Below are positions 1-64,000 of a stretch of DNA of 64,000 nt, piece by piece. Under the pieces are notes generated by a model that was given only the letters and a program-made list of their open reading frames with translations, had not been told where the DNA came from and did no database searches. Each line of letters begins with the position of its first letter. Position 1 is the stretch's first letter. The DNA is from Variovorax sp. J22G73 (lineage in GTDB: Bacteria; Pseudomonadota; Gammaproteobacteria; Burkholderiales; Burkholderiaceae_C). The stretch covers positions 930,001 through 994,000 of the forward strand of contig NZ_JASZYK010000001.1 of the NCBI RefSeq assembly GCF_030317035.1, read 5' to 3'. Made by a program: the position numbers and the translations under genes.

Positions 1-617
1 ATCATGGGGAGGCTGGCGTGGTGGGCGTCCGGGTCTTCGCCCTTGTTGCCCTTGTCGCCGCTGCCGTCCTTGCCGTCCTTGCCGGAGGCGATGGCGTCGC
101 CGCGCACGAACTTCTGCACGCTCGCGCCCAGCGTCAGCACCTTGTCGAGCGTGCCGGGCGACAGCCGCAGCATTTCGTCGGCCCAGGTGGCCAGCTTGTC
201 CATCAGCTCCATGGTGGAGCGGATGCGGTCCTGCGCATCGGCCGGCTCCTTCTGGAAGTCGGGGCTGGACACCAGCTCGCGCAGCACGCGCACGGTGGGG
301 TCGAACTCGCGCTCCTTGCGCTCGCGCACCACGGTGCGAAACAGCTCCCACACGTCGACGCTGGTCTCGAAATAGTCGCGCCGGTCGCCCAGCGTGTGGG
401 TGATGCGCACCAGGTTCCAGGCCTGCAGCTCCTTCAGGCTGTTGCTGATGTTGGAGCGGGCCACGCCCAGCGTGTCGGACAGCTCCTCTGCGTTCATGGG
501 CTTGCCGTGCGCGAAGAGCAGAGCGTGGATTTGCGAGACCGTGCGGTTCACGCCCCACATGGAGCCCATTTCGCCCCAGTGCAGGACGAACTTGCGTTGA
601 ATGTCGGTGAGTTCCAT
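1..617 (-). CDS. GbsR/MarR-type transcriptional regulator, 3' end missing
   Basis: Start ATG at 617; the frame is still open at base 1, so about 205 residues are visible and the C-terminus is outside the window. A winged helix-turn-helix spans roughly residues 28-82, with the recognition helix near LGVARSNISNSLKEL and a basic wing (THTLGDRRDYF). This pattern is typical of the GbsR branch of MarR-like repressors. The visible C-terminal end is a low-complexity Gly/Lys/Asp tail encoded by 9-bp DNA repeats. The gene is divergent from the radical SAM gene. An inverted repeat at 641-662 is a plausible autoregulatory site. The controlled process cannot be read from the sequence. Confidence 0.85.
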   Translation of the reverse strand, partial: MELTDIQRKFVLHWGEMGSMWGVNRTVSQIHALLFAHGKPMNAEELSDTLGVARSNISNSLKELQAWNLVRITHTLGDRRDYFETSVDVWELFRTVVRERKEREFDPTVRVLRELVSSPDFQKEPADAQDRIRSTMELMDKLATWADEMLRLSPGTLDKVLTLGASVQKFVRGDAIASGKDGKDGSGDKGNKGEDPDAHHASLPM

Positions 618-640
618 GGCGTCAAGTTTAGGATTTGCGA

Positions 641-662
641 AATTTCTGTCAATAGAGAAATT
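641..662. promoter_or_regulatory. Inverted repeat, probable operator of the GbsR-type regulator
   Basis: AATTTCT (641-647) and AGAAATT (656-662) form an exact 7-bp inverted repeat with an 8-bp spacer. It lies in the AT-rich divergent intergenic region, 24 bp from the regulator's start codon. Winged-helix MarR/GbsR dimers typically bind such sites, but binding here is inference. Confidence 0.4.
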
Positions 663-671
663 GAAAAATCG

Positions 672-701
672 TTGGACATTCGCGGAGCGCTGGAATACTG
701 T
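672..701 (+). promoter_or_regulatory. Sigma-70-like promoter of the radical SAM gene
   Basis: TTGGAC (672-677) and TACTGT (696-701) are separated by 18 bp, resembling -35 and -10 boxes. The -10 box lies inside the LexA-like palindrome, the usual geometry for SOS repression. Confidence 0.45.
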
Positions 702-715
702 ATGAATAACCAGTA
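696..715. promoter_or_regulatory. LexA (SOS) box
   Basis: TACTGTATGAATAACCAGTA has perfect outer arms TACTG/CAGTA with a 10-bp centre, matching the gammaproteobacterial and betaproteobacterial SOS box CTG-N10-CAG. It overlaps the probable -10 of the radical SAM gene and ends 26 bp before its ATG. Functional LexA binding is inference but the match is strong. Confidence 0.7.
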
Positions 716-741
716 AATTCCTTTCGTCCAAAGGACCCGCC

Positions 742-1836
742 ATGCCCGCCGCCCTGATTCCCATCCACGCCATCAAGGGCCGCGGTGCGGCCACACGCCT
801 GGCGCACCGTTTTTCGCGCGACGAGCGCAACGACTTCGACGACGGCTGGGGCACGCTCGAAGAAGGCGTGGCCGAGGCGGCCGAGCTGCAGCCGCTGGCC
901 ACCGAAATTCGCTTCGAGGACGTGAAGTCGGTGCTCAGCGAAAACGACTCGCCCGACATTCCCTTCGACCGTTCGCTCAACCCGTACCGGGGCTGCGAGC
1001 ACGGGTGCATCTACTGCTTTGCGCGCCCCACGCACAGCTACCTCAACCTGTCGCCTAGCCTCGACTTCGAGACCAAGCTGATCGCCAAGCGCAACATCGT
1101 CGAGGTGCTGCGCACCGAGCTCGGCCGCAAGAGCTACCGCCCCAGCCACGTCGCCATCGGCACCGCCACCGACTGCTACCAGCCCATCGAGCGCGAACTG
1201 CGGCTCACGCGCTCGGTCATCGAGCTGCTGCAGGAAACGCGGCACCCGTTCGCGCTGGTCACCAAGTCGAGCGCGGTCGAGCGCGACCTCGACCTGATCG
1301 CGCCCATGGCGGCCGACCGGCTGGCGGCCGTGTACGTCACCGTGACCACGCTCGACGGCGAACTCGCGCGCAAGCTGGAGCCGCGCGCCGCCGCGCCGCA
1401 CCGGCGGCTGCGCACCATTCGCGCGTTGGCCGATGCCGGCGTGCCGGTGGGGGTGAGCGTGGCGCCGCAGATTCCCTTCGTCACCGAAGACATGGAGCAG
1501 GTGCTCGAAGCCGCGTGGGAGGCCGGCGCGCGCAGCGCCTTCTACACGGTGGTGCGGCTGCCGTGGGAGGTGGCGCCGCTCTTCAAGGAATGGCTGGCGT
1601 TGCACTACCCGCAGCGCGCCGATCGCATCATGGCCCGCATCCACGAGATGCGCGGCGGCAAGGACTACGACGCCGACTTCGCCACCCGCATGAAAGGCTC
1701 GGGCCTGTGGGCCGACCTGATCCGCCAGCGCTTCGAGAAGGCCACGAAGCGCATCGGCTTCAACCGCGAGCGCATCGCGCTCGACGTCGGCGCGTTCCGC
1801 CCCCCGGGCGCGGCGGGGCAGGGCAGCCTGTTCTAG
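742..1836 (+). CDS. PA0069-family radical SAM protein (SplB/COG1533-like)
   Basis: 364-residue protein. Cysteines C85, C89 and C92 (GCEHGCIYCFARP) form the CxxxCxxC cluster that binds the [4Fe-4S] centre used to cleave S-adenosylmethionine. The overall pattern is that of the PA0069 family, distantly related to spore photoproduct lyase. The substrate is unknown; a DNA-repair role is often assumed from the similarity. The LexA box at 696-715 supports induction by DNA damage. I recall the Pseudomonas homologue being listed in the LexA regulon, which fits. The gene is monocistronic, convergent with the next gene and separated from it by 10 bp. Confidence 0.92.
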   Translation: MPAALIPIHAIKGRGAATRLAHRFSRDERNDFDDGWGTLEEGVAEAAELQPLATEIRFEDVKSVLSENDSPDIPFDRSLNPYRGCEHGCIYCFARPTHSYLNLSPSLDFETKLIAKRNIVEVLRTELGRKSYRPSHVAIGTATDCYQPIERELRLTRSVIELLQETRHPFALVTKSSAVERDLDLIAPMAADRLAAVYVTVTTLDGELARKLEPRAAAPHRRLRTIRALADAGVPVGVSVAPQIPFVTEDMEQVLEAAWEAGARSAFYTVVRLPWEVAPLFKEWLALHYPQRADRIMARIHEMRGGKDYDADFATRMKGSGLWADLIRQRFEKATKRIGFNRERIALDVGAFRPPGAAGQGSLF

Positions 1837-1846
1837 GCTGGCGCCT

Positions 1847-2797
1847 TCAGTTCTTGTTAAGGAAGTCGCCGACCAGCTTGGTGGTGGCGCTCGGGTTCTC
1901 TTCCATGATCCAGTGGCCCGAGCCGGGCACGATGCCCTCGGTCACGTCCGTCGCCGTGGCGCGCATCACCACCGCCATCGTCGGGCCGAACGACTTTTCT
2001 CCGCCCACGGCCAGCACCGGCATTTCGAGCTTGCCTTGCGCCATGAAGGCCTTGTTGTCGATGGCGTCCTGGTCGAAGGCGGCGAACTGCGAGAAGCCCG
2101 CATGCATGTTGCCCGGCCGTGCGTACAGGCGGGCGTAGTGCTTGCGCGCGCCCTCGCTGAAGCTGGCCGGCGTGGCCGAGAACTCGTTCCAGAAGCGGTC
2201 GAGGTAGATGCGCTCGCGCCCGGCCACCAGTCGCTCCATGTCGGGGCCACCGAAGCGGAAGTGCCACAGCAGCGGGCTCTTCAAGATTTCTTCCCACGGA
2301 CCCACGCCCGGCACCGGCGCGTCGATGAGCACGAAGCGCGTCACGCGGTCGCGGTACTGCGCCGCGAAGGCGTAGCCCACCATGTTGCCGATGTCGTGCG
2401 TGACCAGCTGGGTCTTCGCCACGCCGAGCGTGTCGAGCAGCTGGGCGATGTCCTGGCCCTGCGTCTTCTTGTCGAAGCCCGAGGTGGCGCGCGCCGACAG
2501 GCCCATGCCGCGCAGGTCGGGCACCACCACCGTGTGGTCGCGCGCGAAGGCGTTGGCCATGGGGGCCCACATGTCGCCGGTCTCGCCGAAGCCGTGCAGC
2601 AGGGTGATGGCGGGGCCGGTGCCGCCCACGCGCACATGCAGCGTGGTGCCGTTGACGGCGATTTCGCGCGTCTTGAAGGCGGAAGAGAAGGCCGGCACGC
2701 CCTGTTCCTTCTGCGCCTTCCCTTGCGCGTGGGCCTGGGTGAGTGCGGTGGTCGCGAGCAACGCGACAGTGAGGAATCCGAGAATCCGTTTGCGCAT
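1847..2797 (-). CDS. Secreted alpha/beta hydrolase, Asp-nucleophile (epoxide hydrolase/dehalogenase-like)
   Basis: 316 residues from the ATG at 2797, which starts a clear signal peptide (MRKRILGFLTVALLATTALT...AHA); an upstream in-frame ATG at 2866 would spoil it. The oxyanion HG is in TLLHGFGETGDMW near residue 68. The nucleophile elbow reads THDIGNMVG with Asp135 instead of Ser, which points to the epoxide hydrolase/haloalkane dehalogenase branch rather than an esterase. The catalytic His is in GSGHWIMEENP near the C-terminus. The likely location is periplasmic. The substrate is unknown. It lies 109 bp downstream of the RND operon on the same strand, with no clear functional link. Confidence 0.85.
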   Translation of the reverse strand: MRKRILGFLTVALLATTALTQAHAQGKAQKEQGVPAFSSAFKTREIAVNGTTLHVRVGGTGPAITLLHGFGETGDMWAPMANAFARDHTVVVPDLRGMGLSARATSGFDKKTQGQDIAQLLDTLGVAKTQLVTHDIGNMVGYAFAAQYRDRVTRFVLIDAPVPGVGPWEEILKSPLLWHFRFGGPDMERLVAGRERIYLDRFWNEFSATPASFSEGARKHYARLYARPGNMHAGFSQFAAFDQDAIDNKAFMAQGKLEMPVLAVGGEKSFGPTMAVVMRATATDVTEGIVPGSGHWIMEENPSATTKLVGDFLNKN

Positions 2798-2906
2798 GGT
2801 CGCGTCCTTCGGTACGAGGCAGCGTCCGTACGACGCGGGGGGTGTGTGCCTTGTGCCGCAGCGCACGCAAGGGCTAGAGGGGCCGCAACGGCAAGGCGGC
2901 GCGATG

Positions 2907-4427
2907 CTACTGGCTTTTGGCCACGCCCACCATCCCCTGCAGACTTCCCTGCAGATGGCAGCCGGCGGCCGCGTCGTCCGCCCCGCACCAGTCGCCCCCC
3001 AGCGCCTTCACCAGGAACACCGAGGTCAGCAGCCGCTGCCCCTGCAGCTGCGCGGCCTGGCGCTCCACCGTCAGCAGCGACTGCTGCGCGGTGATCACGT
3101 CGAGGTAGGTCGAGGCACCGCCCTCGTAACGGCTGCTCGCCATGTCGAGCACGCGGCGCGCGGCCGACACCGCCGACTGCGCCTGCGCGGTGGCGCTGTC
3201 GAGCGCGGACAGCCCGGTGATGCCGTCTTCCACCTCCTGCATGGCGGTGAGCACGGTGCGGCGGTAGCTGCCCACGGTGGCGTCGTAGCCGGCCTTGGCA
3301 AAGTCGACGTTGGCGCGCACGCGCCCGCCGTCGAACAGCACCTGCGTGGCCGACACGCCCACCGACCACAGCAGGCTGGGGCCGTTGAACAGCGTCTCGA
3401 TGGTGCGGCTGTCCACGCCCAGGGTCGGCGAAATGAAGATGCTCGGGTAGAAGGCCGCGGTGGCCACGCCGATCTGCGCATTGGCCGCGGCCATGGCGCG
3501 TTCGGCCGAGGCCACGTCGGGCCGGCGCTGCAGCATTTCCGAAGGCACGCCCAGCGGCACCGCGGGCGGCTTGATCTCGCGCAGGTCCACCGGCAGCGCG
3601 AAGAGCGGCGCCGGCGTGCCGGTGAGCGTGGCCAGCGCGTGCTCGTACTGCGCGCGCTGCTTCTTGAGCACGTCGATCTGCGTGAGCGTGGTTTCCAGCA
3701 GCGCCTGCTGCTGCGCCACGTCCAGGCCCGACACGGCGCCCAGGTCGTGGCGCGCGGTCACGAACTCCAGCGCGCGGCGCTGCAGGCCGACCGAGCGGGT
3801 GATCACGTCGAGCTCGATGTCGCTGGAGCGCAGGTTGAAGTAGTTGCTGGCCAAGTCGGCGCTCAGCAGCAGCCGCGTGTTGGCCAGGTCGGCCGCCGAT
3901 TGCTCGGCCGACGCGCGGGCGCCCTCGACCGTGCGCTGCACGCGACCGGCCAGGTCGACCTCGTAGCTAGCGTTGAGCGAGAGCGCGAAGTCGTTCTGCA
4001 CGGTCGACGAGTTGGGGCTGGCGTAGTTGGTGAGTGGCCGGTTGGCGGAAATCTTCAGGCGCGAGGCGCGCGTGCCCAGCCCCAGCTGCGGGTACAGGCT
4101 GGCCGAGTTGGAGGCCAGCGCAGCGCGGGCCTGCGCCAGCCGCGCATTGGCGATGGCCAGCGTCGGGCTGCCGGCCATGGCCTGCGCCTGCAGGGTGTCG
4201 AGCGTGGCGTCGTCGAAGCGCTTCCACCACGGGCCCTTGTCGGCGCTGTCGCTGGGCGTGCTCACGCGCCAGGGCTCCTCGAGCTTCCAGCTGACGGGCA
4301 GGGGCGTGTCGGGCGCCTTGTAGTCGGGGCCGACGGCGCAACCGGCCACGAACAGCAAGGGCAGCAAAGGCAGCAAAGGCCGGAGGAGGGCAGCCGTGTT
4401 CGCTGCCACGGGCATGCGCAGCTTCAC
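2907..4427 (-). CDS. RND efflux outer-membrane lipoprotein, NodT/OprM family
   Basis: 506 residues if started at GTG 4427, which overlaps the adaptor stop as GTGA; an ATG at 4415 is four codons further in. A lipoprotein signal ends in LFVAGC, followed by AVGPDYKAP, the typical start of mature OprM-like channels. Two repeated outer-membrane efflux domains fill the rest. The protein should form the trimeric outer-membrane duct for the RND pump encoded upstream in the same operon. The leader contains a 9-bp DNA repeat encoding Leu-Leu-Pro units. Confidence 0.93.
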   Translation of the reverse strand: MKLRMPVAANTAALLRPLLPLLPLLFVAGCAVGPDYKAPDTPLPVSWKLEEPWRVSTPSDSADKGPWWKRFDDATLDTLQAQAMAGSPTLAIANARLAQARAALASNSASLYPQLGLGTRASRLKISANRPLTNYASPNSSTVQNDFALSLNASYEVDLAGRVQRTVEGARASAEQSAADLANTRLLLSADLASNYFNLRSSDIELDVITRSVGLQRRALEFVTARHDLGAVSGLDVAQQQALLETTLTQIDVLKKQRAQYEHALATLTGTPAPLFALPVDLREIKPPAVPLGVPSEMLQRRPDVASAERAMAAANAQIGVATAAFYPSIFISPTLGVDSRTIETLFNGPSLLWSVGVSATQVLFDGGRVRANVDFAKAGYDATVGSYRRTVLTAMQEVEDGITGLSALDSATAQAQSAVSAARRVLDMASSRYEGGASTYLDVITAQQSLLTVERQAAQLQGQRLLTSVFLVKALGGDWCGADDAAAGCHLQGSLQGMVGVAKSQ

Positions 4428-5698
4428 GCCGGTTCCTTCTTCGGCGCGGGCGCCGCGCCGGCCGGGACGGCCTTGGCATCGGCCGGCGGGGCATCGGGCG
4501 CCACCGCCACCACGTCGCCTTCGGCCAGCGAATCGGAGGGGTTCAGCACCATGCGGTCGGTGCCCTCGAGCCCGTCGATCACCTCGACGTTCTCGCCGTA
4601 GTTGCGCCCCAGCGTCACCGGGCGCAGGTTGATGCGGCCCTGCGCGCCGACCACCGCGATGCGCGTGCCCTCGGCGCGGAACAGCAGCGCGTTCGACGGC
4701 ACGGTGAGCGTGCGGCTGGCCGCCAGCGGCAGCGACACCTGCACGTAGGCGCCCGGCAGCAGCGCGCCGTCCTTGTTGGGCAGCGCCACCTCGACCTGCA
4801 TCATCCGCGTGGTCGTGTCGATGGCGCCGGCGGTGCGCGCCACCTCGCCCTTGAAGGTCTGGCCGCGCAGCTCGGCCTGCGTGACCACCACCGGCTGGCC
4901 GGCTTTCACGAGCTGGGCGTAGGCCTGCGGCACGTTGATGTACACGCGCAGCGGATCGGTCTGCGCCAGCACGAACAGCGCGCGGCCCGCGCCACCGCCC
5001 GCGCCTGCGTCGATCAGGTCGCCGGTGTCGACATTGCGCCGCGTGATCACGCCCGCGAACGGCGCCACCACGCGCTTGAAGCCTTCGGTCTGCTTCAGCC
5101 GCTGCACGTTGGCATCGGCCGCGGCCACGTTCGACGTGGCCTGCGCCACGGCGCTGCGGCGCTCGTCGAGGTCCTGCTGCGAAACCACGTCCTTCTTGCG
5201 CAGCGCCTCCCAGCGTTCGGCGGTGCTGCGGGCCAGCTCCAGGCCGGAGGCGGCCTGCGCGCGCGCGGCCACGGCCTGCGAAAGCTGCTGGTCGATTTCG
5301 GGCGTTTCTATTTCCGCCAACAGCTCGCCTTTTTCGACGCGGCTGCCGATGTCCTTGGTCCAGCGCTTCAGGTAGCCGCTGGCGCGCGCCGAAATGGGCG
5401 ACTGCACAAAGCCCTGCAGCGTGCCCGGCAGCGCCAGCGTCTGGCCGGCGGTGGGCGTGCGGGGCAGGGCGGTCTGCACATACTGCCTGGCCCGCTCGGT
5501 GGTGCCGGTTTCGAGCGCGCGGGCGTTGGCCATGCGCAAGAACACGGTGCGCGCCGCGCCCAGCGCCAGCAGCACCAGGACGACCAGCACCAGCCAGCGC
5601 GTGCGCCGCACGATCTGCCGGCGGCGCAGCAGCTCGCCTTCGCCCTCTTCGACGGCGATGGGGTGGATGGCCAATGCCGAGTGGCGTTGCTCCGTCAT
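4424..5698 (-). CDS. RND efflux periplasmic adaptor (HlyD/AcrA family)
   Basis: 424 residues. A short cytoplasmic N-terminus is followed by one transmembrane segment at about residues 34-52 (WLVLVVLVLLALG). Next come the lipoyl-like half-motif SRVEKGELLAEIETPEI, a coiled-coil hairpin and a beta-barrel domain. The C-terminal tail is Ala/Pro/Lys-rich. It is the membrane-fusion component linking the inner-membrane pump (encoded upstream) to the outer-membrane channel (encoded downstream with a 4-bp overlap). A dispersed intergenic repeat (5703-5786) separates it from the pump gene. Confidence 0.93.
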   Translation of the reverse strand: MTEQRHSALAIHPIAVEEGEGELLRRRQIVRRTRWLVLVVLVLLALGAARTVFLRMANARALETGTTERARQYVQTALPRTPTAGQTLALPGTLQGFVQSPISARASGYLKRWTKDIGSRVEKGELLAEIETPEIDQQLSQAVAARAQAASGLELARSTAERWEALRKKDVVSQQDLDERRSAVAQATSNVAAADANVQRLKQTEGFKRVVAPFAGVITRRNVDTGDLIDAGAGGGAGRALFVLAQTDPLRVYINVPQAYAQLVKAGQPVVVTQAELRGQTFKGEVARTAGAIDTTTRMMQVEVALPNKDGALLPGAYVQVSLPLAASRTLTVPSNALLFRAEGTRIAVVGAQGRINLRPVTLGRNYGENVEVIDGLEGTDRMVLNPSDSLAEGDVVAVAPDAPPADAKAVPAGAAPAPKKEPA

Positions 5699-5702
5699 GA
5701 CC

Positions 5703-5786
5703 AGCTCGGCGCCGGGCCGCTCCCAAGCCGAGCTGCGGCCCCCCCGGGGGGCAGCGAATACACGAAGTGAATGAGCGTGGGGGTCA
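5703..5786 (-). repeat. Dispersed intergenic repeat, copy A
   Basis: This fills the 93-bp gap between the pump and adaptor genes. Read on the minus strand it starts just after the pump stop codon with CCCCCACGC, then CACTTCGTGT, a CCCCCCGGGGGGG palindrome and GGCTTGGGAGCGGCC. It shares this block order with copies at 23459, 31557, 52437 and 58996, and is closest to the 52437 copy. Confidence 0.7.
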
Positions 5787-5791
5787 AGGTT

Positions 5792-8700
5792 TCAGTTCTC
5801 CTGGGGCGCTGCGCCCGCTGGGGGTTGTTGCTGCTGCGGTTGCTGCGACGCTTCGCGTGCCGCCCTGCGGTGCGCAAGCCGACTGTGCACCCCCGCGAAC
5901 ACGGCGGGTACGAAAAACAATGTCGACACCGTGGCAAAGATCAGGCCACCGATCACCGCGCGGCCCAGCGGCGCGTTCTGCTCGGCGCCTTCGCCCAGGC
6001 CCAGGGCCATGGGGATCATGCCGATGATCATCGCCAGCGCCGTCATCAGCACCGGGCGGATGCGGGTGGCGCCGGCTTCCAGCGCGGCCGACAGCGGCGG
6101 AATGCCCGCGGCCAGCCGCTCCCTGGCGAACGACACCAGCAGGATGGAGTTGGCCGTGGCCACCCCCATGGTCATGATGGCGCCCGTGAGCGCCGGCACG
6201 CTCAGCGTGGTGCCGGTGATGAACAGCATCCACGCGATGCCCGCCAGCGCGGCCGGCAGCGCGGTGATGATGATGGCCGCGTCCAGCCACGACTGGAAGG
6301 TGACCACGATCAGCAGGTACACGAGCACGATGGCCATCGCCAAGCCCACGCCCAGGCCGATGAACGACGACTGCATGGTCTGCACCTGCCCGCGTATCTC
6401 GACGCGGCTGCCGCGCGAGAGCTTGGGGCGCATCTCGTCGACCAGCTTCTGCACCTTGGAGGCCACGCTGGCCAGGTCGGTGCCCTGCACGCTCACGTAC
6501 ACGTCGATGACGGGCGCGATGTTGTAGCGCGACATCACGGCCGGCTGGCGGTCGGCCTGGGTGGTGACGAGGTTGCCCAGCAGCTGCTGCGCGCCCGTGC
6601 CAGCCGCGGCGTTCGCGCCCGCGCCCACCGGAATGTTCAGCAGCGAGTCCAGCGAATCGACCGTGTACTGCGGCGTTTGCACCGCGATGCTGTAGACCAC
6701 GCCGTTCACCGGGTTCAGCCAGAAGGCCGGCGCCGTCTGCGAGCTGCCCGACAGCGCGATGAGCACGTTCTGCCCCACGTTCGAGGCCGTGAGCCCGTAC
6801 TGCTGCAGCCGCGTGCGGTCCATCTGCAGGCTCAGCGCGGGGCCGTCCAGGCGCTGGTGCACGTGGGCGTCGACCGCGCCCGGAATCTGGCGGATGGCCT
6901 TGGTGAGTTCGGCCGCGCGCAGGGCGTTGCCGGCCATGTCGTTGCCGCTGAACTGCACGTCGATGGCCGCCGGCAGGCCGAAGTTCAGGATCTGCGTGAC
7001 GATGTCCGCCGGTTGAAAGAAGAACTCGATGCCCGGAAAGCGCCTGGGCAGCTCGGCCCGCAGGATCGACACGAAATGGTCGGTCGGCTTGTGGCCTTCC
7101 TTCAGCGACAGAAGCAGCTCGCCGTCGAAGGTGCCGATGGTGCCGGCGTTGCTGTAGGACAGGTTGATGCCGCTGTTAGGCACGCCCAGGTTGTCCAGGA
7201 TGGTCTCGAGCTGGTCCGGCGGCACCAGCTCGCGAATGGCGGCCTCGACCTGGTCGGTGAGGCGCGCGGTTTCCTCGATGCGCGTGCCCGTGGGCGCGCG
7301 CAGGTGCAGGCGGATCTGGCCGGCGTCCACCGTCGGGAAGAAGTCGCGGCCCAGCGCCGGGTACAGCAGGCACGACAGCAGGCAGAAGCCCAGGAACAGC
7401 CCGATGAAGCCCGCGCGCTTCGACAGCACCGCCGACAGCACCAGCGTGTAGGCGCGGCGCACGCGCTCGAAGCGGCGGTCGAAGGCGCGGTACAGGCGCT
7501 GCAGCGCGCTGGGTTTCGCATCGGCCGCCGGCGCGTGCTCGCCGTGCGAGCCGCCCATCAGCAGCATCACCAGCGTGGGCACCAGCGTGCGCGAGAGCAG
7601 GTACGAGGCCAGCATGGCGAACACCACCGCCTCGGCCAGCGGCACGAACAGGAAGCGCGCCACGCCCGACAGGAAGAACATCGGCACGAACACGATGCAG
7701 ATGCACAGCGTGGACACGAAGGCGGCCGAGCCGATTTCGCCCGCGCCCACCTCGATGGACTCCATCAGCGGCGTGCCCATGTGCAGGTGCCGCTCGATGT
7801 TCTCGATGGTCACGATCGCCTGGTCGACCAGGATGCCCACCGACAGCGCCAGGCCGCCCAGCGTCATGAGGTTGAGCGTTTCGCCCAGCGCGTACAGCAC
7901 CAGGATCGACGCCAGGATCGACAGCGGAATGGTCAGCCCGATGATCAGCGTGCTGCGCCAGTTGCCCAGAAACAGCAGCACCATCGCGGCCGTGAGCGCG
8001 GCCGCCAGGATGGCCTCGAACACCACGCCCTTCACCGCCGCCTTCACGAACACCGACTGGTCGAACAGCGGGGTGATCTTGATGTCGTCTGGCATGGTCT
8101 GCGCGGCGACCGGAAGCATGGCGCGAATGTTCGACACGATGTCCAGCGTGGAGGCGCCGCCGTTCTTCAGCACCGACAGCAGCACGCCGCGCACGCCGTC
8201 CTGGCGCACCACGTTGGTCTGCGGGGAGAAGCCGTCGCGCACGTAGGCCACGTCGCGCAGGTAGGTGGTGGCGCCGTTCACGGTGCGCACCGGCAGGTCG
8301 TTCAGGCCCGCGATGGCGTCGGGCGAGCCGTTCATCTTCACGTTGTATTCGGTGGAACCGAACTTGGCCGTGCCCGAGGGAAGGATCAGGTTCTGCGTGT
8401 TCACCGCGTTCACCACGTCGGCCGGCGAGAGGCCGCGCGCCTGCAGCGCCTGGGTGTCGAGGTCGACCGAAATCAGCCGGTTCTTGCCGCCGTAGGGAAA
8501 CGGAATGGCCGCGCCCGGCACCGTGATGAGCTGCGGGCGCAGCTGGTTGACGGTGGCGTCGAACAGCGAGTTTTCAGAGCGCGTGGGGCTGGACAGCGCC
8601 AGCTGGATCACCGGCACGCTGGAGGCCGAGTACTTGATGACCAGCGGCGGCGTGATGCCCGGCGGCAGCTGCCTCACCTGCGCCTGCATGGAGGCCACCA

Positions 8701-9019
8701 CCTGCGAGATGGCCATCTCGATGTTGGCCGTGGGCTGGAAGAACACCTTGATGATCGACACGCCCGCCAGCGACTGCGACTCGATGTGCTCGATGTCGCT
8801 CACCGTGGTGGTCAGCCCGCGCTCCACCTGGCCGGAAATGCGCTGCCCCATTTCCTGGGCCGGCAGGCCGGTGTAGTTCCAGATGACGCTGACCACCGGA
8901 ATGTTGATTTCCGGGAAGATGTCGGTGGCCATGCGCGCCAGGACAAAAGGCGTGGCCAGCACGATCAGCATCGCCATGACGATGAAGGTGTACGGGCGAC
9001 GCAACGCAAGCTGGACCAT
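5792..9019 (-). CDS. RND multidrug efflux permease
   Basis: 1075 residues, the usual length of AcrB/MexB-type inner-membrane proton antiporters, with two large periplasmic loops and twelve predicted helices. It is first in the operon, followed by adaptor and outer-membrane channel. The TM4 motif reads GILVDQAIVTIEN (near residue 398), where AcrB has an Asp-Asp pair. The TM10 motif reads GVATANSILLV (near residue 955), where AcrB has the proton-relay Lys. Two of the classical relay residues therefore appear to be replaced. The C-terminal tail is Gln/Pro-rich. The substrate is not predictable and no dedicated regulator is adjacent. Confidence 0.92.
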   Translation of the reverse strand: MVQLALRRPYTFIVMAMLIVLATPFVLARMATDIFPEINIPVVSVIWNYTGLPAQEMGQRISGQVERGLTTTVSDIEHIESQSLAGVSIIKVFFQPTANIEMAISQVVASMQAQVRQLPPGITPPLVIKYSASSVPVIQLALSSPTRSENSLFDATVNQLRPQLITVPGAAIPFPYGGKNRLISVDLDTQALQARGLSPADVVNAVNTQNLILPSGTAKFGSTEYNVKMNGSPDAIAGLNDLPVRTVNGATTYLRDVAYVRDGFSPQTNVVRQDGVRGVLLSVLKNGGASTLDIVSNIRAMLPVAAQTMPDDIKITPLFDQSVFVKAAVKGVVFEAILAAALTAAMVLLFLGNWRSTLIIGLTIPLSILASILVLYALGETLNLMTLGGLALSVGILVDQAIVTIENIERHLHMGTPLMESIEVGAGEIGSAAFVSTLCICIVFVPMFFLSGVARFLFVPLAEAVVFAMLASYLLSRTLVPTLVMLLMGGSHGEHAPAADAKPSALQRLYRAFDRRFERVRRAYTLVLSAVLSKRAGFIGLFLGFCLLSCLLYPALGRDFFPTVDAGQIRLHLRAPTGTRIEETARLTDQVEAAIRELVPPDQLETILDNLGVPNSGINLSYSNAGTIGTFDGELLLSLKEGHKPTDHFVSILRAELPRRFPGIEFFFQPADIVTQILNFGLPAAIDVQFSGNDMAGNALRAAELTKAIRQIPGAVDAHVHQRLDGPALSLQMDRTRLQQYGLTASNVGQNVLIALSGSSQTAPAFWLNPVNGVVYSIAVQTPQYTVDSLDSLLNIPVGAGANAAAGTGAQQLLGNLVTTQADRQPAVMSRYNIAPVIDVYVSVQGTDLASVASKVQKLVDEMRPKLSRGSRVEIRGQVQTMQSSFIGLGVGLAMAIVLVYLLIVVTFQSWLDAAIIITALPAALAGIAWMLFITGTTLSVPALTGAIMTMGVATANSILLVSFARERLAAGIPPLSAALEAGATRIRPVLMTALAMIIGMIPMALGLGEGAEQNAPLGRAVIGGLIFATVSTLFFVPAVFAGVHSRLAHRRAAREASQQPQQQQPPAGAAPQEN

Positions 9020-9127
9020 GGAGAGGACTCTCTGCTTCCGACGGAAAAAGGTTTCGCATCATAAGGAAGTAGATTTAAGTTTGCGGGCGCCGTTTGTTAG
9101 GTGTGGCGCTTTACCAAAAGGGTGAAT

Positions 9128-9640
9128 ATGGACAGGGTCTGGCTGGTAGTGATGGGCGTGTCGGGATGCGGCAAGTCGAGCCTGGGCGCGGCGCTGGCCA
9201 CAGCCCTCGGGCTGCCGCTGATAGAAGGCGATGACCACCATCCGCCGGCCAACGTGCAGAAGATGAGCCACGGCATCGCGCTCACCGACGCCGACCGCGC
9301 CGGCTGGCTGGCCACGCTGGGCCGCGCGCTGGCCGATTCGCCGAAGGGCGCGGTGCTGACCTGCTCGGCGCTCAAGCGCATCTACCGCGAGCAGCTGCGC
9401 GCGGCGGCGCCGGGGCTGCGCTTCGTGTTCATGGCCATCGAGCGGGCGCAATCCGAGCGCCGGGTGGCGGCGCGGGCCGGCGCGGGCGAGCACATGTTTC
9501 CGGCGAGCCTGGTGGCCAACCAGTTCGCGACGCTCGAATCGCCGGTGGGCGAGCCGGGGGTGCTGGCGGTGGACGCGACCTTGCCGCTGGGGAAGGCGGT
9601 GGCGCAGGCGATGGCTTGGTTGGCTGCTGAAACTAAATAA
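9128..9640 (+). CDS. gntK: Gluconokinase
   Basis: 170 residues from the ATG at 9128, preceded by an AAGGGTG ribosome site; an in-frame ATG at 9101 is less likely. The P-loop is GVSGCGKSS (residues 10-18). The following EGDDHHP motif is characteristic of gluconokinases of the nucleoside-kinase fold. It phosphorylates gluconate to 6-phosphogluconate, the substrate of Gnd encoded 2 kb away on the other strand. It is divergent from the RND operon and shares a 108-bp intergenic region with it. Confidence 0.93.
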   Translation: MDRVWLVVMGVSGCGKSSLGAALATALGLPLIEGDDHHPPANVQKMSHGIALTDADRAGWLATLGRALADSPKGAVLTCSALKRIYREQLRAAAPGLRFVFMAIERAQSERRVAARAGAGEHMFPASLVANQFATLESPVGEPGVLAVDATLPLGKAVAQAMAWLAAETK

Positions 9641-9697
9641 TCGAGCAGGACTCAGGTTTTTTTCATTGGTAATTTGTGGGGTAGGTTGGTCTATGAT

Positions 9698-9710
9698 TGA
9701 GCAACGCTCA
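9698..9710. promoter_or_regulatory. Palindrome upstream of tetR-type gene, probable operator
   Basis: TGAGC-AAC-GCTCA is a perfect 5-bp inverted repeat just after a TATGAT -10-like hexamer (9692-9697) and 14 bp before the TetR-type start codon. TetR-family proteins commonly repress their own genes through such sites; assignment is inference. Confidence 0.45.
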
Positions 9711-9724
9711 GGAACAGGCCTCGC

Positions 9725-10465
9725 ATGTCCGACACAGACACCCTCAACACACGCCGCGCCGCGCGCGGCGAAAAATCCGGCCGCCGCATCGAAAGCCTGC
9801 TCGCGATAGCGAAGGAGGTGTTCGCCGAAAAAGGCTTCGAGCGCACCACCACGGCGGAGATCGCGCAGCGCCTGGGCGTCTCCGAGGCCACCGTGTTCAC
9901 CTATTTCGGCAGCAAGCGCGAGCTGTGCCTGCAGGTCATTCGCCGCTGGTACGACCAGATCTCGGGCGAGCTGGAACGCGAGCTGCCGCCACTGAACGGC
10001 CTGCGCGCCAAGCTGGCCTTCGTGGTGCGCAAGCACCTGGTCAACCTGATGGGCGAGGGCGCCGGCCTCTGCGCGCTGGTGCTGAGCGAAGGGCGCACGG
10101 CGGACGCCGCCTTCGGCAGCGTCATCGCCGACCTGAAGCGCCGCTACACCGCGCCGCTGATGCATGCGCTGGGCGCCGCGCGCGAGGCGGGCGAGCTGCG
10201 CGAAGGCGTGCCCCTGCGGCTGCTGCGCGACATGGTCTACGGCGCCATGGAGCACGTGCTGTGGGACTACGTCGTTTCCGGCAAGAAGCCCGACATCGAG
10301 CAGACCGCCGCCCAGCTCACCGACATGCTGTGGAGCGCCTTCATGCCCGCCGACGCCTCGCTGGACGCGCTCTCGCAGTTCCGCGCCGAGGTGGGCGACG
10401 CACTGCGGCGGCTCGACGCGCCCGCCGCGTTCCGCAAACCGACATCGAACCCCGAATCCGCATGA
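9725..10465 (+). CDS. TetR/AcrR-family transcriptional regulator
   Basis: 246 residues. The N-terminal TetR helix-turn-helix lies at about residues 42-67 (TTAEIAQRLGVSEATVFTYF). It is followed by an all-helical ligand-binding domain of unknown specificity. The stop overlaps the start of the DUF2000 gene as ATGA, so the two are translationally coupled. The palindrome at 9698-9710 is the likely autoregulatory site. Confidence 0.92.
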   Translation: MSDTDTLNTRRAARGEKSGRRIESLLAIAKEVFAEKGFERTTTAEIAQRLGVSEATVFTYFGSKRELCLQVIRRWYDQISGELERELPPLNGLRAKLAFVVRKHLVNLMGEGAGLCALVLSEGRTADAAFGSVIADLKRRYTAPLMHALGAAREAGELREGVPLRLLRDMVYGAMEHVLWDYVVSGKKPDIEQTAAQLTDMLWSAFMPADASLDALSQFRAEVGDALRRLDAPAAFRKPTSNPESA

Positions 10466-10920
10466 ACGACACCGCCACGCCATCGTCCCTGACGTCGCCA
10501 TCCCTGCCAGCGCTCCCGGAGCGCTGCGTGATCGTCGTCGACAACGCGCTGCCCGCGGGGCTGGCGGCCAACGCCGCGGCCGTCGTCGCGCTCACCGTGG
10601 GCCAGCGCCATCCGGGGTTGGTCGGCGCGCCGCTGGTCGATGCCTCGGGCGGCGTGCACCCGGGGCTGATCCCCATCGGCATCGCCGTGCTCGGCGCCAG
10701 CCAGGACGAACTGGCCGCCGTGCGCCAGAAGGCCATGGCCACCACCGAGTGCGACGTGGTCGACTTTCCGGTGCAGGGCCAGCAGACCACCAACTACGCG
10801 GCCTTCGGCGAAGCCGTGGCGGCCGTGCCCGCGACCGACCTGCGCTATGTGGCGGTGGCGCTCATCGGCGAGCGCAAGCCGCTGGGCAAGGTGGTCTCCA
10901 AGCTGGGGCTCCTGGGCTGA
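10462..10920 (+). CDS. DUF2000 domain protein
   Basis: 152 residues, starting at ATG 10462 within the stop of the TetR gene. The sequence CVIVVDNALPAGLAANAAAV and the later GERKPLGKVVSKLGLLG match the DUF2000 family, small proteins related to the peptidyl-tRNA hydrolase II fold. Their role is unestablished. The first 20 residues (Thr/Ser/Pro-rich) look like a non-conserved extension. Coupling to a TetR regulator suggests co-regulation, but no function can be assigned. Confidence 0.8.
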   Translation: MNDTATPSSLTSPSLPALPERCVIVVDNALPAGLAANAAAVVALTVGQRHPGLVGAPLVDASGGVHPGLIPIGIAVLGASQDELAAVRQKAMATTECDVVDFPVQGQQTTNYAAFGEAVAAVPATDLRYVAVALIGERKPLGKVVSKLGLLG

Positions 10921-10966
10921 AACAGGCGGGGGCAGGCCGGTTCAGGCTGGAACGACGCGCCCGGCT

Positions 10967-11521
10967 TCAGCGCGAAGGCGAGTCCAGCGCCAGCCGCAGC
11001 CGCGTGACGTTCGGGTTGCCCGGATCGCGCTGCAGCCTGAAGCCCAGCTTGCGCGCGAGCGCCAGCATGCCGATGTTGTCGTACAGCGTGATGTCCGCCA
11101 GCTGCTTCACGCCGGCGGCCCTGGCGGCGTCGATCAGGTTGCGCAGCAGCTTGAACGCCAGGCCGTGGTGCTGCCATGCGTCGGCGATGACCACGGCAAA
11201 TTCGGCGATGTGCGCCGTCTCGGGCGTTTCGCCGCGCACATAGCGCACCACGCCCATCTGCTGTTCATGGCCGTCGACCCCGGTGGTCGCGATGAGCGCC
11301 AGCTCGTGGTCGTAGTCGATGTGCGTCATGCGCCATAGCTCGTCGGGCTGCGGCTTGCGCGGCGACAGCAGCCGGTGGTAGCCCGTTTCGCTCGACAGGC
11401 CCGCGACGAAGGCCGTGTGCATGCCGAGGTCGTCGGCGCGAATCGGGCGGATGCGCACCGGCGTGCCGTCGCGCAGTTGCCAGTCCTCGACCAGGTGGCT
11501 GGGGTAGTCGAGGGCTGGCAT
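10967..11521 (-). CDS. GNAT-family N-acetyltransferase
   Basis: 184 residues, starting 4 bp after the gnd stop, so probably in the same transcript. An N-terminal segment DGTPVRIRPIRADD leads into the GNAT fold. The acetyl-CoA-binding region is near VIADAWQHHGLAFKLLRNLI, where the usual Q/RxxGxG/A motif is loosely kept as WQHHGLA. The acceptor substrate is unknown; similar domains occur in Pat-type protein acetyltransferases, but no regulatory domain is present here. Confidence 0.85.
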   Translation of the reverse strand: MPALDYPSHLVEDWQLRDGTPVRIRPIRADDLGMHTAFVAGLSSETGYHRLLSPRKPQPDELWRMTHIDYDHELALIATTGVDGHEQQMGVVRYVRGETPETAHIAEFAVVIADAWQHHGLAFKLLRNLIDAARAAGVKQLADITLYDNIGMLALARKLGFRLQRDPGNPNVTRLRLALDSPSR

Positions 11522-11525
11522 GGCA

Positions 11526-12950
11526 TCAGCCGATCACTTCGGGCCAGTCGGTGTGGAAGAACTTGCCTTCGGGCTTGTCGGTGCGCTCGTAGGTGTGCGC
11601 GCCGAAGAAGTCGCGCTGCGCCTGCAGCAGGTTGGCCGGCAGGCGCTCGGTGCGGTAGCTGTCGTAGTAGGCCAGCGAGGCGCTGAACGCCGGCACCGGA
11701 ATGCCGTTGCTCACCGCCAGCGCCACCGTTTCGCGCCAGTTCTGCTGCGTGCGGTTCAGCAGGTCCTTGAAGAAGGGGTCCAGCATCAGGTTGGGCAGCG
11801 CCGGGTCGGTGCGGAAGGCGTCGGTGATGCGGTTGAGGAAGCGCGCGCGAATGATGCAGCCGCCGCGCCAGATCGACGCGATGCCGCCCAGGTCGAGCTT
11901 CCATTCCTTCTTGGCGCCCATCGTCTTGATGAGGTCGAAGCCCTGCGTGTAGCTGATGACCTTCGACGCATACAGCGCGTCGTGCACCTTGGCCACCAGC
12001 GCCTTCTTCTCGAGCGACAGTTCCACCTTCGGGCCCTGCAGCTGCTTGCTGGCCGCCACGCGCGCCTTCTTCTGCGAGGACAGCACGCGCGCCTCGACGG
12101 CGGCGTTGATGGTGCTGATGACCACCGCGTTCTCGGCCGCGTTGATGAGCGTCCACTGGCCCGTGCCCTTCTGGCCGGCCTTGTCGAGAATGACGTCGAC
12201 GATCGGCTGGCCCGTTTCCGGGTCTTTCTGCTCCAGCGCCTTGGCGGTGATCTGGATGAGGTAGCTCTGCAGCTCGCCGTCGTTCCACTCGTTGAAGATG
12301 GCGGCCATCTCGTCGGTGGTGAAGCCGGCCGCCTTGAACAGGCTGTAGGCCTCGCAGATGAGCTGCATGTCGCCGTACTCGATGCCGTTGTGCACCATCT
12401 TCACGTAGTGGCCGGCGCCGCCCGGGCCGATGTGGATCACGCAGGGCTCGCCGTCCACCTTGGCCGCGATGCTCTCGAAGATCGGCTTCATCACCTCCCA
12501 GGTGGAAAGCGGCCCGCCCGGCATGATCGACGGCCCCTTGCGCGCGCCTTCTTCCCCGCCCGAGACGCCCGCGCCGATGAAGCGCAGGCCCTTGCTCGAC
12601 AGGTAGGCGTCGCGGCGTTCGGTGTCGGTGTAGAGGCTGTTGCCGCCGTCGATGACGATGTCGTCCTTGTCCAGCAGCGGAATCAGCTGCTCGATGACCT
12701 GGTCGACCGGCGCGCCGGCCTTCACCATGATCTGGATCTTGCGCGGCTTGGCCAGGCTCTGCACGAACTCCTCGAGCGTCTTGGCGCCCACCAGCTTCTT
12801 GCCGGGGTTGGCGGCGACGAAGGCTTCGGTGGTCGCTTCGGTGCGGTTGTAGACGCTGACCTGGAAGCCGCGGCTTTCCACGTTCAGCACGAGGTTCTGG
12901 CCCATCACGGCCAGGCCGATCAGTCCGAAATCGCTTTGCTTGCTGCTCAT
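11526..12950 (-). CDS. gnd: 6-phosphogluconate dehydrogenase, decarboxylating
   Basis: 474 residues from ATG 12950 (MSSKQSDFGLIGLAVMGQNL), full length for the long NADP-type enzyme (E. coli about 468). The NADP-binding Rossmann motif GLAVMG is at the N-terminus. The signature GVSGGEEGARKGPSIMPGG and the substrate-site helix VKMVHNGIEYGDMQ are intact. It oxidises 6-phosphogluconate to ribulose 5-phosphate and CO2 with NADPH formation in the pentose phosphate pathway. The acetyltransferase gene follows after 4 bp. The upstream 240 bp hold a tandem repeat and the divergent AraC gene. Confidence 0.96.
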   Translation of the reverse strand: MSSKQSDFGLIGLAVMGQNLVLNVESRGFQVSVYNRTEATTEAFVAANPGKKLVGAKTLEEFVQSLAKPRKIQIMVKAGAPVDQVIEQLIPLLDKDDIVIDGGNSLYTDTERRDAYLSSKGLRFIGAGVSGGEEGARKGPSIMPGGPLSTWEVMKPIFESIAAKVDGEPCVIHIGPGGAGHYVKMVHNGIEYGDMQLICEAYSLFKAAGFTTDEMAAIFNEWNDGELQSYLIQITAKALEQKDPETGQPIVDVILDKAGQKGTGQWTLINAAENAVVISTINAAVEARVLSSQKKARVAASKQLQGPKVELSLEKKALVAKVHDALYASKVISYTQGFDLIKTMGAKKEWKLDLGGIASIWRGGCIIRARFLNRITDAFRTDPALPNLMLDPFFKDLLNRTQQNWRETVALAVSNGIPVPAFSASLAYYDSYRTERLPANLLQAQRDFFGAHTYERTDKPEGKFFHTDWPEVIG

Positions 12951-13050
12951 GACCTGTCTTGCCCTTCTTTCGTGTGCATGCGCCGGGGTGTCCGCGCACG
13001 GGTTGGTTCGCCGGTCATTTTGCCGGTGTGGCGGGCGCGGTGCCGTGGGA

Positions 13051-13170
13051 GAGGGGCTATACCCGCTTGGCAAGCGCGTGTGGCGTAGTTGCCCGCTTGG
13101 CAAGCGGGCATGGGCTATTTACCCGCTTGGCAAGCGGGCGTGGGCTATTTACCCGCTTGGCAAGCGGGCG
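13051..13170. repeat. Four 30-bp tandem repeats with palindromic core
   Basis: Four units with exact 30-bp period start at 13051, 13081, 13111 and 13141. Each contains CCCGCTTGGCAAGCG (cores at 13062, 13092, 13122 and 13152). Units 2-4 complete the palindrome CCCGCTTG-G-CAAGCGGG and units 3 and 4 are identical. The array lies between the divergent gnd and AraC-type genes and ends 22 bp before the AraC start. It could be a multi-site operator, a transcript hairpin array or a variable-number repeat. Confidence 0.9.
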
Positions 13171-13192
13171 TGCCTTCGGTAACTTCCCCGCC

Positions 13193-14167
13193 ATGAGCCA
13201 AGCCCCACAAGCGTTCCACCGCTGGTCCACCGACGCCGTGCCCCCTGCGCAGCGGCTGGACTACTGGGTGGGCGCGGTGTGCGAGGGCTTTCTCGAGATG
13301 GACATCACCAGCCCCGTGCAGGCCAGCCACTTCGCCGCCTCGCTCGAATCCGCGCCCCTGGGCCCGCTCGTCGTCAACGAAGTGCGCGGCAGCGCGCAGG
13401 ACGTCTACCGCACGCGCCGCGCCATTGCCCACAGCCGTCACAACTATTACTACCTGCTGTGCAAGACCGACTCGGCCTGGACCATGGCGCAGGACGGCCG
13501 CTGCGCGCGCCTGCTGCCCGGCGACCCGGTGCTGGTCGATTCGCGCCGGCTCTACGAATTTCACCTGCTGCAGTCGGCCGACACCGTGTCGCTGGAACTG
13601 CCGACCGCCTGGGTCGACGCATGGCTGCCCGACGCCGGCGACCAGGTGGCGCGCCGCATCGACGGGCAGGCGGGGTGGGGCGGTGTGCTGAGCGGCTTCG
13701 TGCGGCAGTGCACGCCGCAGATGGCCGCCAGGCCGCCGTTGCCCGCGCAGTTGCTGTGCGACCAGCTGGGCAGCCTGCTGGCGTTGGCGCTCGGGCAGGG
13801 GCAGCCCCCGATGCAGCACGCCGGCAGCGAAGGCCGCGCCGCGCTGCGCGCCCAGGTGCTCGACGCCACGCGCGAGCGGCATGCCGAACCCGGCCTCACC
13901 GCCGCCTGCGTGGCGAACGGGCTGGGCATTTCGCAGCGCGGCCTGCACCGCTGCCTGGCCGAGAGCAACACCACCTTCGCGACCGCGCTGGCGGGCTTTC
14001 GCATGCAGGCCGCGCAGCGCATGCTGGCCGATGCGCGCTTCGACCGGCTGAGCGTGGCGCAGATCGGCTTTCGCGTGGGGCTGGCGGACGCCTCGCACTT
14101 CGTGCGGCAATGCCGCCGGCACCTGGGCGCGACGCCGGGCGTGCTGCGCCGGCTGCTGCGCGACTGA
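13193..14167 (+). CDS. AraC-family transcriptional regulator
   Basis: 324 residues from ATG 13193 (MSQAPQAFHRW). An in-frame ATG at 12959 would add 78 residues, much of it translated from the 30-bp repeats, and is unlikely. The N-terminal half is an AraC-binding-like ligand domain. The C-terminal double helix-turn-helix includes LTAACVANGLGISQRGLHRC and VAQIGFRVGLADASHFVRQC. Ligand and target are unknown. Convergent with arsH. Confidence 0.9.
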   Translation: MSQAPQAFHRWSTDAVPPAQRLDYWVGAVCEGFLEMDITSPVQASHFAASLESAPLGPLVVNEVRGSAQDVYRTRRAIAHSRHNYYYLLCKTDSAWTMAQDGRCARLLPGDPVLVDSRRLYEFHLLQSADTVSLELPTAWVDAWLPDAGDQVARRIDGQAGWGGVLSGFVRQCTPQMAARPPLPAQLLCDQLGSLLALALGQGQPPMQHAGSEGRAALRAQVLDATRERHAEPGLTAACVANGLGISQRGLHRCLAESNTTFATALAGFRMQAAQRMLADARFDRLSVAQIGFRVGLADASHFVRQCRRHLGATPGVLRRLLRD

Positions 14168-14185
14168 CCGACCCTGGCCGCCCGC

Positions 14186-14905
14186 TCAGATGCTGCGCAG
14201 GTTCACCCGCGCCGACAGCGCCTGCGCGCTCTCGCGGCGCTCGCTGTAGCGGTCGACCAGGTAGGCGGCGCAGTCGCGCGTGAGCAGCGTGAACTTCACC
14301 AGCTCTTCCATCACGTCGACCACGCGCTCGTAGTACGGCGAGGGCTTCATCCGGCCGTCTTCCTCGAATTCCATGAAGGCCTTGGCCACCGACGACTGGT
14401 TGGGCACGGTAAGCATGCGCATCCAGCGCCCCAGCACGCGCAGCTGGTTCACCGCGTTGAACGACTGCGAGCCGCCCGACACCTCCATCACCGCCAGCGT
14501 CTTGCCCTGCGTGGGCCGCACCGAGCCGACCGCCAGCGGAATCCAGTCGAGCTGCGTCTTCATCACGCCGGTCATGGCGCCGTGCCGCTCGGGCGAGCAC
14601 CACACCATGCCCTCGCTCCACTGCGCCAGCGTGCGCAGCTCCTGCACCTTCGGGTGATCGTCCGGCGCGTCGTCTGGCTGCGGGAGGCCGCGCGGGTCGT
14701 AGATGCGGGCCTCGGCCCCCATGGCGCGCAGCAGGCGCGCGGCCTCTTCGGTCAGCAGCCGGCTGTACGAGCGCTCGCGCACCGAGCCGTACAGCAGCAG
14801 GATGCGCGGCGCATGCGTGGCACGCTGCGCCGGCCACAGGCGCTGCAGGTCGGGCGCGCGGAAGTGCGCGGGGTCGATGTGGGGGAGTTCAGGGGTGGCG
14901 GACAC
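14186..14905 (-). CDS. arsH: Arsenical resistance NADPH-dependent flavoprotein ArsH
   Basis: 239 residues, last gene of the ars operon; its start overlaps the arsC end by 17 bp. The flavodoxin-like FMN-binding loop is [10 protein letters not shown] near residue 41. The [17 protein letters not shown] segment is characteristic of ArsH. Family members oxidise trivalent organoarsenicals or act as NADPH:FMN or quinone reductases. The context supports an arsenic-detoxification role. Confidence 0.94.
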
Positions 14906-15320
14906 GCTGGCCTTTCGCGTCGATGACGGCTTCGCCGTCTTCCTTGGTGAACGCGCCCAGGTGCGGGCGCGGCAGCAGGTCGAGCACCGCCTCGGAGGGC
15001 CGGCACAGCCGCGTGCCGAGCGGCGTCACCACGATCGGTCGGTTGATGAGCAGCGGGTGCGCGAGCATGAAGTCGAGCAGCTGCGCGTCGGTCCACTTCG
15101 GGTCGTCCAGGCCCAGTTCGTCGTAGGGCGTGCCCTTGCGGCGCAGCAGCTCGCGCACCGGCATGTTCATGGCGGCAATCAGCCCCGTGAGCGTGGCCCG
15201 GTCCGGCGGATGGCGCAGGTACTCGATGACCGTGGGTTGCTCGCCCGTGTTGCGGATCAGCGCGAGCACGTTGCGCGAGGTGCCGCAGGCCGGGTTGTGA
15301 TAGATCGTGATGTCGTTCAT
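14889..15320 (-). CDS. arsC: Arsenate reductase, glutaredoxin-dependent
   Basis: 143 residues from ATG 15320, overlapping the arsB stop as ATGA. The catalytic Cys lies in [10 protein letters not shown] at the N-terminus. [17 protein letters not shown] supplies the Arg-rich oxyanion site of the ArsC/Spx thioredoxin-fold family. It reduces arsenate to arsenite with glutathione and glutaredoxin; arsenite then leaves through ArsB. Confidence 0.95.
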
Positions 15321-16609
15321 GAGAGCGAAAAGCCCAGTCTGAGTGCCAGCGCCGCCAGGGTCGCGCACAGCACGGGAAGGGTCAGCACGAGGCCGACCCT
15401 GAAGTAGTACCCCCAGCCGATGGCCATGCCCTTGCGGGCCAGCACATGCAGCCAGAGCAGCGTGGCCAGGCTGCCGATGGGCGTGATCTTCGGACCGAGG
15501 TCGCAGCCGATCACGCTGGCGTACACCATGGCTTCTTTCACCGCGCCGGTGGCCGAAGACGCGTCGATGGACAGCGCCGCGACCAGCACGGTCGGCATGT
15601 TGTTCATCACCGAAGACAGCGCCGCCGCGAGCAGGCCGGTGCCCATCGCGGCGCCCCAGACGCCGCCCTGGGCGAACACGTCGAGCAGCGACGCGATGTG
15701 CACGGTGAGCCCGGCGTTGCGCAGCCCGTAGACCACCAGGTACATGCCCAGCGAGAACACGACGATCTGCCACGGCGCGTTGCGCAGCACCTTGCGCGTG
15801 TCGATGACCGGGCCGCGCCCCGCGACCATCAGCAGCACGAAGGCGCAGAAGGCGGCCACCGCGCTGACCGGCACGCCCAGCGGCTCCAGGGCGAAGAAGC
15901 CGGCGAGCAGCAGCGCCAGCACAACGCAGCCGGCGCGGAAGGTCGCGGGGTCGCGAATCGCCTCGGCCGGCGCCTTGAGCCGGCCCATGTCGTAGCGCAC
16001 CGGAATGCCGCGGCGAAAGTACAGCATCAGCACCAGAAGGCTCGCGAGCACCGCCACCGCGTTCACCGGCACCATCACGGCGGCATACGCGTTGAAGCCG
16101 ATGCCGAAGAAATCCGCCGAGACGATGTTCACCAGGTTCGACACCACCAGCGGCAGGCTGGCGGTGTCGGCGATGAAGCCCGCCGCCATCACGAAGGCGA
16201 GCGTGGCGGCCGGCGTGAAGCCCAGCGCCAGCAGCATCGCCATGACGATGGGCGTGAGGATCAACGCCGCGCCGTCGTTGGCGAACAGCGCGGACACGGC
16301 CGCGCCCAGCAGCACGATCAGCGCGAACAGCAGCCGCCCGCGCCCGCCGCCCCAGCGCGCCACGTGCAGCGCGGCCCATTCGAAGAAGCCGGCCTCGTCC
16401 AGCAACAGGCTGATGACGATCACCGCGATGAAGGTGGCGGTCGCGTTCCACACGATGCCCCACACGACCGGAATGTCGGCCAGCTGGACCGTGCCCGTCA
16501 GCAGCGCGGCCGCGGCGCCCAGCGACGCGCTCCAGCCGATGCCCAGGCCGCGCGGCTGCCAGATGACGAGCACCAGCGTGCAGGCGAAGATCGCGAGGGC
16601 GATCAGCAT
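15317..16609 (-). CDS. arsB: Arsenite efflux transporter ArsB
   Basis: 430 residues, matching the ArsB length (about 429) and its pattern of 11-12 transmembrane segments. Conserved ArsB stretches include [32 protein letters not shown] and [19 protein letters not shown]. It exports arsenite and antimonite using the proton motive force. The start overlaps the end of arsR by 7 bp and the stop overlaps the arsC start. Confidence 0.95.
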
Positions 16610-16962
16610 GCCGGCGTGCCCGATGTGCCCGATGTGCCTGCTGTGTCACATGCCGGCGAACAGCTCGCGTCGCAGGCCTCGCCCTGGCAGCAGTTCTCCG
16701 TGAGGTAGGCCAGCAGGCCGTTCATCTGCGCGAAGGCCGCGCGGTACACCAGGTTGCGGCCCTGGCGCTCCTGCGAGACCAGTCCCGAGTGCATCAGCTC
16801 CTTCAGGTGGAACGACAGGCTGGTGGCCGAGACCTCGAGCGATTCGGTCAGCGTGCCGGGGGTCAGGCCCGCCGGTCCGGCGACCACCAGGGCGCGGAAC
16901 ACCCGGAGGCGAATGGGCTGCGCCAGGGCGGCGAGCGAGCGGACGACGTCGTTTTCTTCCAT
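16603..16962 (-). CDS. arsR: ArsR-family arsenic-responsive repressor
   Basis: 119 residues with a winged helix ([20 protein letters not shown]). Rather than the classical CVC motif in the DNA-binding helix, a vicinal pair lies after the dimerisation helix: [14 protein letters not shown]. This resembles the C-terminal As(III) site of Acidithiobacillus-type ArsR. The extreme C-terminus is a [11 protein letters not shown] repeat encoded by 9-bp DNA units. The start codon is only 2 bp from the operator palindrome and no Shine-Dalgarno sequence is visible, so the message may be leaderless or very short-leadered. First gene of arsRBCH. Confidence 0.92.
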
Positions 16963-16964
16963 AT

Positions 16965-16988
16965 TTCAAGTATCGTTGAATAGTTGAA
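16965..16988. promoter_or_regulatory. ArsR operator region
   Basis: TTCAA (16965-16969), TTGAA (16976-16980) and a second TTGAA (16984-16988) give an inverted repeat plus an extra half-site immediately upstream of the arsR start. The ATTCAA/TTGAAT-type half-sites resemble known ArsR boxes. Arsenite binding to ArsR would release the site. Confidence 0.6.
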
Positions 16989-17117
16989 TTGGAGCAACCC
17001 AAGCGGCATCGATCAGGATGAACTGGCACGAACCGGCCATCGCGCTGGCACGCACCGGCCATCCGCGGAACGATGCCGTTCCTACAGTCTGTCTCCGTCA
17101 CAAACGAAGGAGACCCC

Positions 17118-17846
17118 ATGTCCGACACCTATGTCATCGTCCACGGCGCGTGGCACACCGGCGCCGAAATCGAAGCCGTGGCCGACGGCGTTCGCGCGGC
17201 CGGCCACACCGTGCATTGCCCCACGCTGGCCGGCAACAACCCGGGCGACGACCGCGCCGCCACCACGCTGGACGACGCCATCGCATCCGCCGTGCGCTTC
17301 ATCGAGCAGAAGAACCTCACGCAGGTGCGGCTGGTGGGCCACAGCTACGGGGGCATGGTGATCTCGGGCGTGGCCGACCGCATCGCCGCGCGGCTGAAGC
17401 GGCTGGTGTACATCAACGCCTTCGTGCCGCTGGACGGCGAGTCGCTCAACGACATGGTGCCGCCGCACTACGTGAGCATGTTCGACGCCGTGGCCGCCGC
17501 GAACGCCAACGCGGTCACGCTGCCCTTCGAGATCTGGCGCGAGGCCTTCATCAACGACGCCGACCTGCCGACCGCGCAGGCCGCCTATGACAAGCTCAAC
17601 CCGCACCCGTACCGCACCTTCACCGACAAGATCCGGCTGAGCCAGCCGCTGGCGGCGCTGGCGCTGGGCAAGTCGTACGTCAATTGCCTGCAGGACACCG
17701 CGCTGCCGCATGGGCTGCCGTGGCATCCCAGGCTGTCGGAGCGGCTGGGGTTGTTCAGGCTGGTGGAGTGCCCGGGCAGCCACGAGATGTTCTTCTCGAA
17801 CCCGCCGCGGCTGGCGCAGGCGATCGTCGAAGCCGGGCGCGACTGA
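17118..17846 (+). CDS. Alpha/beta hydrolase, EstC/hydroxynitrile-lyase-like
   Basis: 242 residues from ATG 17118, preceded by GAAGGAGA; an in-frame ATG at 17073 lacks support. The N-terminal strand VIVHGAWHTG carries the oxyanion HG. The nucleophile elbow is VGHSYGGM and the catalytic His is in CPGSHEMFFSNP near the end. This pattern fits small single-domain esterases related to salicylate esterases, EstC and plant hydroxynitrile lyases. No signal peptide, so cytoplasmic. It is divergent from arsR, but nothing ties it to arsenic. Confidence 0.86.
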   Translation: MSDTYVIVHGAWHTGAEIEAVADGVRAAGHTVHCPTLAGNNPGDDRAATTLDDAIASAVRFIEQKNLTQVRLVGHSYGGMVISGVADRIAARLKRLVYINAFVPLDGESLNDMVPPHYVSMFDAVAAANANAVTLPFEIWREAFINDADLPTAQAAYDKLNPHPYRTFTDKIRLSQPLAALALGKSYVNCLQDTALPHGLPWHPRLSERLGLFRLVECPGSHEMFFSNPPRLAQAIVEAGRD

Positions 17847-17867
17847 GCGGCCCGGGGCGCTTCGGTT

Positions 17868-18485
17868 TCAGTTGCGTGCGAACAGCGCGTCGTACACGCG
17901 GATCGACGCATAGGCGTCGTTCGCGGCGTAGCGGATCTGCGCCTCGGTGAGCTGCTTGTTGGCCCAGTTCGAGGTGGTCGCCTTGCGCGACTTGATGAAG
18001 CGCCGCTCGAACACCAGCGCCACCGCCGCCTTCACGCCCACCGACTTGCGGTAGCCGCGGCGGCGGAACTCGTTGTCGATGTCGAACACCGCGCCCGGCT
18101 CGATGCCCAGCCGGTTGCGAATGAGCGTGAGGTCGCCCGACAGGCCGAAGCCCACCTTGCGCAGCTCGGCGGAGGCGATCAGCGCGGCCACCACCGGGTT
18201 GCAGTCGGTGCGGTGCAGCTGGAAGAGCCAGGCCGTGTCGCGCGTCGAAAACTGCACCACGTGCGGGCCGCCCGACACCTCGTTCTTCGCGAAGGTGGGC
18301 TTGGATTCGGTGTCGAAGCCCGCAATGCCGGCCGCCAGCAGCGTGGCGGCGGCGCGCTCGGCGTCCGCCAGCGTCTGCACGACCACGATGTCTCGCAGGC
18401 CGAGGCCGTCGAAGGGTTCGAGCAGCGCGATCTGTTCGCGCTCGGGCAGCGGCGGGAGATGTGGGAGAGAGGCGTTGTCGTTCAC
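17868..18485 (-). CDS. 3'-5' exonuclease, RNase D/DEDD family
   Basis: 205 residues from GTG 18485, which overlaps the stop of the upstream TfoX-like gene as GTGA. Exo I is at Asp58/Glu60 (GFDTESKP), exo II near GFGLSGDLTLI and exo III in IRYAANDAYASIRVY. This is the stand-alone nuclease domain of the DnaQ-like DEDDy superfamily, without the HRDC domains of RNase D. It probably trims RNA or DNA 3' ends; the substrate is unknown. Upstream in-frame codons continue inside the TfoX gene but encode low-complexity sequence and are not the start. Confidence 0.88.
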   Translation of the reverse strand: MNDNASLPHLPPLPEREQIALLEPFDGLGLRDIVVVQTLADAERAAATLLAAGIAGFDTESKPTFAKNEVSGGPHVVQFSTRDTAWLFQLHRTDCNPVVAALIASAELRKVGFGLSGDLTLIRNRLGIEPGAVFDIDNEFRRRGYRKSVGVKAAVALVFERRFIKSRKATTSNWANKQLTEAQIRYAANDAYASIRVYDALFARN

Positions 18486-18988
18486 CGGGCGCTGGCTTTC
18501 GCTGTTTTCTTCGCTGCTTTTTTCGTTGCGTTCTTCACTGAGGCTTTCTTTGCGGGTGTCTTGACGGGTGCTTTCCTGGCCGCCGCCTTTTTGGCTGGTA
18601 CCTTCCTGGCCGGCACCTTTTTGGCCGGCGACTTTCTGGCAGCGGATGGCTTTCTCGGCTTGGGCGGCTGGCCTGAACGCAGCGCGGCTTCGTACGCGCG
18701 CCGGCCCCACAGCGCGGCCTCTTCACGGTCTTCGAACAGGTCCGCCGGGGCTTGCCGGTACGACAGCGGCGTCTCCTGGCCCTGGCGCATGTACGTGAAG
18801 GGCGGCAGGTTCTGCCGGTCGAAGTGCGGCGCGCTTTCGACGTCGGACTTCAGGTAGAGCGTGTCGCCCTGCACGATGGCGATCATGCGGCCCTCGTGGA
18901 AGATGCCGTGCCCGCCGAACATGCGGCGCGGCGCGATGCGCCCGAAGCGCTCGAAGATCTCGTGCAGGCTGTCGACGAAGGCGCTCAT
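18482..18988 (-). CDS. TfoX/Sxy N-terminal domain protein with histone H1-like tail
   Basis: 168 residues. Residues 1-95 are a TfoX N-terminal domain (RRMFGGHGIFHEGRMIAIV and LYLKSDVE are typical). Residues 108-168 are a Lys/Ala/Pro-rich tail of PAKK/ARK units resembling bacterial histone H1-like or AlgP proteins. The TfoX domain is linked to competence regulation in gammaproteobacteria, but small stand-alone forms are uncharacterised. The basic tail suggests nucleic-acid binding. It is translationally coupled to the downstream nuclease, which fits a DNA- or RNA-related role. Confidence 0.88.
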   Translation of the reverse strand: MSAFVDSLHEIFERFGRIAPRRMFGGHGIFHEGRMIAIVQGDTLYLKSDVESAPHFDRQNLPPFTYMRQGQETPLSYRQAPADLFEDREEAALWGRRAYEAALRSGQPPKPRKPSAARKSPAKKVPARKVPAKKAAARKAPVKTPAKKASVKNATKKAAKKTAKASAR

Positions 18989-19076
18989 GAAGTGGTCTCG
19001 ATGCGGTGGCCGTTCCGAAGGGCGATGGGCTCGGTGCGCACGCTGGCGGGATGGTGGCTGGAAAGAGGGGGGCGGC

Positions 19077-19580
19077 TCAGCCCACGCGCCACGGCGGGCG
19101 CGAGGGCGACCAATGGTAGGCGATGCGTTCGCGCCCGCTGGTGGGGTGGCGATCGACGGTGCCGCGCTCGAGGCCGTAGCGCTCGTAGAAGCGCTGCGCC
19201 GATGTGTTGGTCACCGCCACGTGCAGCCGCCACCCGGTGGGAATGCGCACGCAGGCCTCGTCCAGCAGCGCCTTCCCCAGCCCCTGGCTGCGCAGGTGCG
19301 GCTCGACGAAGAGCTGCGCCACGTACTCGCGCCGGCCCAGCAGCACCATGAAGGCCAGCACCTGGCCCTCGCGCTCGGCCAGCACCACGTCGGCGGGCGG
19401 GCCGAATTCGGTCTGCACGCGGTGCAGCCAGTGGGCGATGGGCTCGATGGTGGCGGCCCCGCGGTTGGCCGAGGTCCAGGCGCGGCGCCAGATGCCGGCC
19501 AGCACCATGTTTTCTTCGGGACCGCCTTCGCGCGATCGCAGTTGAAAGGCGGGGATCTGGGCGGCGGACATGCGAACCAT
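19077..19580 (-). CDS. GNAT-family N-acetyltransferase
   Basis: 167 residues from ATG 19580 (MVRMSAAQIPAF); ATG 19571 is an equally possible start. The acetyl-CoA motif is LRSQGLGKALLDEA, followed by NTSAQRFYERYGLERG, the usual C-terminal GNAT signature. The substrate is unknown. It is one of two acetyltransferases of this type in the window and has no operon partner. Confidence 0.87.
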   Translation of the reverse strand: MVRMSAAQIPAFQLRSREGGPEENMVLAGIWRRAWTSANRGAATIEPIAHWLHRVQTEFGPPADVVLAEREGQVLAFMVLLGRREYVAQLFVEPHLRSQGLGKALLDEACVRIPTGWRLHVAVTNTSAQRFYERYGLERGTVDRHPTSGRERIAYHWSPSRPPWRVG

Positions 19581-19680
19581 GATACGGCCCGAGCACAGCG
19601 CGGTGAACACCCGATGCGAACGTTTCCCTCGGCTTCCCTTGGCTTGCCCTCCGGCGTTTTTCCTGAACTTTCTTTGTCGT

Positions 19681-20523
19681 TCAGGCCTGCCCGAACGCCG
19701 ACCAGTCCTTGCCGCCCAGCCCCTGCGCGATGGCCGCGTGCATGCGCTGCTGCACGATGCGCGCGGCGGGCAGCACCACCTGCCTGGCCTCGCCCGCGTC
19801 GAGCGCGAGGTTCACGTCCTTCAGCCCCAGCGTGAGCTTGAAGCCGGGCTCGTAGTCGCCCGTGGCGATGCGCTTGCCGTAGCGCTGGTAGCTGGGGCTC
19901 GCGAACAGCGTGTTGGTCACGATGTCGATGAAGTCCGCGCCCCGCAACCCGTACGACTCGCCCAGCGCCACGGCCTCCGACAGGGCCTGGATGGCCTGCG
20001 CGATCATCATGTTGCCGGCGATCTTGGCCACGTTGGCGCGCAGCGGGTCTTCGCCGAGCGGCCACACGCGCCGGCTCATCGCGTCGAGCAGCGGGCGCAC
20101 CGTGGCCAGCGCCTGTTCCGGCCCCGCGGCCATGATGTTGAGCTGCCCCGCGGCGGCCACGGCCGGCACGCCGAACACCGGCGCCGCAACGTAGGCCACG
20201 CCCGCCTCCTCGTGCAGCGCCGCCAGTTCGCCGGACAGCGCGGGCGAGATGGTGGCCATCATCACGTGCACGCAGCCGGGCCGCGCCGAGCGCAGCGCGC
20301 CCGAATCGACGATCACGCCGCGCACGGCCGCGTCGTCGGCCAGCATCGTGAGCACCACTTCGTGCTGGAAGGCCGCGGCCGGGGCGTCGAGCAGCGTCAT
20401 GCCCTCCAGCGCCTCGGCGGGCGCCGGGTTGCGGTTCCACACCGCCACCCGGTGGCCCGCCGCGACCAGGTTCGGCACCATGGCCGCGCCCATGCTTCCG
20501 ATGCCGATGAATGCTGTGTCCAT
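19681..20523 (-). CDS. NAD(P)-dependent 3-hydroxyisobutyrate dehydrogenase-like oxidoreductase
   Basis: 280 residues from ATG 20523. The Rossmann motif FIGIGSMGAAM opens the protein. The middle part has the substrate-binding segment and NVAKIAGNMMIAQAIQALSEA, with the catalytic Lys in the beta-hydroxyacid dehydrogenase helix. This family oxidises 3-hydroxyisobutyrate, tartronate semialdehyde or other beta-hydroxy acids; which one cannot be told. It is divergent from a LysR gene with 94 bp between, so the LysR protein probably controls it. The interval contains GCCGGC inverted repeats. Confidence 0.88.
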   Translation of the reverse strand: MDTAFIGIGSMGAAMVPNLVAAGHRVAVWNRNPAPAEALEGMTLLDAPAAAFQHEVVLTMLADDAAVRGVIVDSGALRSARPGCVHVMMATISPALSGELAALHEEAGVAYVAAPVFGVPAVAAAGQLNIMAAGPEQALATVRPLLDAMSRRVWPLGEDPLRANVAKIAGNMMIAQAIQALSEAVALGESYGLRGADFIDIVTNTLFASPSYQRYGKRIATGDYEPGFKLTLGLKDVNLALDAGEARQVVLPAARIVQQRMHAAIAQGLGGKDWSAFGQA

Positions 20524-20617
20524 TGAGTCGATCTCCACGTTGAAAGCCGGCCAGTCTGCCGGCCCGCGCGGCGTGGCGGAAGTACGCGCCGCCGCAAAAG
20601 CGCTATACGCTCGGCGC

Positions 20618-21574
20618 ATGGAAAAGAACACGGCCGCCGCCGACCGCATCGAGCTGATGCAGACCTTCGTGCGCATCGTGGAGGCGGGCAGCCTGTCGGC
20701 CGCCGCCGCGCAGATCGGCGCCACGCAGCCCACCGTGAGCCGCCGGCTGCAGGCGCTGGAACGCTCGCTGGGCGTGAAGCTGCTGCAGCGCTCCACGCAC
20801 GCCATGAACCTCACCGAGGACGGCGAGCGCTGCTACGAGCGCGCCAAGGACATGGTCGCCAACTGGAACGCGCTGCAGTCCGACCTGCGCGGCACGCAGG
20901 AAGACCCCGAGGGCACGCTGCGCGTGCTGGTGCCGCATGCCTTCGGCCAGCAGCAGTTGCTGGGGCCGCTCGCCAGCTTCCTGCGCGGCCACCCGCGCGT
21001 GCGGGTGGAGTGGATGCTGCGCGACGGCACGCCGAACTTCATTGCCGAGAACATCGACTGCGCCATCCAGGTGGGCGAGGTGACCGACCCGTCGGTGGTG
21101 GCGATCAAGCTGGCGGACGTGCCGCGCATCGTGGTGGCGGCACCGTCGGTGCTGGGCGGCTCGCCAGTGAAGGGCGGCTTGCCGGTACCGGACCATGTCG
21201 AGGCGCTGGCCGCATTGCCGTGGATTGCGCTGAGCATGTACTACCGCAACGAGATCACGCTCACGCATTCGGTCACGGGGGCGTCGCGCGCCATCGGCAT
21301 TCGAACGCAGCTCACCACCGACAGCCTCTACGCGCTGCGCACCGCGGCGCTGATGGGGTTGGGCGTGTGCGCGGCATCGGCCTGGGCGGTGCACGACGAC
21401 ATTGCGCGCGGCGAGCTGGTGCACCTGCTGCCCGAGTGGTGCGCCGCGCCCTTGCCGATGTACTTGGTCTATCCGCCGGCGCGTTTCTATCCGGTGCGCC
21501 TGCGGCGCTTCCTGGACGCGGTGCGCGAGGCCATGCCCGAGACCATCGGCGCGCGTGGGCTGCTCAGGCCCTGA
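20618..21574 (+). CDS. LysR-family transcriptional regulator
   Basis: 318 residues from ATG 20618. The N-terminal helix-turn-helix (AGSLSAAAAQIGATQPTVSRRLQALE) is followed by a LysR substrate-binding domain. It is divergent from the 3-hydroxyisobutyrate dehydrogenase-like gene, its likely target. The last 20 bp before the convergent fghA end contain two near-identical TCAGGCCCTGA copies. Confidence 0.92.
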   Translation: MEKNTAAADRIELMQTFVRIVEAGSLSAAAAQIGATQPTVSRRLQALERSLGVKLLQRSTHAMNLTEDGERCYERAKDMVANWNALQSDLRGTQEDPEGTLRVLVPHAFGQQQLLGPLASFLRGHPRVRVEWMLRDGTPNFIAENIDCAIQVGEVTDPSVVAIKLADVPRIVVAAPSVLGGSPVKGGLPVPDHVEALAALPWIALSMYYRNEITLTHSVTGASRAIGIRTQLTTDSLYALRTAALMGLGVCAASAWAVHDDIARGELVHLLPEWCAAPLPMYLVYPPARFYPVRLRRFLDAVREAMPETIGARGLLRP

Positions 21575-21593
21575 ACCTCCGAGCCCGGCCTGT

Positions 21594-22493
21594 TCAGGCC
21601 CTGAGGGTCTGCGCGTGGTGCGCGATGTGGTCCGCCATGAAGCTCTGGATGAAGTAGTAGCCGTGGTCGTAGCCCGCATGCCGGCGCAGCGTGAGCGGCT
21701 GGCCGGCGGCGAAGCAGGCGGCCTCGAAGGCCTCGGGGTGCAGCTGCTCGGCCAGGAACTTGTCGTCCAGCCCCTGGTCGACGAGGATGCCCTGCGGGTA
21801 GGGCGCGGCCACCTGCGATTTCATGAGCGCGCTGGCGTCGTGCGCCAGCCATTGCGCGCGGTCGGCGCCCGGCTCGCCCAGGTAGCCGGCGAAAGCCTTC
21901 TCGCCCCACGGGCACTGCGTGGGCGCGCAGATGGGCGCAAAGGCCGACAGCGACCTGAAGCGCCCCGGATGCCGCAGCGCCAGCGTGAGCGCGCCGTGCC
22001 CGCCCATCGAGTGGCCGAAGATGCCGATGCGTTCGCCGTCGATGGCAAAATGCTGCGCCACCAGCGGCAGCAGCTCGTGCACGATCCAGCTTTCCATGCG
22101 CCAGTGCGTGGCCCAGGGCCCGGCCAGCGCGTCGAGGTAGAAGCCGGCGCCGATGCCGAAGTCCCAGCTGTCCTTGGCGCCCGGCAGGCTTTCGACCGTG
22201 GCGCCGCGCGGGCTGGTGTCGGGCGCGATCAGCGCAATGCCCAGGCTCGCGGCCATGCGCTGCGCGCCGGCCTTGGTCGCGAAGGTTTCCTCGTTGCAGG
22301 TGAGCCCCGCGAGGTAGAGCAGGGCGGGCACGCGTTCGGGGTTGCTCTTCAGCGCCTGCGGCGGCAGGTAGACCGAGAAGCGCATCGGCAGGCCGATTTC
22401 ATGCGACGCGTGCTCGTGAAAGCTCTGCACGCCGCCGAAGGCGTGGTGCGCGGAAAGGGTCTTGGGGGTGTTGTCGGTCATGGGGTCCGTCAT
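21594..22493 (-). CDS. fghA: S-formylglutathione hydrolase
   Basis: 299 residues from ATG 22493, overlapping the upstream stop as ATGA. The nucleophile elbow is IFGHSMGGHGAL and the catalytic His is in HAGYDHGYYFI. YLAGLTCNEETFATKAG is diagnostic of esterase D/FrmB-type enzymes. It hydrolyses S-formylglutathione to formate and glutathione, the second step of glutathione-dependent formaldehyde oxidation after the adhC product encoded upstream in the same operon. Confidence 0.96.
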   Translation of the reverse strand: MTDPMTDNTPKTLSAHHAFGGVQSFHEHASHEIGLPMRFSVYLPPQALKSNPERVPALLYLAGLTCNEETFATKAGAQRMAASLGIALIAPDTSPRGATVESLPGAKDSWDFGIGAGFYLDALAGPWATHWRMESWIVHELLPLVAQHFAIDGERIGIFGHSMGGHGALTLALRHPGRFRSLSAFAPICAPTQCPWGEKAFAGYLGEPGADRAQWLAHDASALMKSQVAAPYPQGILVDQGLDDKFLAEQLHPEAFEAACFAAGQPLTLRRHAGYDHGYYFIQSFMADHIAHHAQTLRA

Positions 22494-23413
22494 GAGGTCT
22501 TTTTTTCGCGCAGGGCGGGCACCAGTTCGAGCACCGCGTCGGCGAAGGTGCGCGGCGCTTCCTGCGGCATGTTGTGGCCCACGCCGGGCACCAGCCGGTG
22601 CGAGCGCGGCCCGCTGAAGCGGTGGGCATGCGCCGACGGCTCGGCCGGTGGGCGCACGCCGTCGTCGATGCCGTCGAAGGTGATGGTGGGCACGCCGATG
22701 GCGGGCTGGGCCGCCAGGCGGCGCTCGATGTCGGCATAGGCAGGGTCGCCGGGCGCCAGGCCGAAGCGGTGGCGGTACGACTGGATCACCACGTCCACGA
22801 AGTCGGGGTGGTCGAAGGCGGCGGCGCTGCGCTCGAAGGTGGCGTCGTCGAACTTCCACGTGGGCGACCACAGCTTCCACAGCAGCCGGGTGATGCCCTT
22901 GCGGTCCTTGGCCAGGCCGGCGCGGCCGCGCTCGCTGTGAAAGTAGTACTGGTACCAGAGGCTGTGCTCGTTCTCGGCCGTGTCGGGCTCCATCGCCTTG
23001 GCGATGTTCTGGATGTTGTAGCTGTTGAAAGAGACCAGCCCCGCCACCCGCTCCGTCCACAGCGCCGCGACCACGCAGGCCGCGCGGCCGCCCCAGTCGT
23101 AGCCGGCGAGCACGGCGCGTTCGATGTTCAGTGCGTCGAGCAGCGCCAGCAGGTCGGCGCCCAGCGCGGCCTGTTCGCCCGAGCGCGGCGTGGCGTCGCT
23201 CAGGAAGCGCGTGGCGCCGTAGCCGCGCAGGTACGGCACGATCACCCGGCAGCCCTGCGCGGCGAGCAGGGGCGCCACTTCCGCGTAGGTATGGATGTCG
23301 TACGGAAAGCCGTGCATCAGCAGCACCGGCGGGCCGTCGGCGGGGCCGGCCTCGAAGTACGCGACTTCGAGCACACCGGCCTCGATCTTGTGCAAGGGTT
23401 CCATCTTTTGCAT
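22490..23413 (-). CDS. Epoxide hydrolase-like alpha/beta hydrolase
   Basis: 307 residues from ATG 23413, preceded by GGAGG with a 10-bp gap. The oxyanion HGFP is in LLMHGFPYDIHTY, the Asp nucleophile in LAGYDWGGRAA and the catalytic His in VPGVGHNMPQEAP. Asp in place of Ser puts it with soluble epoxide hydrolases and dehalogenases. It sits between adhC and fghA and is translationally coupled to the latter, so it presumably acts in the same catabolic sequence, perhaps on an upstream intermediate. The 131-bp gap before it carries repeat copy B. Confidence 0.87.
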   Translation of the reverse strand: MQKMEPLHKIEAGVLEVAYFEAGPADGPPVLLMHGFPYDIHTYAEVAPLLAAQGCRVIVPYLRGYGATRFLSDATPRSGEQAALGADLLALLDALNIERAVLAGYDWGGRAACVVAALWTERVAGLVSFNSYNIQNIAKAMEPDTAENEHSLWYQYYFHSERGRAGLAKDRKGITRLLWKLWSPTWKFDDATFERSAAAFDHPDFVDVVIQSYRHRFGLAPGDPAYADIERRLAAQPAIGVPTITFDGIDDGVRPPAEPSAHAHRFSGPRSHRLVPGVGHNMPQEAPRTFADAVLELVPALREKKTS

Positions 23414-23458
23414 CACCGACTCACCTCCGAAGAGCACGTGGGAGTTATTCCAGGAACA

Positions 23459-23543
23459 CCGCGGAACCGGCTTTGCCGGGCCGCTGGTGTTGCCCCCTGC
23501 AAGGGGGTTGGAGAAGCGACACGAAGTGCGCGAAGCCTGGGGG
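23459..23543 (-). repeat. Dispersed intergenic repeat, copy B
   Basis: This 85-bp element on the minus strand begins directly after the adhC stop codon with CCCCCAGGCTTCGCGC, continues through ACTTCGTGTCGCTTCTCC and an AACCCCCTTGCAGGGGG hairpin, and ends near CCGGTTCCGCGG. It differs from the copy at 31557-31641 at one base out of 85 by my reading. Confidence 0.92.
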
Positions 23544-24662
<1,119 letters not shown>

Positions 24663-24702
24663 GGTGTTGGGGTTCTTCAGAAAGCGGGAGGGATGAGGAT
24701 TC

Positions 24703-25419
24703 TCAGGCAGGGCCAGCAGGGAAGATACCCGACATGCCGATGAACCCCGGCACGTGGCGGAAATTCCAGACCCAGTTTCGCAGTGCGGGAAATTCGTCGA
24801 GCGAAATGCCGCCCTCGCCGGCCAGCGCGACGTAGGGAAAGCAGGCCAGGTCGGCAATGGTGGGGTCGCCGGACGAGGCCAGCCAGCGCATGCCCGTGCC
24901 GGCTTGCCCGGCATGCCCGGCATGCTCTGCCCGTTCGGCTTGTCCCGCCTGTTCCGACTGTTCCGCCTGTTCCGACTGTTCCGCCAGATGGTCGTCGAGC
25001 ACGCGGAACACCTCGCGCGCGCCGCGGCGGCAGGCCTCGATGTCCAGGTGGTGGTAGCCCAGCGCGTCGTGCAGCCGCGCGGCCGACGCGGTGCGGGTGA
25101 TGTCGTCGGCCGTGGCCAGCCACATGGCGACCTGGCCGCGCAGCTTCGGGTCGTCCGGATACCAGCGGCGCTGCGTGTCGTAGCGGCTCGCCAGGTAGAC
25201 CAGGATGGCCTGCGCATCGCGCAGCACGAAGCCGTCGTCATCGAGCACCGGCAACTGGCCCAGCGGGTTGAGGTTCGCCAGGAAGGCGGCTGACTTGTGT
25301 TCGCGGCCCGGAAAAAAATCGACCGGCACCGTCTGGTAGTCGATGCCGAGCCACGCCAGCATCTGCCGCACCTTGAAGCAGTTGCCCGAGAGCGGGTAGT
25401 CGTACAGCTTCATCGTCAT
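24703..25419 (-). CDS. Glutathione S-transferase with low-complexity insert
   Basis: 238 residues from ATG 25419, overlapping the oxygenase stop as ATGA. The N-terminal thioredoxin fold starts [19 protein letters not shown], with the Ser of the active-site loop, and the glutathione-binding cis-Pro region is [10 protein letters not shown]. The helical C-domain is interrupted near residue 150 by a Glu/Gln/Ala-rich insert of about 28 residues ([19 protein letters not shown]), encoded by 9-bp repeats. The insert then gives way to normal GST sequence ([16 protein letters not shown]). It may conjugate or reductively dehalogenate a substrate, or act as a demethylation or isomerisation partner for the oxygenase. 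Confidence 0.88.
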
Positions 25420-26267
25420 GCCCCGGTCTCCGAGTGTTTCACGCCGAAGCGCATGCCGCGCTCGCGCAGCCAGCGCCGGTACGTGACCGACGAGGTGTCG
25501 CCGCGCGTGGGCGTTTCGGCGCGGCCTTCGAGCGGCATGCGCTTGAAGGCGTGGTTCTCCAGTATGGGTTTGTCCTGCCCGAAGATGGTGTGCTGGAAGG
25601 CGATGAGCGCGGCGCCGCTGGAGTCGTCGTCGTAGCAGGCCAGCACCGTGTGGGCGACGACATGCTCGTCGTCCACCGGCTGCAGGAACAGGCCGATGGC
25701 GTCGAGCGCGCCCTCGCGAAAGCTCGACTTGTAGAGCATGGCCGAGAAGGGCTGCATCACGCGGTACTTGTAGAGCACCTCGCTGCCGGTGTCGTGCGCG
25801 GCCGAGGCGCGCGGCTGCCAGAAGCGGCAGTCGGTGGCCCAGATCTCGCCTGTGGCGGGCTCTATGGCCACCTGGTACCGCGCGACCTCGGTGTGCGGCA
25901 CCTTGCCGAGGTAGTCGGCGTGCACGAAGGGGAAGTGCGCCATGTCCAGGAAGTTCTCGATCACGCGCAGGCCCGACACCGCCACGCCGATGCCGCCGCA
26001 GTCGATGGTGCGGCGCCCGGGTTCGCTGTATTCGGGAAAGTCGAACAACGCGCGCGCCGGCCGGCCGCTGGGGCAGGCCCAGAGGTAGCCGTAGCGCGAT
26101 TGCACGGCCAGCGGCTGCTCGCCGACGCGGCAGTGCGGCGTGCCGTCGCCATCGGTCCACAGCCGCACGGTTTCGCCGAGCAGGCGGGTGGTGCGCGGCA
26201 CCGTGGTGGCGGGCCCGAGAACGAGCCAGTCGTCGAGCATGTTGGGGTCGTCGGTTACGAAGGGCAT
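25416..26267 (-). CDS. Ring-hydroxylating oxygenase catalytic subunit lacking its Rieske centre
   Basis: 283 residues. The opening (DDWLVLGPATTVPRTTRLLGETVRLW) matches the first strands of a VanA/PaO-type Rieske oxygenase. The sequence then jumps from about residue 48 to GEQPLAVQSRYGYLWACPSG, the block that normally follows the Rieske domain, and no CxH...CxxH pair exists. The mononuclear iron site is intact: N105, D108, H111 and H116 in ENFLDMAHFPFVH, with D232 in IFGQDKPILE as probable third ligand. Family members with the domain are about 340-350 residues. The gene 13 bp upstream encodes a separate Rieske protein, so the two probably form one split enzyme. Related enzymes include O-demethylases. 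Confidence 0.82.
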   Translation of the reverse strand: MPFVTDDPNMLDDWLVLGPATTVPRTTRLLGETVRLWTDGDGTPHCRVGEQPLAVQSRYGYLWACPSGRPARALFDFPEYSEPGRRTIDCGGIGVAVSGLRVIENFLDMAHFPFVHADYLGKVPHTEVARYQVAIEPATGEIWATDCRFWQPRASAAHDTGSEVLYKYRVMQPFSAMLYKSSFREGALDAIGLFLQPVDDEHVVAHTVLACYDDDSSGAALIAFQHTIFGQDKPILENHAFKRMPLEGRAETPTRGDTSSVTYRRWLRERGMRFGVKHSETGA

Positions 26268-26280
26268 GGGCGGGCTTTCT

Positions 26281-26949
26281 TTAGCCGAGGGCTTCGATGT
26301 CGCCGCGCAGGGTGCGCGCGGCGGTGTGCAGGGTCGCCATTGCGGCGCTGCCGTTGAGGGCGTCGCTCCACAGGTGGACGAAGGTGAGGGCGGGTTGCGC
26401 GTCGAGCACCAGCGCGACGGTGTCGACGCCGTCGAGCCGGCCGCGCCAGCCGCCGGAGTCCGCGTTGCTTGCAAAGCCGCGTTGCAGCAGTGCGTCACGC
26501 ACGGCGGCGGCCGGTGCGCGCACGGTCAGCGTGCGGCAGAAGTGCCAGCCGGCGGGCACGGCATCGGCCAATGCCGGCGGCGCGGCTGTGTCGGGCGACA
26601 GCGCGACCCACAGCATGCCCGCGGCCTCCGCGATGGGGAAGGTCTTCGCGCACACGTTGCGCGGCGCCTGCATGGCCGGGTGGGCCGGAATGCGCGTGCA
26701 CTGCCCGCTGCCCGCTTCGTACTCCCAGCCGTGGTACGCGCAGGCCAGCCGGTTCTCGATGACCTGGCCCAGCGTGAAGCGCACGCTGCGGTGCGGGCAT
26801 CGGTTTTCCCAGGCCTGGGCGCTGCCGTCGGCGGCGCGCCAGAGCGCGAGCTCCTGGCCCTGGGCGAAGCCGGCGACGATGTTGGCGCCCGGGCGCAGGT
26901 CGGCGGCGCGGGCAACGGGGTGCCAGGGGTTGGTGTCGTGTGTGTTCAT
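26281..26949 (-). CDS. Stand-alone Rieske [2Fe-2S] protein, partner of the downstream oxygenase
   Basis: 222 residues. Rieske ligands C51-x-H53 (RCPHRS) and C70-x2-H73 (CAYHGW) are all present, followed by FPIAEAAGMLWVAL, the usual end of the oxygenase Rieske domain. The remaining 100 residues have no NxxDxxHxxxxH iron site and no recognised family. The protein can therefore carry electrons but not activate oxygen by itself. It is the first gene of the operon, divergent from a LysR gene. No reductase gene is seen nearby, so a reductase from elsewhere would be needed. An alternative is an independent ferredoxin-like role. Confidence 0.85.
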   Translation of the reverse strand: MNTHDTNPWHPVARAADLRPGANIVAGFAQGQELALWRAADGSAQAWENRCPHRSVRFTLGQVIENRLACAYHGWEYEAGSGQCTRIPAHPAMQAPRNVCAKTFPIAEAAGMLWVALSPDTAAPPALADAVPAGWHFCRTLTVRAPAAAVRDALLQRGFASNADSGGWRGRLDGVDTVALVLDAQPALTFVHLWSDALNGSAAMATLHTAARTLRGDIEALG

Positions 26950-26991
26950 TCGTCGTGAGGGTGCGGAAGCTGGCAGGGCTGCAGGGCATTC

Positions 26992-27011
26992 GTATGAGAT
27001 GCCGGTGATAC
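26992..27011. promoter_or_regulatory. Candidate LysR-type site in the divergent promoter region
   Basis: GTAT-N12-ATAC lies midway between the divergent Rieske and LysR genes; next to it CGGTGATACCG (27004-27014) is a second short palindrome. LysR regulators bind interrupted dyads with AT-containing arms, usually T-N11-A. The spacing here is one base off, so the assignment is tentative. Confidence 0.3.
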
Positions 27012-27138
27012 CGTACCGCTTCCGCCCCACCGAAGAAAGCCACATGAAGAGACGCATCTTTTCATTCCTGAAACGCTCGCCCGTGTCCGGTGCGCTGTCC
27101 GTACCTTCTGCACAGGCCGCACGAGCTGCAAGAGCCGA

Positions 27139-28110
27139 ATGAGCCGCATCGATCTCGCGCTGGTCGAGGCCTTCGTGCTGGTCGCCCGAAGCGGCAGCCT
27201 CACCAGGGCCGAAAGCCTCTCGGGCACGTCGAAGGCCACGCTGAGCCGCCAGCTCGTGCGGCTCGAAGAGCTGCTGGGCGCGCAACTGCTGCTGCGCAGC
27301 CCGCGCCGCATGGCGCTCACCGAGGCCGGCCGCGCCTTCCTGCTGCGCGCCGAAGGCCTGCTCGACGAGGTCACGGGCCGGCTCGAAGCGGCGAGCACCG
27401 AGGTCCACGAGCTGACGACCGGCGTGTCGGGCCGGCTCTCGCTGCTGTCCGACACGCAGTTCAGCACCTCCTTCGTCTGCCATGTGGTCAAGCTGTTTCT
27501 CGCGTCGCACCCCGATGTGCGCTGCCAGCTCGACGTGGCCAGCGGCTTTCATGCGCCGCGCGTGGACGATGTCGACTGCTACGTGTGCGCCGAGCCGCCC
27601 GATGCGCCCAACCTGGTGGCCAAGCTGCTGGGCCGGCTGAACTACGGGCTGTACGCGAGCCCGCAGTACCTGGCGCGCCACGGTATGCCGGGTTCGCCCG
27701 AAGAACTGTCGCGGCACCAGTCCATCGTGATGAAGGAGCCTTCGTCGACCCGCGCGCAGGTGCTGCTGGTGTCTGGCGCGTCGAGCTTCGCCTTCGGCCC
27801 CGAGCCGGCGTTCGAGACCAACGACCACTGGGTCATGAAAACTTTCTGCATCGACGGCCTGGGCATCGCGCTGCTGCCGGCCTTCTTCGTGCGGCCCGAG
27901 GTCGAGCAGGGCGTGCTCGTGCCGGTGCTGCCGCAGTGGCAGCCCGAGCCGCGCCGCATCTACTGCGCCTACCAGCGCCAGCGCTACATGGGCCAGAAGC
28001 TGCGCGCCTTCGTCGACCTGATGGCGCGCTGCGTGGTGGACATCGACTCTTACAACTACTACGTCGGCTCGTCGGCCGGCAAGCGTCGCCGGACGGCCGC
28101 AAGACCATAA
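27139..28110 (+). CDS. LysR-family transcriptional regulator
   Basis: 323 residues. The N-terminal helix-turn-helix is [20 protein letters not shown], followed by the effector domain. It is divergently placed 189 bp from the Rieske oxygenase operon and is its likely activator, with an upstream substrate or formaldehyde-related compound as a possible inducer. A gap of 47 bp separates it from aroQ on the same strand. Confidence 0.92.
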
Positions 28111-28157
28111 TTGGCGCCCCCGGCCCCGGCCTTCCACCCACTGTCCACCCGTTCATC

Positions 28158-28598
28158 ATGAAGAAAATCCTCGTCCTCAACGGCCCCAACCTCAACCTGC
28201 TCGGCACGCGCGAGCCCGAACAGTACGGACGCGACACGCTGGCCGACGTGGAGCGGCTGTGCAAGGAAACCGGCGCGAAGCACGGCGTGGAAATCGAATG
28301 CCGCCAGTCGAACCACGAAGGCGTGCTGATCGACTGGATCCAGGAGGCCGGCCGCGAAGTGGCGGTGGGCAACATGCTGGGCGTGGTGATGAACCCGGGC
28401 GCCTACACCCACACCTCCATCGCGCTGCACGACGCCATCAAGGGCGCGAGCGTGCCGGTGATCGAGCTGCACATCTCCAACGTGCACGCGCGCGAGGAGT
28501 TCCGCCACCACTCGTACATCTCGCCCGCGGCGCGCGGCATCATCGTGGGGCTGGGCGTGAAGGGCTACACCCTCGCCATCGCGGCGCTGGTGCCGTGA
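28158..28598 (+). CDS. aroQ: 3-dehydroquinate dehydratase, type II
   Basis: 146 residues, standard length. [20 protein letters not shown] contains the flexible active-site loop. [15 protein letters not shown] and [17 protein letters not shown] complete the substrate pocket with the catalytic His. It converts 3-dehydroquinate to 3-dehydroshikimate in the shikimate pathway. Convergent with spoVR. Confidence 0.97.
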
Positions 28599-28640
28599 TG
28601 CCCTGATGCCGTTGACGGCTCGCTAGCCTCGCAGGTCTCT

Positions 28641-30218
28641 TTAGTACTGCTGCTTGGGCGCCGTGGCTTTCCAGCTGCGGCTCACGCGCCCGGCGTTGTC
28701 GATGCTCTCCAGGTGCACGTCGAAGCCCCAGAGCCGCGCGACGTGCTTCAGCACTTCTTCGGCACCGTCGTGCAGCGGCAGGTTGTTGCGCTGCGTGTGG
28801 CGCAGCGTGAGCGAACGGTCGCCGCGCGTGGCCACGTTCCACACCTGGATGTCGGGCTCGCGGCTGCTGATGTCGTACTGGCGTGACAGCGATTCGCGCA
28901 GCGCCTGGTAGCCGCTGTCGTCGTGGATGGCCGACACCTGCAGCTCCGACTCGCTCTGGAAATCGCGAATGGCGAACAGCCTGAAGTCGCGCATGGTCTT
29001 GGGGCTCAGGAACTGGCCGATGAAGCTCTCGTCCTTGAAGTTGCGCATGGCGTAGTCCAGCGTCTTCAGCCAGTCGGAACCCGCGAAGTCGGGGAACCAG
29101 CGGCGGTCTTCTTCGGTGGGCTTCTCGCAGATGCGGCGCAGCTCGGTGAACATCGCGAAGCCCAGCGCATAGGGGTTGATGCCGCTGTAGGCGCGGTGCC
29201 CCACGGGCGGCTGGTAGATGACGCCCGTGTGCGAGCTCAGCCACTCCATCATGAAACCGTCGGCCAGCTGCCCGCGGTCGTACATGGTGTTGAGCAGCGT
29301 GTAGTGCCAGAAGGTGGCCCAGCCTTCGTTCATGACCTGCGTCTGGCGCTGCGGGTAGAAATACTGCGCGATCTTGCGCACGATGCGCACCACCTCGCGC
29401 TGCCACGGCTCGAGCAGCGCGGCGTTCTTCTCGATGAAGTACAGCAGGTTTTCTTGCGGCTCCGACGGAAAGCGGCGCGCGGCATCGGATTCGGCCGCCT
29501 GCTCGCTGCGCCGCGGCAGCGTGCGCCACAGGTCGTTCACTTGCTGCTGCATATGGCGCTCGCGCTCGGCGCGCTGCGCGCTTTCCTGCGCCAGCGAGCG
29601 CTTCTGCGGGCGGCGGTAGCGGTCCACGCCGTAGTTCATCAGCGCGTGGCAGGAGTCGAGCAATTCTTCGACCGCATCGAGCCCGTGGCGCTCCTCGCAC
29701 TCGGCGATGTAGTGCCGCGCATAGACCAGGTAGTCGATGATCGACGACGCATCGGTCCACATGCGAAACAGGTAGTTGCCCTTGAAGAAGCTGTTGTGCC
29801 CGTAAGCCGCGTGCGCGATCACCAGGGCCTGCATGGCCATGGTGTTTTCTTCCATGAGGTAGGCAATGCACGGATCGGAGTTGATGACGATCTCGTACGC
29901 CAGCCCCATGTGGCCGCGCTTGTAGTTCTTCTCGGTGGAGATGAACTGCTTGCCGTACGACCAGTGCCTGTAGATCATGGGCATGCCCACGCTGGCGTAG
30001 GCGTCCATCATCTGCTCGGCGGTGATCACCTCGAGCTGGTTGGGGTACACGTCCAGGCCGTAGCCGCGCGCGGTCTTCGCGATTTCGGCGTGGTAGGCCT
30101 CGATGAGGTCGAAGGTCCAGTCCGACGGGCTGGGCAGCCGCTCCAGCCGGGGCAGGGTGGAGGCGGGCGGGGGCGCGCGAAGAACCTTGGCCGTGGTGCC
30201 TGAAATGACGGAGCTCAT
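28641..30218 (-). CDS. spoVR: SpoVR family protein
   Basis: 525 residues from ATG 30218, overlapping the YeaH stop as ATGA. Conserved SpoVR blocks are visible: DVYPNQLEVITAEQMMDAY, SYGKQFISTE, EENTMAMQALVIAHAAYGHN and NEGWATFWHY. E. coli YcgB is the homologue. The molecular function is unknown, but the gene is commonly grouped with prkA and yeaH in stationary-phase or stress regulons. Third gene of the trio here. Confidence 0.95.
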   Translation of the reverse strand: MSSVISGTTAKVLRAPPPASTLPRLERLPSPSDWTFDLIEAYHAEIAKTARGYGLDVYPNQLEVITAEQMMDAYASVGMPMIYRHWSYGKQFISTEKNYKRGHMGLAYEIVINSDPCIAYLMEENTMAMQALVIAHAAYGHNSFFKGNYLFRMWTDASSIIDYLVYARHYIAECEERHGLDAVEELLDSCHALMNYGVDRYRRPQKRSLAQESAQRAERERHMQQQVNDLWRTLPRRSEQAAESDAARRFPSEPQENLLYFIEKNAALLEPWQREVVRIVRKIAQYFYPQRQTQVMNEGWATFWHYTLLNTMYDRGQLADGFMMEWLSSHTGVIYQPPVGHRAYSGINPYALGFAMFTELRRICEKPTEEDRRWFPDFAGSDWLKTLDYAMRNFKDESFIGQFLSPKTMRDFRLFAIRDFQSESELQVSAIHDDSGYQALRESLSRQYDISSREPDIQVWNVATRGDRSLTLRHTQRNNLPLHDGAEEVLKHVARLWGFDVHLESIDNAGRVSRSWKATAPKQQY

Positions 30219-31507
30219 GACGTGACCCCTTCCTTCTTGAACAGGTCGCGGAAAACCGGATAGATGTCCTGCGCGTCCGACACCTTGCGCATGGCGAAGT
30301 TGGGCTGCACGCCCTCGAGCTGCGCGTACTCCTGCCACAGGTTCTGCTCGGTCTCGGCCACCTGCACGTAGGCGTAGTAGCGCACCATGGGGAGGATGTC
30401 GTTGACCAGCAGCTCGCGGCAGCGCCCGCTGTCCTGGTGCCAGTTGTCGCCGTCGCTGGCCTGCGCGCCGTACACGTTCCACTCGCCGCTGGGGTAGCGC
30501 GCCTTGATGATCTCGTCCATCAGCACCAGCGCGCTGGACACCACGGTGCCGCCGGTCTCGGTGGCGTGGAAGAACTCTTCCTCGGTCACTTCCTGCGCCT
30601 GCGTGTGGTGGCGCAGGAACACCAGCTCGATGGTCTCGTAGTGCCGCGTGAGAAACATGTACAGCAGCATGAAGAAGCGCTTGGCCATGTCCTTGCGCGC
30701 CTCGTCCATGGAGCCCGAGACGTCCATCAGGCAGAACATGACGGCCTTCGCGCTGGGCACCGGCGTCTTCACGCGGTTGCGGTAGCGCAGGTCGATGGGG
30801 TCGATGTAGGGCACGTGCCGCATGGTGCGGCGCAGCTCCGCGATGCGCTCCTCGGTTTCGCGGATCTCGGTCTGGATGAAGGCCTGCGCCGCCTGCGGAT
30901 GCTGCTGCAGGTGGAGCAGGTGCGCCTCCAGCCGCTTGAGCTCCCTGCGCGGCTCGCCGCCCAGCGCAATGCGCCGGGCCAGCGCGCCGCGCATGGAGCG
31001 CACCACGTGCAGGTTGTTGGGCGAGCCGTCGCTGGTGAAGCCGGCGCGGTGGCTCTTCCACTCGGGCACGTCGGCGATCTGCGTGCGAATGAGGTGCGGC
31101 AGTGCCAGGTCGTCGAAGAACACGCGCATGAATTCTTCGCGCGTGAGGCGGAAGACGAAGTCGTCCTCGCCCTCGCCGCTGTCGCTCGCCTCGCCGCTGC
31201 CCGAGCCACCGCCGCCCCCGCCTTCGGGGCGCTTGATGCGGTCGCCCTTCAGGTACTCCTGGTTGCCCGGGTGCACATACTCGCGGTCGCCGCCACGGGC
31301 ATGGCCGAACACGGGTTCGGACACATCGTGGCGCGGCAGGGTCACGTCTTCGCCTTGCTCCAGCTCGCGGATGTTGCGCCCGCTCACCGCGCGCCGCACC
31401 GCCTCCTGGATCTGCCCCTTGTAGCGCCGGAGAAAGCGCTCGCGGTTGCCAATGGACTTGTTCTTGCCCGAAAGCCGGCGGTCGATGATCTGCTGCAGGA
31501 TGGCCAC
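30215..31507 (-). CDS. yeaH: YeaH/YhbH family protein (DUF444)
   Basis: 430 residues. The first 110 residues are basic and end in a Gly-rich linker (about residue 97). The C-terminal half has a von Willebrand factor A-like MIDAS motif, CLMDVSGSMDEA. It is the partner of the PrkA kinase in many proteobacteria and in spore formers. It lies between prkA and spoVR, overlapping the latter by 4 bp; repeat copy C fills the gap to prkA. Confidence 0.95.
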   Translation of the reverse strand: MAILQQIIDRRLSGKNKSIGNRERFLRRYKGQIQEAVRRAVSGRNIRELEQGEDVTLPRHDVSEPVFGHARGGDREYVHPGNQEYLKGDRIKRPEGGGGGGSGSGEASDSGEGEDDFVFRLTREEFMRVFFDDLALPHLIRTQIADVPEWKSHRAGFTSDGSPNNLHVVRSMRGALARRIALGGEPRRELKRLEAHLLHLQQHPQAAQAFIQTEIRETEERIAELRRTMRHVPYIDPIDLRYRNRVKTPVPSAKAVMFCLMDVSGSMDEARKDMAKRFFMLLYMFLTRHYETIELVFLRHHTQAQEVTEEEFFHATETGGTVVSSALVLMDEIIKARYPSGEWNVYGAQASDGDNWHQDSGRCRELLVNDILPMVRYYAYVQVAETEQNLWQEYAQLEGVQPNFAMRKVSDAQDIYPVFRDLFKKEGVTS

Positions 31508-31556
31508 GGTGTCTGCTCCCTTAGTGACTTATCAGGCTGCGTTCCTTCGTGAAACG

Positions 31557-31641
31557 CCGCGGAACCGGCTTTGCCGGGCCGCTGGCGTTGCCCCCTGCAA
31601 GGGGGTTGGAGAAGCGACACGAAGTGCGCGAAGCCTGGGGG
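31557..31641 (-). repeat. Dispersed intergenic repeat, copy C
   Basis: This copy, on the minus strand, begins 9 bp after the prkA stop codon. It is the same 85-bp sequence as copy B at 23459-23543, with one substitution. It sits inside the probable prkA-yeaH-spoVR transcript and contains the AACCCCCTTGCAGGGGG hairpin and a GGCCCGGCAAAGCCGG dyad. Confidence 0.92.
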
Positions 31642-31650
31642 TGTGCCATA

Positions 31651-33579
31651 TCACGAACTCTTGCGCACCCGCAGGTACCACTCGCAGAGCAAGCGCACCT
31701 GCTTGGCGGTGTAGCCCTTCTCGACCATTCGCGTGACGAAGTCCTCGTGCTTCTTCTGCTCGTCGGCGCTGCTCTTGGTGTTGAAGCTGATCACGGGCAG
31801 CAGCTCTTCGGTGTTGGAGAACATCTTCTTCTCGATCACCGAGCGCAGCTTCTCGTAGCTGGTCCAGGCCGGGTTGCGCCCGCTGTTGCCGGCACGCGCC
31901 CGCAGCACGAAGTTGACGATCTCGTTGCGGAAGTCCTTCGGGTTGCCGATGCCCGCGGGCCGCTCGATCTTCTCGAGCTCGCCGTTGAGCGACGCGCGGT
32001 CGAACACCTCGCCGGTGTCCACGTCGCGGAACTCCTGGTCCTGGATCCAGTAGTCGGCGTAGGTCACGTAGCGGTCGAAGATGTTCTGGCCGTACTCGCT
32101 GTAGCTCTCCAGGTAGGCGGTCTGGATCTCCTTGCCGATGAACTCGGCGTAGCGCGGCGCCAGCAGCTCCTTGATGTAGCTGATGTACTTCTGCTCGACC
32201 TCGGGGGCGAACTGCTCGCGCTCGATCTGCTGCTCGAGCACGTACATCAGGTGCACCGGGTTCGCGGCCACTTCGGAGCTGTCGAAGTTGAAGACCTTCG
32301 AAATGATCTTGAACGCGAAGCGGGTCGAAACCCCGCTCATGCCCTCGTCGACGCCCGCGTAGTCGCGGTACTCCTGGATCGACTTGGCCTTGGGGTCGGT
32401 GTCCTTCAGGCTTTCGCCGTCGTACACCTGCATCTTGCTGAAGGTGCTGGAGTTCTCCGGCTCCTTCAGCCGCGTGAGCACCGAGAGCTGGGCCATCATG
32501 CGCAGCGTGCCGGGGGCGCAGGGCGCCTGCGCCAGCGACGAGTTGCGCACCAGCTTCTCGTAGATCTTGATTTCTTCCGAGGCGCGCAGGCAGTAGGGCA
32601 CCTTGACGATGTAGATCCGGTCGAGGAAAGCCTCGTTGTTCTTGTTGTTGCGAAAGGCCTTCCACTCGCTCTCGTTGCTGTGCGCCAGCACGATGCCGTC
32701 GAAGGGGATGGCGCCGAAGCCTTCGGTGCCCTTGAAGTTGCCTTCCTGCGTGGCCGTGAGCAGCGGGTGCAGCACCTTGATGGGCGCCTTGAACATTTCC
32801 ACGAACTCCAGCAGCCCCTGGTTGGCCAGGCACAGGCCGCCGGAGTAGGCGTAGGCGTCGGGGTCGTCCTGGGCGTAGGTTTCGAGCTTGCGGATGTCGA
32901 CCTTGCCGACCAGCGAGGAGATGTCCTGGTTGTTCTCGTCGCCCGGCTCGGTCTTGGCCACCGCGATCTGGCGCAGCACCGACGGGAAGCGCTTGACGAT
33001 CTTGAACTGGCGGATGTCGCCGCCGTACTCCTCCAGGCGCTTGACGGCCCAGGGCGAGAGAATTCGGTTCAGGTAGCGGCGCGGGATGCCGTATTCCTTT
33101 TCAAGGATCTCGCCGTCTTCGGTCGTGTCGAACAGCCCGAGGGGCGATTCATTGACCGGCGAGCCCTGGATGGCGTAGAAAGGAACGTGCTCCATGAGCT
33201 GCTTGAGCCGCTCGGCGATCGAACTCTTGCCGCCGCCCACCGGGCCCAGCAGGTAAAGGATTTGCTTCTTTTCTTCCAGCCCCTGCGCGGCGTGGCGGAA
33301 ATAGGACACCACCTGTTCTATGGCTTCTTCCATGCCATAGAACTCCTTGAACGCCGGATAGATCTTGATGACCTTGTTGGCGAAGATCCGCGAAAGACGG
33401 GGGTCGTTGCGGGTATCCACCAGTTCGGGTTCGCCAATGGCCTTGAGCATGCGCTCGGAGGCGGTGGCATACGCCGTGGGGTCGCGCTTGCAGGTGTCCA
33501 GGTAGTCCTGCAGCGAGATGACTTCCTCGCGGGTGCGCTCGTAGCGGGCGGCAAAGTTGCTGATCACATCCATGGTCAC
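31651..33579 (-). CDS. prkA: PrkA family serine protein kinase (YeaG)
   Basis: 642 residues, full length. An AAA-like N-terminal domain has Walker A GPVGGGKSS (near residue 115), and the C-terminal half is the PrkA kinase-like domain. Homologues (E. coli YeaG, Bacillus PrkA) act in nutrient-stress adaptation. First gene of prkA-yeaH-spoVR, read from a long AT-rich upstream region (33580-34162) that should hold its promoter. Confidence 0.96.
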   Translation of the reverse strand: MTMDVISNFAARYERTREEVISLQDYLDTCKRDPTAYATASERMLKAIGEPELVDTRNDPRLSRIFANKVIKIYPAFKEFYGMEEAIEQVVSYFRHAAQGLEEKKQILYLLGPVGGGKSSIAERLKQLMEHVPFYAIQGSPVNESPLGLFDTTEDGEILEKEYGIPRRYLNRILSPWAVKRLEEYGGDIRQFKIVKRFPSVLRQIAVAKTEPGDENNQDISSLVGKVDIRKLETYAQDDPDAYAYSGGLCLANQGLLEFVEMFKAPIKVLHPLLTATQEGNFKGTEGFGAIPFDGIVLAHSNESEWKAFRNNKNNEAFLDRIYIVKVPYCLRASEEIKIYEKLVRNSSLAQAPCAPGTLRMMAQLSVLTRLKEPENSSTFSKMQVYDGESLKDTDPKAKSIQEYRDYAGVDEGMSGVSTRFAFKIISKVFNFDSSEVAANPVHLMYVLEQQIEREQFAPEVEQKYISYIKELLAPRYAEFIGKEIQTAYLESYSEYGQNIFDRYVTYADYWIQDQEFRDVDTGEVFDRASLNGELEKIERPAGIGNPKDFRNEIVNFVLRARAGNSGRNPAWTSYEKLRSVIEKKMFSNTEELLPVISFNTKSSADEQKKHEDFVTRMVEKGYTAKQVRLLCEWYLRVRKSS

Positions 33580-33909
33580 GCCTCCATCAAGTCAATGGGC
33601 TTTTGGCCCGATAGCGTGCAGCAAAGGCGATGCGCAACATTTAAAGGTTGTGCCTGCCCGTGGCTGCATGCCGCGGAAAACTCCCCTTACACAATCTGCT
33701 TAACAACCAGCATAAAGCAAAGATTGAACCTGGCAAATCATTTGTTAAATCAGAACCCCATCGCCGAGTAAAGTTCCTCGAAAAATGCGGAACGGATTTT
33801 CAAATTTCGGCTAAATTCAAAAGCTCGCTTTCTTAATTCTCCCCGGGTGAAACACCTATGGCGAATGGCCATCGTCCATATTCCTGTTTTCTCCGGTAAA
33901 GCACCGCCT

Positions 33910-33929
33910 ATTGAGCCTCGGGGCTCAAT
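33910..33929. repeat. Perfect hairpin in the prkA upstream region
   Basis: ATTGAGCC and GGCTCAAT are exact 8-bp arms with a 4-base loop. No T-run follows on the minus strand, so it is not an obvious terminator for that direction. It could be an operator or an RNA hairpin in a long prkA leader. Confidence 0.5.
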
Positions 33930-34162
33930 AAAACGGGGCGTCTTCCTCAATAACGCGCGATCTGCCGTTTGGTTTATTGCTCGTTGAAAAAAATATAAAA
34001 GCAATCCTCGCGCCACTTCTGTATGAGCGGCTTCCGCTTGTACGCGTGGGAACGCGACGCGGATGCGGGTCGGCGTGGTCCGAGACGGTGCGGCAAACGC
34101 CGTGCTGGTGCCGTGCGCCGGCTTCTTGCGGCTCGATGCACCACGTTGAAGCAACGGACATG

Positions 34163-34184
34163 AAAAAGGGCCGCGGAGCGGCCC
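34163..34184 (-). terminator. Rho-independent terminator downstream of dnaJ
   Basis: On the minus strand GGGCCGC-TCC-GCGGCCC is followed by TTTTT. It lies about 170 bp after the dnaJ stop and would end the grpE-dnaK-dnaJ message, leaving a long 3' tail. Confidence 0.75.
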
Positions 34185-34355
34185 TGAGGGGAGGAGGGTG
34201 CGGCCACCCGAGATGAGGTCTCAGGTGTTACATGCCGCAGGAGAAGTGGCGTGCGATGCAGCACCGGGGTGCCGCAAGGCATGGAAAGCAGCGCGTTCGC
34301 CCCGCTGCTGCACGCCTTTGGTGCTGGCGGGCCTCCAAGCCCGCCGCGCACCGAC

Positions 34356-35501
34356 TCAGCTGAAGAATTCCTTCGCCTTGTCGAACCAGCCCTTGTCGGT
34401 CGGGCTGTGCTTTTCGCCGCCCTTCTTCAGCGACTCGTCCAGCTCCTTGAGCACCTTGCGCTGGTGCTCGGTGAGCTTCACCGGCGTTTCCACGCGCACG
34501 TGGCAGTACAGGTCGCCCGGGTAGCTGGAGTTCACGCCCTTGATGCCCTTGCCGCGCAGGCGGAACTGCTTGCCACTTTGCGTGCCCTCGGGAATGTCGA
34601 TGGCCGCCGCGCCCTTGAGCGTGGGCACGTTGATCTCGCCGCCCAGCGCCGCCGTGGTCATGCTCACCGGCACCACGCAGTGCAGGTTGTCGCCGTCGCG
34701 CTCGAAGATGTCGTGCTTCTTCAGCCGGATCTCGATGTACAGGTCGCCCGGCGGGCCGCCGTTAACGCCGGGCTCGCCGCTGCCGGTGACGCGCATGCGC
34801 TGGCCGTCGTCGATGCCGGCGCGAATCTTCACTTCGAGCGTCTTGTTGCGCTTGATCTTGCCCTGGCCATGGCACACGGTGCAGGGCTCGGGAATGATCT
34901 TGCCGCTGCCGTGGCAGGTGGGGCAGGTCTGCTGCACGCTGAAGAAGCCCTGGCGCATCTGCACCGCGCCCGCGCCGTGGCAGGTGGTGCAGGTGATGGG
35001 CTTGGTGCCGGGCTTGGCGCCCGAGCCGTGGCAGGTGTCGCACTCGTCCCAGGTGGGAATGCGGATCTCGGTGGTCTTGCCCTCGGCGGCTTCCTCCAGC
35101 GTGATTTCCATCGCGTAGCTCAGGTCGCTGCCGCGGAACACCTGGCGGCCGCTGCTGGTGCGTCCGCCCCGGCCACCACCGCCGCCGAACACGTCGCCGA
35201 AGATGTCGCCGAAGGCTTCCGCGAAGCCGCCGAAGCCTTCCGCGCCCGGGCCGCCGCGCATGTTGGGGTCGACGCCGGCATGGCCGTACTGGTCGTAGGC
35301 CGCGCGCTTCTGCCCGTCGGACAGCATTTCGTAGGCTTCCTTCACCTCCTTGAACTTGGCCTCGGCGTCCTTGCTGGTGTCGCCGTGGTTGCGGTCGGGG
35401 TGGTGCTTCATCGCGAGCTTGCGATAAGCCTTCTTGATTTCTTCCTCGCTCGCGTTCTTGGGGACGCCGAGGGTTTCGTAATAGTCGCGTTTGGTGGCCA
35501 T
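34356..35501 (-). CDS. dnaJ: Chaperone DnaJ (Hsp40)
   Basis: 381 residues. The J-domain (1-70) has the HPD motif in [11 protein letters not shown] Gly/Phe-rich linker spans 75-125. Four zinc repeats follow: [24 protein letters not shown] and CTVCHGQG. The C-terminal substrate-binding domain completes it, so this is a type I DnaJ. It stimulates DnaK ATPase and delivers unfolded clients. It lies 110 bp downstream of dnaK, with a large hairpin between. Confidence 0.98.
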
Positions 35502-35561
35502 GGCAGGTCGCTCAACAGGTCAGGGAAGCAGCAGGAAAAACGGATAACTCGGAAGCAAGAA

Positions 35562-35593
35562 AGGCTGGAGCACCTTTTCAGGTGTTCCAGCCT
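35562..35593 (-). terminator. Long hairpin between dnaK and dnaJ
   Basis: AGGCTGGA..CACCT pairs with its complement over 14 bp with one mismatch or wobble and a 4-base loop. On the minus strand a pyrimidine-rich TTTCTTGC tract follows. It begins 18 bp after the dnaK stop and probably acts as a leaky terminator or RNA stabiliser that lowers dnaJ relative to dnaK. Confidence 0.6.
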
Positions 35594-35611
35594 CGTGCAA
35601 GCGGCTGAAGA

Positions 35612-37549
<1,938 letters not shown>

Positions 37550-37676
37550 GTTCTGTACTCCTGAAAGCCTGAAAAATATGTTGTTATGAACTTGTGGATA
37601 ACCCGTCGCGATTCAAGTGGACGATGCGGGGATTTCCTGTGGGAATCTTGTGTGCGCGGTTCGCGTCTTTGCGTGA

Positions 37677-38249
37677 TTACTTGGGTGCGCTGACCGTCAC
37701 CAGCGCCGGGCGCAGCACGCGCTCGTTGATGGTGTAGCCCTTCTGGAGCACGGTGACCACGGTGTTGGGTTCCTGGTCGGCGGGCACCACCGAGATGGCC
37801 TGGTGCTGGTGCGGGTCGAACTTGGTGCCGGCGGCGGGCGCCACTTCGATCACCTTGTTGCGTTCGAGCGCGCTCTTCAGCTGGCGCAGCGTGGCTTCGG
37901 CGCCTTCGCGGATCTGCTCGGGGGTGGCGTCCTTGATGGCCAGGCCGGCTTCCAGGCTGTCGGTCACGGGCAGCAGGCTTTCGGCGAAGGCCTCGACGGC
38001 GAACTTGCGGGCCTTGGTGATCTCGTCGTCGGCGCGGCGGCGGGCGTTCTGCACGTCGGCCTGGGCGCGCAGGTACTGGTCGGCGAGTTCGGTGTTCTTG
38101 GCCTGAAGGGCAGCCAGTTCGCCTTGGGCCTGTGCCAGGGCGGCGAGGGCATCGGCTTCGTTGGCGGCTTGCGCGGCCTCCAGTTCTTCGGGGCTGGGCT
38201 CGCCTTGCAGCATTTGCGAATTCTGTGCGGATTGTTGCGGGTCAGTCAT
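37677..38249 (-). CDS. grpE: Nucleotide exchange factor GrpE
   Basis: 190 residues. A long N-terminal coiled coil (residues 20-75) leads into the conserved [19 protein letters not shown] and the beta-wing domain ending [13 protein letters not shown]. It releases ADP from DnaK. First gene of grpE-dnaK-dnaJ, downstream of a sigma-32-type promoter. No strong Shine-Dalgarno sequence precedes the ATG. Confidence 0.96.
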
Positions 38250-38295
38250 TTTTCAAAGAACCGGCGTGAGCCGGAAAAACAAACGATAGCCAGCC

Positions 38296-38323
38296 ACTTG
38301 GGGCTGGCCCAGGGCATTTCAAG
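38296..38323 (-). promoter_or_regulatory. Sigma-32 heat-shock promoter of grpE
   Basis: Minus-strand CTTGAAA (38323-38317), 13-bp spacer, CCCCAAGT (38303-38296). This matches the RpoH consensus CTTGAAA-N11-16-CCCCAT closely. It lies 47 bp upstream of the grpE start and would drive the chaperone operon on heat shock. Confidence 0.75.
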
Positions 38324-38369
38324 CGAAGAAATGCGCTGAAAAGGCCCGTTTCAGGGCCGGTTGGACATG

Positions 38370-38393
38370 AAAAAGGCCCGGAATCGGGCCTTT
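38370..38393 (-). terminator. Rho-independent terminator of the FKBP gene
   Basis: On the minus strand GGCCCG-ATTC-CGGGCC is followed by TTTTT. It starts about 20 bp after the FKBP stop codon and separates that gene from the grpE promoter. Confidence 0.85.
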
Positions 38394-38412
38394 CAAGCCG
38401 TTTTGCGCAAAC

Positions 38413-38763
38413 TCAGTGGGCGTCAAGCAGCTCAACGTCGAACTTCAGCGTGGCGTTCGGGGGAATCACGCCGCCGGCGCCGCGGGCGCCATAGCCCAGG
38501 GCTGCCGGGATGATCAGGGTGCGCTTGCCACCGATCTTCATGCCGGCCACGCCTTCGTCCCAGCCCTTGATGACCTGGCCGGCGCCCAGCGAGAACGCGA
38601 ACGGGTCGTTGCGGTCGCGGCTGGAGTCGAACTTGGCGCCTTGCACGCCGTCGTTGTAGAGCCAGCCGGTGTAGTGCACATGCACGTGCTGGCCGGCCTT
38701 GGCTTCGGAACCGGTGCCGACTTCGGTGTCTTCGTATTGCAGGCCGGAGGGGGTGGTAGGCAT
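38413..38763 (-). CDS. FKBP-type peptidyl-prolyl cis-trans isomerase
   Basis: 116 residues from ATG 38763. A single FKBP domain: VHYTGWLYNDGVQGAKFDSS, the active-site VIKGWDEGVAGMKIGGKR and IPAALGYGARGAGGVIPPNA. No signal peptide, so cytoplasmic. It assists proline-limited folding, in keeping with the neighbouring chaperone genes, although it has its own terminator. Confidence 0.95.
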   Translation of the reverse strand: MPTTPSGLQYEDTEVGTGSEAKAGQHVHVHYTGWLYNDGVQGAKFDSSRDRNDPFAFSLGAGQVIKGWDEGVAGMKIGGKRTLIIPAALGYGARGAGGVIPPNATLKFDVELLDAH

Positions 38764-38849
38764 GGGAAACGCTCCTTGCGTCGATGGGTGTGAAATTGAA
38801 TCGAAGGCGCGGAGTTTACCGAGGCCGGGCGGCGCCGGCCTGTCGTCGG

Positions 38850-39329
38850 TCAGCGGGTGCCGGTGTCGTCGGTGGGCGGCGCGGGTGTGGGAGCAGGCGC
38901 CGCCGTGGTGGCGGGAGGCTCGGTTGCGGCGGGCGCGGTCGGCGCGGTTGGCGCAGTGGTCCCGGGAGCTGTAGCTGGCGCAGCGGCGGTAGCTGCTGGA
39001 ACGACCGGCGCCGCCGCCTTCTTGAGCTGCCCGAGCTGCCACTTGCCGGCGAAGGCCTGCAGGTCGGACAGCCGCTTGAGCAGGTCTTGCCCGCTGAGCG
39101 TGAGGCTGTAGCCGTCGCTGCCGTGGCCGACGATTCCGGCCTCGCGCAGTTCCTTGATGCGGGTGTTCAGCGTGTTGGGAGTGATGCCGCCCACGCTGTC
39201 CTGCAGCAGGCGAAAGGTCTGGGCATGGCCGTCGCGCAGGGCCCAGAGCACGCGCAGCGCGTAGCGGGCTTCGAGCAGGGCGAGCAGCTGGCTGACGGCA
39301 GCGTTTTCCTTGGTACTCATCGACATCAT
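38850..39329 (-). CDS. HxlR-like winged-helix protein with Ala/Pro/Thr tail
   Basis: 159 residues. Residues 12-95 resemble the HxlR/MarR-type winged helix (ALRVLWALRDG, LQDSVGGITPNTLNTRIKEL, GYSLTLSGQDLL). Residues 105-159 are an Ala/Pro/Thr-rich, probably disordered tail. No metal or redox Cys is present. Target genes are unknown. Upstream sequence holds inverted repeats at 39445-39461 and 39486-39504. Confidence 0.75.
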   Translation of the reverse strand: MMSMSTKENAAVSQLLALLEARYALRVLWALRDGHAQTFRLLQDSVGGITPNTLNTRIKELREAGIVGHGSDGYSLTLSGQDLLKRLSDLQAFAGKWQLGQLKKAAAPVVPAATAAAPATAPGTTAPTAPTAPAATEPPATTAAPAPTPAPPTDDTGTR

Positions 39330-39485
39330 CTCCTCGAAGCTGGGCGAGCCACCGGGCCTCGCGTTCTTGTGGTTGGGGCTGGACCGTTTCTGACCGTCTA
39401 GGGCCGTCTCGTCGGCCGGCGACTATATCGCAAAGGAAGAGGATGCTACTAGTTTTATAGCTGTCGGCGCATGCTGCATGCGGGT

Positions 39486-39504
39486 TGTGAGACAAAGCCT
39501 CACA
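39486..39504. promoter_or_regulatory. Inverted repeat upstream of the HxlR-like gene
   Basis: TGTGAG-N7-CTCACA is an exact 6-bp dyad about 160 bp before the gene start. Just beyond it two GGTGTCAC copies 15 bp apart form a direct repeat. Between dyad and gene a short GCTA...TAGC palindrome (39445-39461) resembles an abundant Comamonadaceae intergenic motif. The role is unknown. Confidence 0.35.
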
Positions 39505-39561
39505 AATTGGTGTCACAAAACGGTGTCACGAACGGCGTGATGAACCGCACTCGCAGACCGG

Positions 39562-40461
39562 TCAAACGCCGGCGTAGTTGGCCATGGCCTCGCCCAGGCG
39601 GATCGCGCGGCCCGGCGACCATTCCGGGTTGAACGCCACGGGCGGCTTGGGGAACAGCATGACGACGGTGGAGCCGAGCAAGAAACGGCCCATCTCGTCG
39701 CCCTTGCGGATGTCGATCTGCTGGTCGTTGTAGCTCCACTCGCGCAGCTCGCCCACGCGCGGCGGGTTGACCACGCCGTGCCACACCGTGGCCATGCTGC
39801 CCACGATGGTGGCGCCCACCAGCACCAGCACGAAGGGGCCCTGCGCCGACTCGAACACGCACACCACGCGCTCGTTGCGGGCGAACAGGCCGGGCACGCC
39901 GCGTGCCGTGGTCGGGTTCACCGAGAACAGGTCGCCCGGCACGTGGATCATGCGCACCAGCCGCCCGTCGCAGGGCATGTGGATGCGGTGGTAGTCCTTG
40001 GGGCTCAGGTACAGCGTGGCGAAGCTGCCGTGCGCGAACTTGGCGGCCAGCGTGGCGTCGCCGCCCACCAGCGCCGTGGTCGTGTAGTTGTGGCCCTTGG
40101 CCTGGAAGATCTGGTCGCCCTCGATGGGGCCGAACTGGCTGATCGCGCCGTCCACCGGGCACACCAGGTCGGCCTGCGCCAGCGGGCGGGCGCCGGGCTT
40201 GAGCGCGCGCGTGAAGAACTGGTTGAAGCTCTTGTAGTACTCGACGTCCGACTCCAGCGCCTCGCCCATGTTCACGTCGTACTTGGCCACGAAGCGCCGG
40301 ATGATCCACGTCGTGACAGCCCCCCGCTCCTTGCCCGCGACCCAGCCGGCGAAATTGGTCAGTGCCTGTTTCGGGAACAGGTATTGGGGCAGTACGGCGG
40401 AGCGGTCGGACACGTGGGGAGGGCCTGGAATTGGAGTTGGAATCGGGGTCGGGAGGGGCAT
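39562..40461 (-). CDS. psd: Phosphatidylserine decarboxylase proenzyme
   Basis: 299 residues from ATG 40461; the first 16 are Pro-rich, and GTG 40413 (VSDRSAVLPQYLF) is a good alternative start. The pyruvoyl-forming self-cleavage motif LGST is in GRFLLGSTVVM near the C-terminus. Catalytic His residues lie in PVDGAISQFG and YHRIHMP. The membrane enzyme makes phosphatidylethanolamine from phosphatidylserine. It lies 88 bp after the last gene of the uronate unit, on the same strand, probably with its own promoter. Confidence 0.95.
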   Translation of the reverse strand: MPLPTPIPTPIPGPPHVSDRSAVLPQYLFPKQALTNFAGWVAGKERGAVTTWIIRRFVAKYDVNMGEALESDVEYYKSFNQFFTRALKPGARPLAQADLVCPVDGAISQFGPIEGDQIFQAKGHNYTTTALVGGDATLAAKFAHGSFATLYLSPKDYHRIHMPCDGRLVRMIHVPGDLFSVNPTTARGVPGLFARNERVVCVFESAQGPFVLVLVGATIVGSMATVWHGVVNPPRVGELREWSYNDQQIDIRKGDEMGRFLLGSTVVMLFPKPPVAFNPEWSPGRAIRLGEAMANYAGV

Positions 40462-40549
40462 TCTATAAAGCGCTCCCGCGCCGGGGCGTAGGAAGCTTCC
40501 CTTGGTTTCCCGGCCCCGCCGCCGCTTCGGGCGCGCCGCGCGCCCGAAG

Positions 40550-41557
40550 CTAGTCGGCCTTGATGCCCGCTGCCTTGATGACCTGTGCCCACTTGTCCAC
40601 CTCGGTCTTCTGGAACGCGGCGATCTGCGTGGTGCTGAGGTCGGTCGGCTCCATGCCGAAGCCCTTGAGCTTGTCCTGCATCTCGGGCGTCGCCAGGATC
40701 TTGCGGATCTCGGTGTGCAGCTTGTCGACCACCGGCGCCGGCGTGCCCGCGGGCACGAAGATGGCCTGCCACGACACCACCTCGAAGTCCTGCAGCCCCG
40801 GCACGCCCGACTCGGCCACCGTGGGCACGTCGGGCATCGAGGCCAGGCGCTTCGACGACGTGACCGCAATGGCGCGCAGCTTGCCGCTCTGGATGTGCGG
40901 GCCCGCCACCACGGTGGTGTCGAACATCATGTCGACCTGCCCGCCGATCGCGTCCTGGATGGCCGGGCCGCTGCCCTTGTAGGGAATGTGCGTGAACTTC
41001 ACGCCCGACTTGAAGGCCAGCAGCTCCAGCGCCAGGTGCTGCGAGGTGCCCGTGCCGGCCGAGGCCGACGAGAGCCCGCCCGGCTTGGCCTTGCTGGCCG
41101 CGATCACGTCCTTCAGCGTCTTGTAGGGGCTCGACTGGCTCACCACCAGCACCACCGGGTTGGTGCCGATGAGCGTTACCGGGGCAAACGACTTGATCGG
41201 GTCGTAGCCGATCTTCGGGTACAGGCTCACGTTGATGGCGTGCGAGCTGATGGTGCCGCCCACCAGCGTGAAGCCGTCCGGCGCGGCGCGCGCGCCCACC
41301 TCGGAGCCCACGCTGCCGCCGGCGCCGCCCTTGTTGTCGATGATCACGCTGGTGCCCAGCACCGGGCCCAGCTTCTGCGCGATCAGGCGGCCCAGCACGT
41401 CGGTGGTGCCGCCGGCCGGAAAGGGCACGAGGTAGGTGATGGCCTTGCCCGTGGGCCAACTGTTGCTGCCCTGCGCGAAGGCGGCGGGAAGCCCGGCGGT
41501 GAACGCGGAGCCGAGCGAAGCGGCGAGGGCGGTGCGAATGAGGGTGCGGCGTTGCAT
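40550..41557 (-). CDS. Bug/TctC-type tripartite tricarboxylate transporter binding protein
   Basis: 335 residues. The signal peptide MQRRTLIRTALAASL...AAFAQG is followed by the Bug fold (KAITYLVPFPAGGTTDVLGR, VIIDNKGGAGGSVG, IPYKGSGPAIQDAIGGQVD). The ligand is usually a carboxylic acid. No TctA/TctB membrane genes are in the window, so it is an orphan receptor, possibly feeding a distant permease or acting as a sensor. It closes the leftward uronate unit. Confidence 0.92.
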   Translation of the reverse strand: MQRRTLIRTALAASLGSAFTAGLPAAFAQGSNSWPTGKAITYLVPFPAGGTTDVLGRLIAQKLGPVLGTSVIIDNKGGAGGSVGSEVGARAAPDGFTLVGGTISSHAINVSLYPKIGYDPIKSFAPVTLIGTNPVVLVVSQSSPYKTLKDVIAASKAKPGGLSSASAGTGTSQHLALELLAFKSGVKFTHIPYKGSGPAIQDAIGGQVDMMFDTTVVAGPHIQSGKLRAIAVTSSKRLASMPDVPTVAESGVPGLQDFEVVSWQAIFVPAGTPAPVVDKLHTEIRKILATPEMQDKLKGFGMEPTDLSTTQIAAFQKTEVDKWAQVIKAAGIKAD

Positions 41558-41622
41558 GTCAATGTCTCCTTATGGTTTTGGGTGGTGGCGCCGTGAAGCA
41601 TCAGGGTGAGGGGCCGACCCCG

Positions 41623-42693
41623 TCACGGCACGTCGACGATCTCGATCCAGTTCGGGTTCTTGCCAACGTCCAGGTGCTGCGGCTTGCCCAGCGCGCCGGT
41701 GTCGGGGTCGATGGCATACAGAGAGATGCCGTTCGACTCCTGCCCCGCGGCGATCAGGTAGCGCCCGGTCGCGTCGATGGCGAAACCGCGCGGCCCCTTC
41801 TCGGTCGGCGTGAAGCCCAGCGGCTGCAGCTGCCCCGTGGCGGCATCGACCTTGAAGGCCGACAGCGTGCTCGACGTGCGCTCCGACGCATACAGGTAGC
41901 GCCCGTCGGGCGTCAGGTGCAGGTCGGCCGCCCAGGGCTTGCCGGTGAAGCCGGCGGGCAGGGTGGTGGTGCTCTGCGCGAGCTTCAGCGTGCCGCGCGC
42001 GGCGTCCCAGGCGTACACGTGCAGCCCCGCGTCGAGTTCGTCGAGCAGGTAGAGGTAACGCTGCGCCTTGTCCCACACGAAGTGGCGCGGGCCCGACTTG
42101 GCGGCGGTGGCGGTCAGCGGCGGGTCGTTGGGCGACAGCAGCCCCTTCTGCGCGTCGAAGCGCCAGCTGGAGACGTTGTCCGCGCCCAGGCTGGTCGCGA
42201 GCACGAACCGGTTGCTGGCGTCCGCGTGAATGGCGTGCGCGTTCGGCCCGGTCTGGATCAGCTGGTGGATGGGGCCGACCGTGCCGTCCTTGCCCACCGC
42301 GTTCACCGTGATCTTCCCGCCCTGGTACGAGGCCGCGAACAGCCACTGGCCGCTCGCGTCCAGGTCGATGTTGGCCATGCTGTCGGCCAGCGGCGCCTCG
42401 CCGAGCTTCTGCAGCTTGCCGCTGGCGCCGTCGATGGACAGCGCCGTCACGCGAAACGGCTGCGAGCGCAGCGCGGCGTACAGCACGCGCCTGTCGCGGC
42501 TCACCACCATCGGCATCACCGTGCCGCCGACGTTCAGCGTCTGCACGGGCTTGAGCGCGCCCTGCGCGCGGTCGAGCTCCAGCACCGAGATTTCCTGGCT
42601 GTCCGCGTTCGACACGTACACCCAGGTTGCGGCGAGCGCCGGGGCCGGCGCGGCCGCGGCCAGCCACAGCAGCGATGCGATGGTCGTCTTCAT
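41623..42693 (-). CDS. Lactonase family seven-bladed beta-propeller protein
   Basis: 356 residues with an N-terminal signal peptide (MKTTIASLLWLAAAAPAPALA), so probably periplasmic. Repeated blade motifs (WVYVSNADSQEISVLEL, GRYLYASERTSSTLSAF, FAIDATGRYLIAAGQES) match the Pgl/YbhE lactonase family. In this operon it may open aldonolactones or galactaro-/glucaro-lactones outside the cytoplasm, complementing the cytoplasmic SMP-30-type lactonase. The spacing of 11 bp to the upstream Bug gene suggests co-transcription. Confidence 0.85.
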   Translation of the reverse strand: MKTTIASLLWLAAAAPAPALAATWVYVSNADSQEISVLELDRAQGALKPVQTLNVGGTVMPMVVSRDRRVLYAALRSQPFRVTALSIDGASGKLQKLGEAPLADSMANIDLDASGQWLFAASYQGGKITVNAVGKDGTVGPIHQLIQTGPNAHAIHADASNRFVLATSLGADNVSSWRFDAQKGLLSPNDPPLTATAAKSGPRHFVWDKAQRYLYLLDELDAGLHVYAWDAARGTLKLAQSTTTLPAGFTGKPWAADLHLTPDGRYLYASERTSSTLSAFKVDAATGQLQPLGFTPTEKGPRGFAIDATGRYLIAAGQESNGISLYAIDPDTGALGKPQHLDVGKNPNWIEIVDVP

Positions 42694-42704
42694 CGCTGCG
42701 TCGC

Positions 42705-43685
42705 TCAGGGCTTGATGCCCAGTTTGGTGATCAGTGCCTTGAAGTAGTCGTTGTCCTTGGCCAGCGTTTCCTTGAAGGCGGCGCCGTCGGTGTACACGTA
42801 GCCCAGGTTCTGCTTGTCCATCACCTCGCGCAGCAGCGGCTCCTTGGCCGTCTTGGCGGCGATGTCGCGCAGCTTGGCCATCACTTCGGGCGGCGTGTTC
42901 TTCGGCGCGCCGAGGCCGCGCCAGGTGCCGATGGAAATGTCGATGCCGCGCTCCTTGGCGGTGGGCACCTTGTCGAAGGCGGCCATGCGCTTGTCGGCCA
43001 TCAGCACCAGCATCTTCAGCTTGCCGGCCTGCACGTAGGTCGACACCTCGGCCGGGCTCACGGCCACCGCGTCGACGTGGCCGCCGAGCAGCGCCAGCAC
43101 GGCCGGGCCCGCGCCCTGGAACGGAATGTGGTTGAACTTGGCGCCGGTCTTGTCTTCGAGCGCCGAGGCCGCCAGGTGCCAGATGGAGCCGGTGCCCGAG
43201 TTGCCCACGCCCATTTCGCCGGGCTTCTTCTTGGCCGCGGCCAGGAATTCCTCGATGGTGTTGTAGGGCGAGTCGGCCTTCACCGTGATGGCGGCCGGGT
43301 CGGCGTTGAGCTGCGCGATCGGCTGGAAGTCGTCGTAGTTGAACTTGGCCAGGCCCAGGTGCGGCAGCGTGAGCAGCTCCACCGTGAGCACCGCCAGCTT
43401 GTAGCCATCGGGGCGCGAATGGATCACCTCGTTCCAGCCGATGGCGCCGCCCGCGCCGGGGCGGTTCACGATGACGATGCTTTCAGACATGTGCTTGCGG
43501 CTCGCGTCGGCGAAGGCGCGGGCCAGCGCGTCGGTGCCGCCGCCGGGCTGGTAGGGCACGATCAGCTCGACCGTGTGGTTCGGGTAGTCGTTGCCGGCGG
43601 CCTGGGCGGCGGGTGCCGCGAGGCCGAAGGCGATGCAGGCCGCGCCGGTGAGGGCCGCGAACTTGCGCAGGAATTTCGTCGTCAT
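42705..43685 (-). CDS. Bug/TctC-type binding protein
   Basis: 326 residues. Signal peptide MTTKFLRKFAALTGAACIAF...AQA, then the Bug signatures HTVELIVPYQPGGGTDALAR, NRPGAGGAIGWNEV and IPFQGAGPAVLALLGGHVD. Second receptor of this family in the leftward unit, again without membrane partners. Likely ligands are uronates, aldarates or related acids by context only. Confidence 0.92.
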   Translation of the reverse strand: MTTKFLRKFAALTGAACIAFGLAAPAAQAAGNDYPNHTVELIVPYQPGGGTDALARAFADASRKHMSESIVIVNRPGAGGAIGWNEVIHSRPDGYKLAVLTVELLTLPHLGLAKFNYDDFQPIAQLNADPAAITVKADSPYNTIEEFLAAAKKKPGEMGVGNSGTGSIWHLAASALEDKTGAKFNHIPFQGAGPAVLALLGGHVDAVAVSPAEVSTYVQAGKLKMLVLMADKRMAAFDKVPTAKERGIDISIGTWRGLGAPKNTPPEVMAKLRDIAAKTAKEPLLREVMDKQNLGYVYTDGAAFKETLAKDNDYFKALITKLGIKP

Positions 43686-43758
43686 CTTCTTTGTCTCCGT
43701 TGTTGATCTTTGAAAGCTGAAAGCAGCGGCAGGGGCAGAGCGTGGCTCAGGCCATGGC

Positions 43759-44520
43759 TCAGGGCATGTACTGCCCGCCGTTCACCTCGAGCACCTGCCC
43801 GGTGACATAGCCCGAGAGTTGCTCCGAAGCCAGGTACAGGAAGGCGCCCACGCACTCCTCGGCCGTGCCGAGGCGCCCCATCGGGATGCCGGCGCGAAAG
43901 TTCTCCAGCATCGCGGGCGTCGAGAAGCGGTCCTGGAACGGCGTCTGGATGACGCCCGGCGCCACCGCGTTCACGCGGATGCGGTCGCCCACCAGCTCCT
44001 TGGCCAGCCCGTGCGTGGCCGTGCTCACGAAGCCCTTGGCGCCCGCGTACAGGTAGGCCGCGGGCCCACCGCCGGTGCGTGCCGCCACCGAGGTCACGTT
44101 GATGATGTTGCCGCCGCCCTGCGCGCGCATCAGCGGCACCACCTCGCGGCAGCAGGCCAGCACCGAGCGTGCGTTGATGTGCATCACCTCGTCGAACAGC
44201 GCGTCGTCGAACTCGGCGATGGGCACGCGCTTGACCAGGCTGCCGGCGTTGTTCACCAGCACGTCGATGCGGCCGAACTCGTCCACCACCTGCTTCACGC
44301 AGTCGCGGATGGCGCCCGTGTCGCGCACGTCGGCCTTCACGGCCACGGCGGCGCCGCCGGCCGCGCGGATGGTCTCGACCACCTCGTTGGCCTCGGCGAC
44401 CGAGCTGTTGTAGTGCACCGCCACGCGCATGCCGCGCGCGGCGAAGGCGATGGCCACCGCCGCGCCGATGCCGGTGCTGGCGCCGGTGACGAGGGCCACC
44501 TTGTCCTTGAGGTCTTCCAT
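43759..44520 (-). CDS. SDR-family oxidoreductase
   Basis: 253 residues. The NAD(P) motif TGASTGIG is near the N-terminus and NVTSVAARTGG supplies the catalytic Ser. The usual YxxxK appears as YLYAGAKG, giving Tyr and Lys with the right spacing. A classical short-chain dehydrogenase of the FabG-like group. It may interconvert a sugar acid in this catabolic operon; the substrate cannot be inferred from sequence. Confidence 0.88.
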   Translation of the reverse strand: MEDLKDKVALVTGASTGIGAAVAIAFAARGMRVAVHYNSSVAEANEVVETIRAAGGAAVAVKADVRDTGAIRDCVKQVVDEFGRIDVLVNNAGSLVKRVPIAEFDDALFDEVMHINARSVLACCREVVPLMRAQGGGNIINVTSVAARTGGGPAAYLYAGAKGFVSTATHGLAKELVGDRIRVNAVAPGVIQTPFQDRFSTPAMLENFRAGIPMGRLGTAEECVGAFLYLASEQLSGYVTGQVLEVNGGQYMP

Positions 44521-44562
44521 TTGCGTGCTCCGTGTGTGGTGTGTGTTCTGCAGGGGATGGGT

Positions 44563-46137
44563 TCAGGTGACCGGCGCCGGGTTGAACAGCACCAGCGCGT
44601 TGTGCAGCTTCCAGTGCTCCGCCCAGGTCTTCTTGCGGCCGCTGGCCACGTCGAGCATCAGGTGGAACATTTCCCAGCCGATGTCCTCGATGCTGGCCTC
44701 GCCGTCGGCGATGCGGCCCGCGTTCACATCCATCAGGTCGTGCCAGCGGCGCGCCAGGTCGCTGCGCGTGGCCACCTTGATGACCGGCACCTCGGCCAGC
44801 CCGTAGGGCGTGCCGCGGCCGGTGGTGAACACATGCAGGTTGATGCCCGCGGCCAGCTGCAGCGTGCCGCAGATGAAGTCGCTGGCCGGCGTTGCCGCGT
44901 AGACGAGGCCCTTCTGCGCCACCTTCTCGCCCGGCGCCAGCACGCCGGTGATGGGCGCCGAGCCCGACTTGACGATGGAGCCCATCGCCTTCTCGACGAT
45001 GTTCGACAGCCCGCCCTTCTTGTTGCCCGGCGTGGTGTTGGCGCTGCGGTCGACGCGGCCCTTTTCCAGGTAGGCGTCGTACCAGGCCATCTCGCGGATC
45101 ATGGCGGCGGCCACCTCGGGCGTGGCCGCGCGCGAGGTGAGCTGGTCGATGCCGTCGCGCACCTCGGTCACTTCCGAGAACATCACCGTGGCGCCCGCGC
45201 GCACCAGCAGGTCGGTGCAGAAGCCCACGGCCGGGTTGGCGGTCACGCCCGAGAAGGCGTCGCTGCCGCCGCACTGCACGCCCACCACCAGCTCGCTGGC
45301 GGGCACGGTCTCGCGGCGGCGCGCGTTCAGGCGCACCAGGTGCTGCTCGGCCTGGCGCATGACCGAGTCGATCATCGACATGAAGCCGACGTGCTCGTCG
45401 TCCTGCAGGCAGACCACGTCGAGTTCGTCGCTGCCCGCCGCTTCGCCGCGCCGGTCGACGATGGGGATGCTGCCCGGCGGCAGCAGCCGCTCGGGCTGCA
45501 GCTTCTCGCAGCCCAGGCTCACCACCATCACCTCGCCGCCGAAGTTCGGGTTCAAGCTGATGTTGCGCAGCGTGCGAATGGGCACCACCGCGTCGGGCGC
45601 GTCGATGGCCACGCCGCAGCCGTAGCCGTGCGCCAGCCCCACCACGTCGTCCACGTTCGGGTACTTCGGCAGCAACTCGGCCTTGATGCGCTGCACCGCG
45701 AAGTCGATCACGCCGGCCACGCACTGCACCGTTTCGGTAATGGCCAGGATGTTGCGCGAGCCCACCGAGCCGTCGGCGTTGCGGTAGCCCTCGAAGGTGT
45801 AGCCCTCCAGCGGCGCCAGGGCGGGGGGCTTCACGGTGGCGATGGGCAGGCCGTCGAGCCCGGGCGCGGTGGGCATGCGCATCACGCGCTCGTGCACCCA
45901 GCTGCCGCGCGGCAGCGCCTTCAGCGCGTAGCCGATCACCACGTTGTAGCGCACGATGGCGTCGCCCTCGGCCAGGTCGGCCAGTGCCACCTTGTGGCCC
46001 TGGGGCACGGTGTCCACCAGCACGAGGCCGTCGCTGAACGCCGTGCCGGCCTTCAGCCCGCCGTCGTTCGCGACGATGGCCACGTTGTCCGCGGCGTGGA
46101 TGCGGATGCGGTGCGGTGGGCGCGTGGTTTCTGTCAT
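44563..46137 (-). CDS. garD: Galactarate dehydratase
   Basis: 524 residues, same length as E. coli GarD (523) and very similar throughout. An N-terminal SAF-like domain ([18 protein letters not shown]) is followed by the UxaA catalytic part with [38 protein letters not shown] and [14 protein letters not shown]. The iron-dependent enzyme converts galactarate to 5-dehydro-4-deoxyglucarate, which KdgD (encoded at 56168) then processes. It receives galactarate made by Udh and lactonase from this same unit. Confidence 0.97.
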
Positions 46138-46173
46138 CGTGGGTTCCTCGGGGCGTGCTCGGGCCTGTTGCGC

Positions 46174-47469
46174 TTACTTCACGACCATGAACATGCTGGG
46201 CAGCCAGGTCGAGAACGCAGGCACGAATGTGACCACGCCCAGCGCAAAGATCAATGCCCCGTAGAACGGCCAGATCGTGCGCATCACCGTGCCCACCGAC
46301 ACCCCGCCGATGGCGCACCCCACGAACTGGGTGGTGCCCACGGGCGGCGTGTTCAGCCCCAGCGCGCAGTTGATGAGCATCACGATGCCGAACTGCACCG
46401 AGGTCATGCCGTAGTGCTGGGCAATGGGCAGGAAGATGGGCGTGCACAGCAGGATGGTGGCGGCCATGTCCAGGAAGGTGCCCAGCACGAACAGGATGAT
46501 GTTGATCAGCAGGAAGATGACCCACGGCGTGCTCGTCACCTGCGACAGCATCTGCCCCGTGAGCTCGGCCACGCCGTACAGGCTGATGAGGTAGCCGAAG
46601 GTGCTGGAGATGCCGATCAGCAGCAGGATCACGCCGGTGGTGCGCACCGCCTTCGAGGCCGCCTTGATGAAGTGCTCCCACTTCAGCGTGCGGTACACGA
46701 AGATGGTGAGCCCCAGCGCGTACAGCACCGCCACCGCGGCCGACTCGGTGGCCGTGAAGATGCCCGACAGGATGCCCCCCAGGATCAGCACCACGATGAA
46801 CAGGCCCGGCAGCGCCGCCGCGAACGAGCGCCCCACGATCGTCCAGCCCGGGAAGCTGCCGGCCGGGTAGCCGCGCTTCACCGCCACCAGGTAGGCGGCC
46901 GCCAGGTTGCTGATGGTGAGCACGGCCGCCGGCAGCAGCGCCGCCAGGATCAGCGCCGCGATCGACACCTTGCCGCCCGCCGCGAGCGAATAGATGATGA
47001 GGTTGTGGCTGGTCGGCATCAGCGCGCCGACCAGCGCCGCGTGCGTCGTCACGTTGACCGCGTAGTCGGCGTGGTAGCCCTCCTTCTTCATCATGGGGAT
47101 CATCACGGCGCCCATGGCCGAGACGTCCGCCACGGGCGAGCCCGAGACGCCGCCGAACAGCGTGCAGGCCACCACGTTCGACATGCCCAGGCCGCCGCGC
47201 ACATGGCCCACGAGGTCGCGCGCCAGGTTGACGATGCGGTCCGCGATGCCGCCGTAGAGCATCAGCTCGCCCGCGAAGATGAAGAACGGAATGGCCAGGA
47301 AAGAGAAGATCCCCATGCCCGAGGTCATCTGCTGGAAGCCGACCGCCAGCGGCAGGCCTTCATACAGCAGCGTGGCCAGGGCCGACAGCCCGATGGAAAA
47401 AGCGACCGGCACGCCCAGCAGGAGAAAGAGCGTGAAGGAAAGGCAAAGAATGAGAAGAGGAATGGTCAT
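46174..47469 (-). CDS. TRAP transporter large permease (DctM type)
   Basis: 431 residues with about 12 hydrophobic segments. DctM landmarks include FFIFAGELMLYGGIADRIVNLA, FGGVSGSPVADVSAMGAVMIPMM and GLNTPPVGTTQFVGCAIG. It is the Na+-driven membrane subunit. Start 2 bp after the small-permease stop. With the binding protein at 48101 it forms a complete TRAP importer, presumably for a uronate or aldarate. Confidence 0.95.
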   Translation of the reverse strand: MTIPLLILCLSFTLFLLLGVPVAFSIGLSALATLLYEGLPLAVGFQQMTSGMGIFSFLAIPFFIFAGELMLYGGIADRIVNLARDLVGHVRGGLGMSNVVACTLFGGVSGSPVADVSAMGAVMIPMMKKEGYHADYAVNVTTHAALVGALMPTSHNLIIYSLAAGGKVSIAALILAALLPAAVLTISNLAAAYLVAVKRGYPAGSFPGWTIVGRSFAAALPGLFIVVLILGGILSGIFTATESAAVAVLYALGLTIFVYRTLKWEHFIKAASKAVRTTGVILLLIGISSTFGYLISLYGVAELTGQMLSQVTSTPWVIFLLINIILFVLGTFLDMAATILLCTPIFLPIAQHYGMTSVQFGIVMLINCALGLNTPPVGTTQFVGCAIGGVSVGTVMRTIWPFYGALIFALGVVTFVPAFSTWLPSMFMVVK

Positions 47470-47471
47470 GG

Positions 47472-47960
47472 TCAGGCCCACGAGGGTTCGACTTCGCGGC
47501 CTTGGGCCAGGGCGATGATGTGCTCGATGGAGAACATCACGATGAGCACGCCGGCCAGCGAGGCGGGCACGTATTTCCAGCCCTCGGAGATCCACAGCGT
47601 GGGCAGGCGGTAGTCCCACACCGATTCGGCGAGCGAGGCGCAGTTCCAGGCCATGGCCAGCCCGAAGGTCAGGATCAGCACGTGGATGAGGTATTCCATC
47701 TTCAGGCGCAGCCAGTCGGGCGCGAGCACCAGGAACGACTCCAGGCCGATGTGGCCCGCGTCGCGCACGCCCACGGCCACGCCGAACATCGTGACGTAGA
47801 TGACCAGCAGCAGCGCCAGGCTTTCGGCCCAGGTGGGGGTGTTGTTGAGCACGTAGCGGCCGAACACCTGCCAGCTCACCGCGCAGATCACCGCGACGAG
47901 ACCGAGGATGCCCAACCACATGCAGGCACGGGCGAGGGTGCGGCAAAGTTTGGTGTACAT
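47472..47960 (-). CDS. TRAP transporter small permease (DctQ type)
   Basis: 162 residues with four transmembrane segments. NTPTWAESLALLLVIYVTMFG is the conserved DctQ helix. It pairs with the large permease encoded immediately downstream. A 140-bp gap with a large palindromic repeat separates it from the binding-protein gene. Confidence 0.93.
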   Translation of the reverse strand: MYTKLCRTLARACMWLGILGLVAVICAVSWQVFGRYVLNNTPTWAESLALLLVIYVTMFGVAVGVRDAGHIGLESFLVLAPDWLRLKMEYLIHVLILTFGLAMAWNCASLAESVWDYRLPTLWISEGWKYVPASLAGVLIVMFSIEHIIALAQGREVEPSWA

Positions 47961-47980
47961 GTGAGTTCTTCTTTGTCTTT

Positions 47981-48078
47981 CTCCCTCCCCTGGGGGGAGG
48001 GCAGGGGTGGGGGCAGGCGGCGCGTTTACTCCCGCGCCGTCGTGCCCCCTCCCGACCTTCCCCCGGGAGGGGAAGGAG
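47981..48078. repeat. Palindromic GC-rich intergenic repeat
   Basis: CTCCCTCCCC at the left end mirrors GGGAGGGGAAGGAG at the right. Inner arms GGGGTGGGGGCA and TGCCCCCTCCCGACC are also complementary, and a GGCGCG/CGCGCC core completes a near 98-bp cruciform. It sits inside the TRAP gene set, between binding protein and small permease. It is unrelated to copies A-E and looks like a small non-autonomous repeat. Confidence 0.75.
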
Positions 48079-48100
48079 CCAATTCAACGGACCGACTTGC

Positions 48101-49078
48101 TTACTTCGTGTCCTGCACGCGCTTCACGAGGTCCTTGAGCTTCGCGTCGGTGATGAACTTGTCGTACACCGGCTTCATCGCGGCCTGGAACGGGGCCTTG
48201 TCGACTTCGATGATCTCGGCGCCGCCGGCCTTCACCGTGGCCAGCGACTTCACTTCGCGCTCTTCCCACTGCTTGCGCATGTAGGGCACCGATTCCTTGG
48301 CGGCCTGGCGGATCCAGCCCTGCTCTTCGGGGGAGAGCTTGTCCCACGCGCGCTTGGAGAACAGCAGCATCTCGGGGGCCATCGAGTGCTCGGTCTTGCT
48401 GTAGTACTTGGCCACTTCGAAGGCGCGCGCGCTTTCGTAGGTGGGGTAGTTGTTTTCGGCCGCGTCGATCAGGCCGGTCTTCAGGCCCGTGTACACCTCG
48501 CCCATGGGCATCGGCGTGGCGTTGGCGCCCATGGCTTCCAGCATCGACACCCACAGGTCGGACTGCTGCACGCGAACCTTCAGGCCCTTCATGTCGGCGA
48601 AGCTGCGCACCGGCTTCTTGGCGGTGAACATCGAGCGGGCGCCGCTGTCGTAGTAGGCCAGGCCCACGAAGCCCTGCTTCTCGCACGACTTCAGGATCTC
48701 TTCGCCGATGGGGCCGTCCAGCACCTTGTGCAGGTGGTCCACCGAGCGGAACAGGAAGGGCATGGTCGGCACCTGCGTCTCGGCGCAGATGTTGTTCATG
48801 GGCGCGATGTTCACGCGCACCATCTGCAGCGCGCCGATCTTGGTCTGCTCGATGGTGTCCTTCTCGCTGCCGAGCGAACTGTTGTTGAACACCTTGATGC
48901 TGTGCTTGCCGCCCGACAGCGCCTTCAGGCGCTCGCTCATGAACTTCACCGCGGTCACGGTGGGGTAGTCGTCGGGGTGGATGTCGGCCGAACGGAACTC
49001 GGTGGCGTGTGCAGCCAATGTGGTCAGCGCGGCTGCGGCGCACGCGGAAATTGCGATAAGGGTCTTGGTGAATTTCAT
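48101..49078 (-). CDS. TRAP transporter substrate-binding protein (DctP type)
   Basis: 325 residues from ATG 49078, with AGAGGA 8 bp upstream; ATG 49087 is too close to that site. Signal peptide [20 protein letters not shown]...AHA. DctP-family segments include [21 protein letters not shown] and the carboxylate-binding Arg region [14 protein letters not shown]. By operon context it captures a hexuronate or aldarate; uronate-binding DctP proteins are known in this family. Confidence 0.94.
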
Positions 49079-49130
49079 TTGTCTCATCCTCTGCTTTGGT
49101 GGTTGTCGAAAGGGGTGCGCCGTGCCGTCT

Positions 49131-50039
49131 TCAGGTGCCGAACATCGGCTCTGCAACGCCCTGCGCGCCCGGCCGCAGCGCGAACACGCCGCCGGCCAGG
49201 GGCTGGTCCGACAGGTCGATGCCGCCGGGCCGGATGGAGGTGACGAACAGCGTGTCCAGGCCCGCGCCGCCGAAGGCGCACATGGCCGGCTTCTTCACCG
49301 GCACTTCGAGCGAGCGGTCGAGCCGGCCGTCGGGCGTGAAGCGGTGCACCAGGCCGGCGTCGTTGCCGCAGATCCAGTAGCAACCGTCGGTGTCCATGGC
49401 GGCGCCGTCGGGGCGCCCGGGCAGGGGCTGCATGTCGATGAACAGGCGGCGGTTGCGGGGCGTGCCGGTGTCGGTGTCGTAGTCGAAGGCCCAGACTGCC
49501 TGCACCGTGGGGTGCGAGTCAGACAGGTACATGGTGCGGCCGTCGGGGCTGAAGGCCAGGCCGTTGGGCACGATGAAGTCGTCCATGCGCAGGGCCGCGC
49601 CCGTGTTGCCTGTGTCGCCTGTGTCGCCCCTTGCGTGGCTGTAGAGGCGGCCGACGCGCGCGCCCGCCGACATGTCCAGCAGCATGGTGCCGGCCCAGAA
49701 GCGGCCCTGGCGGTCGCAGCGGCCGTCGTTGAAGCGCATGGCCGGCATCGCGTGCTCGACCTTGGCGAGCGAGGTGGCGGCCAGCGTGCCGTCGGCCTGC
49801 GGCTTCAGCGAGAAGAGGCCGCTTTCCATGCCGGCGATCCACTCGCCGGGCACGTCCGCGCGCGGGGCGATGCAGGCGATCATTTCATTCGCGGTCCACA
49901 TCGCATGGCCTTCGCCCGCGTGCCAGCGGTTCAGCGTGCGCGCCGGAATGTCGACCCAGTACAGCGCCTGCTCGCGCGCATGCCACACCGGGCTTTCGCC
50001 GGTGGCGTTGCGCGCGTCTAGAACGAGTTCAGCCGGCAT
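49131..50039 (-). CDS. SMP-30/gluconolactonase family sugar lactonase
   Basis: 302 residues. [20 protein letters not shown] carries the metal-ligand Glu. [18 protein letters not shown] and [18 protein letters not shown] provide Asn and Asp ligands of the six-bladed propeller. It is cytoplasmic and likely hydrolyses the galactaro- or glucaro-lactone made by Udh, whose gene overlaps its start by 11 bp. A short [10 protein letters not shown] insert is encoded by 9-bp repeats. Confidence 0.92.
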
Positions 50040-50850
50040 CGCCGAACGGGCCCTGTGCGGTGAAGGCGCCGCCCTGGTAGATGGCGTTCGGGTCGTTCGG
50101 CGCCACGGGGGGCTGCTGCTCGACCTTGTCGCGGAACACTTCCGAGCCGTCCTGCGGCACGAAGCCCAGGTGCGCGGCGGCGCTGTTGTCCCACCACACG
50201 TCGCGGTTGTCCGACATGCCGTAGACCACCGTGTGCTTCACGCCGGGCGTGAACAGCGACTTCTCGATCAGCGTGGTCAGGTCGCGGTAGCTCAGCCAGG
50301 TGCTCATCATGCGGCGGTTGAGCGGCTCGGGAAACGAGCTGCCGATGCGGATGCTCACCGTCTCGATGCCCCAGCGGTCGAAGTAGAACTGCGCCATGTC
50401 CTCGCCGAAGGACTTCGACAGGCCGTAGTAGCCGTCGGGCCGGCGCGCGGCGTGCGCGTCGATGTGCTCGCTCTGCTTGTAGAAGCCGATCACGTGGTTC
50501 GAGCTGGCGAACACCACGCGCTTCACGCCGTGGCGGCGCGCGGCCTCGTACACGTTGAAGATGCCCTTGATGTTGGCCTCGAGGATCTCCTCGAACGGCC
50601 GCTCCACCGACACGCCGCCCAGGTGCACGATGGCGTCGCAGCCTTCCAGCAGCGCATGCACCGCCGCCTTGTCGGAAAGGTCGCAGGGCACCACCTCTTC
50701 GCTCGCGTCGGCGGCCGGGGCCAGCGAGGCGATGTCGGACAGGCGCAGCACGTCGGCATAGGGCTTGAGCCGCTCGCGCAGCACCTTGCCCAGGCCGCCG
50801 GCCGCGCCGGTCAGCAGCAGCCGGTTGAGTTTGTTCTTCGAGGCTTCCAT
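50029..50850 (-). CDS. udh: Uronate dehydrogenase
   Basis: 273 residues from ATG 50850. The extended-SDR NAD motif is LLLTGAAGGLGKVLRERL. The catalytic YYGLSK gives Tyr and Lys, with FASSNHVIGFY, SIRIGSSFPEP and YGMSDNRDVWWDN typical of Udh. It oxidises D-galacturonate or D-glucuronate to the aldarolactone with NAD, the entry step of the oxidative uronate pathway. Confidence 0.96.
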   Translation of the reverse strand: MEASKNKLNRLLLTGAAGGLGKVLRERLKPYADVLRLSDIASLAPAADASEEVVPCDLSDKAAVHALLEGCDAIVHLGGVSVERPFEEILEANIKGIFNVYEAARRHGVKRVVFASSNHVIGFYKQSEHIDAHAARRPDGYYGLSKSFGEDMAQFYFDRWGIETVSIRIGSSFPEPLNRRMMSTWLSYRDLTTLIEKSLFTPGVKHTVVYGMSDNRDVWWDNSAAAHLGFVPQDGSEVFRDKVEQQPPVAPNDPNAIYQGGAFTAQGPFGDAG

Positions 50851-50864
50851 CTTCACTCGTCCGT

Positions 50865-51659
50865 TCAGAGCTTGGTGATGCGTTCGGGCAGGTCGCGGTT
50901 GTGGTACTTCTTGTAGATGGCGTTGAGCTTGCCGTTCTTCTGGTTCGTGACGACCCAGTTGTTCACCCACTCCTTGAGCTTGGGCTGCTCCTTGTTCAGC
51001 GCGATGCCCAGGTCGAAGTCCTTCTGCGCGAACTTGAGCTCCAGGTTCTTCGTGGGCGCCTGCTTGACCATTTCGCTCAGGTTCGACGGCGTGCTGGAGA
51101 ACAGGTCGATCTGGCCCGTGACCATCGAGGTGATGAGCGTGGCGTCGTCCTCGTAGCGCACGATTTCCGCGCCCTTGGCCTGCTGGGTGGTGAGCGTGTC
51201 GTTCACGGTGGCGCGCGTCAGGCCGATGCGCTTGCCGTTCAGGTCGGCGTAGTCGGCCACCTTGATGCTCTTGGGGCCGCCCACGATGATGCTGATGACC
51301 GCGTAGGGCACCGAGAAGTCGACGACCTTCTCGCGCTCCGGCGTGATCGACAGGTCGGCAATGACCAGGTCGGCGCGCTGCGCCTGCAGCGTGGGCACGC
51401 GCGCGGCGTTGGTGATGGAGACGATTTCCAGCTTCACGCCCAGGTCCTTGGCCAGTTGCGTGGCGGTGTCCACGTCGGAGCCGGTGGGCTGCAGGTTGGC
51501 GTCGGCAAAGCTGAACAGCGGCGTGCCCATGGCGATGGCCACGCGCACCTTGCCGGCCTTCTTGATGTCGTCGAGCTGGTCGGCCATGGCCGCTTGCGCC
51601 ACGCCGCCCACGAGGGCCAGCGCGATGCAGGTGCGGGTGAAGAGGTTGCCGAGTTTCAT
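50865..51659 (-). CDS. Amino-acid-type ABC transporter substrate-binding protein
   Basis: 264 residues from ATG 51659. Signal peptide MKLGNLFTRTCIALALVGGV...MA. It is a family-3 solute-binding protein (IKKAGKVRVAIAMGTPLFSF, DLVIADLSITPEREKVVDFS). Such proteins usually bind amino acids or opines. Here it is co-transcribed with udh and the lactonase, so the real ligand may be an amino sugar acid or uronate derivative. Its ATPase and permeases are encoded just upstream. Confidence 0.93.
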   Translation of the reverse strand: MKLGNLFTRTCIALALVGGVAQAAMADQLDDIKKAGKVRVAIAMGTPLFSFADANLQPTGSDVDTATQLAKDLGVKLEIVSITNAARVPTLQAQRADLVIADLSITPEREKVVDFSVPYAVISIIVGGPKSIKVADYADLNGKRIGLTRATVNDTLTTQQAKGAEIVRYEDDATLITSMVTGQIDLFSSTPSNLSEMVKQAPTKNLELKFAQKDFDLGIALNKEQPKLKEWVNNWVVTNQKNGKLNAIYKKYHNRDLPERITKL

Positions 51660-51715
51660 GAAAGTCTCCTGGAGTGAATTGATATGGGAGTGATGAAGGA
51701 ACCCGGGCTGCCTGC

Positions 51716-52534
51716 TTACAGCCCGTTGTTCAGGAAGGCATGCAGCTCTTGCGTCTTGGGCGCGTCGAGCATTTCGCCGGGGCCGGTTTCCCACACGGTG
51801 CCCTGGTGCATGTAGATGATCCGGTCGGCCACGCGCTTGGCGAAGGCCATCTCGTGCGTCACCAGCAGCATGGTCATGCCGCCGGCCGCCAGGTCTTCCA
51901 TCACGCGCAGCACCTCGCCGGTGAGCTGGGGGTCGAGCGCGGAGGTGACCTCGTCGAACAGCATCACCTTGGGCGACATGGCGAGCGAGCGCGCGATGGC
52001 CACGCGCTGCTGCTGGCCGCCGGAGAGTTGTTCGGGGTAGGCGTCGGCCTTGGCCTTCAGGCCGACCTGGTCGAGCACGCGCACGGCAACGTCGCGTGCT
52101 TCGTCGCGCGACTGCTTCTTCACGTGGCGCAGCGCCAGCATGATGTTCTCCTGCACCGTGAGGTGGGGGAACAGGTTGTAGCTCTGGAACACGATGCCCA
52201 CTTCGAGTCGCAGCTGCTTCAGGTCGACGCCGGGGCTGTCCACGCGGATGCCGCAGACCTCGATGGTGCCCTTGTCGATCACCTCGAGCCGGTCGATGCA
52301 GCGCAGCGCCGTGCTCTTGCCCGAGCCGCTGGCGCCGATGATTGCGATCATCTCGCCCTTGGCGACCTCGAAAGAAACACCCTTGAGGACCTGGTTGGAG
52401 CCGAAGCTCTTGTAGACGTGGTCCAGCTTGACTATGGCCCCCCGGCTTGCCACTTCGTGTGCTTCGCCACCCCCCGAGGGGGCGGCAAAGCCGACTTGGG
52501 AACGGCCTGGCGACGGCTTATTGATTGGCGACAT
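51716..52534 (-). CDS. Amino-acid-type ABC transporter ATP-binding protein with repeat-derived N-terminus
   Basis: 272 residues from ATG 52534, with GGAGAA 9 bp upstream and a 17-bp overlap with the permease end. Walker A is GASGSGKST, the signature LSGGQQQR and Walker B VMLFDEVTSALD. The ATPase fold begins at about residue 35 (VKLDHVYKSFG). Residues 8-33 are encoded by dispersed repeat copy D and have no counterpart in usual GlnQ-type proteins, which start near that strand. It energises the importer encoded around it. Confidence 0.93.
   Translation of the reverse strand: MSPINKPSPGRSQVGFAAPSGGGEAHEVASRGAIVKLDHVYKSFGSNQVLKGVSFEVAKGEMIAIIGASGSGKSTALRCIDRLEVIDKGTIEVCGIRVDSPGVDLKQLRLEVGIVFQSYNLFPHLTVQENIMLALRHVKKQSRDEARDVAVRVLDQVGLKAKADAYPEQLSGGQQQRVAIARSLAMSPKVMLFDEVTSALDPQLTGEVLRVMEDLAAGGMTMLLVTHEMAFAKRVADRIIYMHQGTVWETGPGEMLDAPKTQELHAFLNNGL
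52437..52515 (+). repeat. Dispersed intergenic repeat, copy D, inside a coding region
   Basis: The plus-strand blocks CCCCCCGGCTTGCCACTTCGTGTGC, CCACCCCCCGAGGGGGCGGC and ACTTGGGAACGGCC match copy A most closely and share the CACTTCGTGT and C-run/G-run hairpin with copies B, C and E. Unlike the others it runs opposite to transcription and lies wholly inside the ATPase coding region, adding about 26 residues to its N-terminus. Confidence 0.8.
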
Positions 52535-53174
52535 TGAGTTTCTTCTCCATCGCTTCGCTCCAACGCGACAGCGGATAGCACAGGGCGAAATAGAAAGCAC
52601 CGACCAGGAAGAAGACCAGGAAGGGCTGGAAGATGGTGTTGTTGATGATCTGGCCGGCCCGCGTGAGCTCGACGAAGCCGATCACCGAGGCCAGCGAAGT
52701 CATCTTGATGATCTGCACCAGGAAGCCGACCGTGGGCGGCAGCGACAGGCGCATGGCCTGCGGAATGATCACCAGGCGAAGCGTCTGCCAGCGCGAGAAG
52801 GCCAGGCATTCGGAGGCTTCCCATTGCGGCTTGGGCATGGCCTCGATGCAGCCGCGCCAGATGTCGCCCAGGTAGGCGCTGACGTAGATCATCATCGCGA
52901 TGCCCGCGGCCACCAGCGAGGGCAGCGACAGCCCGTACACCGACAGGCCGAAGTACACGATGAACAGCAGGATCAGCAGCGGAATGCCCTGGATGCACTC
53001 GATGTAGACCACCGCGAACCAGCGCAGCCACGGCCGCGGCGAGATGCGCGCGAGCATCAGCCCGAAGCCGCCGATGGCGCCCAGCGCGAAGGCGATGGCC
53101 GAGAGCAGCAGCGTCCAGCCGATGGACTGCACCAGGTACATCAGGTGCGTGAAGGTGAAGTGGCCGATGCTCAT
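52518..53174 (-). CDS. Amino-acid-type ABC transporter permease
   Basis: 218 residues with 4-5 transmembrane helices. HisM/GlnP-type motifs are YIECIQGIPLLILLFIVYFG and the EAA loop ASECLAFSRWQTLRLVIIPQAM. The start overlaps the end of the other permease gene as ATGA; the end overlaps the ATPase gene by 17 bp. Confidence 0.94.
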   Translation of the reverse strand: MSIGHFTFTHLMYLVQSIGWTLLLSAIAFALGAIGGFGLMLARISPRPWLRWFAVVYIECIQGIPLLILLFIVYFGLSVYGLSLPSLVAAGIAMMIYVSAYLGDIWRGCIEAMPKPQWEASECLAFSRWQTLRLVIIPQAMRLSLPPTVGFLVQIIKMTSLASVIGFVELTRAGQIINNTIFQPFLVFFLVGAFYFALCYPLSRWSEAMEKKLNVANQ

Positions 53175-53932
53175 GCGGCACCCCCGTGCACCGCGACGGC
53201 GGCCGTGGAGGTGTCCGGGCCCGCGGCGGGCTGCGCGTTGCCGGCCTGCGCGGTGGCGCGGCGAATGACGCGGCGGCGGCGAAACAGGTACTCGCCCAGC
53301 GCCCAGGTCACCAGCTTGATGAACAGCGAGAGCACCAGGTACAGCGCCGCGACCACGATGTAGGTCTCAAGCGAGCGGAAGGTGTCCGACTGCACCGTGT
53401 TGGCGATGGCCGTGAGCTCTTCGGCCGAGATCTGCGAGGCCATGGCCGAGGCCTGCATCATCAGCAGGAACTGGCTCGTGAGGGCGGGGTACACCTTCTC
53501 GATGGACGGCTGCAGCATGACGTGCCAGCCGATGCGCCACTTCGACAGCCCCAGGCATTCGGCCGCCTCGATCTGCCCCTTGGGCACCGACTCGAGCCCG
53601 GCGCGGATGATTTCGGCGGCGTAGGCCGCGATGTTGATCACCATGGCCAGCACCGCGGCCGCGAAGGTGGGCATGCGCACGCCGAAGCTGGCCAGCCCGA
53701 AGTACAGCAGGAAGATCTGCACCAGGAACGGCGTGTTGCGCACGATCTCGATGTAGACGGTGCAGGCGCGCGACAGCGGCTTGATGCGGCTGCGCTTGGC
53801 AAAGGCCACCAGCGTGCCGACGCATACGCCGATGACCACGGCCAGCGCGGTCATCTTGAGCGTCAGCCATGCACCGTTGACGAAAACGGGCCAGTACGAT
53901 GCCAACGGGGCGAAGTCGAGGGAATACTTCAT
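53171..53932 (-). CDS. Amino-acid-type ABC transporter permease
   Basis: 253 residues. Motifs YIEIVRNTPFLVQIFLLYFG and the EAA loop AAECLGLSKWRIGWHVMLQP mark the HisQ/HisM family. The C-terminal 25 residues are hydrophilic and Ala-rich. First gene of the leftward uronate unit, 127 bp from the divergent FadR-type regulator with the 28-bp operator between. Confidence 0.94.
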   Translation of the reverse strand: MKYSLDFAPLASYWPVFVNGAWLTLKMTALAVVIGVCVGTLVAFAKRSRIKPLSRACTVYIEIVRNTPFLVQIFLLYFGLASFGVRMPTFAAAVLAMVINIAAYAAEIIRAGLESVPKGQIEAAECLGLSKWRIGWHVMLQPSIEKVYPALTSQFLLMMQASAMASQISAEELTAIANTVQSDTFRSLETYIVVAALYLVLSLFIKLVTWALGEYLFRRRRVIRRATAQAGNAQPAAGPDTSTAAVAVHGGAA

Positions 53933-54012
53933 GTGAGTGCCGTGCGGACCGCCAGTGCCTCTTCAGGGGTTGTGGCGCTTTCAGCAGCGGCTTCTAAAGA
54001 GGTTTGAGTGAT

Positions 54013-54040
54013 GAGTTATCTGTTGTCGTACAACTAGTTT
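54013..54040. promoter_or_regulatory. Operator 1 of the FadR/GntR regulator
   Basis: A 28-bp site centred on the palindrome TTGT-CGT-ACAA (54023-54033), the form expected for FadR-subfamily regulators (T.GT...AC.A). It matches the site at 55018-55045 in reverse orientation at 22 of 28 positions. It lies between the ABC transporter operon and the regulator gene and could control both. Confidence 0.75.
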
Positions 54041-54051
54041 GGGGATTATCA
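54023..54051 (+). promoter_or_regulatory. Promoter of the FadR/GntR regulator gene
   Basis: TTGTCG (54023-54028), 17-bp spacer, TTATCA (54046-54051). The operator palindrome overlaps the -35, implying autorepression. Transcription would begin about 2 bp before the ATG, so the message may be essentially leaderless. Confidence 0.45.
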
Positions 54052-54059
54052 TCGTGACC

Positions 54060-54920
54060 ATGGTTCAGTCGATTGCGGGTAATCCCTTGGTATCAGAGGC
54101 GCCGGTGGAAGCCGGGGCGGGCGGTGCCGCCGTGGGTGCCGCGTTCGTGGGGCGTCCGCGCCAGCGCGCACGCGGCCTCGCCCACGGGCTGGTGGAAGAC
54201 CTGGGCGAGAAGATCCGCAGCCAGTCGCTGCGACCGGGTGACAAGCTCCCCACCGAGTCGGCCATCATGCAGGCCTACGGTGTGAGCCGCACCGTGGTGC
54301 GCGAGGCGCTGTCGAAGCTGCAGGCCGGCGGGCTGGTCGAGACGCTGCACGGCGTGGGCACCTTCGTGCTGCAGCCGCGTTCGAGCGGGGTGTTTCGCCT
54401 GGACCCGGGCGAGATCGCCGCATCGGTCGACGTGCTGGCCGTGCTCGAGCTGCGCATCAGCCTGGAAACCGAATCCGCCGGCCTGGCCGCCAGCCGCCGC
54501 ACCGACGAGCAGCTCGTGGCCATGCGCCAGGCGCTGGACGATTTCGAGAAGAACGTGGTGGTGGCGGGCGACACGGTGGGGCCCGACTTTCGCTTTCACC
54601 TGCAGATCGCGCAGTCGACCGGCAACCCGTATTTCGCCGACATCATGCGGCACCTGGGCACCACGCTGATCCCGCGCACGCGCATCAGCGCCATCCGCAC
54701 GCACGAGGGCGGGGCGCCGTACCTGAGCCGCGTGAACCGCGAGCACGAAGAGATCTATGCGGCCATCGCGCGGCGCGACCCCGAGTCGGCCCGCGCTGCC
54801 ATGCGCATCCACCTGACCAACAGCCGCGAGCGGCTGCGCATCGCGCAGGAAGCCGCGCAGCAGAAGGCGAAAGCCGACGCGGCTGCAAGTGCTGCGGGGC
54901 AGGGCTCGCCGGCGCCGTAG
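54060..54920 (+). CDS. FadR/GntR-family transcriptional regulator
   Basis: 286 residues from ATG 54060. Residues 1-40 are a non-conserved Ala/Gly-rich segment. The GntR winged helix follows (TESAIMQAYGVSRTVVREALSKLQ, residues 69-92). The FCD ligand domain has metal-ligand candidates in DFRFHLQIA, NREHEEIY and MRIHLTNSRERL. FCD regulators often sense sugar acids, and UxuR/ExuR/GudR-type proteins belong here. It sits at the divergence point of the two uronate units, and the duplicated 28-bp site fits it as the pathway repressor. Confidence 0.92.
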   Translation: MVQSIAGNPLVSEAPVEAGAGGAAVGAAFVGRPRQRARGLAHGLVEDLGEKIRSQSLRPGDKLPTESAIMQAYGVSRTVVREALSKLQAGGLVETLHGVGTFVLQPRSSGVFRLDPGEIAASVDVLAVLELRISLETESAGLAASRRTDEQLVAMRQALDDFEKNVVVAGDTVGPDFRFHLQIAQSTGNPYFADIMRHLGTTLIPRTRISAIRTHEGGAPYLSRVNREHEEIYAAIARRDPESARAAMRIHLTNSRERLRIAQEAAQQKAKADAAASAAGQGSPAP

Positions 54921-55012
54921 CGCCGCAGGGCCGCAGGGCCTTTAGCGCCCTAGGCTTTCCGAACTTTCCGACACCACGGAGCCAACTTTTCTTGGCGTCC
55001 AATCTGGACAAG

Positions 55013-55041
55013 TTGTTTTTCTAGTTGTACGATGACTGATA
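55013..55041 (+). promoter_or_regulatory. Promoter of the rightward uronate unit
   Basis: TTGTTT (55013-55018), 17-bp spacer, CTGATA (55036-55041). Operator 2 covers the spacer and -10, so bound repressor would block the polymerase. It lies 57 bp before the Bug receptor ATG. Confidence 0.45.
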
Positions 55042-55045
55042 ACTC
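55018..55045. promoter_or_regulatory. Operator 2 of the FadR/GntR regulator
   Basis: The reverse complement of this 28-bp stretch matches operator 1 at 22 of 28 positions, including GAGTTATC and TCGTACAACTAG. One half-site is degenerate (TCAT instead of TTGT). It is placed before the Bug receptor-kdgD-gudD unit. Confidence 0.7.
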
Positions 55046-55097
55046 GCGAGGCGGGACGAGCGAGGTCGTGGCTTCATCGAACAAATCAGGAGACAGC

Positions 55098-56111
55098 ATG
55101 CGCATCAACCGACGCGGCGCCTTGGGCGCCGCACTTGCAACCACACTGGCCGCCGGCCTGCCAGCTCGCGCGTTCGCCCAGGCGGCCTCCGGCACGCAAG
55201 GGGCGGGCGCCAACTGGCCGGCCAAGCCCATCAAGATCATCGTTCCGTACCCGCCGGGCGGCTCGTCGGACATCATTGCGCGCTCCATCACGCAGCCGCT
55301 GTCGGAGGCGCTGGGGCAGTCGGTCATCATCGACAACCGCGCCGGCGCCAACGGCAACCTCGGCGCCGACCTGCTGGCCAAGGCGCCGGCCGACGGCTAC
55401 ACGCTCATGCTGTGCGACCTGGGCGCGCTGGCCATCAGCCCGTCGCTGTACCCCAAGCTGCCGTTCGACCCGTCGAAGGACCTGCGCAGCGTGGCCATGC
55501 TGGCCTACTCGCCGCACCTGCTGGTGGTGCACCCCTCGGTGCAGGCGAGCACGCTGAAGGAGCTGGTCGAGCTGTCGAAAAAGAGCGGCAGCGACCTCAA
55601 CTTCGCCGTGACCGCCAGCGGCAGCACCGCGCACCTGGCCGGCATCGAGCTGCAGCGCAAGATCGGCGCCAAGTGGGAATACGTGCCCTACAAGGGCGGC
55701 GTGCAGGCCGTGCTCGACACCGTCTCGGGCCAGACGCAGGTGCTCATGAACGGCATGCTCGCCACCTACCCGCAGGTGCAGGCCGGCAAGCTCAAGCTCA
55801 TCGCGGTGTCCAAGGCCACGCGCATGCCGCTCATCGGCAATGTGCCCACCATTGCAGAGCAGGGCGCGCCCGGCTTCGAGTCGGGCACCTGGCAGGGCAT
55901 GGTCGCCGCGCGCGGCGTGCCCGACGCGGTGGTCGCGCGGCTCAACCGCGAGCTGGTGCGCATCATTCGCACGCCCGACATCCGCGCGCGCCTCGCGGGG
56001 CAGGGCGCCGAGGTCGTGACCATGACCGCCCCCGAGCAGGACCAGTTCTTCGCCAAGGAGCGCGCGCGCTGGGCGCAAGTCATCAAAGAGGCCAACGTCA
56101 GGCTCGACTGA
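55098..56111 (+). CDS. Bug/TctC-type binding protein
   Basis: 337 residues from ATG 55098, with AGGAGA upstream. Signal peptide with a basic start ([20 protein letters not shown]...FAQ). Bug motifs [35 protein letters not shown] and [17 protein letters not shown]. First gene of the rightward unit, behind operator 2. Its induction with aldarate enzymes suggests a sugar-acid ligand, but again no TctA/TctB genes are near. Confidence 0.93.
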
Positions 56112-56167
56112 CCGGCTGCCTTCACCCTTTTTTTTCTTTCTTTCAAATCTTCACAGGACTCTTCCCC

Positions 56168-57079
56168 ATGAACCCGCAAGAACTCAAGACCATCATGGGC
56201 TCCGGCCTGCTCTCGTTCCCGCTGACCGACTTCGACAGCAACGGCGACTTCAACGCGCAAAGCTACGTCAAGCGCCTCGAATGGCTGCAGCCCTACGGCG
56301 CGAGCGCGCTGTTCGCGGCCGGCGGCACGGGCGAGTTCTTCTCGCTGACGGGCGACGAGTACCCCGGCATCATCAAGACCGCGGTGGACACCTGCCGCGG
56401 CGTGGTGCCCATCATTGCCGGCGCCGGCGGCCCGACGCGCTTCGCCATCCAGTGCGCGCAAGCCGCCGAGAAGGCCGGCGCGCACGGCATCCTGCTGCTG
56501 CCGCACTACCTCACCGAAGCCGGGCAGGAAGGCCTGGCCGCGCACGTGGAAGCCGTGTGCAAGAGCGTGAAGTTCGGCGTGATCGTCTACAACCGCGCCT
56601 CCAGCCGCCTGAAGCCCGAAACCCTGGCCGGCCTGGCCGAACGCAACCCCAACCTGGTGGGCTTCAAGGACGGCATCGGCGACATCGAGGCCATGGTCGC
56701 CATCTACCAGCGCATGGGCGACCGCTTCGCCTACCTGGGCGGCCTGCCCACGGCCGAGGTCTACGCCGCCGCCTACAAGGCGATGGGCACGCCGGTGTAC
56801 TCGTCGGCGGTGTTCAACTTCATTCCGAAGACCGCCATGGACTTCTACAAGGCCGTGGCCGCCGACGACCTGAAGACGCAGCACCACCTGCTGAAGACCT
56901 TCTTCATGCCCTACCTGGAGCTGCGCAACCGCGTGCCGGGCTACGCCGTGAGCATCGTGAAGGCGGGCGCCAAGATCGTCGGCCACGACGCCGGCCCCGT
57001 GCGCGCGCCGCTCACCGACCTGAAGCCCGCCGAGGTGGAACAGCTGAAGGCGCTGATCGACGCGCTCGGCCCGCAGTAA
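56168..57079 (+). CDS. kdgD: 5-dehydro-4-deoxyglucarate dehydratase
   Basis: 303 residues, the standard size of KdgD in the DapA/NAL aldolase superfamily. [18 protein letters not shown] opens the barrel, [14 protein letters not shown] is the carboxylate loop, VIVYNRASS carries the catalytic Tyr and [10 protein letters not shown] the Schiff-base Lys. It dehydrates and decarboxylates 5-dehydro-4-deoxyglucarate to 2-oxoglutarate semialdehyde. It joins the GarD and GudD branches. Confidence 0.97.
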
Positions 57080-57156
57080 GCCGGCACGGCAACGCTGCAA
57101 CGCCTCACGCCTCAACGCCGCAGGCATTCAAGAAAAACACGGAGACACACAACACC

Positions 57157-57606
57157 ATGTCCATCAAGAAGATCTTCCTCATGGCCGCCGCGGCCGTCGC
57201 CTTCTCGGGCTGCTCGATGATGCCCGCGGGCAGCACCGCGTCGGCCCAGCCCGAAGTGGCCGCCGCCGCCGAGCGCCTGCGCATCGCCATGATCGACCCG
57301 ACCGCCGCCTCGCTCGGCGCGCTGGTGGCCGACGACCTGAGCTACGGCCATTCGGGCGGCAAGGTCGACACCAAGGCCAGCTTCATCGCCGACCTGATGG
57401 ACGGCAAGTCCGACTTCGTGACCATTACCATCACCGAGCAGACCATCAAGGTGGTCGACGCCAACACCGCCGTCGTGCGCCACTCGCTGGCGGCCGACAC
57501 CAACGACTCGGGCAAGCCCGGCAAGGTGGCGCTGAAGATCCTCGGCGTGTGGCAGAAGCAGGGCGGCACCTGGAAGCTGCTGGCCCGCCAGGCCGTTCGC
57601 GTCTGA
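57157..57606 (+). CDS. NTF2-like (DUF4440) lipoprotein
   Basis: 149 residues. A signal peptide ends in the lipobox AFSGC, so Cys19 is probably lipidated. The rest resembles a SnoaL/NTF2-like alpha+beta cone ([20 protein letters not shown] and [21 protein letters not shown]). Its position between kdgD and gudD indicates a role in aldarate use, perhaps ligand binding in the periplasm; no enzymatic residues are recognised. Confidence 0.8.
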
Positions 57607-57656
57607 ATGCGACGACCGAAGCAACACCAGCAAGTGCAAGGAACGCAAGGAGTGCA

Positions 57657-58991
57657 ATGAGCGCAAGCCAGACCCCCACCATCACCGCCCTGCGCGTGGT
57701 TCCCGTCGCGGGCCACGACAGCATGCTGATGAACCTGAGCGGCGCGCACGGCCCGTTCTTCACGCGCAACCTGCTCATCCTGACCGACAGCGCCGGGCGC
57801 ACCGGCGTGGGCGAGGTGCCGGGCGGCGAAAAGATCCGCCAGACGCTGGAAGACGCGCGCAGCCTCATCGTCGGCCAGCCCATCGGGCGGCACCACGCGG
57901 TGCTCAACAGCATGCGCCACGCCTTCGCCAACCGCGACAGCGGCGGGCGTGGCCAGCAGACCTTCGACCTGCGCGTGACCATCCACGCGATCACCGCGGT
58001 GGAGGCCGCGCTGCTCGACCTGCTGGGCCAGTTCCTCGAGGTGCCCGTGGCCGCGTTGCTCGGCGAAGGCCAGCAGCGCGACGCGGTGCAGATGCTGGGC
58101 TACCTGTTCTACGTGGGCGACCGCAACAAGACCGACCTGCCGTACGAGAGCGACCCCGGCGCCGCCGACGACTGGTTCCGCCTGCGCCACGAAGAGGCCA
58201 TGACGCCCGAGGCCATCGTGCGCCTGGCCGAAGCCACGCATGCGCGCTACGGCTTCACCGACTTCAAGCTCAAGGGCGGCGTGTTGCGCGGCGAAGAAGA
58301 AGTCGAGGCCATCCGCGCGCTGCACGAGCGCTTTCCGCAGGCGCGCGTCACGCTCGACCCCAACGGTGGCTGGCTGCTGCAGGACGCCATTCGGCTGTGC
58401 CGCGACCTGCACGGCGTGATGGCCTATGCCGAAGACCCGTGCGGCGCCGAAGGCGTGTTCTCGGGGCGCGAGGTGATGGCCGAATTTCGCCGTGCCACCG
58501 GCCTGCCCACGGCCACCAACATGGTCGCCACCGACTGGCGCGAGATGGTGCACAGCCTGTCGCTGCAGTCGGTCGACATTCCGCTGGCCGACCCGCACTT
58601 CTGGACCATGCAGGGCTCGGTGCGCGTGGCGCAGCTGTGCCAGGCCTGGGGCCTGACCTGGGGCTCGCACTCGAACAACCACTTCGACGTGTCGCTCGCC
58701 ATGTTCACGCACGTGGCGGCGGCCGCGCCGGGCAAGGTGACAGCCATCGACACGCACTGGATCTGGCAGGACGGCCAGCGCCTGACCAAGGCACCGCTGC
58801 AGATCGAGGGCGGCCATGTGAAGGTGCCCACGCGCGGCGGCCTGGGCGTGGAGCTCGACATGGCCGAGGTCGAGAAGGCGCACCAGCTGTACCTGAAGCA
58901 CGGCCTGGGCGCGCGCAACGATGCGCAGGCCATGCAATACCTGATTCCGAACTGGACCTTCGACAACAAGAAGCCGTGCATGGTCAGATAG
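57657..58991 (+). CDS. gudD: Glucarate dehydratase
   Basis: 444 residues from ATG 57657, with AAGGAG upstream. Enolase-superfamily glucarate dehydratase, close to E. coli GudD. The KxK base is in FTDFKLKGG, metal ligands in [20 protein letters not shown] and TNMVATDW, and the catalytic His in [11 protein letters not shown]. The ending [12 protein letters not shown] is nearly the same as in E. coli. It converts D-glucarate to 5-dehydro-4-deoxyglucarate, giving the glucuronate branch alongside GarD. Confidence 0.97.
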
Positions 58992-58995
58992 AGCT

Positions 58996-59085
58996 CGCCC
59001 CCAGGCTTTGCCCACTTCGTGTGGCCTCCTAGCCCCTGCCGGGCCAATACCAGCGGGCCGGCAAAGCCGGTTGCGCGGTAGTCCC
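58996..59085 (+). repeat. Dispersed intergenic repeat, copy E
   Basis: This begins 5 bp after the gudD stop with GCCCCCAGGCTTTGCC, then CACTTCGTGTGGCCTCCTAG, a CCCCTGCCGGG dyad and GGGCCGGCAAAGCCGGTTGCGCGG. It has the same block order as B and C but is diverged. Orientation follows transcription of gudD. Confidence 0.85.
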
Positions 59086-59130
59086 GAAAATGAACAGCCC
59101 CTTCGCGAATCGCACTCAAAGGAACACAAC

Positions 59131-60567
59131 ATGCAGAACTTCGACAACCTGATCGCTGGCGAATGGCGTGCCGGCGCAAGCTACAGCCCCAACGTCAACC
59201 CGAGCAACCTGTCCGACGTGCTCGGCCAGTACACGCAGGGCGACGCCGCCCACGTCGATGCCGCCGTGGCGGCCGCCACCGCGGCCTTTCCGGCCTGGGC
59301 CACGGGCAGCATCCAGGCGCGCTCCGACGCGCTCGACAAGATCGGCACCGAGATCCTCGCGCGCAAGGAAGAGCTGGGCACGCTGCTGGCGCGCGAAGAA
59401 GGCAAGACCAAGGCCGAAGGCATCGGCGAGGCCACGCGCGCGGGCCAGATCTTCAAGTTCTTCGCGGGCGAATGCCTGCGCCTGTCGGGCGAGGTGCTGC
59501 CCTCGGTGCGCCCGAACATCGGCGTGGAGATCACGCGCGAGCCGGTGGGCGTGGTCGGCCTGATCACGCCGTGGAACTTTCCGATCGCCATTCCGGCGTG
59601 GAAGATCGCGCCCGCGCTGGCCTTCGGCAACTGCGTGGTGCTGAAGCCCGCCGACCTGGTGCCCGGCAGCGCCTGGGCGCTGAGCGAAATCATCAGCCGC
59701 TCGGGCATTCCGGCCGGCGTGTTCAACCTGGTGATGGGCCGCGGCAGCGTGATCGGCGAGGCGCTGGTCAAGCACCCCGGCATCCATGCGATCAGCTTCA
59801 CGGGTTCGGTGGGCGTGGGCCGCAACATCGCGATCCAGTGCGTGACCAACCACAAGAAGGTGCAGCTCGAAATGGGTGGCAAGAACCCGCAGGTGGTCCT
59901 GGACGACGCCGACCTGGCGCAGGCCGTGGAGCTGAGCGTGCAGAGCGCGTTCTACTCGACCGGCCAGCGCTGCACGGCGTCCAGCCGCCTGATCGTGACC
60001 GAAGGCATCTACCCGAAGTTCATCGCTGCCATGAAGGAGCGCATGGCCAGGATCAAGGTGGGCGACGCGCTGGCGCAGGGCACCGACGTGGGGCCGGTGT
60101 CGTCGAAGTCGCAGCTCAACCAGGACATGGAATACATCGCCATCGGCAAGGGCGAGGGCGCCACGCTGGCGGCCGGCGGCGAGCTGCTGAAGCTGGAGAC
60201 CGACGGCTATTACATGTCGCCCGCGCTGTTCAGCGAATCGGCCGCGTCGATGCGCATCAACAACGAAGAAATCTTCGGCCCGGTGGCGAGCGTGATTCGC
60301 GTGAAAAACTACGAAGAGGCATTGGCCACGGCGAACGACACGGAGTTCGGTCTCTCGGCCGGCATTGCGACCACGTCGCTGAAATACGCCACGCACTTCA
60401 AGCGCCACAGCCAGGCCGGCATGGTGATGGTCAACCTGCCGACCGCGGGTGTGGACTACCACGTGCCGTTCGGCGGCCGCAAGGGATCGAGCTACGGTCC
60501 GCGCGAACAGGGCAAGTACGCGCAGGAGTTCTTCACTACGGTGAAGACGGCCTATACGCTGGCCTGA
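59131..60567 (+). CDS. Aldehyde dehydrogenase, probable 2-oxoglutarate semialdehyde dehydrogenase
   Basis: 478 residues from ATG 59131. The NAD-binding region is in GVVGLITPWNFPIAIPAWK and FTGSVGVG, the general-base Glu in LEMGGKNPQ and the catalytic Cys in STGQRCTASSRL. Last gene of the rightward unit; by position it should oxidise the KdgD product 2-oxoglutarate semialdehyde to 2-oxoglutarate, linking to the TCA cycle. A terminator follows. Confidence 0.93.
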   Translation: MQNFDNLIAGEWRAGASYSPNVNPSNLSDVLGQYTQGDAAHVDAAVAAATAAFPAWATGSIQARSDALDKIGTEILARKEELGTLLAREEGKTKAEGIGEATRAGQIFKFFAGECLRLSGEVLPSVRPNIGVEITREPVGVVGLITPWNFPIAIPAWKIAPALAFGNCVVLKPADLVPGSAWALSEIISRSGIPAGVFNLVMGRGSVIGEALVKHPGIHAISFTGSVGVGRNIAIQCVTNHKKVQLEMGGKNPQVVLDDADLAQAVELSVQSAFYSTGQRCTASSRLIVTEGIYPKFIAAMKERMARIKVGDALAQGTDVGPVSSKSQLNQDMEYIAIGKGEGATLAAGGELLKLETDGYYMSPALFSESAASMRINNEEIFGPVASVIRVKNYEEALATANDTEFGLSAGIATTSLKYATHFKRHSQAGMVMVNLPTAGVDYHVPFGGRKGSSYGPREQGKYAQEFFTTVKTAYTLA

Positions 60568-60590
60568 TTCGTTGTCTTGTGCTTTTGGAA

Positions 60591-60614
60591 GCCCCCTTTG
60601 CCGGGGGCTTTTTT
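60591..60614 (+). terminator. Rho-independent terminator of the rightward uronate unit
   Basis: GCCCCC-TTTGCC-GGGGGC followed by TTTTTT, 23 bp after the aldehyde dehydrogenase stop. Confidence 0.9.
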
Positions 60615-60715
60615 GTTGCTGCTGTTCAGGGCGTGTGAACAGGGCACGCTGCTGGTGAATCGCGATCAACGACCGCTGTCCTGAACAACGCAAGCCAACA
60701 CAACACGAAGAAGAC

Positions 60716-62335
60716 CTAGGAAAGAGGCGCCCTGCGACTGCGCCGCATCAGGAACTCGATCAGTTCGAACACGCCTTCACTGATCAGCGCCAACGCCGCA
60801 GCAGGCAACGCACCCGCCATCAACAGTTCGCGGTCGTTCAGCGCCAGGCCCGTCACGATGCGTTCGCCGAAGCCGCCCGCGCCGATGAAGGCCGCGATGG
60901 TCGCGGTGCCGATGGCGATGGCCGTGGCTGTTCGCACACCCGCCAACAACGTGGGCAAGGCCAGGGGCAACAGCACCAGCTGGAGACTTTGCGGAGGGGT
61001 CATGCCGAGGGCGGTGCCGGCCATTCGCAAGCCGCTGGGCACTTCGGTCAGGCCCGTGACCGTGTTGCGCATGATCGGCAACAGCGAATACAGCGTGAGC
61101 GCAATCAGCGCCGGCAAGGCACCGATGGCGCCGAGCATCGAGATCAACACCGCCAGCAACGCCAACGACGGCACGGTCTGCATCAGGCTGGCCAGGCCCA
61201 GCACCACCGCGCGCAGCCGCACATGCGGGAACACCAGGATCGCGATGGGCACGCCGATGAGGATCGCGATGCCGACCGACAACGCCACCAGCAGCAGATG
61301 TTGCCGCGCGAGCTTCCACAGGTCGGGGCCGAACAGCTTGGCGACGAAGCCGCGGCGCGGTTCCTGCGCCTGGGTTTTAGTTTGGGTTTGTGCTTTCGCA
61401 TCCTTGCTGGTGCTCGCCAGAAAGTCGCGCGCGATCACGTCGAAGGGCACGCTCTGCAGTTCGGCGCGCGCGTTCATCGCGATCATCGCGTGCTCGTCGA
61501 CCTTGCCTTCGAGCGTCTTCAACGCAGCCCAGGCTTGCGGCAGGCGCGTGGGCAGGTCGAGCTTGTAGAGCACCACGGCGTCGTAGCGCGGAAAGTATTT
61601 CTTGTCGTCCTCGAGCACGCGCAGGCCCAGGTGGTCGATCTTGGCGTCGGTGGTGTAGATGTCGATCACGTCGATCTGCCTGGCCGCCACCGCGTCGTAG
61701 GCCAGGCCGTGGTCGAGTCCGCTGGGCACCTGCTTGAAGCCGTAGCGCTTGGCCAGGCCCTTCCAGCCGTCGGCGCGGCCGATGAACTCGTTCGACAGGC
61801 CCAGCTTGAGCTCGGGGTGCTTGGCCAGGTCGCTCAGGGTGCGCAGGCCCAGCTTGTCGGCATCGGCGGCGCGCACCGCGAGCGCATAGCCGTCGTTGAA
61901 GCCCAGCGGTATCGCCACGCCCAGGCCGAGCGGCGCCAGCGACGCGTTCATGGCCTCGCGCGTGTCGGCGGGCTGGCCCTTCAGGATTTCCTGCGCGATG
62001 GTGCCGGTGTATTCGGCATAGAGGTCGATGGCGCCCGAGCGCAGTGCCTCGTACACGATGGCCGTGTTGCCCAGGCCCTGCCGCAGCACGGGAGCCGACG
62101 CGGTGTGCGGCGCGGCCGTTTGCGCGAGCAGCTCGGCCAGGATGTACGACTCGGTGAAGCGCTTGGAGCCGACGCGCAAGGTGTCGTCCGCGGCGTGCGC
62201 GGCGTGCGCGGCCTGCGAGCCAAGCACCGTGCCGAACAGCGCGAGCAGGAGCGGCAAGAGCGGCAAGAGCTTCAGGATCGACTGGATCGGCAGGAGCAGC
62301 AGGGCAGGTTGCCACGGGCGGCGGAGCATGTGCAT
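60716..62335 (-). CDS. Osmoprotectant ABC transporter, binding protein-permease fusion
   Basis: 539 residues. A signal or anchor segment (1-45) leads to an OpuAC-type binding domain (about 50-310; RVGSKRFTESYILAELLA, YAEYTGTIAQEIL). A linker near 315-330 precedes a permease domain of about six helices (about 340-530), with the inner-membrane motif LASLMQTVPSLALLAVLISM. The fusion resembles OpuBB/BC of the glycine betaine/choline/carnitine importers. No ATPase gene is adjacent, so it must be elsewhere. The gene is convergent with the uronate unit. Confidence 0.9.
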   Translation of the reverse strand: MHMLRRPWQPALLLLPIQSILKLLPLLPLLLALFGTVLGSQAAHAAHAADDTLRVGSKRFTESYILAELLAQTAAPHTASAPVLRQGLGNTAIVYEALRSGAIDLYAEYTGTIAQEILKGQPADTREAMNASLAPLGLGVAIPLGFNDGYALAVRAADADKLGLRTLSDLAKHPELKLGLSNEFIGRADGWKGLAKRYGFKQVPSGLDHGLAYDAVAARQIDVIDIYTTDAKIDHLGLRVLEDDKKYFPRYDAVVLYKLDLPTRLPQAWAALKTLEGKVDEHAMIAMNARAELQSVPFDVIARDFLASTSKDAKAQTQTKTQAQEPRRGFVAKLFGPDLWKLARQHLLLVALSVGIAILIGVPIAILVFPHVRLRAVVLGLASLMQTVPSLALLAVLISMLGAIGALPALIALTLYSLLPIMRNTVTGLTEVPSGLRMAGTALGMTPPQSLQLVLLPLALPTLLAGVRTATAIAIGTATIAAFIGAGGFGERIVTGLALNDRELLMAGALPAAALALISEGVFELIEFLMRRSRRAPLS

Positions 62336-62440
62336 CGCGGGCAGTTTATAGACAACGCCCCGTTCGGCGTACCCGCCAATCTCCTACACGCCGTCGTGCG
62401 CGCAACCGATGCGCCCTGCAGGCGGCGGGGGGCATCATCG

Positions 62441-63670
62441 ATGTCCATGAAGCCCACACCCTCGACACCGGACCCCTCCCAACCCGATCCCTTGCCCGCC
62501 ACCGATGTGCATGGGCTGCGCGAACTGCCTGGTGTGCATGTGGAGGGCTACAGCCTTCAGCTGCGCGACAAGGACGGGTTCGTCGGCGACCAGGCGAGCC
62601 AGACGGCGTTCAGGGAACTGCTGGAGCGCTGGCGCAAGCGCCGCCGCAAGAACGGCGTCGACCCGCTGGGCGACATGCACTCGCGCGACCTGAGCAAGAA
62701 GGAGCTCGACCGCGTGCTCGGCGCGAAGAGGGCCTCTGAGGCCGGCGACGTGATGCACGGCGTGATCGAGGAGTTCACCGAAGAACTCGCCTCGGTGATC
62801 CAGCGCTTTCTGCGTCAGCCCTCGTGGCACAAGGTGGAGCGCATCGTCATCGGCGGCGGCTTTCCGGAGAGCGACGTGGGCGAGCGCGCGGTGCTGCAAA
62901 CGGCCGCCATCCTCGAGGAGCTGGGCCTGCACGTGCAGATGGGCCGGCTGTCGCACAACGTGGACGACGGCGGGCTCATCGGCTGGGTGCACCTCACGCC
63001 GCCGGCGCTGCTGCGCAAGTACGACGCCATCCTGGCGGTGGACATCGGCGGCACCAACGTGCGCTGCGGCATCGTGCAGACGCGCTTTCGCAAGACGCAG
63101 GACTTCTCGCGTGCGCGGGTGGTGCGGCGCGAGAAGTGGCGCCATGCCGACGAGAGCCCCAACCGCAGCCTGATGGTGGAGCACATCGCCGACATGCTGA
63201 TGGACATGGTGCGCTACAGCGAGCGCAAGAAGATCCGGCTCGCGCCTTTCATCGGCATCGGCTGCCCGGGGCTGATTCGCCCCGACGGCTCCATTGCGCG
63301 CGGCGCGCAGAACCTGCCCGGCGACTGGGAGAGCCACGCTTTCCACCTGCCGACGGCGGTGTGGCGGCGCATGCTGACGCTGGGCGCCGACCCGATGCTG
63401 GTTCTGATGCACAACGACGCGGTGGTGCAGGGCCTGAGCGAGCTGCCCTTCATGCGCGACGTGAAGCACTGGGGCGTGCTGACCATCGGCACGGGGCTGG
63501 GCAATGTGAGCTTCACGAACGTGCCGCTGCCCGAGGAGCTGACGCCGAAGGGCGGGAAGGCTGCGAAGGCCTCCAGGAAGGCGAAGGGCTCGAAGGACGA
63601 GAAGGCCGAAAAGACCGAGAAGGACTCGACAGCCAAGAAGTCCGCCAAGAAGGCCGCGAAAAAAGCCTGA
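62441..63670 (+). CDS. ROK-type sugar kinase with permuted motif order and Lys-rich tail
   Basis: 409 residues. The phosphate-1 motif DIGGTNVRCG lies at 201-210 instead of the N-terminus. It is followed by IGIGCPGLIRPDG (271-283), MHNDA with the probable catalytic Asp326, and the phosphate-2 motif LTIGTGLGN (347-355). The segment that normally ends ROK proteins lies before it: a helix (LASVIQRFL), RIVIGGGFPES (134-144) and SHNVDDGGLIGWVHL (171-185). Zinc-site CxCGxxGCxE and ExGH are missing. Residues 367-409 are Lys/Ala-rich. It probably phosphorylates a sugar; the substrate is unknown. Divergent from the osmoprotectant gene by 105 bp. Confidence 0.78.
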   Translation: MSMKPTPSTPDPSQPDPLPATDVHGLRELPGVHVEGYSLQLRDKDGFVGDQASQTAFRELLERWRKRRRKNGVDPLGDMHSRDLSKKELDRVLGAKRASEAGDVMHGVIEEFTEELASVIQRFLRQPSWHKVERIVIGGGFPESDVGERAVLQTAAILEELGLHVQMGRLSHNVDDGGLIGWVHLTPPALLRKYDAILAVDIGGTNVRCGIVQTRFRKTQDFSRARVVRREKWRHADESPNRSLMVEHIADMLMDMVRYSERKKIRLAPFIGIGCPGLIRPDGSIARGAQNLPGDWESHAFHLPTAVWRRMLTLGADPMLVLMHNDAVVQGLSELPFMRDVKHWGVLTIGTGLGNVSFTNVPLPEELTPKGGKAAKASRKAKGSKDEKAEKTEKDSTAKKSAKKAAKKA

Positions 63671-63674
63671 CCCT

Positions 63675-64000
63675 CTAAGGCGTCACGCGCGTGAGCGCCG
63701 ACACGCTCGCGATGTTGCCCGCCGCGTCCATGGCGCGCGCCTCGATGTTCGCGTAGCCCGCGGCCGAGGGCGTCCAGCGGCAGGAGAAGGGCGCGGCCTG
63801 CAGGCTGCACACGGTCTTGCCGTCGACGATGAAGCTCAGCTGCGCCACGCCGGCCGAGGCGTTGGCCGCCAGCTGCGCGGGCGCGCGCGCCGCGGCGGCG
63901 GGGGGCACCGTCATCGCCACGGCCGGTGGCGCGGTCACGCTCGGCGGGCTCACGACGACATTGGCCGATGCCACCGCGGTGTTGCCCGCGGCGTCCACGC
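63675..64000 (-). CDS. Ig-like repeat protein, C-terminal end only
   Basis: The last 108 codons are visible; the gene continues beyond the right edge. Two copies of the strand pattern DAAGN-x-A are seen (DAAGNTAVASANVVV and DAAGNIASVSA), about 80 residues apart, with a Cys pair in KTVCSLQAAPFSCRW. This is typical of bacterial Ig-like domains found at the end of secreted glycoside hydrolases or adhesins. The catalytic part, if any, is not in the window. Confidence 0.75.
   Translation of the reverse strand, partial: VDAAGNTAVASANVVVSPPSVTAPPAVAMTVPPAAAARAPAQLAANASAGVAQLSFIVDGKTVCSLQAAPFSCRWTPSAAGYANIEARAMDAAGNIASVSALTRVTP

Follow-up and report, generated by a model that had tools for sequence, protein, structure and literature searches.

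Here we describe a Rieske non-haem iron oxygenase that appears to be divided between two neighboring genes of Variovorax sp. J22G73. The genes lie in the window, by which we mean the whole stretch of 64,000 nucleotides that was analyzed (contig NZ_JASZYK010000001.1, positions 930,001 to 994,000), and they are listed with their neighbors in Table 1. Gene A encodes a Rieske chain and gene B a catalytic chain. We put the probability at about 80% that the two are halves of one heteromeric oxygenase, held together by a GST-like protein, that demethylates its substrate and arose through complementary loss.

Table 1 Genes of the oxygenase cluster and its surroundings in the window.
Feature	Position in window	Strand	Evidence
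Gene A, Rieske subunit on its own chain (222 aa)	26281..26949	-	ORF, Pfam, alignment, AlphaFold model
Gene B, catalytic subunit, 283 aa	25416..26267	-	ORF, Pfam, alignment, AlphaFold model
GST-like protein, 236 aa, NdmE counterpart	24703..25413	-	GST N-terminal domains (Pfam)
FrmA, S-(hydroxymethyl)glutathione dehydrogenase	23544..24662	-	TIGR02818, 624 bits (cut-off 544)
Alpha/beta hydrolase	22490..23413	-	PF00561, 3.4e-20; same place in 8/8 Variovorax loci examined
FrmB, S-formylglutathione hydrolase	21594..22493	-	TIGR02821, 401 bits (cut-off 282)
LysR-type regulator, divergent	27139..28110	+	PF03466 and PF00126

Genes A and B are separated by 13 bases, and both reading frames are open. The minus-strand order is gene A, gene B, the GST-like gene, frmA, the alpha/beta hydrolase gene, and frmB. 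The GST-like gene directly adjoins gene B, as in NdmCDE-type loci, and its product scores 354 bits against a profile of cluster-borne GST-like proteins built from six members, the window's own protein among them. Short tandem repeats at window positions 24888-24985 give this protein a low-complexity insert rich in E, Q, A, and G, which is absent by eye from shorter GST-like relatives. Among the matches listed, the nearest named relatives of gene B are from Variovorax, and frmA, the hydrolase gene, and frmB occur together in all eight Variovorax loci examined. The divergent LysR-type gene is the probable regulator of the oxygenase cluster; it has matches at 80-89% in four of the eight Variovorax loci (L029-L031 and L045) and at 52-60% in six of eight other free-Rieske loci examined. 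The remaining four Variovorax loci (L033-L036) have no LysR match in the fetched stretch, and all four carry an aroQ-like gene immediately upstream of the Rieske gene.

The product of gene A has a single type of Pfam match, to the Rieske domain (PF00355, 1.3e-19), and its cluster ligands, C51-x-H53 and C70-xx-H73, are invariant in 44 of 44 aligned chains. This agrees with the earlier note, a reading of the letters alone, which had described the upstream gene as a complete Rieske domain (C51, H53, C70, H73) with no iron site. The chain ends at residue 222, with the reductase domain absent. Its AlphaFold model has a pLDDT of 95.0, and residues 4-222 superpose on GxtA residues 5-284 (Z 19.1, rmsd 3.1, 210 residues); because the model aligns over nearly the whole of this oxygenase, gene A encodes more than a Rieske domain. 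The last 90 residues (approximately 131-222) are predicted to form a strand, a helix, three strands, and a long helix, and in the model they look like a shrunken relic of the catalytic domain. Across 20 same-genus orthologues, identity to the window protein averages 85% in the cluster stretch and is 56-71% in the relic.

For gene B, Pfam recognizes only oxygenase C-terminal domains (VanA_C, 4.3e-17; KshA_C, 2.3e-5). N105, D108, H111, H116, and D232, which had been proposed as its mononuclear iron site, are in place and are invariant in 7/7 and in 58/58 aligned chains. We take the roles of these residues, a 2-His-1-carboxylate site and a bridging Asp, to be those of the oxygenase family. The proposed lack of cluster-ligand residues is also borne out by profile comparison, with a gap of about 50 residues falling on the cluster-binding stretch, equivalent to approximately residues 48-97 of gene A. 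In the AlphaFold model (pLDDT 89.5), residues 3-277 superpose on the full SxtT chain, residues 1-334 (Z 32.4, rmsd 1.9, 269 residues), and the modeled chain looks like one that keeps the Rieske shell without the cluster loops.

The profiles of the two chains can be aligned (probability 98.4, E 7.7e-15), and their gaps are reciprocal: B is without the cluster stretch, A without the iron-bearing one. The simplest reading is that reduction took opposite courses in two related oxygenase chains. Using 11 of the available same-genus orthologues, we obtained dN/dS values of 0.30-0.48 for gene A and 0.15-0.39 for gene B; by this measure of the sequences, both genes are under purifying selection and are not debris.

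We surveyed the motifs of all relatives collected for either chain, with near-identical chains kept (L043 and L044 have the same architecture rows) and the window locus counted twice. Of 126 catalytic chains, 125 contain the iron motif NxxDxxHx4H and none the Rieske motif; all 92 Rieske chains contain the Rieske motif and none the iron motif. The sole exception to the iron motif is a frame-broken plasmid copy, L011. This locus, from a plasmid of Cupriavidus sp. EM10, belongs to the caffeine type; its catalytic, Rieske-reductase, and GST-like genes each occupy more than a single reading frame, and the reductase that looks "separate" there probably stems from a broken fusion.

Co-conservation of the two genes, which the earlier note had set as a test of the split, was found: in a set of 61 genomes, made up of the window's own and those of 60 relatives, the two genes occur together in 18, are both absent from 43, and in no case occur singly, at a threshold of E 1e-30 for gene A. 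Gene B has matches in 28 of the 61, of which 18 are the Rieske-less form and ten are only one-chain relatives at 37-45% identity (37-43% within the same genus; 45% in one genome of another family). The note had also considered that gene B might be a degenerate allele with intact fused relatives in sister strains. The intact one-chain relatives are instead paralogues, since their identity is low and the tree separates those included in it from the Rieske-less clade. L129, one of 11 one-chain relatives, lacks the Rieske motif pattern although the Rieske profile matched.

With a catalytic-chain profile built from seven sequences, the best 80 of at least 479 confirmed relatives in named genomes were kept as loci, and a Rieske partner lies within the fetched stretch in 68 of these 80. 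Eleven of the 12 loci without a Rieske chain in the stretch were searched genome-wide, and a partner was found in 11/11; the twelfth, L071, is on the same contig as one of those 11 (L059). The genome follow-up comprised 22 loci, namely these 11 and 11 more in which the Rieske gene lies at the far end of the stretch (cut by the stretch edge in nine), and it yielded a strong Rieske partner in 22/22 (E 2.8e-53 or better). The two-gene layout is present in many genera. Among the best 80 of at least 479, we found Rieske-reductase fusions (32 loci), a free Rieske chain with a separate reductase (7), a free Rieske chain with no reductase inside the fetched stretch (29), and no Rieske chain in the stretch (12). 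A GST-like gene is in the stretch in 57 of the same 80, including 31 of the 32 fused loci, and was not found in the stretch of 11 of the 29 loci with a free Rieske chain and no reductase. Two catalytic chains occur in 18 of the 32 Rieske-reductase fusion loci of this set (e.g., L048, L052, L063, and L077); as the copies belong to separate subclades, heteromers with two kinds of active site are suggested.

We next turn to the phylogeny. In a maximum-likelihood tree of 110 rows, without near copies and L011, the 101 Rieske-less chains form one clade (100/100) beside the one-chain oxygenases. Within it, a free-Rieske group of 47 rows (91/62) is sister to a fused group of 54 rows (98/86), and the latter includes NdmC of Paraburkholderia caffeinilytica. 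This tree carries a long-branch warning, with L014, L009, and L046 among the rows concerned. In a quick outgroup-rooted tree, the Rieske-less clade has a support of 0.66, two added NdmC-like proteins from P. putida plasmids fall in the fused group, and the fused form is nested inside the free forms (0.95), from which the fusion looks derived rather than ancestral. Gene B is outside the fused (NdmC) clade in both trees. In one row of the fused clade, L051 from Pseudonocardia, no reductase was recognized with the Rieske chain.

No reductase match was found in the window's gene cluster. The genome as a whole has eight good matches to the cluster-type reductase (E 5e-41 or better), none with a clear assignment, and an orphan VanB-type reductase lies at G000:C3:126615-127592 (L138:5616-6593, plus strand). 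At E 1e-90 or better, this orphan reductase is carried by 16 of 16 genus members with a window-type cluster (counting the window's own genome) and by 8 of the 21 that lack such a cluster; its position next to the reductases borne by the clusters has a support of 0.34. Since its identity tracks kinship and the tree support is weak, we treat it only as a candidate donor.

Two genomes of the window's genus, G005 and G014, encode the catalytic (Rieske-less) domain and a VanB-type reductase as a single open frame, 625 and 653 codons long (L125:1435-3309, plus strand; L136:547-2505, minus strand), with a separate Rieske gene just upstream. The reductase part of these fusions falls together with the separately encoded reductases of other clusters (support 0.89). 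The gene set recurs in a third genome, G015, where bases at the join are unresolved; at L124, the unresolved bases lie between the catalytic and reductase parts. We found no description of a catalytic-reductase fusion in the excerpts of the literature that were searched. The same modules are thus linked in different ways, Rieske to reductase in some clusters and catalytic domain to reductase in others, which we count in favor of the two genes being halves of one enzyme.

Other explanations for the pair can be weighed against this evidence. Gene A could be an ordinary Rieske ferredoxin serving several oxygenases, with gene B a one-center oxygenase that accepts electrons from any donor. Gene A does match Rieske ferredoxins, both in sequence (naphthalene dioxygenase ferredoxin, 3.7e-4) and in structure, where the Rieske fold is shared over 102 residues (Z 15.7), but it is far closer to the Rieske domains of oxygenases (SxtT, 2.7e-27). 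Naphthalene-type ferredoxins have about 100 residues and no catalytic-domain relic, whereas gene A is twice that length with a second domain, and among the 61 genomes it occurs only where the Rieske-less gene B does. The match strengths and the structural alignment led us to reject a plain ferredoxin, and the wider arrangement with interchangeable donors seems quite improbable. Far less credible still is a one-chain oxygenase decaying into fragments. Part of the full protein is indeed absent from each chain, but the chains overlap in sequence and so are complementary relatives, not two pieces of one gene; the layout is also conserved across many genera, and dN/dS is 0.15-0.48 over the two genes. 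A pseudogene or frameshift of a one-chain oxygenase was rejected on dN/dS and conservation.

The pair might also be a true NdmCDE N7-demethylase acting on 7-methylxanthine, from whose reductase the Rieske domain was secondarily cut. Both belong to the same superclade, the GST-like, frmA, and frmB neighbors are as expected for such an enzyme, and three other free-Rieske clusters (L038, L041, and L043) contain NdmA/NdmB-like one-chain oxygenases. However, gene B is not part of the fused clade with the NdmC-type rows, and the fusion looks derived, not ancestral, in the quick tree. NdmA has no close homologue in the genome, the best match being at 35% identity, and Pfam recognized no purine transporter among the selected neighboring window ORFs checked. 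We consider this explanation rather unlikely.

The preferred reading remains that genes A and B form one heteromeric oxygenase, most likely a demethylase that releases formaldehyde. We infer that the GST-like protein would hold A and B together and that electrons would start at NADH, enter a VanB-type reductase encoded outside the cluster of genes, reach the [2Fe-2S] center of A, and then cross the subunit contact via D108 to the iron in B. There, O2 would be activated and a methyl group oxidatively removed, with the freed formaldehyde presumably passed to FrmA and FrmB. Electron transfer in one-chain oxygenases already runs from one subunit to its neighbor, so a split chain would keep this route and need no new chemistry. 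The formaldehyde genes directly downstream in the window, and the presence of frmA, the hydrolase gene, and frmB in 8/8 Variovorax loci examined, support demethylation in this branch; with frmA in the stretch of only 21 and frmB of 14 of the best 80 of at least 479 loci, the case for it does not extend securely to the whole clade.

Both chains would descend from complete oxygenases, B having lost the cluster loops and A the iron-bearing part. We lean slightly toward a history in which two duplicated oxygenase chains, reciprocally stripped, re-paired as a head-to-tail ring, which would make the pair a separate class of heteromeric Rieske oxygenase. The free Rieske form would then be the older one, and NdmD and the catalytic-reductase fusions would be later, independent weldings.

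According to the available portion of a 2025 review, each Rieske oxygenase alpha subunit carries both metal centers, and no self-sufficient Rieske oxygenase has been identified (PMC12445004). The fusions found here are not self-sufficient because the Rieske chain remains separate, though they could serve as natural blueprints for linking a reductase to an oxygenase. NdmCDE has so far been an odd exception to the one-chain rule, and the loci described here make the split a widespread branch of Rieske oxygenases. A separate small Rieske subunit would also permit cluster-to-iron transfer to be studied by mixing, titrating, and mutating the two pieces.

The closest solved structures for both window chains are the one-chain enzymes SxtT and SxtDIOX/GxtA, which, unlike the window pair, have both centers on a single 334-residue chain. 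Next closest to gene B by sequence are NdmA and NdmB, N-demethylases of the NdmCDE pathway, which differ from gene B in having an intact Rieske domain on the same chain. In these two enzymes the cluster-to-iron distance is given as 12.1 Å between neighboring subunits and 44.7 Å within one, in the part of the source consulted (PMC10380055). Compared with a canonical alpha subunit, gene B has the oxygenase fold and the iron-site residues but not both centers on one chain.

The earlier note knew of no characterized two-chain version, a claim that does not hold, since NdmCDE already splits the two centers; the novelty shrinks to the layout and does not extend to the principle. As described in the excerpted source, NdmCDE of Pseudomonas putida CBB5 has a Rieske-less catalytic chain, a Rieske domain on the reductase NdmD, and a GST-like partner (PMC4408171). 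The literature excerpts state that NdmC is insoluble alone and requires NdmD and NdmE, with which it forms a 360 kDa 3:3:3 complex (PMC10380055), that the structure of the complex is unsolved (PMC13237722), and, in the cited NdmCDE literature, that ndmCDE homologues occur in 18 further organisms. NdmCDE-type gene sets are also present at L009 and L140. At L038, L041, and L043, the one-chain oxygenases beside the free-Rieske clusters are placed with the P. caffeinilytica pair that resembles NdmA/NdmB, hinting at a link between the free-standing form and methylxanthine use there. Gene A residues 1-182 align with the NdmD N-terminus of P. caffeinilytica at 41% identity, and three NdmC-type proteins share 43-47% identity with gene B. 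What is new here is the free-standing Rieske protein in a cluster without a reductase, of which the searched extracts of the literature contain no description. Like NdmCDE, the window has a catalytic chain without the cluster, a Rieske domain on another chain, a GST-like gene, and formaldehyde genes nearby; the difference is that the reductase NdmD bears the Rieske domain as its own N-terminus, whereas the window encodes this domain as a 222-residue protein in its own right. The window pair is therefore a sister type of NdmCDE, the N7-demethylase of the caffeine pathway.
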